Below, one piece after another: positions 1 to 22,936 of a stretch of 22,936 nt of DNA. This DNA is from Bacteroidota bacterium (GTDB taxonomy: Bacteria > Bacteroidota > Bacteroidia > Bacteroidales > GCA-2748055). The notes below the pieces were generated by a model. It was not told the DNA's origin. It did not search any database and saw nothing but the letters and a program-made list of their open reading frames with translations. The stretch covers positions 1 through 22,936 of the forward strand of contig JAAEOI010000343.1 of assembly GCA_024244665.1 (NCBI GenBank). Reading direction: 5' to 3'. The translations under genes were made by a program, and so were the position numbers. Positions within the stretch are counted from its first letter, which is position 1. Each line of letters begins with the position of its first letter.

Positions 1-1
1 T

Positions 2-1546
2 CCCTTCTCCAAAAAGAGTCGGGCTTCCTACCTGTTTAATTACAGATACTCAACATTTGGGCTGATCAAACCCATACTGCCTCCTGAAGCCAGCATTCCC
101 ATTTATCAGGACCTCAGCCTGAAGATCAATGTTCCCACTAAAAAGGCCGGGGTATTCTCTCTATGGGCATTGGGTGCCGACAATAATATCACATTTGAAG
201 CTGAAACCGATACTTCCATGTGGAGTTATGAGGGGAACCAAATATTTGGTGAAGCAAGTCAGCGCATGGCAGCTATTGGACTTAATCACCGGTTTATAAT
301 TGGGCAAAAAACCTACCTCAACACATCATACGGTCTTACAGGAGATTTCACCAAATATGATGTCGGTATGATGGATATAAATCTAAACCGCTACCCTACT
401 GAGCATATTGATTATGTGAATCATAAACACAGTTTCACATCAAATCTCAATCATAAATTCAGTGCCAGGCATGCTAACCGGACAGGCTTTGTAATAAATA
501 ATCTTCACACAAATACAATTTTGAAGTATGCTCCCTCATCAGGTGAAAACCTGATTACTTCTATGGACGAAAACAGCAGCACCATGCAATACAGGGTCTA
601 TTCACAATCCAGGTTCAACCTTGGCAACAAGCTGAAGCTAAATGCAGGTATACACGGCCAGTATTTTGCACTGAACAATGAACTGATCGTTGAACCCAGG
701 GTTGGGGTCACCTACCAGGCTACCAACCGGCAAGCTATTACCCTTGCATATGGGAAACACTCAAGACTGGAACCATTAAGCATCTATTTTGCACAGGTGG
801 AAACCGAAAGTGGTATCGATCATCCCAACAGGAACCTGAATCTTTCAAAGGCGCATCATTTGGTACTTGCCTATGACGTCAGTCTGAATCAAAACCTACG
901 GTTGAAGATCGAACCCTACTTACAATTGCTTTATGATATCCCGGTGGTTCAGGACAGCAGTTATTCAACCATTAATATGGAGGCTGACTGGTTTTTTACT
1001 GAGAAACTCAATAATTCCGGAACCGGTACAAATCTCGGGATTGATGTGACACTCGAACGCTTCCTTTTTGATGGATTCTATTACCTGATTACAGCTTCCC
1101 TGTTTAATTCGACCTACAAGGGGGGGGACAAAATTGAAAGGAATACCAGGTTTAACTCCAACTATGTTTTCAATGTACTGTTTGGCAAGGAGTGGGTGCT
1201 GGGCGCCACAAAGAACCGGATCCTGGGCGTCAATGGCCGTCTCAATGTACTGGGAGGACAGAGAATGACACCTGTAGATGAAGAGTTGTCTTACCGCTAT
1301 GGTGAGATCGTTTATGACCACTCTCGTACATTCGAGGACCAGTTCCCTATGGTTTACCACCTCAATGCCTCCATCAACTATCGCATAAACAAAAGAAAAC
1401 ATTCAAGCATCTGGTCACTTCAGGTCATGAATGTACTTGGTAGCGAGGAGAACTATGGATACAGGTACAATTACCGTACCGATGCCATTGAACAGGATGT
1501 GGTAACAGTGGTTGTTCCCAGTATCAGTTACAAAATCGAATTTTGA
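2..1546 (+). CDS. TonB-dependent receptor, C-terminal part (5' end outside window)
   Basis: The frame is open from the first complete codon at position 2 to the TGA at 1544-1546, so the gene enters from the left and about 514 residues are visible. The start (RASYLFNYRYSTFGL...) resembles the plug-to-barrel region of Bacteroidota TonB-dependent receptors with a carboxypeptidase-regulatory-like N-terminal domain. The rest alternates aromatic and polar residues as in outer-membrane beta strands, and ends in a strand with C-terminal phenylalanine (SISYKIEF), the usual OmpA/BamA-recognised ending. It should sit in the outer membrane and import a substrate with TonB energy, or serve as a related outer-membrane barrel. 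Plug domain, signal peptide and promoter lie outside the window, so the substrate cannot be guessed. An in-frame ATG-like start at 170 is internal, because the homologous sequence continues upstream of it. No SusD-like partner follows. Confidence 0.85.
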   Translation, partial: PFSKKSRASYLFNYRYSTFGLIKPILPPEASIPIYQDLSLKINVPTKKAGVFSLWALGADNNITFEAETDTSMWSYEGNQIFGEASQRMAAIGLNHRFIIGQKTYLNTSYGLTGDFTKYDVGMMDINLNRYPTEHIDYVNHKHSFTSNLNHKFSARHANRTGFVINNLHTNTILKYAPSSGENLITSMDENSSTMQYRVYSQSRFNLGNKLKLNAGIHGQYFALNNELIVEPRVGVTYQATNRQAITLAYGKHSRLEPLSIYFAQVETESGIDHPNRNLNLSKAHHLVLAYDVSLNQNLRLKIEPYLQLLYDIPVVQDSSYSTINMEADWFFTEKLNNSGTGTNLGIDVTLERFLFDGFYYLITASLFNSTYKGGDKIERNTRFNSNYVFNVLFGKEWVLGATKNRILGVNGRLNVLGGQRMTPVDEELSYRYGEIVYDHSRTFEDQFPMVYHLNASINYRINKRKHSSIWSLQVMNVLGSEENYGYRYNYRTDAIEQDVVTVVVPSISYKIEF

Positions 1547-1612
1547 TCACAATCTCTCTTTGTCACGATCAAATAGTTTGGACCCTGGAATCTGATAATA
1601 CCACATCCGGAG

Positions 1613-1880
1613 GTTCTGTCGCATCTGTTCAATAATTCACTAAAATATTCAATTAAATCCCATTCTATGCAGCTAAAGAAGAAGCTGAGTTGAACATACT
1701 TTTTATTGAGTATTCAGTTGATTCTTCTTAATCATATGGACTATCTCAATCCCTGTAATTGTTCTTCTTGCTGACTCAAATTCCTTGAATCCTATGTCCT
1801 GTTGTATCCACTAAATGTTATGTTTAGTTCTGCATTAAACTACAGAAATTAAGGATATAACTCTATAGATGTGACAGAAC
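1613..1880 (-). mobile_element. decayed, internally deleted IS6-like insertion sequence (MITE-sized, 268 bp)
   Basis: The gene-free gap 1547-1965 contains an inverted repeat: GTTCTGTCGCATCT at 1613-1626 and AGATGTGACAGAAC at 1867-1880 match in 13 of 14 positions. The left end resembles IS6/IS240-type termini (GGTTCTGTTGCA-like). Between them, on the minus strand, lies the C-terminal end of an IS6-type transposase (1703-1810). The bases just outside, ATCCGGAG (1605-1612) and ATCAAGAC (1881-1888), agree in 5 of 8 places, compatible with an eroded 8-bp target duplication but weak. Only about 70 bp remain between the transposase fragment and the right end, so most of the gene has been lost and the element cannot move by itself. 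I see no other gene in this gap. Confidence 0.65.
1703..1810 (-). pseudogene. IS6-family (IS240-type) transposase, C-terminal remnant
   Basis: The minus strand has an open stretch of 35 codons, bounded upstream by a stop, that includes GFKEFESARRTITGIEIVHM followed by IKKNQL and a stop. This matches the recognisable tail of IS6/IS240 DDE transposases (LGFKxFxxAxxTxxGIExxHMIKKGQ). No start codon and no catalytic DDE region remain, so this is a fragment only. It lies inside the inverted repeats described for 1613-1880, about 77 bp from the left terminal repeat, which is where the 3' end of such a gene belongs. Confidence 0.7.
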
Positions 1881-1965
1881 ATCAAGACGTTAATAGTAAA
1901 CCAAATACTTGACCCGAAAGAGTTTTTAAAGTAACTTCTCTCCTTATTCTTAAAACCCAAGTACT

Positions 1966-3612
1966 ATGAAACGAATTGGACTCATCCTGATGACCATTAT
2001 TTTAGTCGCTTTACCTATGTTTTCCCAGAATGTAAATATCCCTAATGCAAACTTTCTAGCTGCGCTAATCGAAAAAGGTATTGATACTAATGAAGATGGA
2101 CTGATTAGTACTACTGAAGCTGAAGTAGCAACCTATTTAGATGTGAGCGCAAAGAATATCTCAGATATGACAGGCATCGAATCATTTATTAATTTGGATA
2201 CTCTGGTATGCCATAATAACCAGTTAACCAGTCTGGATGTTTCTAATAATATTGCTTTAGAAAGTTTGATTTGTTTTACAAACAGATTGACCAGTCTGGA
2301 TGTTTCTAATAATATTAAATTATCAAAATTGGATTGCGGGATTAATCAATTAACCAGTTTGGATGTTTCAAAAAATATGGCTTTAACATCTTTATCTTTT
2401 GTTGCAAACCAATTAACCAGCATTGATGTTTCTAACAATACTGCTTTAACATCTTTACATTGTCGTGCAAACCAATTAACCAATTTGGACTTTTCTAATA
2501 ATGTTGCTTTAACATTATTGAATTGCTATGCAAACCAAATAACCAGCTTGAATGTTTCGAATAATATTGCTTTAAAGAGATTATTTTGCTTTGGAAACCA
2601 ATTAACCAGTTTGGATGTTTCTAATTGTACTGCTTTAGAAGAATTAGATTGCTTTGAGAACCAATTAACCAGCCTTGATGTTTCTAATAATAGTGCTTTA
2701 TGGGAATTGGGAGTCAGTGATAACCAGTTAACCAGTCTTGATGTTTCTAATAATACTGGGTTATTAGAATTGTGGGTCAGCAATAACCAGTTTTCCAGCA
2801 TTGATATTTCAAATAATTCTTCTTTGGTATCATTATTCTGCAGTGAAAACCAATTAACCAGTCTGGATGTTTCTAATTGTATTGATTTACTTGAATTGTA
2901 TTGCTCTGATAACCAATTAACCAGTCTGGATGTTTCTAATAATGCTGCCATAGAATATCTGTATTTATCCAATATGCCAACCTTATATCAAGTATGCGTA
3001 TGGGAATTGCCTTTCCCTCCAATTAGTGTGAATCTTGATACAACAGGAAGCCCAAATGTTTATTTCACTACTGAGTGTTCTGATAATATTGCACCCAATA
3101 TTCTGGCAGCTGACAACCTTTATCAACCTGTATATATAGCGGCTACAAGCTCAGAAGATGGAATGATTTATCTGGTTCCCGAGAATACTGAGAAAGATAT
3201 TGGTATAATTCGAGGTGTAAGTATAGATTCTGTTGAAGCTGTGGCTAATTCTCCTATAAATATTTCCATTTCCAGCTTAGACAATGGTAAATTTTGGCTT
3301 TACGCAAGAGATTCTACCGGTAACATTTCCGAACCTAAAGCATTTACTATTATGGGAGTGGGAGTTGACTATAAAAAAGCTGAAAATGTTAGGATTTACC
3401 CCAACCCCACTGATGGTATACTAACCATCAATACGGAGAATCCAAATAATACAAGTATCGAAATTACCTCGCTGAACGGTCAAAAGATACTTATTGGAGA
3501 GATGGAAGGAACCTCTCACCAACTCGACCTCTCACCATTCCAGAAAGGAGTCTATTTCATCACCATCAGGTCAAAGGACTTTGTAACAATTAAGAAGATC
3601 ATCAAGTTGTGA
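1966..3612 (+). CDS. secreted leucine-rich-repeat protein with EF-hand-like loop and type IX secretion sorting domain
   Basis: A 548-residue protein. Residues 1-21 are a Sec signal peptide (MKRIGLILMTIILVALPMFSQ). Residues 40-51 (DTNEDGLISTTE) match the calcium-binding EF-hand/dockerin loop DxNxDGxIxxxE. Residues 75-326 are twelve 21-residue leucine-rich repeats of the type L..L.C..NQLTSLDVSNN, followed by a half repeat. Residues ~370-465 look like an immunoglobulin-like beta domain. Residues ~472-548 (VRIYPNPTDGILTI ... GVYFITI) form a type A Por/T9SS C-terminal sorting domain, so the protein should cross the outer membrane by type IX secretion and be surface-anchored or released. The role is probably adhesion or protein binding, with no specific ligand evident. 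The gene is clearly more AT-rich than its neighbours and lies beside an IS remnant, which may mean transfer. The start has no Shine-Dalgarno sequence. Confidence 0.88.
   Translation: MKRIGLILMTIILVALPMFSQNVNIPNANFLAALIEKGIDTNEDGLISTTEAEVATYLDVSAKNISDMTGIESFINLDTLVCHNNQLTSLDVSNNIALESLICFTNRLTSLDVSNNIKLSKLDCGINQLTSLDVSKNMALTSLSFVANQLTSIDVSNNTALTSLHCRANQLTNLDFSNNVALTLLNCYANQITSLNVSNNIALKRLFCFGNQLTSLDVSNCTALEELDCFENQLTSLDVSNNSALWELGVSDNQLTSLDVSNNTGLLELWVSNNQFSSIDISNNSSLVSLFCSENQLTSLDVSNCIDLLELYCSDNQLTSLDVSNNAAIEYLYLSNMPTLYQVCVWELPFPPISVNLDTTGSPNVYFTTECSDNIAPNILAADNLYQPVYIAATSSEDGMIYLVPENTEKDIGIIRGVSIDSVEAVANSPINISISSLDNGKFWLYARDSTGNISEPKAFTIMGVGVDYKKAENVRIYPNPTDGILTINTENPNNTSIEITSLNGQKILIGEMEGTSHQLDLSPFQKGVYFITIRSKDFVTIKKIIKL
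2188..2943 (+). repeat. twelve tandem 63-bp repeats encoding the leucine-rich repeats
   Basis: Each unit is 63 bp (21 codons), and the part encoding NQLTSLDVSNN is nearly the same at DNA level in most units (for example AACCAATTAACCAGTCTGGA). Two units end in Cys instead of Asn (SNC) and one unit diverges (NQFSSIDISNN). Such close DNA similarity favours gain or loss of units by slippage or recombination. The repeats also keep long antisense frames open (2526-2972), which are not genes. Confidence 0.9.
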
Positions 3613-3635
3613 GGGAAAGCTGAATGATATAAAGG

Positions 3636-3659
3636 CCCCAGTTTAATGCTGAGGTTTTT
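3636..3659 (+). terminator. probable intrinsic terminator of the LRR gene
   Basis: CCCCAG (3636-3641) and CTGAGG (3649-3654) pair except for one mismatch around a 7-base loop, followed by TTTTT. It lies 24 bp after the stop codon. The stem is short, so the call is moderate. Confidence 0.45.
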
Positions 3660-3741
3660 CCATCTACTTGAGAGCACTACTATCTTGATGGAGATTTTGT
3701 CAAAATCAGACAAAACCTATCGTAAACCTAGCACAAAAGAA

Positions 3742-3773
3742 AACCACCTATACAAATGGATGTATAAGTGGTT
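3742..3773. repeat. strong inverted repeat, possible further terminator on the minus strand
   Basis: AACCACcTATACA (3742-3754) pairs with TGTATAaGTGGTT (3761-3773) around the 6-base loop AATGGA, giving a 13-position stem with one mismatch. Read on the minus strand it is followed by a T-rich stretch (TTCTTTTG), so it could stop leftward transcripts that escape the terminators at 3852-3968. It could equally be a regulatory or transposon-derived palindrome. Confidence 0.5.
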
Positions 3774-3803
3774 GATTATTAAGTAGAGAGAGGGAGGTTT
3801 TTC

Positions 3804-3820
3804 ACATTGCTTCGCAATGT
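3804..3820. repeat. short perfect hairpin
   Basis: ACATTGC (3804-3810), loop TTC, GCAATGT (3814-3820). It has no clear T-tract on either side. It belongs to a series of palindromes between the LRR gene and the tRNA. Confidence 0.5.
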
Positions 3821-3851
3821 TCAAGAAGTCAGGAGGGAAGCCTTACAAATG

Positions 3852-3894
3852 AAAAAAGCCCATTGTTCGCGTTGCTCACAATAAGGGCTTTTTC
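3852..3894. terminator. bidirectional terminator-like hairpin
   Basis: AAAAAGCCC (3853-3861) pairs with GGGCTTTTT (3885-3893), extended inward by ATTGT (3862-3866) with ACAAT (3878-3882) after a 2-base bulge. The A-run on one side and the T-run on the other make it usable in both directions. It is the second terminator downstream of the minus-strand tRNA. Confidence 0.65.
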
Positions 3895-3907
3895 CCTTTT
3901 GTCCTTT

Positions 3908-3923
3908 TGAAAGCTTGCTTTCA
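3908..3923. repeat. short perfect hairpin between two terminators
   Basis: TGAAAGC (3908-3914), loop TT, GCTTTCA (3917-3923). It lies between two larger terminator hairpins and may be an accessory structure. No function can be assigned. Confidence 0.4.
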
Positions 3924-3935
3924 ACGTCCAAAATG

Positions 3936-3968
3936 AAAAAAGCCCTCCAGACTTTGTCTGTGGGCTTT
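3936..3968 (-). terminator. intrinsic terminator of the tRNA-Met gene
   Basis: On the minus strand the stem is AAAGCCC ... GGGCTTT (plus positions 3962-3968 and 3939-3945), extended by CAGAC/GTCTG around a 3-base loop and followed by a run of six T. It begins 8 bases past the tRNA 3' end, as expected for a monocistronic tRNA. Confidence 0.8.
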
Positions 3969-3975
3969 CCTTTTG

Positions 3976-4049
3976 TAGCGAGAGGGAGACTTGAACTCCC
4001 GACCTCATGATTATGAATCATGCGCTCTAACCACCTGAGCTACCTCGCC
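3976..4049 (-). tRNA. tRNA-Met (anticodon CAT), elongator type
   Basis: The minus-strand sequence folds as a complete 74-nt cloverleaf: acceptor GGCGAGG with TCTCGCT (two G-U pairs), T8-A9, D stem GCTC/GAGC, anticodon stem CATGA/TCATG with loop TTCATAA (anticodon CAT), five-base variable loop, T stem GGGAG/CTCCC with loop TTCAAGT, and discriminator A. The 3' CCA is not encoded. The first acceptor pair is G-U and the anticodon stem lacks the three G-C pairs of initiators, so this is elongator Met rather than fMet. An Ile-CAT (lysidine) tRNA is less likely but not excluded. A promoter and terminators flank it. Confidence 0.95.
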
Positions 4050-4077
4050 ATCATAAATGTGCTGTACTTTCGGGGTG

Positions 4078-4108
4078 CAAATATAAAACTTTTTAAGACT
4101 ATGACAAA
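4078..4108 (-). promoter_or_regulatory. promoter of tRNA-Met, Bacteroidota consensus
   Basis: On the minus strand, TTTG (plus 4105-4108) is followed after 19 bases by TATATTTG (plus 4078-4085). Both boxes match the Bacteroidota primary sigma consensus TTTG-N19-21-TAnnTTTG exactly. The start of transcription would fall near 4072, about 20 bases ahead of the tRNA 5' end. Confidence 0.8.
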
Positions 4109-4175
4109 GGAGTTTCTTATCACCCGAATGGATGTTTTTTCTTATATTACAGAAAAGGCCATAAGGGAGGAGTGA

Positions 4176-6122
4176 ATGGAAAGCGGAATACAGGAGATGC
4201 ATAAGGTTTTGGAGCTACTCATATACCTGAGTGCCTTCGGGATTGTTGCTGTAGCTGCACGGAAACTGGCGGGTGTTTTTCAGAAGTTTAAACTGCCCTT
4301 GATTTCCGGATTCCTGGTCATAGGGATCATATCGGGTCCGGAGGTGCTTGGGTTGATTGAGCCGGAAACGCTGAATGGACTTAACTTCCTAAATGACGTG
4401 GCCCTGGCATTCATTGCTTTCGCTGTGGGATCTGAGCTCTATCTCAACGAACTCAGGAGCCGCATGAAAAGCATTATCGCCATGACCATCAGTCAGGTCG
4501 TGGTTACCTTTCTTCTGATGAGCCTGGCCATGTACCTCCTGATGGATGTAATCCCCTTATTTTCCGGGATGAAACTTGGTCCCAGGATTTCCATATCCAT
4601 GCTGGCAGGGGTGGTGGCCATTGCACGTTCCCCGGCTTCAGCCATTGCGGTGATTAATGAGTTGCGGGCCCGTGGGCCTTTTACCCAGACTTCCATTGGG
4701 GTTACTGTGGTTAAGGATTTTGGAGTGGTGATCTTTTTTGCTATAATGTTCACCCTTTCCAAATCCCTGATCCAGGAGGCCGAATTCAGAATGATCTACA
4801 TTGTCCAGGTCCTTGTTGAGCTGATTGTCGCCTTCGGACTGGGCTTCCTGGTCTGGTTGATCCTGAGGCTGGTGCTGAAAATTAAGGGAATGCTGCCTCT
4901 CAAGAAGCTGCTGGTCCTGCTTTCCGGCTTCATGGTATACATGTTTACCCATGTGACTGCCGATCACTCCAACCAGTACCTGGGAATGGAGCTGCATATC
5001 GAGCCGTTGCTCACATGTATCATTGCAAGTTTCCTGGTGACCAACTTCTCGGTATACCGTAACGATTTTGTAAAGATTGTGAAGGAGCTGGGACCCTATG
5101 TTTATGTGGTGTTCTTCACCCTTACCGGGGCAATGGTTTCTCTAAGTGTGGTTGCGGCTCTCTGGTTCGTGACCCTGATCCTTTTTGGAGCACGGGTGAT
5201 CTCCCTAATCCTGGCCGGTTACCTGGGAAGCTCCTTTGCCGGTGATCCTCCCCTGTTCCGCAGGATATCGTGGATGCCCTATGTTACCCAGGCCGGGGTG
5301 GGGGTAGGGCTGGCAACCATTATTGCCTCTGAGTATCCCGGTTGGGGAGGTGTATTTGCCACAGTGATGATTTCTGTGATTGTCCTCAACCAGATTGTGG
5401 GACCGCCACTGTTCAAATGGGCGCTGCACCTGGCCGGTGAGGCCCACGTGAAATCGGATGGTACGGTTGATACGGAGCGCAAGATTCTGATCTTTGGTTG
5501 GGAGAGCCAGTCAATAGCTCTGGCCAGGCAGCTTCAAAAACAGAAATGGAACGTGGAGTTTGTGGTGCCCGATCCTGCAGCTGATGTCCTTGGGAATAAG
5601 GATTATATAGTACATGAATACTTGGGGCCCGGACACCTGGACCTGAGGAAATTCAGTGCCGAGACAGCCGATACTCTTGTTTGCCTGCTATCCGATGAAG
5701 AGAATTATGCCATTTGTGAAACTGCTTATGAGCATTTTGGAACCAAGCACCTGATCACCAGGCTGCATGAGCGGGAGTATTATAAGAAATTTATGAAGAT
5801 AGACGTGATGGTGGTGGATCCCAATTCAGCCATGGTTTCCCTGCTTGAACACTTTATCAGGGCACCAATAGCCACCTCCCTCTTGCTTGGAATGGATGAA
5901 ACCCAGGATTCCATCGATATCGAATTGAGAAATTCCGATTTCCATGGACTCACCCTGCGCGACCTCAGGTTGCCTGCCGATGTGATCATCCTCTCTGTAA
6001 CACGGGGCGATCATCCGATCATTTCTCACGGCTATACCCGGCTCAGACTTGGTGATATTGTAACCATGGTTGGTTCCAATATGAGCCTTGATAAGGTGAG
6101 GCTAAACCTGCAGGGCTATTAG
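4176..6122 (+). CDS. CPA2-family monovalent cation:proton antiporter with C-terminal TrkA-N/TrkA-C domains
   Basis: A 648-residue inner-membrane protein. Residues ~10-420 hold about twelve hydrophobic helices in the KefB/CPA2 pattern (GFLVIGIISGPEVLGLIEP near the N-terminus). Residues ~435-555 resemble a TrkA-N nucleotide-binding domain (ERKILIFGWESQSIALARQL) and ~575-645 a TrkA-C domain (TLRDLRLPADVIILSVTRGD). The likely role is Na+ or K+ efflux against protons under nucleotide control. The usual GxGxxG of the TrkA-N loop is replaced by GWESQS, so NAD binding may be altered. The helix that normally has the ND/DD transport pair shows K180-D181. A second possible start lies at ATG 4197; 4176 is preferred because GGGAGGAG lies 4 bases upstream. 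The gene is divergent from the tRNA and seems monocistronic. Confidence 0.85.
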   Translation: MESGIQEMHKVLELLIYLSAFGIVAVAARKLAGVFQKFKLPLISGFLVIGIISGPEVLGLIEPETLNGLNFLNDVALAFIAFAVGSELYLNELRSRMKSIIAMTISQVVVTFLLMSLAMYLLMDVIPLFSGMKLGPRISISMLAGVVAIARSPASAIAVINELRARGPFTQTSIGVTVVKDFGVVIFFAIMFTLSKSLIQEAEFRMIYIVQVLVELIVAFGLGFLVWLILRLVLKIKGMLPLKKLLVLLSGFMVYMFTHVTADHSNQYLGMELHIEPLLTCIIASFLVTNFSVYRNDFVKIVKELGPYVYVVFFTLTGAMVSLSVVAALWFVTLILFGARVISLILAGYLGSSFAGDPPLFRRISWMPYVTQAGVGVGLATIIASEYPGWGGVFATVMISVIVLNQIVGPPLFKWALHLAGEAHVKSDGTVDTERKILIFGWESQSIALARQLQKQKWNVEFVVPDPAADVLGNKDYIVHEYLGPGHLDLRKFSAETADTLVCLLSDEENYAICETAYEHFGTKHLITRLHEREYYKKFMKIDVMVVDPNSAMVSLLEHFIRAPIATSLLLGMDETQDSIDIELRNSDFHGLTLRDLRLPADVIILSVTRGDHPIISHGYTRLRLGDIVTMVGSNMSLDKVRLNLQGY

Positions 6123-6335
6123 ATCAACCCCAATCGCTCACCTGGTATTCCGCTTTCTTCAACCATCCAGGATGAACATGGTCATCACCCAGCCGAAATC
6201 GGTCAGATCGAAATTCAGGTCGTTTGATTTATCCTCCCTATAAGGTAAAATTTGCACCTCAGTTTTTTTCAATATTTTAAGATGTTATATTGCGGATTCA
6301 ATTTCATTTTTGGATCACTCTAAAATCCGGTTTGA
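6123..6335. other. gene-free leader/intergenic stretch with a possible minus-strand coding remnant
   Basis: No riboswitch fold or full gene is visible between the antiporter and position 6336. On the minus strand, 6159-6284 is open for 41 codons without a good start, and reads like a protein C-terminus (ILPYREDKSNDLNFDLTDFG then WVMTMFILDG and stop). I could not assign it to a family, so it may be a degraded gene end or chance. Confidence 0.25.
6223..6254 (+). promoter_or_regulatory. candidate promoter upstream of the small ORF and methyltransferase
   Basis: TTTG (6223-6226), a 20-base spacer, then AAAATTTG (6247-6254), one base from TAnnTTTG. Transcription would begin near 6261 and cover the 35-codon ORF at 6336 and then the methyltransferase. 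Confidence 0.5.
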
Positions 6336-6443
6336 ATGAAAAACAGATTATCTGCAGCACTCCTGTTACTGGGATGCCTTTCTTTTTTTAGCAATGTGGA
6401 TACCCACAGTAAGGAGGAGGTTTGTTGGTTGGCTGAATTATAG
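6336..6443 (+). CDS. possible small lipoprotein or truncated lipoprotein remnant (35 aa)
   Basis: ATG at 6336 opens 35 codons reading MKNRLSAALLLLGCLSFFSN... to TAG at 6441-6443. The N-terminus has a lysine/arginine head, a leucine-rich core and a lipobox-like LLGC with Cys14, as in a lipoprotein signal peptide; only about 21 residues follow the Cys. It sits about 75 bp after a consensus-like promoter. It may be a genuine tiny lipoprotein, a leader ORF for the methyltransferase, or the stump of a lost lipoprotein gene. Its end overlaps the second promoter candidate. I cannot choose between these from sequence alone. Confidence 0.3.
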   Translation: MKNRLSAALLLLGCLSFFSNVDTHSKEEVCWLAEL

Positions 6444-6453
6444 AGTATATTTC
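6421..6453 (+). promoter_or_regulatory. probable promoter of the homocysteine S-methyltransferase gene
   Basis: TTTG (6421-6424), 21-base spacer, TATATTTC (6446-6453), seven of eight bases of TAnnTTTG with the spacing right. The start point would be about 6460, some 20 bases before ATG 6482. Confidence 0.55.
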
Positions 6454-6481
6454 GTAAAAAAATAAAAGAGAGAAAATAATT

Positions 6482-7369
6482 ATGGGAAAAATTACTGATA
6501 TGGTAGCAGGAGGAAGGGTCCTTATTTCGGACGGAGCCTGGGGTACTTTTTTGCACAAGAAGGGATTGAAAGTACAGGAGTGTCCCGAATCGTGGAATAT
6601 TGAACGGCCTTCGGATGTGGAGGAGATAGCAAAGAGTTACGTGGATGCAGGGGCAGACATTGTTCTGACTAACAGTTTCGGGGGAAGTCCTGTAAAACTG
6701 GAGGGATACGGACTGCAGGAGCAGACATTTGAACTGAATAAAGCAGCGGCTGAGATTTCAAAGAGGGCAGCGGGGGAGAGGGCCCTGGTCCTGGGTTCTA
6801 TGGGGCCTACGGGAAAGATGGTGATGATGGGGGAGATCTCGGAGGAGGAGTTGTTGGAGGGGATGAAAAAGCAGGCCCGTGGATTGGTGGCAGGAGGTGT
6901 GGATGGGATTGTGGTGGAGACTATGTCGGATCTTGAGGAGGCAAGGATTACCATCGAGGCCATTAAAAGTGTGACGGACCTGGATGTGGCCTGTACATTC
7001 ACTTTCTCCAGGACCCAGACCGGTGAATACCGGACCATGATGGGTGCTGGTGTGGCAGAGTACCTGGAGATGACATCCGGGGCCGGGGTTGATGTGGTTG
7101 GTGCCAATTGCGGGAACGGAACAGCCGGTATGATTGAAATTGTGAAGGAGATCAGGGCCATTGACCCTGATATCCCTGTTCTGGTCCATGCCAATGCAGG
7201 TCTGCCTGAGTATAAGGATGGCAAGACGGTTTTTCCTGAAACTCCCGACGAGATGGCTTCCCAGATGAGGGACCTGGTGGCTGCCGGTGCCAATATTGTG
7301 GGAGGGTGTTGCGGAACTACTCCTGAACACATTAGCCATATTGTGAAAATTTTACTCCCACGGACATAG
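6482..7369 (+). CDS. homocysteine S-methyltransferase family protein (MetH N-domain/BHMT type)
   Basis: A 295-residue cytoplasmic TIM-barrel enzyme of the pfam S-methyl_trans family. It begins with the family signature LISDGAWGTFLHKKGL. The zinc-binding cysteines that activate the homocysteine thiol are present: C210 in GANCGNG and C276-C277 in GGCCGTTPEHI. Length fits a stand-alone methyltransferase domain, without the folate, cobalamin and activation domains of full MetH. It could form methionine from homocysteine with a methyl donor such as S-methylmethionine or betaine, or pass methyl groups to or from a corrinoid protein; no corrinoid protein gene is nearby, so the donor is open. It is preceded by a promoter match and followed by a 65-bp gap before unrelated genes. 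The codon usage is G-rich. Confidence 0.85.
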   Translation: MGKITDMVAGGRVLISDGAWGTFLHKKGLKVQECPESWNIERPSDVEEIAKSYVDAGADIVLTNSFGGSPVKLEGYGLQEQTFELNKAAAEISKRAAGERALVLGSMGPTGKMVMMGEISEEELLEGMKKQARGLVAGGVDGIVVETMSDLEEARITIEAIKSVTDLDVACTFTFSRTQTGEYRTMMGAGVAEYLEMTSGAGVDVVGANCGNGTAGMIEIVKEIRAIDPDIPVLVHANAGLPEYKDGKTVFPETPDEMASQMRDLVAAGANIVGGCCGTTPEHISHIVKILLPRT

Positions 7370-7383
7370 GGGAAAAGTGTTTT

Positions 7384-7414
7384 ATTGCATCTGAATAGTG
7401 AAGGGCTTGTTTTG
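7384..7414 (+). promoter_or_regulatory. candidate promoter of the plug-protein pair
   Basis: ATTG (7384-7387), 19-base spacer, TTGTTTTG (7407-7414), one base off TAnnTTTG in the -7 box. It lies 20 bases before ATG 7435. Confidence 0.4.
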
Positions 7415-7434
7415 TTACCTAATATTCAAGTTCA

Positions 7435-7984
7435 ATGAAATCAATTCTTTTAATGTCAGGTCTTCTGCTCTTTGCCACGCAGGTTTTCTCACAGACCAAG
7501 GTGGTCAGTGGAGAGCTGACTGCTTTTAACAGCTACCCGGTTGCAAATGTAAAGGTCTATTCAAAAAAAGCAAAGGCCACTGTGACCACAGATTCCATTG
7601 GAAAGTTTCAGATTGTCTGCATGGAGAAGGACATGCTCGTTATAAAGAGCGAGGTTTTCACGCCTCTGAACCTGAGGGTTGGTAAAAAAAAATTCTGTAA
7701 AGGCTAACCTGGAGTCCGAAAACAATGGTTTTTCCAACTACACTGATGTCCTCGACATGATCAAGGGTAAGTTCTCCGGGGTGGAGGTGAAAAGTTCCCC
7801 ATCAGGTGGGCAGGGGGTTTATGTCCGGGGCCAAAAATCTTTAACGGGGGTAACTGGAGCCTTGTACGTGGTTGCCAGCGATATAGCGAGTATAGATATC
7901 CTAAAAGATGGCGGTGCAGCCATATATGGCTCCAGAGGTGCCAACGGAGTTGTGGTAATAGAAACAAAAGCTCTCATAAAATAG
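7435..7984 (+). pseudogene. barrel-less TonB-plug domain protein, frameshifted copy
   Basis: The first 80 codons encode a signal peptide (MKSILLMSGLLLFATQVFSQ) and a carboxypeptidase-regulatory-like domain closely matching the next gene (VVSGELTAFNSYPVANVKVY). In a run of nine A (7684-7692) the frame breaks; the other frame then continues with the plug-like part (NYTDVLDMIKGKFSGVEVK ... AAIYGSRGANGVVVIETK) to TAG 7984. Eight A would restore one frame. Even so, compared with its downstream paralogue it lacks about 35 residues at the junction and about 11 residues after ALYVV, where the paralogue has DGGITNNIEWIHP. That combination points to a decaying duplicate. Alternatives are a sequencing error in the homopolymer or transcriptional slippage giving a short functional protein. 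Confidence 0.7.
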
Positions 7985-7989
7985 TAATT

Positions 7990-8667
7990 ATGAATTTGAA
8001 ATCCAGAACAATTCTGTCGTTGCTCCTTTGTTCAGCGCTGATGGTCGGGGCCCAGACCCGTGTGGTTTATGGGAAAGTTACTGCCTACAACCAGTATCCA
8101 CTTCAAAATATCCAGGTGATTGCCAAAAAGAGCAAGGCAGCGGTAAAGACCGATTCACTAGGCATGTTCTCAATTGTCTGCATGGAGAAGGACGTTATAA
8201 AAGTCAAGCCAAAAGCCTTCATGTCTGCCACCAGGAAAGTTGGGTCCCATTCGGATACGCTGCTGATCAACCTTGTATTTATCGACAATAAATCGAATCG
8301 AGAACTAGCCACAGGCTATGGCTACATTAATCAGAAGGATCTTGCTTATGCAGTGAGCCATATGCAGCAGGAGAATAACGATTTTTGTAACTACCAGGAT
8401 ATTTTTGAGCTCGTCACAGGTAAGTTTCCCGGGGTAATTGTCAGCAATAAATCAATTCAAATCAGGGGGGCCTCATCCATTAATTCGAGCACTGAGGCCC
8501 TTTACGTGGTTGATGGGGGAATTACCAATAACATCGAATGGATCCATCCCTGTGATGTATATTCTGTAGATGTGTTAAAAGATGGAATGACCGCTATTTA
8601 CGGAAGTCGGGGGGCCAATGGAGTAATTGTCATTGAGACCCGGCGTGGCCGGCATCAGGCTCCCTGA
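7990..8667 (+). CDS. stand-alone TonB-dependent-receptor plug-domain protein (no barrel)
   Basis: A 225-residue exported protein: signal peptide 1-21, carboxypeptidase-regulatory-like beta domain ~23-97 (TRVVYGKVTAYNQYPLQNIQ), linker, then a plug domain ~135-218 with the usual motifs GKFPGV, IQIRGASSI, ALYVVDGG, VDVLKDG and AIYGSRGANGVIVIET. A SusC-type receptor would continue with ~700 residues of barrel, but here the reading frame ends within ten residues of the plug. The protein should be periplasmic or associated with the inner face of the outer membrane. Similar short plug proteins are annotated in Bacteroidota without an established function; binding TonB or a partner barrel is an inference. 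It starts 5 bp after a broken paralogue and so belongs to a tandem duplication. Confidence 0.8.
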   Translation: MNLKSRTILSLLLCSALMVGAQTRVVYGKVTAYNQYPLQNIQVIAKKSKAAVKTDSLGMFSIVCMEKDVIKVKPKAFMSATRKVGSHSDTLLINLVFIDNKSNRELATGYGYINQKDLAYAVSHMQQENNDFCNYQDIFELVTGKFPGVIVSNKSIQIRGASSINSSTEALYVVDGGITNNIEWIHPCDVYSVDVLKDGMTAIYGSRGANGVIVIETRRGRHQAP

Positions 8668-8742
8668 TTGTTAATTTCAGCCAAATTCTCGAAATGTTGA
8701 AGTGCAATTCATATCTTGTGTAAAGCATTGTTCTTTTTTGAT

Positions 8743-9708
8743 ATGAAAATCATCATTATAGTTATCATGGTCCTGTCCGGGATTCCTCTTTCCGGTCAGC
8801 AATGGAGCATCGTTGAGGCTTCCGGCGAGGTAGGAGCCAGGAGAGATAATGGCTTTATGGCCTGCAAGGGGAAGTTTTACCTCCTGGGTGGCCAGGGCTT
8901 ACTGCCTGTAGGTATTTTCGATCCCTCCTTGGGAACCTGGAGACAGGGTGCAGTTCCCCCCGTGGATATGCACCATTTTCAGGCCATTAGGATTAAAGAG
9001 GAGATCTGGATCATGGGGGCTTTCACCGGTGAGTATCCCAATGAAAAGCCATTGGACCATATCTATATTTATGATACTGAAGCTGATAAATGGAGGATGG
9101 GGGATCCGATTCCATCCGACAGGATCAGGGGCTCTTCCGGTGTGGCAGTTTACCGGGAGAATATATACCTGATCGGGGGTACCACTGATTTACATGATCC
9201 CGATTTTACCGACTGGGTTGACAGGTATGACCCGAAAACCGGTAAATGGAAAAAGCTGGCGGATGCACCCCGGAATCGTGGCCATTTTCATGCCGGGATA
9301 TGCAATGGAAAAATCTATGCAGCCGGGGGAAGTAATCCCTCCGAGAGCAGCAGGGGTACAACTGGAGAAATAATCCCCGAAGTTGATGTATACGACATTG
9401 GGTCGGGCAGATGGTCGACTCTTCCTGAAGAGCTGAATCTGCCCACACCAAGGGCTTCCTGTGCGACGGTGACCGTCATGGACCACATCCTGGTAATTGG
9501 GGGTGAGAGCAGCCGGCAGGAGGGGTCTCACAGGCTGGTAGAAGCCTTTGATACGGAGCGGGGAGTGTGGGAGCAGTGGGACAGTCTTGAACATGGCAGA
9601 TCAGGTACCCAGGCTTTTATGTGTGTGGGTGCTGTGTTTATTACAGCGGGCTACGGCAACCGGGCTGGTAATCTTGCCAGCACCAAACTGGAGATGTTTT
9701 TCTTCTAG
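8743..9708 (+). CDS. exported kelch-repeat beta-propeller protein
   Basis: A 321-residue protein with a signal peptide (MKIIIIVIMVLSGIPLSGQQ) and about six kelch units. Each has the pattern of a glycine doublet followed by a W-containing strand: YLLGG at 46-50, WIMGA 89-93, YLIGG 142-146, YAAGG 192-196, LVIGG 250-254, ITAGY 300-304, with WRMG, WKKL, WSTL and WEQW between them. This predicts a single six-bladed propeller in the periplasm or outside. The ligand is unknown, and I see no catalytic motif. The start at ATG 8743 is chosen over a TTG at 8716 because the signal peptide begins there. It is separated from the plug proteins by about 75 bp, and no clear promoter was found. Confidence 0.8.
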   Translation: MKIIIIVIMVLSGIPLSGQQWSIVEASGEVGARRDNGFMACKGKFYLLGGQGLLPVGIFDPSLGTWRQGAVPPVDMHHFQAIRIKEEIWIMGAFTGEYPNEKPLDHIYIYDTEADKWRMGDPIPSDRIRGSSGVAVYRENIYLIGGTTDLHDPDFTDWVDRYDPKTGKWKKLADAPRNRGHFHAGICNGKIYAAGGSNPSESSRGTTGEIIPEVDVYDIGSGRWSTLPEELNLPTPRASCATVTVMDHILVIGGESSRQEGSHRLVEAFDTERGVWEQWDSLEHGRSGTQAFMCVGAVFITAGYGNRAGNLASTKLEMFFF

Positions 9709-9831
9709 AAGTGAACATATCTTAAAACAGACAATGAAATACAGGATGATAAAGGATCAGGTCCAATACCTCTGGTAGCCATTCGGGTTTCTATCGGATT
9801 TTTTTTTTCTTTGCGGGGTTAAATTGCACAT

Positions 9832-10959
9832 ATGAGTAAAACAAGGACCCTTCTGACCTACCACGATCTGACTGTTGAGGTTGAAACAACTCCCCCACAG
9901 GAACTAATTGATCATGTTCACAGTACCACACTGGGACAGCCAGGCAGTTTCAGGTACCAGCATGTGGACCTGGTGGACCGGCTTACTGCTCCCGGGGAGA
10001 ACTATTTTATGCTTCTCCGGAAAAGCGGGAAGATGATGGGATCTGTGGGTTTCGTTGGCAGGCATACCCAATCAGGTGGGGTGGAACACGACAGTTGGAT
10101 GATCCGTTACTTCTCCATCAAGGCTCCCCTGCGTACGGTCCCCAGGAAGAGAAAGGAGAAAGCCGACCTGAAGGATGAGAACAAACGGACCACGGTTCTG
10201 GGCCGTTTGTTCCAGCCCATTGTTGCGCATCCCTCCCAGCTTCGGGGGGAGGAGGATGCGGAGAAGCCTTCCATCGTTTATGGACTGATCGACCAGAAGA
10301 ACTTGCGGAGCATGAATTTCAGTGCCCAGATGGGGATGGATACGATCGGGGAGGTGGCCAATTTCAGCTTCAGCCGTTTGAGGCCCAGGGCATCGGAGAG
10401 GGTAGAGCAGCTTCCAGATTCAGAGAAAGAGCATATGGCGAACCTTCTACATGATTATTACAGGGGCTACAACCTTTTTTTTTCCGATAAGCTGTTTAAG
10501 GACCAGGGCTATTATGTGATCCGTGATTCGGGGAGGGTGGTAGCCGGTATACAGGAGTACCCGGTTACATGGCGCATAGTTGACTTTGGTTCTGCTGCAG
10601 TGAACCGGCTTATGCGCCTGCTGACAAAGATTTCCTGGGTGAAGCGACGGATCAACTCTGATGAGGTGAAGATGCTTGCCTTCGATGGGATCTACTGTGA
10701 GCCGGGGTATGAAAATGTTCTCTATGAACTGATGGAGGGCGTACTGGCGCGTACCGGCAGGTACCTGGCAATGCTCATGATGGACAGGAAATCAGACCTG
10801 TACAGAATGTTTCAGAATCAGGGCCATTTTGGCCCGGTGAACCTGGTGCTGGGTACCTTCATGGCCGATGTAAGGGTGCGTTTTATCAATATACCCGATA
10901 AGGTAAGGCAGAAGTTCCTCTCTCAGCCTACCTATATTCCAACCTACGATAATTCATAA
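9832..10959 (+). CDS. uncharacterised GNAT-fold-like protein (possible double GNAT)
   Basis: A 375-residue cytoplasmic protein with no signal peptide or membrane segment. Residues ~55-185 show a GNAT-like order: strand pair NYFMLLRKSGKMMGSVGFV, then FSIKAPLR, then NLRSMNFSAQMGMDTIGE, which resembles the NxxSxxFYxxxGF end of acetyltransferases. Residues ~200-360 could be a second, more divergent GNAT half. A lysine/arginine-rich segment lies at ~101-125. The classical R/Q-x-x-G-x-G/A acetyl-CoA loop is not obvious, so catalysis is uncertain. Its stop lies 4 bp before a clear GNAT gene, and another GNAT-type gene follows, which suggests one operon (9832-12710) with related roles. I do not recognise a named family. 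Confidence 0.55.
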   Translation: MSKTRTLLTYHDLTVEVETTPPQELIDHVHSTTLGQPGSFRYQHVDLVDRLTAPGENYFMLLRKSGKMMGSVGFVGRHTQSGGVEHDSWMIRYFSIKAPLRTVPRKRKEKADLKDENKRTTVLGRLFQPIVAHPSQLRGEEDAEKPSIVYGLIDQKNLRSMNFSAQMGMDTIGEVANFSFSRLRPRASERVEQLPDSEKEHMANLLHDYYRGYNLFFSDKLFKDQGYYVIRDSGRVVAGIQEYPVTWRIVDFGSAAVNRLMRLLTKISWVKRRINSDEVKMLAFDGIYCEPGYENVLYELMEGVLARTGRYLAMLMMDRKSDLYRMFQNQGHFGPVNLVLGTFMADVRVRFINIPDKVRQKFLSQPTYIPTYDNS

Positions 10960-10963
10960 CGAG

Positions 10964-11467
10964 ATGAGCATAGAGACAAAGATTGAGGGCTTCCTGATCA
11001 GGAAAGCAGAAAAAAAAGATGTGCCGGTGGTGCTGGATTTTATCAGGAGACTTGCCGAATATGAGAAGCTCTCCCACGAGGTTGTGGCCACTGAGGAGGA
11101 TCTTGAACGCTACCTGTTCGGTAGGGAAAAAGCAGCCGAGGTGGTGATTGGTTATTACAGGGATATTCCGGTGGGATTTGCACTCTATTTCCATAGCTTC
11201 TCCACCTTCCTTGCTAAACCGGGGATCTACCTGGAAGACCTGTTTGTGCTGGAGGAGCAGCGGGGAAAAGGATTCGGGAAGGTACTGCTGACCTACCTGG
11301 CCAGGGAGGCCGTGGAGAAAGGGTACGGACGGTTCGAATGGGCGGTTCTTGACTGGAATGAACCTTCTATCGAATTTTATAAATCGCTGGGAGCTAAGAT
11401 GTTGGATGACTGGATTGGCAACCGTGTAAGCGGCGATACCCTGACTGCCCTGGCCGGTCAGTTTTAG
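10964..11467 (+). CDS. SSAT-like GNAT N-acetyltransferase (polyamine/thialysine type)
   Basis: A 167-residue single GNAT domain whose length and motifs resemble the spermidine/spermine N1-acetyltransferase (SSAT/thialysine acetyltransferase) family. Visible motifs are IRKAEKKDVPVVLDFIRRLA at the N-terminus, YLEDLFVLEEQRGKGFGKVL with the acetyl-CoA loop RGKGFG (R100-G105), and DWNEPSIEFYKSLGA with the Tyr (Y139) that acts as general acid in SSAT. The expected reaction is transfer of acetyl from acetyl-CoA to a primary amine, for example a polyamine or lysine analogue, in the cytoplasm. It begins 4 bp after the preceding GNAT-like gene, so they are likely cotranscribed. Confidence 0.85.
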   Translation: MSIETKIEGFLIRKAEKKDVPVVLDFIRRLAEYEKLSHEVVATEEDLERYLFGREKAAEVVIGYYRDIPVGFALYFHSFSTFLAKPGIYLEDLFVLEEQRGKGFGKVLLTYLAREAVEKGYGRFEWAVLDWNEPSIEFYKSLGAKMLDDWIGNRVSGDTLTALAGQF

Positions 11468-11522
11468 TTAATATCTAATAAATTGGCTAATTTGCTGCCC
11501 GAACTAATTCTGAATAATCCGT

Positions 11523-12710
11523 ATGGAGATCATTGTGAAGCCTGTATGTAGTCGGCAGGACCTGCGAAAATTCATTCATTTACCGGCTAAGATTCATAAG
11601 GACCATTCCAACTGGATCCCTCCCCTGTACTCAGATGACTGGGAGTTTTTTAATTCCAAAAAGAACAAATCCTTTGAGTACAGTGATGTGATTATGCTAA
11701 TTGCATACCGGGGGAGAGAGGTTGTGGGACGGATTATGGGGATTATCAACCGGAAATACAACGAAGAGCACAAGGAAAAGCATGCCAGGTTCAATTACCT
11801 GGAAGCCTGGGATGACAGGGAGGTGATCGGGGTACTGCTCAGTCATGTGGAGGATTGGGCCAGTATCAAAGGGATGGAAAAGGTGGTTGGCCCGCTTGCC
11901 TTCTCTGACAAAGATCCCCAGGGTTACCTGATCAGCGGATTCAATGAATCCATCTCCCTTGCCGCCCACTGTAATTTTGAATACCTGATCGGTCACCTGG
12001 AGTCGCTGGGTTATGCCAAGGACATCGATCTTGTGGTATACAAGATCCAGATTCCTGAAAGGACCCCGGATCTCTATCTGAAAGTTGCTGAAAGGGCGAA
12101 ACGGAACAACCCGGGAATTAAACTTCTTGAATTCACCAGACGCAGGGATCTGAAACCATGGATCAGGCCCATCTTCACTCTCATCAATGAGACCTTCACG
12201 AATATTTATGGTTTTATGCCATTTACCCTGGAGGAGATGGACATCTTTGCTAATCGCTACCTGCTGCTCATGGATCCGCGTTACATCAAGGCAGTCCTGG
12301 ATGAGCGGGATGAGGCTGTTGCTTTTGTTATCGGGATGCCCGACATCAGCAAGGGGATAAAAGGATCCCGTGGATACATTCTCCCTTACGGGATCATCCG
12401 GATCCTTATCTCCTCACGGCGAACCAGGCAACTCAATCTGATGCTTGGTGCGATCCACCCCAATTACCAGAACAGGGGATTGGATACCATCATGGGATCG
12501 GCCATGCTGGTATCGGCCAGAAAGGGTGGATTGGAATATATTGACAGTCACCTGGAGATGGAGACCAATACCAAGGTGAGGGCCGAAATGGAGTATATGG
12601 GTGGGAAGGTATACAAGATCTACAGGGTATTTGGTAAATCCATATTGCAGACCAAGAATCAGGAAGCGGCAAAGGAAAACCTGCGTCTTTTGGAGCTTGA
12701 ATGTGGTTAG
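11523..12710 (+). CDS. YghO-like GNAT-superfamily protein
   Basis: A 395-residue cytoplasmic protein. The N-terminal half (1-175) has the features of the YghO-like group: WIPPLYSDDWEFFN near residue 31, and the GPLAFSDKDPQGYLISGF motif at ~123-140. The C-terminal half (200-370) is a GNAT fold with the CoA-binding region HPNYQNRGLDTIMGSAML at 312-329 and the closing ETNTKVRAEMEYMGGKVYK. The substrate of this family is not known to me. It follows the SSAT-like gene after 55 bp without a terminator, giving a run of three acetyltransferase-like genes. Confidence 0.7.
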   Translation: MEIIVKPVCSRQDLRKFIHLPAKIHKDHSNWIPPLYSDDWEFFNSKKNKSFEYSDVIMLIAYRGREVVGRIMGIINRKYNEEHKEKHARFNYLEAWDDREVIGVLLSHVEDWASIKGMEKVVGPLAFSDKDPQGYLISGFNESISLAAHCNFEYLIGHLESLGYAKDIDLVVYKIQIPERTPDLYLKVAERAKRNNPGIKLLEFTRRRDLKPWIRPIFTLINETFTNIYGFMPFTLEEMDIFANRYLLLMDPRYIKAVLDERDEAVAFVIGMPDISKGIKGSRGYILPYGIIRILISSRRTRQLNLMLGAIHPNYQNRGLDTIMGSAMLVSARKGGLEYIDSHLEMETNTKVRAEMEYMGGKVYKIYRVFGKSILQTKNQEAAKENLRLLELECG

Positions 12711-12821
12711 TGGCCCGTTAATTGTGCGCAGATATTTTGTTTTTAAACAGGAAGCCCTTACTTTTGGGTCACCTAATTCGGAAAACATGAGGATTACTGG
12801 AAATATGACCGTGAATACCTG

Positions 12822-12842
12822 CCCGCTTTTTTCTTAAGCGGG
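12822..12842. terminator. G+C-rich hairpin between the GNAT run and the MATE gene
   Basis: CCCGCTT (12822-12828), loop TTTTCTT, AAGCGGG (12836-12842): a perfect 7-bp stem. There is no T-tract after it on the plus strand, so it is a weak terminator at best. It may be an RNA-stability or operator element ahead of the MATE gene at 12887. Confidence 0.35.
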
Positions 12843-12886
12843 GCACGGTAAGTTATCTCTTTTCCAACCAGTAATTTTCAGAATCA

Positions 12887-14323
12887 ATGTCACATATCAG
12901 CATCAAATCAAAATTATCAAAGCTTTCTTTACGCGAATTTTACAGCGACCTGCGTGAAGCCATTGGCGGGTCGGAGCAGGATTTTACGCGGATCCCCCTG
13001 AGCAAGGCCATCGTACTTCTCAGTATCCCCATGGTCCTTGAAATGATCATGGAATCGGTATTTGCCCTGGTGGATATCTTCTTTGTCTCCCGCCTGGGGG
13101 CAGAAGCGGTGGCAGTCGTGGGGATCACTGAGTCTCTGATGACCATTATCTATGCTATCGGGATAGGCCTGAGCGTGGGAACCACTGCGCTGGTCGCCCG
13201 GCGTATTGGGCAGAAGCGACCAGAGGAGGCTTCGGTAGCTGCAGTTCAGGCCATCTTTACCGGGATTGTAGTTTCACTCCTGTTTTCGGCGGTCGGGATT
13301 TTCTTCTCAAAGGATCTTCTGCGACTCATGGGCGCATCTGAGCCTACCATTGAAATGGGTTACATGTATCCGGCCATTATGCTGGGAGGAAACAGTGTAA
13401 TCATGCTGCTCTTCATCATCAATGCGGTTTTCAGGAGCAGTGGTGATGCGGCGATCTCCATGAGGGTGCTGTGGTTTGCCAACATTCTAAACATTATCCT
13501 TGATCCCCTGTTAATTTTTGGTATCGGTCCATTCCCGGAACTTGGTGTTAAGGGAGCAGCCGTGGCCACGAACATAGGCAGGGGTATGGCAGTTGTATAC
13601 CAACTCTACCTTCTGGGTAAGGGCAATCACAGGGTAAAAGTAAGGGCACGGCAGGTTGTTATCAGGTTAAGTGAGGTTGTCCGGCTGGTCCGGCTCTCAC
13701 TGGGGGCCATCGGACAGTATATTATCGCCACCTCCTCGTGGATCTTCCTGGTCTGGGTGGTTACCAGCCTGGGCGAAGAAGTGGTGGCCGGCTATACCAT
13801 TGCCATACGGATCCTGTTGTTTGTATTGTTGCCTTCCTGGGGGATGGCCAATGCAGCAGCCACACTGGTTGGACAAAACCTGGGAGCTGACAGGCCTGAC
13901 CGTGCTGAACGTGCGGCATGGGTGGTTGGTATCGCGAACATGGTTTTTCTCGGACTCGCTTCGGTTTTTTTCATAGCGTTTACCGAAAGCTTCATCGGCT
14001 TTTTTGTAGGAGTTGCAGACGAGCCAGTGGTATTTCAAAATGGAGTGACCTGCCTGCGTATTGTCAGTTTTGGTTTCCTTATTTATGCCATGGGGCAGGT
14101 GATGGTTAACTCCATCAACGGAGCCGGTGATACGGCTACCCCGGTATGGATTAACTTTATCGCTTTCTGGCTTATGGAGATTCCGCTGGCTTACCTATTT
14201 GTGAAGGTGTTTGGACTGCAGATCAATGGGGTCTGTTATGCAATCCTGATTGGAGAGGCTGCACTTACCTTTATTGCCATTGCCATTTTCAGGCGGGGCA
14301 AATGGAAGCTGAAACAAGTTTAA
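12887..14323 (+). CDS. MATE-family multidrug/sodium antiporter
   Basis: A 478-residue inner-membrane protein. A ~40-residue cytoplasmic head (MSHISIKSKLSKLSLREFYS) is longer than in NorM. About twelve transmembrane helices follow in two six-helix halves. Family signatures include PMVLEMIMESVFALVDIFFV, SRLGAEAVAVVGI, FRSSGDAAISM and the mirrored second-half motif NSINGAGDTATPVW. It should export cationic or organic compounds in exchange for Na+ or H+, but the drug or metabolite is not predictable. It is followed only 2 bp after its stop codon by a heptamer-repeat array, and no terminator is seen. Confidence 0.9.
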   Translation: MSHISIKSKLSKLSLREFYSDLREAIGGSEQDFTRIPLSKAIVLLSIPMVLEMIMESVFALVDIFFVSRLGAEAVAVVGITESLMTIIYAIGIGLSVGTTALVARRIGQKRPEEASVAAVQAIFTGIVVSLLFSAVGIFFSKDLLRLMGASEPTIEMGYMYPAIMLGGNSVIMLLFIINAVFRSSGDAAISMRVLWFANILNIILDPLLIFGIGPFPELGVKGAAVATNIGRGMAVVYQLYLLGKGNHRVKVRARQVVIRLSEVVRLVRLSLGAIGQYIIATSSWIFLVWVVTSLGEEVVAGYTIAIRILLFVLLPSWGMANAAATLVGQNLGADRPDRAERAAWVVGIANMVFLGLASVFFIAFTESFIGFFVGVADEPVVFQNGVTCLRIVSFGFLIYAMGQVMVNSINGAGDTATPVWINFIAFWLMEIPLAYLFVKVFGLQINGVCYAILIGEAALTFIAIAIFRRGKWKLKQV

Positions 14324-14325
14324 TT

Positions 14326-14395
14326 CAGTACTCAGTAGACAGTACTCAGTACTCAGTAGACAGTGCTCAGTGCTCAGTACTCAGTGCTCAGTGCT
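14326..14395 (+). repeat. heptamer tandem-repeat array 1 (10 perfect units)
   Basis: Ten uninterrupted 7-bp units of CAGTNNN. In order, the last three bases are ACT, AGA, ACT, ACT, AGA, GCT, GCT, ACT, GCT, GCT. The array starts 2 bp after the MATE stop and ends 120 bp before ATG 14516. It is nearly the same, unit for unit, as the array at 18432. It is not CRISPR (no spacers). The apparent coding extension of the next gene through this array (start at 14363) is an artefact. Confidence 0.95.
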
Positions 14396-14466
14396 GTGTG
14401 TGAGGTAGATGGGGAGTTCTTGAAACTTTTTTTGTGGGAGCTGCAACTATTTAATGCAGGTTTCGT

Positions 14467-14500
14467 ATTGTTAAGAGAAGAATTTAAGCACTTATATTTA
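14467..14500 (+). promoter_or_regulatory. candidate promoter of the DUF3857/transglutaminase operon
   Basis: ATTG (14467-14470), 22-base spacer, TATATTTA (14493-14500), one base off TAnnTTTG. It lies 15 bases before ATG 14516, so the mRNA would have a very short leader. Confidence 0.4.
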
Positions 14501-14515
14501 ATCCAAATCCCCAAC

Positions 14516-16408
14516 ATGAAAAAGCTTGTCTCTGCAAGTCTTCTGGTGATGCTTGTATCCTCACCTCTGATCTCCCAGAAGGCTCCAATGAAATTTGGTA
14601 AAGTTTCCAACGAGGAAGTCGCATCGAAATATTATGAACCCGATTCCACAGTGGATGCTGTGGTGCTATGTGAGTATGGAGTGTTTGACCCTGAAGGACT
14701 TAGTTTCAGCCACACGGTTCGTTATAAAATCTACAGTAAAGAGGGTTTGAACAGCCTGATTATGTCAATTCCCGTAAGCTCCAAATCAGAAGTAAAGGGA
14801 ATGGTCTATAATATGGTTGGTGGAAAAGTGGAGAAGTCGAAGCTGACCAAGGAATCAATTTATCAGGAACGAGTGATCGGGAGCTATTCAAGATTACGGA
14901 TTGCCCCGCCCGATGCCAAGGAGGGATCGGTTATCGATATCAGATATACAATGCAAGGCTTGCCTTCTGAGTGGAACTTCCAGAAAACCATCCCGGTTCT
15001 CTGGAGTGAACTTGTGATTCCCTACAGCGAGTATTTTTCTTTCAATAAGAATTTTATAGGTTATGAGCCTTTGTCAATTGGTTCTGCCAACAGATGGGTA
15101 GCCAAGGATATGCCTGCATTCCTCCCTGAGCCCTATGTTAATTCCAGCAACAACTACATGACGACCATGTTCCTGGAGATATCTGAAATCCATATTTCTG
15201 GACAGGGAAGCGGAACAGGTTATTATGAGAATTTGTCTTCAACCTGGAGTGACGTGTCAGAATACTTTTACGACCATGATCATTATGGTGTGATACTAAG
15301 GGGGGGAGATGGTTATCTGAGTAAGCTTGCTGATTCTGTGAGGGCTCAGTCAGAGTCGGATCTGGACCTAATGGTGAATGCCCTTGCACAAATTCGCAAG
15401 GATATCAAATGGAATAAGAGAGAGCGACTTTTTCCCTCAGGTATGTTGCGGGATCTTTATCTGAATGATAAAACCGGAAGCTCTACCGATATGAATTTCC
15501 TTTTTATGAAATTGCTGAGGAAACTGGATATCGAATGTTACCCGATGCTGATCCGTACCAGGGATGAAGGAATTGTCAATACCCGTTTTCCATCCCGCTC
15601 CAGGTTTAATTATACACTCTCGTATGTGAAGGTTGGTGACCAATACCATATCATTGACGCAGCCGATAAGTATTACGAGCATGACCTGTTGAGGCTAAAC
15701 TGCCTGAATAATTCCGGATTTGTTGTCAGGAAGACGAATCCTGAATGGGTTGAAATTAAGCCCGATAAGAAAAGAACTAAGATAACCAATGTTATGTTGG
15801 ATATCAGTGAAGATGGTTTTATTGAGGGGAATATGAATGTCCAGCATAGCAATTATGCCGCAGCTTCCTTCAGGAAATTACAGGAAAATTATACGACCCA
15901 GGATGAATACCTTGAGGATTTCGAACAGGATAATTCCGGTTTTTTTGTGATGGAGTATTCGGTGAAAAACCTTGACGAGGAACAGGGGATTATTACAGAG
16001 ACCTTCCAGGTTGAAATTGATGGAAATGCCAATGTCACGGGGGGGATGATTTACCTGAATCCTGTGATGATCGATCACATGGAGGAGAGTCCTTTTAAAC
16101 TTGAGGAGAGGGAATATCCGGTTGATTTTGGGTATGCCAGGAATAAAATGTACATCATGTCAATGAATATTCCCGAAGGAATGGTGGTTCATCAGCTTCC
16201 CGCACCTATGAAGCTGGTTACCGTTGACAAATCAGGTAGTTATCTATACAATATTACTCAATCCGGCAGTACAATTCAGATCATGATCAAGATGACCACC
16301 AATAAACCGCAATACCTGCAGTCAGAGTATGAGGAGCTCAGGGCATTTTTCAGCATTATTGTGAACAAGGAGTCGGAACCTATCATTTTAAAGAGAGCGA
16401 ATCCATGA
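14516..16408 (+). CDS. exported DUF3857 protein with inactive transglutaminase-like domain
   Basis: A 630-residue protein starting at ATG 14516, where a signal peptide begins (MKKLVSASLLVMLVSSPLIS); starts further upstream would run through the heptamer repeat. Residues ~45-215 match a DUF3857 beta domain and ~280-390 a transglutaminase-like fold. The three catalytic places can be located by alignment with the next gene: Cys becomes S323 (GSSTDMNFLFMKLLRKLDIE), His becomes Y366 (RFNYTLSYV), and only the acid D381 (YHIIDAADKY) remains. It is therefore predicted to have no thiol-type activity. A C-terminal beta domain follows (~420-630). Its last bases overlap the next start (ATGA), so the two are translationally coupled. 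It may bind peptide or partner its active neighbour in the periplasm (inference). Confidence 0.8.
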   Translation: MKKLVSASLLVMLVSSPLISQKAPMKFGKVSNEEVASKYYEPDSTVDAVVLCEYGVFDPEGLSFSHTVRYKIYSKEGLNSLIMSIPVSSKSEVKGMVYNMVGGKVEKSKLTKESIYQERVIGSYSRLRIAPPDAKEGSVIDIRYTMQGLPSEWNFQKTIPVLWSELVIPYSEYFSFNKNFIGYEPLSIGSANRWVAKDMPAFLPEPYVNSSNNYMTTMFLEISEIHISGQGSGTGYYENLSSTWSDVSEYFYDHDHYGVILRGGDGYLSKLADSVRAQSESDLDLMVNALAQIRKDIKWNKRERLFPSGMLRDLYLNDKTGSSTDMNFLFMKLLRKLDIECYPMLIRTRDEGIVNTRFPSRSRFNYTLSYVKVGDQYHIIDAADKYYEHDLLRLNCLNNSGFVVRKTNPEWVEIKPDKKRTKITNVMLDISEDGFIEGNMNVQHSNYAAASFRKLQENYTTQDEYLEDFEQDNSGFFVMEYSVKNLDEEQGIITETFQVEIDGNANVTGGMIYLNPVMIDHMEESPFKLEEREYPVDFGYARNKMYIMSMNIPEGMVVHQLPAPMKLVTVDKSGSYLYNITQSGSTIQIMIKMTTNKPQYLQSEYEELRAFFSIIVNKESEPIILKRANP

Positions 16409-18309
16409 AAAAGCTGCTATCCATGCTGATCTCAGTTTTCATTGGGACAACAGTTTCAGCATCAGACATAAAATATCCCTGTAATACCATCTCAGAAGAG
16501 ATGAAGACGGCCTCCCGGGCAGTGGTCAGGAACCAGGAGGAGAGCCTGGTCATTAAAACAAACGGAGCCATAGAACATAAGACAGTGTATGCCATTACTG
16601 TGTTGGAGGAGAATGGGGAGGGCCTGGCCACATTTTATGGCCCGTATGACAAGTATTCCAAGCTTAGAGGGGTTACCGGACGGATTTATAATTCTGAGGG
16701 TGAACTCGAGGAGACCCTCAGGGGTGAGGATATCCTGGATATGAGTATGATTGCTTCCTACAGCCTTTATGAAGATAACCGTATAAAGATCATCGATCCT
16801 GAATTCCATGAATATCCCTATACAGTGGAGTATACAATCAATTACATGCTCAAGAGTTTCCTGGATATTCCCGATTGGCGAATATACCCTGCTTATAATG
16901 TGTCTGTTGAAAAGGCCTCTTTCAGTGTGACCGCTTCCGGGGAGGATGACTTCAGGTACTTCATGCAGAACATGGAAATTAAGCCCCTTATAAAACTGGT
17001 GAATAATGAGAAAAAATTCACATGGGCCGTTGAAAACATGCCTGCCCTGGTCAGTGAGAGTCTTTCAGGATCCCTTCAGGATGTGTCGCCTGTACTATAC
17101 ATTGGTCCAAATGACTTTGATTATGGAGGTAAGGCTGGAAATATGAGTTCATGGAAGGAGTTCGGGGCGTGGATTTACGAGCTGGGTGAGGACAAAAGGG
17201 ACCTGTCCGAAGTTGAGGAAGCACATATACAGGGGCTGGTCAGTGACCTGGATGAAAACAGGGAAAAGGTGTCGGTACTCTATAAATATATGCAGGATAA
17301 AGTTCGTTATGTGAATATCACTCTGGGTATTGGAGGATTTGAACCCATTGAAGCCAGTGTGGTGAGTGAGGTGGGTTACGGCGACTGTAAAGCGTTGTCA
17401 AATTATATGCGGTCCATACTCCATACTGCGGGCATTGATTCCCGGTACACCCTTGTAATGGCGGGCCGTTCACCCCGGGAGTTCATCCCGGATTTCCCCT
17501 CCCAGCAATTCAACCATGCCATCCTGGCTGTCCCTATGCAAAAGGACACCATGTGGCTGGAGTGTACCAGTCAAAGGTTGCCGGCTGGATACCTGGGTTC
17601 ATTTACCGATGACAGGCCGGTATTGCTTGTTTCTGAGGAGGGTGGTGAGTTGGCCCGTACTCCAAGGTTTACTCCGGCCGACAATAGCTGGGTATTTAAA
17701 GCTCGCTGCACGCTGGATGAAACCCTGGGGGCAGAAATTTCCAGTTCTAAAGAATACCGTGGAATCTATTTCGGTTCAAAGCAGTCGGCCATCCTGAACA
17801 GAGATCAGGAAGAGCAGAAACGATCGATCCAGAACAGGATGAGACTCAGCGGATTTTCAATCGATGGATTCAGTTATGATGAAAAAACAAATTCTGACCT
17901 GGTAATTACCGAATCCGCCAGCATCACAGTGAAACAGATGATTTCGCCCGAGGGTGAGTTTCTACCTCTGGACCTAAGTGTGTTATCCCCTGAACTTGAT
18001 ATGCCGGGGAGGTCCAGGAACCGCAAATACCCGGTTCTCATCCGAAGGGGTTACCTTGAGTTGGACAGCATCACCTTTGAACTGCCTGATAACCTGGATA
18101 TACATGCACTTCCCGATCCGGTTCTCATTGAAACCCCATACGGCAAATATGAGACTTCGGTGCAGGCAAATGGAAAGGAACTTACCTATTACAGGTACCT
18201 GATTCTTAACGACGGTACCTGGCCATCCGGGCAGTTCAGGGACCTGTACAAATTTTTCAGGCAGGTCAGTTCGGCCGATAAAAGAAAAGCTTTACTGGTC
18301 AGGAAGTGA
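16405..18309 (+). CDS. exported DUF3857/transglutaminase-like protein with catalytic Cys-His
   Basis: A 634-residue protein with a signal peptide (MKKLLSMLISVFIGTTVSAS). DUF3857 spans ~40-215. The transglutaminase-like core at ~285-410 has C328 in VGYGDCKALSNYM, H371 in FNHAILAV, and the acidic position in MWLECTSQ (E386 where many relatives have Asp). A beta-rich C-terminal domain is present at ~420-620. Proteins of this fold are cysteine proteases, peptide cyclases or transglutaminases acting outside the cytoplasm; the substrate is unknown. Its start overlaps the stop of the preceding, catalytically dead homologue, so an active/inactive pair is made from one mRNA. Array 2 of the heptamer repeat starts 122 bp after its stop. 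Confidence 0.82.
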   Translation: MKKLLSMLISVFIGTTVSASDIKYPCNTISEEMKTASRAVVRNQEESLVIKTNGAIEHKTVYAITVLEENGEGLATFYGPYDKYSKLRGVTGRIYNSEGELEETLRGEDILDMSMIASYSLYEDNRIKIIDPEFHEYPYTVEYTINYMLKSFLDIPDWRIYPAYNVSVEKASFSVTASGEDDFRYFMQNMEIKPLIKLVNNEKKFTWAVENMPALVSESLSGSLQDVSPVLYIGPNDFDYGGKAGNMSSWKEFGAWIYELGEDKRDLSEVEEAHIQGLVSDLDENREKVSVLYKYMQDKVRYVNITLGIGGFEPIEASVVSEVGYGDCKALSNYMRSILHTAGIDSRYTLVMAGRSPREFIPDFPSQQFNHAILAVPMQKDTMWLECTSQRLPAGYLGSFTDDRPVLLVSEEGGELARTPRFTPADNSWVFKARCTLDETLGAEISSSKEYRGIYFGSKQSAILNRDQEEQKRSIQNRMRLSGFSIDGFSYDEKTNSDLVITESASITVKQMISPEGEFLPLDLSVLSPELDMPGRSRNRKYPVLIRRGYLELDSITFELPDNLDIHALPDPVLIETPYGKYETSVQANGKELTYYRYLILNDGTWPSGQFRDLYKFFRQVSSADKRKALLVRK

Positions 18310-18431
18310 GGTGTTTTGGGTAAAAATTCGTAAATTCCGGCCGTAATGGGATCATACAATCCACATACCAGCCTGTGCCACTCCTTCGGCATCGGACTCT
18401 ACGAGTGTTGGATGTTCTATTGTTAGCAATA

Positions 18432-18501
18432 CAGTACTCAGTAGACAGTACTCAGTACTCAGTAGACAGTACTCAGTGCTCAGTACTCAGTACTCAGTGC
18501 C
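18432..18501 (+). repeat. heptamer tandem-repeat array 2 (9 perfect units plus 1 variant)
   Basis: Units of CAGTNNN with endings ACT, AGA, ACT, ACT, AGA, ACT, GCT, ACT, ACT, GCC. The first five units are identical in order to array 1, and the rest differ only by ACT/GCT changes and the last base. It lies between the transglutaminase operon and the glycyl-radical activase, ending 24 bp before ATG 18526, in the same orientation as array 1. Confidence 0.95.
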
Positions 18502-18525
18502 CATTTACCTTTTTACCCATTTTCA

Positions 18526-19326
18526 ATGCCAGCGGCAAACATATTCGATATCAAGCGATTCGCTGTACATGACGGTCCCGGGATCCGTACCACGGTTTTC
18601 CTGAAGGGTTGCCCCTTAAGGTGCTGGTGGTGCCACAATCCTGAAAGCCAGTCGGTAAAGCCGATTACTGTGGATGTGGAGAGGAAGCTGAGAGGGAAGA
18701 GTGTTATGGGGAAAAAGACCTATGGTGAGCTTGTTGAGATTGAAGAGTTATATGGCAGGCTGGAAAGGGACCGGCTCTTTTATGAAGAGTCGGGTGGCGG
18801 AGTTACCTTCTCCGGAGGGGAGCCCCTGATGCAACCGGAGGCACTTGAAGCCCTGCTGAGGGCCTGTGAAAGTGGCGGACTGCACACAACGGTGGATACC
18901 TGTGGATTTGCTCCACGGGAACATTTTGAGGGGATTGTTGATTACACCGGGCTCTTTCTTTATGACCTGAAGAATATGGATGCCAAGATTCACCGGGAGT
19001 ACGCAGGAGTGGATAACAGCCTGATCCTCTCAAATGCCGATTATCTGCTTGAGAAGGGGGCCAGGGTGATTTTCCGGATTCCGGTGATCCCGGGGATCAA
19101 TACCGGTGAGGATGAGTTAAAGCGTTTCCTCTCCTATGTGGAAGAGCGGAAGGACCACCTGGAGGAGGTGCACCTGCTGCCCTACCACCGGATTGCGGGG
19201 AATAAGTATTCGAGGCTGAAGCTGGACCAGAAGCTTGAGCATGTAAAAGAACCCGGGCAGGACTTTATGGAGGCCCTTTCGGAGCGGTTCGGGGCTACCG
19301 GACTAATGATTTCTGTTGGAGGATAA
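18526..19326 (+). CDS. glycyl-radical-enzyme activating protein (PflA-like radical SAM)
   Basis: A 266-residue radical SAM enzyme. The 4Fe-4S cluster motif CxxxCxxC is at C29, C33, C36 (GCPLRCWWCHNPES), after the activase signature FDIKRFAVHDGPGIRTTVFL. The SAM-binding GGEP is at 97-100 (VTFSGGEP), and the later motifs TVDTCGF, YDLKNMD and IPVIPGIN are present. It should use SAM and an electron donor to create the glycyl radical on a partner enzyme such as pyruvate formate-lyase. The segment between the cluster and GGEP has no cysteines, so the ferredoxin-like insert found in many non-PFL activases is missing. The partner gene begins 16 bp downstream but is broken after ~23 codons, so this activase has no intact partner here. 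The product is probably oxygen-sensitive and the host anaerobic or facultative. Confidence 0.88.
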   Translation: MPAANIFDIKRFAVHDGPGIRTTVFLKGCPLRCWWCHNPESQSVKPITVDVERKLRGKSVMGKKTYGELVEIEELYGRLERDRLFYEESGGGVTFSGGEPLMQPEALEALLRACESGGLHTTVDTCGFAPREHFEGIVDYTGLFLYDLKNMDAKIHREYAGVDNSLILSNADYLLEKGARVIFRIPVIPGINTGEDELKRFLSYVEERKDHLEEVHLLPYHRIAGNKYSRLKLDQKLEHVKEPGQDFMEALSERFGATGLMISVGG

Positions 19327-19342
19327 CAAAAAATAGAGTGAA

Positions 19343-19468
19343 ATGACTGAAAGAATAGAGAAATTAAGAGCGGCGAGCCTGCAGGCCGTAAATACTATTT
19401 CGGCCGAGCGTGGACAGTGCTCAGTGCTCAGTTTTTTTTTGGTGAATGAAAGGTGGATATCTCCCTGA
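19343..19468 (+). pseudogene. glycyl radical enzyme (PFL-like), N-terminal stump
   Basis: ATG 19343, 16 bp after the activase stop, opens MTERIEKLRAASLQAVNTIS and AER, which is the typical first ~23 residues of a glycyl radical enzyme (pattern RIxxLRxxSLxAxxxISxERA). From codon 24-25 (19412-19417) the sequence becomes heptamer repeat plus a run of nine T, and a stop appears at 19466-19468. The remaining ~750 or more residues, including the active-site Cys and C-terminal glycine loop, are absent from the window. The original operon was probably activase followed by its enzyme. The identity rests on a short N-terminal match only. Confidence 0.6.
19415..19435 (+). repeat. heptamer repeat, short copy 3 (2 perfect units plus partial)
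   Basis: CAGTGCT CAGTGCT CAGTTTT, running into T9. It has the same orientation and unit type as the arrays at 14326 and 18432. It lies precisely at the break in the glycyl-radical-enzyme reading frame. Confidence 0.8.
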
Positions 19469-19471
19469 ATA

Positions 19472-19506
19472 ATTGGGCCAGTTTCAGGCGAATTTGGCTA
19501 TTTTTG
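19472..19506 (+). promoter_or_regulatory. candidate promoter of the murein-peptide operon
   Basis: TATTTTTG (19499-19506) fits TAnnTTTG exactly. The best upstream box is ATTG (19472-19475) with a 23-base spacer, which is somewhat long. The start point would fall almost on ATG 19513, implying a leaderless or nearly leaderless mRNA. Confidence 0.4.
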
Positions 19507-19512
19507 GTTGAT

Positions 19513-20736
19513 ATGAAGAGTTTATTTAAACCAGGTATTTTCCTTCTGTCGGCACTTGTCCTTTTTTCAGCCTGTACCTCAAAAGCTGAGCGTACCCGGG
19601 CAGAAGTCGAAACGCTTCTCGATTCCATGGAGGCTCAATTTGCTCCCGATACAAGGATCGAACTCTGGAATATTTCAGTACTCAATATGGATGGAAAGCT
19701 TAGCCTGGAAGGGGAGGTGGCCAGTAAGGCAGCATTCCAGGGGGTAAGTTCTTCAATAAGTGCTTCTTTTCCCTCTGTGGAAAATCATCTTAAACTGCTT
19801 CCCGAGACTGGAGCTGAACGGCTGGTCAACGCCCTGGTCAACAATTCGGTAACTCATTTGCGAAGGAGTCCCAGCAGTAAGGCAGAGCTGGTAAGTCAGG
19901 CCTTGCTGGGAACCCCGGTGAGGATTCTGAAGGAGGAGGAGGGGATGCTTTTTATCCAGATCCCCGATGGTTACCTGGGATGGGTCAATGTGAATGAGGT
20001 GCATTTTCTGGAACCAGATGAATTAAGCAGGTACAGCAACTTGCAGAAAATCATTTATCATTCCCAGTACGGTTTTTCCTATTGCGAACCTGCAAAGAGC
20101 TCGCTTCCGGTGGCAGACCTGGTGATTGGTTGTATGTTGCCGGTGGTCTCTGAAAAGGAGGCATTCTATCAGGTGGAGTATCCTGACGGACGCCTGGCCT
20201 GGGTGAAAAGGGATGAAGCGATTCCCTCAGAAGATGTTTTCTTTAATAATCAATTACTGGAGCGAATTGTTGTTACTGCCCTGGCTTTCAACGGTGTTCC
20301 CTACCTGTGGGGAGGTGTATCAGCAAAGAACCTTGATTGCAGTGGACTGGTATCCAATGTATACTTCATGAACGGTATTCAAATGCCAAGGGATGCTGAT
20401 CAGCAATCGCTCTGTGGCAGGGAAATTTCAACAGAATATGATTCGTCGGAGCTGGTGGTGGGTGACCTCCTCTTTTTCGGAATGAAGGCCACTGCAGGGC
20501 AAGAGGAGCGAGTGAACCATGTGGCCATCTATATTGGCCAGGGTGAGTTTATTCATGCAGCAGGATATCGCGACCGGGTTAGTATTAATAGCATGGATAG
20601 CACTCAGGGTCATTTCATAGATACTTATCCGGAAATTTTTGTAAGGGCCTCCCGTATTATTGGAGAGGAGAATATGGGCTTCCAGCCAGTGGCAGAAAAT
20701 GCCTATTATAAAGAGATTATAAAAGAAATCAAATGA
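19513..20736 (+). CDS. NlpC/P60 lipoprotein, YkfC-like gamma-D-glutamyl-L-diamino acid endopeptidase
   Basis: A 407-residue lipoprotein: signal peptide with lipobox LFSAC (Cys21). Residues ~48-97 resemble a small BON-like domain. Two SH3-like domains follow at ~105-165 (THLRRSPSSKAELVSQALLG) and ~178-235. The C-terminal NlpC/P60 cysteine peptidase (~250-385) has C276 in LDCSGLVS, H336 in RVNHVAIYIG and H348 in FIHAAG as catalytic triad. The arrangement matches YkfC-type enzymes, which cut between D-Glu and the diamino acid in murein peptides carrying a free L-Ala. It should act on the periplasmic side of a lipid anchor. ATG 19513 is preferred over a GTG at 19453 because the signal peptide starts there. 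Its stop overlaps the start of the epimerase gene (ATGA), and the three genes form an operon. Confidence 0.88.
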   Translation: MKSLFKPGIFLLSALVLFSACTSKAERTRAEVETLLDSMEAQFAPDTRIELWNISVLNMDGKLSLEGEVASKAAFQGVSSSISASFPSVENHLKLLPETGAERLVNALVNNSVTHLRRSPSSKAELVSQALLGTPVRILKEEEGMLFIQIPDGYLGWVNVNEVHFLEPDELSRYSNLQKIIYHSQYGFSYCEPAKSSLPVADLVIGCMLPVVSEKEAFYQVEYPDGRLAWVKRDEAIPSEDVFFNNQLLERIVVTALAFNGVPYLWGGVSAKNLDCSGLVSNVYFMNGIQMPRDADQQSLCGREISTEYDSSELVVGDLLFFGMKATAGQEERVNHVAIYIGQGEFIHAAGYRDRVSINSMDSTQGHFIDTYPEIFVRASRIIGEENMGFQPVAENAYYKEIIKEIK

Positions 20737-21875
20737 ATTCGGGAAGAAGGACATTTTTAAGGAATGTTGGAGCTGCATCGCTGGCTACGACTTTGCCCCT
20801 GGCAGGCTGTACCCCTGCCGGTAAACAGGTACCCGCGATAATCGGAAACGGGAGAATGAAACTGAGCTTCAGACCCTATGAGCTTCTGCTGAGGCACACT
20901 TTTACCGTGGCAGGCAACTCAAGAAATACCACCCCGGTAGTTCTCACTGAAATTGAGTATGAGGGTGTAACAGGGTATGGTGAGGCCTCCATGCCACCCT
21001 ACCTCGGAGAATCGCAGGAGTCGGTGATTAAATTTCTGAACAGAGTTGATCTGGATCAGTTCAGTGATCCCTTCATGCTGGATGATATCCTGGCCTATGT
21101 GGATTCGCTTGATGAAGGGAATCGTGCAGCCAAGGCCTGCCTGGACATCGCGCTGCACGATTTGATCGGGAAGCTGGTGGATCTGCCCTTGTATAAGCTC
21201 TGGGGGATCAACCCGGACAACACGCCTATGACCTCCTTTACCATTGGCATTGATACGCCGGAAGTGGTGAAGCTGAAGACCGAAGAGGCAGCGCGTTTCA
21301 GGGTCCTGAAGGTGAAGCTGGGTGGTGACAATGACCGGGAAATGATTACTACGGTCAGGTCTGTGACCGATGTCCCGATTTACGTGGATGTGAACCAGGG
21401 ATGGAAAGACAAACACATGGCATTGGATATGGCACACTGGCTTAATGATCAGGGAGTTGAATTTTTAGAGCAGCCCCTTCCAAAAACCATGGTGGATGAC
21501 ATTGCCTGGCTTTCCGAGAGAAGTCCCCTGCCAATCATAGCGGATGAGGCTTTCCAGCGACTGGGCCATGTGGCTGACTTCAAAGGGATCTACTCGGGAA
21601 TCAACATCAAACTGATGAAGAGTACCGGATTGCGGGAATCACATAAAATGATCACTGTAGCCAGGGCTATGGATATGAAGGTGATGATAGGCTGTATGAC
21701 TGAAACCTCCTGTGCTGTATCGGCAGCAGCACAGCTCTCTCCTCTGGTGGACTGGGCCGACCTTGATGGAAATTTATTAATCAGCAATGATCTGTATGAG
21801 GGTGTTAAAGTAGTGGATGGCAAGATAATATTGAATCAGTTACCCGGCATCGGAATCAAAAAATCAGACTCTTAA
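20733..21875 (+). CDS. L-Ala-D/L-Glu (dipeptide) epimerase with Tat-type signal, YkfB-like
   Basis: A 380-residue enolase-superfamily enzyme of the muconate-lactonizing subgroup. Catalytic and metal residues are all visible: K193-x-K195 (VLKVKLGG), D219 (YVDVNQGW), E246 (FLEQPLP), D271 (IIADEAF), K293 (INIKLMKSTG), and the dipeptide-epimerase DxD at D343-D345 (WADLDG). The expected reaction turns L-Ala-D-Glu from murein into L-Ala-L-Glu. Unlike the cytoplasmic E. coli and B. subtilis enzymes it begins with a twin-arginine-like segment (SGRRTFLRNVGAASLAT) and a lipobox-like LAGC (Cys26), implying export after folding and possibly lipid anchoring. It overlaps the YkfC-like gene by 4 bp and is followed 11 bp later by an LD-carboxypeptidase gene. 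Confidence 0.9.
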   Translation: MNSGRRTFLRNVGAASLATTLPLAGCTPAGKQVPAIIGNGRMKLSFRPYELLLRHTFTVAGNSRNTTPVVLTEIEYEGVTGYGEASMPPYLGESQESVIKFLNRVDLDQFSDPFMLDDILAYVDSLDEGNRAAKACLDIALHDLIGKLVDLPLYKLWGINPDNTPMTSFTIGIDTPEVVKLKTEEAARFRVLKVKLGGDNDREMITTVRSVTDVPIYVDVNQGWKDKHMALDMAHWLNDQGVEFLEQPLPKTMVDDIAWLSERSPLPIIADEAFQRLGHVADFKGIYSGINIKLMKSTGLRESHKMITVARAMDMKVMIGCMTETSCAVSAAAQLSPLVDWADLDGNLLISNDLYEGVKVVDGKIILNQLPGIGIKKSDS

Positions 21876-21886
21876 CACATAGCTGC

Positions 21887-22936
21887 ATGTCAGACAGAAG
21901 ATCATTTATTAAGAAGTCGGGTGCCTTTGCGGCCCTGGCAGCGGGATCATCACTTGGTTTGAGAGCGGGTAATTTTTCTTATGGAGCAGATCCACTGAGG
22001 ATCTTGCCCAAAAGGCTGAAGGAGGGGGATCTTATTGGATTGGTCACTCCCGGGAGTTCGGTTACTGAAGAGCAACTGGCTACCAGTATTTCCAAGCTGG
22101 AAGCCCTGGGCTTCAGGACTACTCACAATGATACTGTGCTTTCCGAGTACGGCTATTTTGCAGGGCCTGACCGTGAAAGAGCCGATGAATTAGTGGAAAT
22201 GTTTGTTCGGGAGGATGTGGATGCCATTATGTGTGTACGGGGGGGCTATGGTTCTATCCGGATTCTTGACTTGCTGGATTTTGATCTGATCCGGAACAAT
22301 CCCAAGGTCTTTATTGGCTATAGTGATATTACAGCTCTGCTCACATCTGTTTTTCAGGAGACCGGCCTGGTGACCTTTCATGCTCCCATGGGCATTTCAG
22401 AATTCAATAGATTCAGTTTGAAATCCATGCGGAAGGTACTCATGGATCCCCGGGAGTCTTATAAACTTCCATACAGGCGGGAGAAAGAGACCAGGGAAAA
22501 TCCGGAATATGATCGTTATACCATTAGCGGAGGGGAGGCTGAAGGAGTATTGATCGGGGGAAACATCAGTGTGCTTGATTCCATCATCGGTACCCGTTTT
22601 GAGCCTGATTTCGAGAATAAACTTGTATACCTGGAAGAGGTAGGGGAAAAAACCTACCGGGTGGATAAAATGATTTTCCACCTTCTTTCCGCCACAAATC
22701 TGAAAAAGGCCAAGGGCATTATTTTGGGAGCTTTTGATGAATGCAACATATCTGAAGAACCCACTCTATCTTTAAAGGTGGCCCTGGACGACCTGCTCAA
22801 ACCACTGGGGATTCCCGTTTCATACGGGCTTTCTTTTGGTCATATCAACAGAATGCTCACCATTCCAACCGGTATCCGGGCGGTCATGAATGCTGACAAA
22901 AACAGTTTTGAGCTGCTGGAAGCAGCAGTTATTTAA
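21887..22936 (+). CDS. LD-carboxypeptidase (peptidase S66) with Tat-type signal, YkfA/LdcA-like
   Basis: A 349-residue protein whose stop codon is the last codon of the window. The N-terminus has a twin-arginine motif (SDRRSFIKKSGAFAALAAGS), so it is probably exported by Tat. The S66 domain spans ~45-345 with nucleophile S146 in FIGYSDIT, E250 in YLEEVGEK and H319 in SFGHINRM as the Ser-Glu-His triad. It also has the family opening GDLIGLVTPGS and RGGYGS. It should remove the terminal D-Ala from murein tetrapeptides. Together with the two upstream genes it completes the set for breaking down murein peptides. Export distinguishes it from cytoplasmic LdcA of E. coli. Confidence 0.9.
   Translation: MSDRRSFIKKSGAFAALAAGSSLGLRAGNFSYGADPLRILPKRLKEGDLIGLVTPGSSVTEEQLATSISKLEALGFRTTHNDTVLSEYGYFAGPDRERADELVEMFVREDVDAIMCVRGGYGSIRILDLLDFDLIRNNPKVFIGYSDITALLTSVFQETGLVTFHAPMGISEFNRFSLKSMRKVLMDPRESYKLPYRREKETRENPEYDRYTISGGEAEGVLIGGNISVLDSIIGTRFEPDFENKLVYLEEVGEKTYRVDKMIFHLLSATNLKKAKGIILGAFDECNISEEPTLSLKVALDDLLKPLGIPVSYGLSFGHINRMLTIPTGIRAVMNADKNSFELLEAAVI

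Follow-up and report, generated by a model that had tools for sequence, protein, structure and literature searches.

The window, a stretch of 22,936 nucleotides from a Bacteroidota contig (JAAEOI010000343.1), contains three arrays of the heptamer CAGTNNN (Table 1), which raises the question of what these arrays are and how two of them came to share the order of their units at separate gene junctions. Matches to CAGTN3CAGTN3CAGT numbered 17 in the window, compared with 0 in 100 dinucleotide shuffles. Under the stricter threshold (16 of 21), the three arrays were the only places in the window that scored for period 7; the same window test found no place at lags 5, 6 and 8 and one place each at lags 9 and 10. 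Array 1 starts 2 bp past the stop codon of the MATE gene, Array 2 lies between the DUF3857 gene and the radical-SAM gene and ends 24 bp upstream of the ATG of the latter, and Array 3 starts 88 bp past the stop of the same radical-SAM gene. Every CAGT pair in the window is on the + strand. The original prediction of three arrays in exact 7-bp register, in one orientation and at gene junctions was thus confirmed, far beyond the chance expectation given by the shuffles.

Table 1. Heptamer arrays and flanking genes in the window.
Feature	Position	Strand	Description
Array 1	14326..14395	+	ten CAGTNNN units: ACT AGA ACT ACT AGA GCT GCT ACT GCT GCT
Array 2	18432..18501	+	ten CAGTNNN units: ACT AGA ACT ACT AGA ACT GCT ACT ACT GCC
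Array 3	19415..19435	+	short: two CAGTGCT and one CAGTTTT
MatE-family transporter	12887..14323	+	flanking gene (context, outside the element)
Flanking gene	14516..16408	+	weak DUF3858 match below the Pfam cut-off (context)
DUF3857 protein	16405..18309	+	flanking gene; transglutaminase-core match just under the cut-off (context)
Radical-SAM, 4Fe-4S activase-like protein	18526..19326	+	flanking gene (context)

Between Arrays 1 and 2, 67 of 70 bases agree, and 7 of 10 units are the same in register. Permutation of the unit order gave p = 0.005 for identity, p = 0.002 for the first five units and p = 0.008 for the best offset, in accord with the claim that the two arrays keep their unit order. The 60-bp flanks match at 19/60 positions on the left and 7/60 on the right, which is about background, so that the likeness is confined to the arrays themselves.

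Many Bacteroidota genomes carry dispersed CAGTNNN arrays, as had been predicted: in the three genomes reached via an exact 18-mer, triple matches (CAGTN3) numbered 18, 227 and 74, compared with 2, 1 and 7 matches to the reversed-pattern control. Within single arrays, CAGT is constant and NNN highly variable, and some genomes (e.g., G219) also hold long homogeneous arrays of repeated CAGTGTT, CAGTAGA or CAGTGCT. Among 20 array-bearing stretches, picked because arrays were present, none of the 41 CAGT clusters fell inside an ORF of at least 150 aa, although such ORFs account for 79% of the array-bearing DNA. Gene-less inverted pairs, one of them between ORFs matching FtsA and FtsZ, and single arrays both occur in intergenic DNA, some arrays lie within a few bp of start or stop codons, and single-orientation arrays without a partner are also present in G002 and G003.

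A check for a linked transposase, reverse transcriptase or helper protein had been suggested, and a linked gene was found: members of the 23S_rRNA_IVP/four-helix-bundle family (PF05635) are usually enclosed by 7-bp arrays in inverted orientation. The sample comprised 30 loci from the first 34 matches, followed by 29 new loci and 60 further ones, among the matches listed; some matches close to the end of a contig, close to a locus already included or ranked further down fall outside it. A period-7 array was detected within 250 bp of the gene at 93 of the 119 loci (upstream at 71, downstream at 85, with 26 loci having none by this test), compared with 6/115 and 2/115 control stretches at a distance of 1 kb; at the same loci, the other lags between 4 and 12 gave 2 to 25. 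From end to end, the complete element measures about 420-710 bp (63 two-armed loci, median 484); it carries one gene, for an IVP protein of about 120 residues, and codes for no recognisable transposase; no match of the IVP to the Y1 transposase family was found. Inverted likeness of the arms exceeded direct likeness at 57 of the 63 loci (5 direct, 1 tie), and the RNA duplex formed by a locus's own arms was stronger than the mean of ten swapped duplexes at 60 of 63. The element at locus L044 folds with a terminal stem made of its arrays (z = −6.7). In cyanobacterial plasmids, heptamer-like arrays were judged by eye to be inverted at 8 of 9 IVP loci, the exception being Oscillatoria (L219).

The type of heptamer tracks the IVP subfamily. 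Protein identity was correlated with array type (r = 0.40, 0/2000 permutations), and arm k-mer similarity was 0.34 for own arms vs. 0.06 for swapped arms. Inward CAGT pairs were present at 16/16 loci with at least 50% protein identity to L044 and at 0/102 loci below that threshold, which was set after data inspection (16/17 at 45% and 16/19 at 40%). In Bacteroidales, the match is looser, with inward CAGT pairs at 11 of the 24 high-scoring A2 loci (24 of 30 were scored); of the remainder, 5 had only other heptamers and 8 had none, 4 of these 8 starting within 300 bp of the contig start. This match of subfamily and heptamer ties the IVP to the arrays; agreement between protein and array can, nevertheless, also stem from co-inheritance without recognition. 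The association is also apparent at the genome level: in hand-compiled genome lists, where an A2-model IVP hit at E ≤ 1 × 10−30 defined a positive genome, CAGTN3 triples were found in 16/16 genomes with such an IVP vs. 17/44 without (60 genomes; Fisher p = 1 × 10−5) and, among 119 genomes, in 23/27 vs. 31/92 (Fisher p = 2 × 10−6). Fourteen genomes without a hit at this level contain at least 10 triples, including G093 with 491 (control 125), G211 with 107 (control 0) and G086 with 87.

In the window itself, no IVP gene was detected by a six-frame hmmsearch run without a positive control (best E = 0.57), and no inverted partner arm was present among all CAGT pairs checked; we therefore use the term gene-less single arm, rather than element, for these arrays. 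RNA folding of Array 1 is ordinary (z = −1.6), none of the 10 window ORFs matched a transposase (2 lacked any match), and the single Rfam match is a tRNA at 3976-4049, the arrays not being inside an rRNA gene. The genome closest to the window by its DUF3857 protein, of 198 searched, is G049 (38%; the next best in the family of G049, which comprises 3 genomes, is at 36%, and proteins at 64% exist in the protein database); G049 has an A2 hit at E = 6.9 × 10−48, no array was seen there, and its CAGTN3 triples number 6 vs. 8 for the control, so that G049 lends weight to neither side. We consider it probable, at roughly 0.7, that each of the window arrays is a single arm without the gene (a 'solo array') from a family of small mobile IVP elements of the CAGT type, a membership that we infer.

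Five sites hold the gene together with its arrays and are empty in relatives; at a sixth, the difference is a gene-less array, the region being empty in 3/3 congeners. Occupied and empty sites of the kind sought earlier thus do exist for the family, at loci outside the window. At this sixth locus (L193), only its own array 1 was judged, its array 2 lying within a stretch of several kb without a counterpart in the congeners; the flanks of the gene-less pair L198 likewise have no counterpart in congeners, which makes that site uninformative. At the site with the best resolution (plasmids of a single strain, 96% identity), a target duplication is absent. At the plasmid site L213, the 7-bp word TACTAAG flanks the element on both sides, which may represent a degenerate target duplication. 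At two sites, the element stands in place of target leader sequence (21 bp in one case, about 38 bp in the other); at two more, the leader seems to have been retained. The proposal that the array is the moving unit holds in part: whole arrays do appear at new sites, but the unit is an IVP gene between inverted arrays.

These sites also bear on what moves the arrays. They might have been moved or left by other machinery, such as a Y1/RAYT-like transposase or the integrase of another element, with the IVP as a passenger, as the tyrosine recombinase/integrase gene located just downstream of 4 of the 9 cyanobacterial plasmid IVPs could suggest; moreover, we know of no catalytic function for IVP proteins. 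However, the recombinase gene at L214/L216 is present also in four empty-site relatives (2 of the 4 cases covered) and hence belongs to the target, so that it was rejected as the helper at these loci. Furthermore, the search for a linked transposase or reverse transcriptase came out negative: the 17 ORFs next to arrays, 2 of which lack any Pfam match, gave no hit to a family of transposases, recombinases or reverse transcriptases. The subfamily-heptamer match, in addition, links the IVP to the arrays. We accordingly rate an external mover as unlikely. In a separate survey of viral contigs for IVP relatives, 21 pattern matches yielded 0 confirmed cases.

Much the same low probability attaches to the view that the arrays are cis-regulatory RNA- or DNA-binding sites near start and stop codons and not parts of mobile elements. 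Their placement at gene junctions, in some cases a few bp from stop or start codons, would fit, and such a role is argued for TAACTGA repeats in one Beggiatoaceae genome (PMC4679880). Yet the 17 neighbouring ORFs, which include matches to FtsA, FtsZ, PyrI and TilS, have no evident common function, the arrays are present or absent between relatives, and similar arrays flank IVP genes as well as an IVP insert in 23S rRNA. A secondary regulatory effect of the arrays may exist.

Local simple-sequence expansion, that is, slippage at chance seeds with convergence or gene conversion producing the likeness of arrays, is also improbable: the long homogeneous arrays (G219) and a survey in which heptamers outnumber every other repeat class in most genomes (Mrazek 2007, cited in the introduction of PMC4679880) speak for it, but CAGT stays fixed while NNN varies strongly inside one array, Arrays 1 and 2 share their unit order, inverted arrays flank one gene family, and an entire solo-array region is missing from congeners. 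The shared unit order and the empty sites rule out plain slippage as the whole story; the earlier argument that slippage alone is insufficient is upheld, although slippage evidently also acts, as in the long homogeneous arrays.

Under the preferred reading of the window arrays as solo arms of IVP elements, a complete element consists of one PF05635 gene between two inverted arrays of the subfamily-linked heptamer, here CAGT plus NNN. The IVP protein would recognise the heptamers of its own element, most probably in the form of the RNA stem made by both arms, and solo arrays would arise either when an element loses its gene together with one of its arms or when arms are copied. Cutting of the stem by RNase III, which is published for rRNA copies (PMC4990558), is assumed for mRNA copies. 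A broader scenario, taken as one joint claim and offered as a tentative and rather doubtful extension, is that a large part of the heptamer arrays scattered over Bacteroidota and Cyanobacteria could be arms of a single superfamily of transposase-free mobile elements, in which a four-helix-bundle protein resembling Avd would bind the RNA stem of its own heptamers, movement would proceed via RNA (copied in trans by a reverse transcriptase or a repair polymerase), and 23S rRNA intervening sequences would simply be those copies that ended up inside rRNA genes and were made harmless by RNase III.

No literature link between dispersed heptamer arrays and IVP proteins was found in open-access PMC. 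The present reading would join two long-standing puzzles: the heptamer arrays scattered over genomes of Cyanobacteria and Bacteroidota, and the intervening sequences of rRNA. To our knowledge, the rRNA intervening sequence protein has so far had no known function, and the IVP/S23/four-helix-bundle family gains a concrete candidate partner in its own heptamer arrays. The observations point to a mobile element without a transposase gene of its own that occurs in several copies per genome and lands in gene junctions.

The closest known counterparts are the 23S rRNA intervening sequences (IVS), in which a PF05635 (S23p/IVP) ORF likewise lies between inverted terminal repeats forming a long stem. 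As described in PMC4990558, the Coxiella IVS has tandem heptamers upstream of the ORF, in strain-variable number, the first of which begins with an RNase III site. The IVS of an Azospirillum lipoferum plasmid, which is located within LSU (23S) rRNA between inverted heptamers, has the same anatomy as the IVP elements. In contrast to the IVS, the present elements are intergenic, often number several per genome and have observed empty sites; their arrays track the protein subfamily, and gene-less arrays and inverted pairs are dispersed. In REP/RAYT systems, as here, a single gene is flanked by inverted short repeats, and gene-less copies are dispersed between genes; unlike RAYTs, the IVP has no Y1 transposase match, and the repeats are tandem heptamers rather than single REPs.

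The TAACTGA repeats of Beggiatoaceae, Cyanobacteria and Bacteroidetes are also mostly intergenic 7-bp arrays and, like the present ones, are patchily distributed over distant phyla, with strain-specific positions and absence from some relatives (MacGregor 2015, PMC4679880). The paper offers no mechanism, and its text is free of the terms 'four helix', 'S23' and 'intervening'; heptamer arrays of Bacteroidota are thus already in print, with no mechanism given for them there. On the opposite strand, tandem TAACTGA reads CAGTTAT, a CAGTNNN unit; NNN in the window is ACT, AGA, GCT, GCC or TTT, without TAT and so without tandem TAACTGA, and only the CAGTNNN class is held in common. The STRR heptamers of heterocystous cyanobacteria are dispersed heptamer arrays similar to the present ones; IVP genes enclosed by heptamer-like arrays are found on plasmids of these cyanobacteria, too, so that a link to STRR may be taken as a lead.

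The Avd protein of diversity-generating retroelements belongs to a related family: the L044 IVP has a bAvd-like match at 40.7 bits (cut-off 40), the matches for two other IVPs tested being under the cut-off, and the homology of IVP and Avd is noted in PMC10053308. Unlike diversity-generating retroelements, neither the IVP proteins tested nor the 17 neighbouring ORFs gave a reverse transcriptase match. Finally, '23S rRNA IVP' is named in a figure legend of PMC10910872 on CRISPR association; our guess is that this association may reflect heptamer arrays mistaken for CRISPR arrays.

The three CAGTNNN arrays of the window have 10, 10 and about 3 units and share one orientation and an exact 7-bp register, as the original prediction had it, and the pattern CAGTN3CAGTN3CAGT (hereafter, triple) matches 17 times in the window compared to none in 100 shuffled sequences. 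The predicted conservation of variant order also holds for arrays 1 and 2, in which 67 of 70 bases are alike and 7 of 10 units are in the same order (permutation p = 0.002 to 0.008); the flanks of these arrays show no mutual resemblance. All three arrays are intergenic, and array 1 starts 2 bp past a stop codon. In the GTDB contig collection, the exact 18-mer CAGTACTCAGTAGACAGT matched three stretches, from Flavobacterium tibetense, a Salinivirgaceae MAG and Aestuariivivens insulae (genomes G001, G002 and G003, respectively); the Salinivirgaceae array bearing it has the unit order TAG-TGG-ACT-AGA-GCT, with ACT, AGA and GCT also present in the window. In agreement with the proposed dispersed family, these genomes contain 18, 227 and 74 triples vs 2, 1 and 7 matches to the pattern read backwards. 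CAGT is constant within arrays while NNN is highly variable. The homogeneous arrays of genome G219 (Table) indicate that slippage-type expansion also shapes the heptamer family. The reversed pattern, TGACN3TGACN3TGAC, yielded 240, 107 and 125 matches in genomes G072, G078 and G093, pointing to a further abundant heptamer type, TGACNNN.

A linked protein, for which the original prediction suggested a search, was found in the form of PF05635 (23S_rRNA_IVP, a four-helix-bundle family; hereafter, IVP), with 5, 15 and 14 matches in G001, G002 and G003. Among the 30 loci returned from these genomes, six have CAGT pairs less than 400 bp from the gene, the left array on the + strand and the right one on the − strand in locus coordinates. 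In a sample of 119 PF05635 loci from 41 genomes, among the matches listed, period-7 arrays were detected less than 250 bp from the IVP gene upstream in 71, downstream in 85 and on either side in 93 loci, compared to 6 and 2 of 115 control stretches of equal size 1 kb off; the same test detected none at 26 loci. Other lags (4-6 and 8-12) gave 2 to 25 at IVP loci, and lag 14 resembles lag 7, of which it is a multiple. Seven loci (L039, L109, L110, L134, L136, L137 and L156) had no period-7 match, yet CAGT pairs facing inward are present there, their spacers being 2 or 3 nt long.

The 63 loci with two arms have a median length of 484 bp (range 421-710). Inverted arm similarity exceeds direct similarity in 57 of these (the reverse in 5, a tie in 1), and the arms have the potential to pair, the RNA duplex of an element's own arms beating the mean of swapped arms in 60 loci; the element at L044, a CAGT-type IVP locus of G003, folds with z = −6.7. 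The 5-mer cosine was 0.34 for arms of the same element vs 0.06 for different elements. Across 93 loci (4,124 pairs, from different genomes), protein identity correlated with array similarity (r = 0.40; none of 2,000 permuted values above 0.085). Inward CAGT pairs were present in all 16 loci with at least 50% identity to the L044 protein vs 0 of 102 below, a threshold chosen after the data were seen, with six of the members originally spotted via their arrays; at 45% and 40%, the counts are 16 of 17 and 16 of 19. By eye, other IVP subfamilies have GTTTCxx, GCTTTAx, GAAGCAT, AATTGAT, GAGAAAA, CAAGAAT and GTATTGA types. The match is looser in Bacteroidales, where, among 24 loci scoring high with A2 (a model of the CAGT-type IVP), 11 have inward CAGT pairs, 5 other heptamers only and 8 none by either test.

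At the genome level, triples occur in 16 of 16 genomes with an A2 match at E ≤ 1e-30 vs 17 of 44 others in the family of G003 (60 genomes; Mann-Whitney p = 6 × 10−7), and in 23 of 27 vs 31 of 92 in the order of G002 (119 genomes; p = 3 × 10−8), p values that overstate the case because species are not independent. As counter-evidence, 14 genomes without such a match have at least 10 triples, the richest being G093 (491, control 125), G211 (107, control 0) and G086 (87).

A tblastn search with the L044 protein gave matches in 37 plasmid records, of which 36 are from cyanobacteria. Ten were examined, nine cyanobacterial and Azospirillum lipoferum 4B; by eye, G-rich flanking arrays are inverted in 8 of the 9 cyanobacterial loci, the exception being Oscillatoria (L219), with both arrays in the same direction. 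In Azospirillum, the IVP lies within a 23S rRNA gene (Table), flanked by inverted GACAGAG/GACGGAT heptamers. The Coxiella intervening sequence is described as having heptamer repeats ahead of its ORF, in strain-dependent copy number, a 28-bp terminal stem, and an RNase III site where the first repeat begins (PMC4990558). Given the Azospirillum anatomy and the Coxiella heptamers and stem, the classical 23S rRNA intervening sequence and the intergenic IVP elements have a common build.

The comparison of occupied and empty sites called for in the original prediction, made at other loci of the family, identified empty relatives at six sites. The L044 element is absent from two congeners in which both flanks were matched, the aligned flanks lying about 70 and 86 bp apart there vs about 490 to 510 bp when occupied; a third matches the left flank only and has related IVP sequence elsewhere. 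A CAGT solo array (a single gene-less arm) of G003 and the adjoining second heptamer array are absent in all three congeners. The two heptamer types adjoining at L193 (Table) may reflect nesting of elements of two types or common insertion sites. In Nostoc sp. UHCC 0302, the element is on one plasmid and missing from two sister plasmids (96% and 92% identity over aligned pieces). For the 96% pair, the best-resolved site, the two junctions are reached without a break in identity, the element stands in place of 21 bp of the empty site, and no target duplication was found. Compared with Trichormus variabilis and Nostoc NIES-3756, the Nostoc MS1 element follows the stop codon directly, and the leader of the downstream gene seems to be retained beyond its far side; TACTAAG on both sides makes a degenerate target duplication possible. 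Two Nostoc plasmids differ from four empty relatives by replacement of an approximately 38-bp leader, TAG to ATG, and in the more distant pair of Leptolyngbya and Allocoleopsis (one empty relative), the insertion lies between overlapping stop and start codons. The element is followed directly downstream by a gene for a tyrosine recombinase or integrase in four cyanobacterial plasmids (L214, L216, L217 and L222); at the L214/L216 site, element-free relatives carry the same gene, which thus seems to be the target rather than a helper.

IVP relatives include Xcc0516 (2gsc), a pentameric four-helix-bundle protein, the closer solved relative 2rld, and the DGR accessory protein Avd. The IVP protein would recognise the heptamer stem, which in rRNA copies is reported to be cut by RNase III (PMC4990558); our favoured guess is that the element may move by an RNA route.

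Gene-less copies were surveyed in the window and 20 stretches chosen for bearing arrays. None of 41 clusters of at least 3 CAGT units lies inside an ORF of at least 150 aa, though such ORFs make up 79% of the DNA. Of the adjoining clusters less than 200 bp apart, 8 pairs face inward, 1 faces outward and 11 are on the same strand; inward pairs that enclose no gene look like miniature elements. The window arrays belong with those that lie on a single strand and have no partner. Six-frame hmmsearch detected no IVP gene in the window, no inverted partner arm for its CAGT arrays lies there, and G049, the best relative by one protein (DUF3857), lends no support to a CAGT-type element. These points keep confidence from rising further, and we consider it probable (about 0.72) that the window arrays are solo arms of a CAGT-type element, given their heptamer, register, intergenic position and the company of such arrays elsewhere. 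Other features of the window are tabulated.

Table. Coordinates of individual features
Location	Position	Feature
Window	2218-2943	63-bp DNA repeat, 11.5 copies, 71% matches; codes leucine-rich-repeat protein with Por secretion tail
Window	3975-4049 (minus strand)	tRNA-Met gene
Window	7435-7984	first of two adjacent paralogous ORF sets (by eye); looks split through frame change (7435-7707 + 7679-7984)
Window	7990-8667	second paralogous set; intact, 225 aa
L193	~5930-6020	GATTGAA/GATTAAC heptamers directly adjoining CAGT solo array
L211 (Salinivirgaceae MAG)	4779-4816	gene-less inverted CAGT pair between ORFs matching FtsA and FtsZ
Azospirillum lipoferum 4B	283-3339	Rfam LSU match
G219	C1:805094, C3:129489, C2:449158	long homogeneous arrays, each of a single unit type
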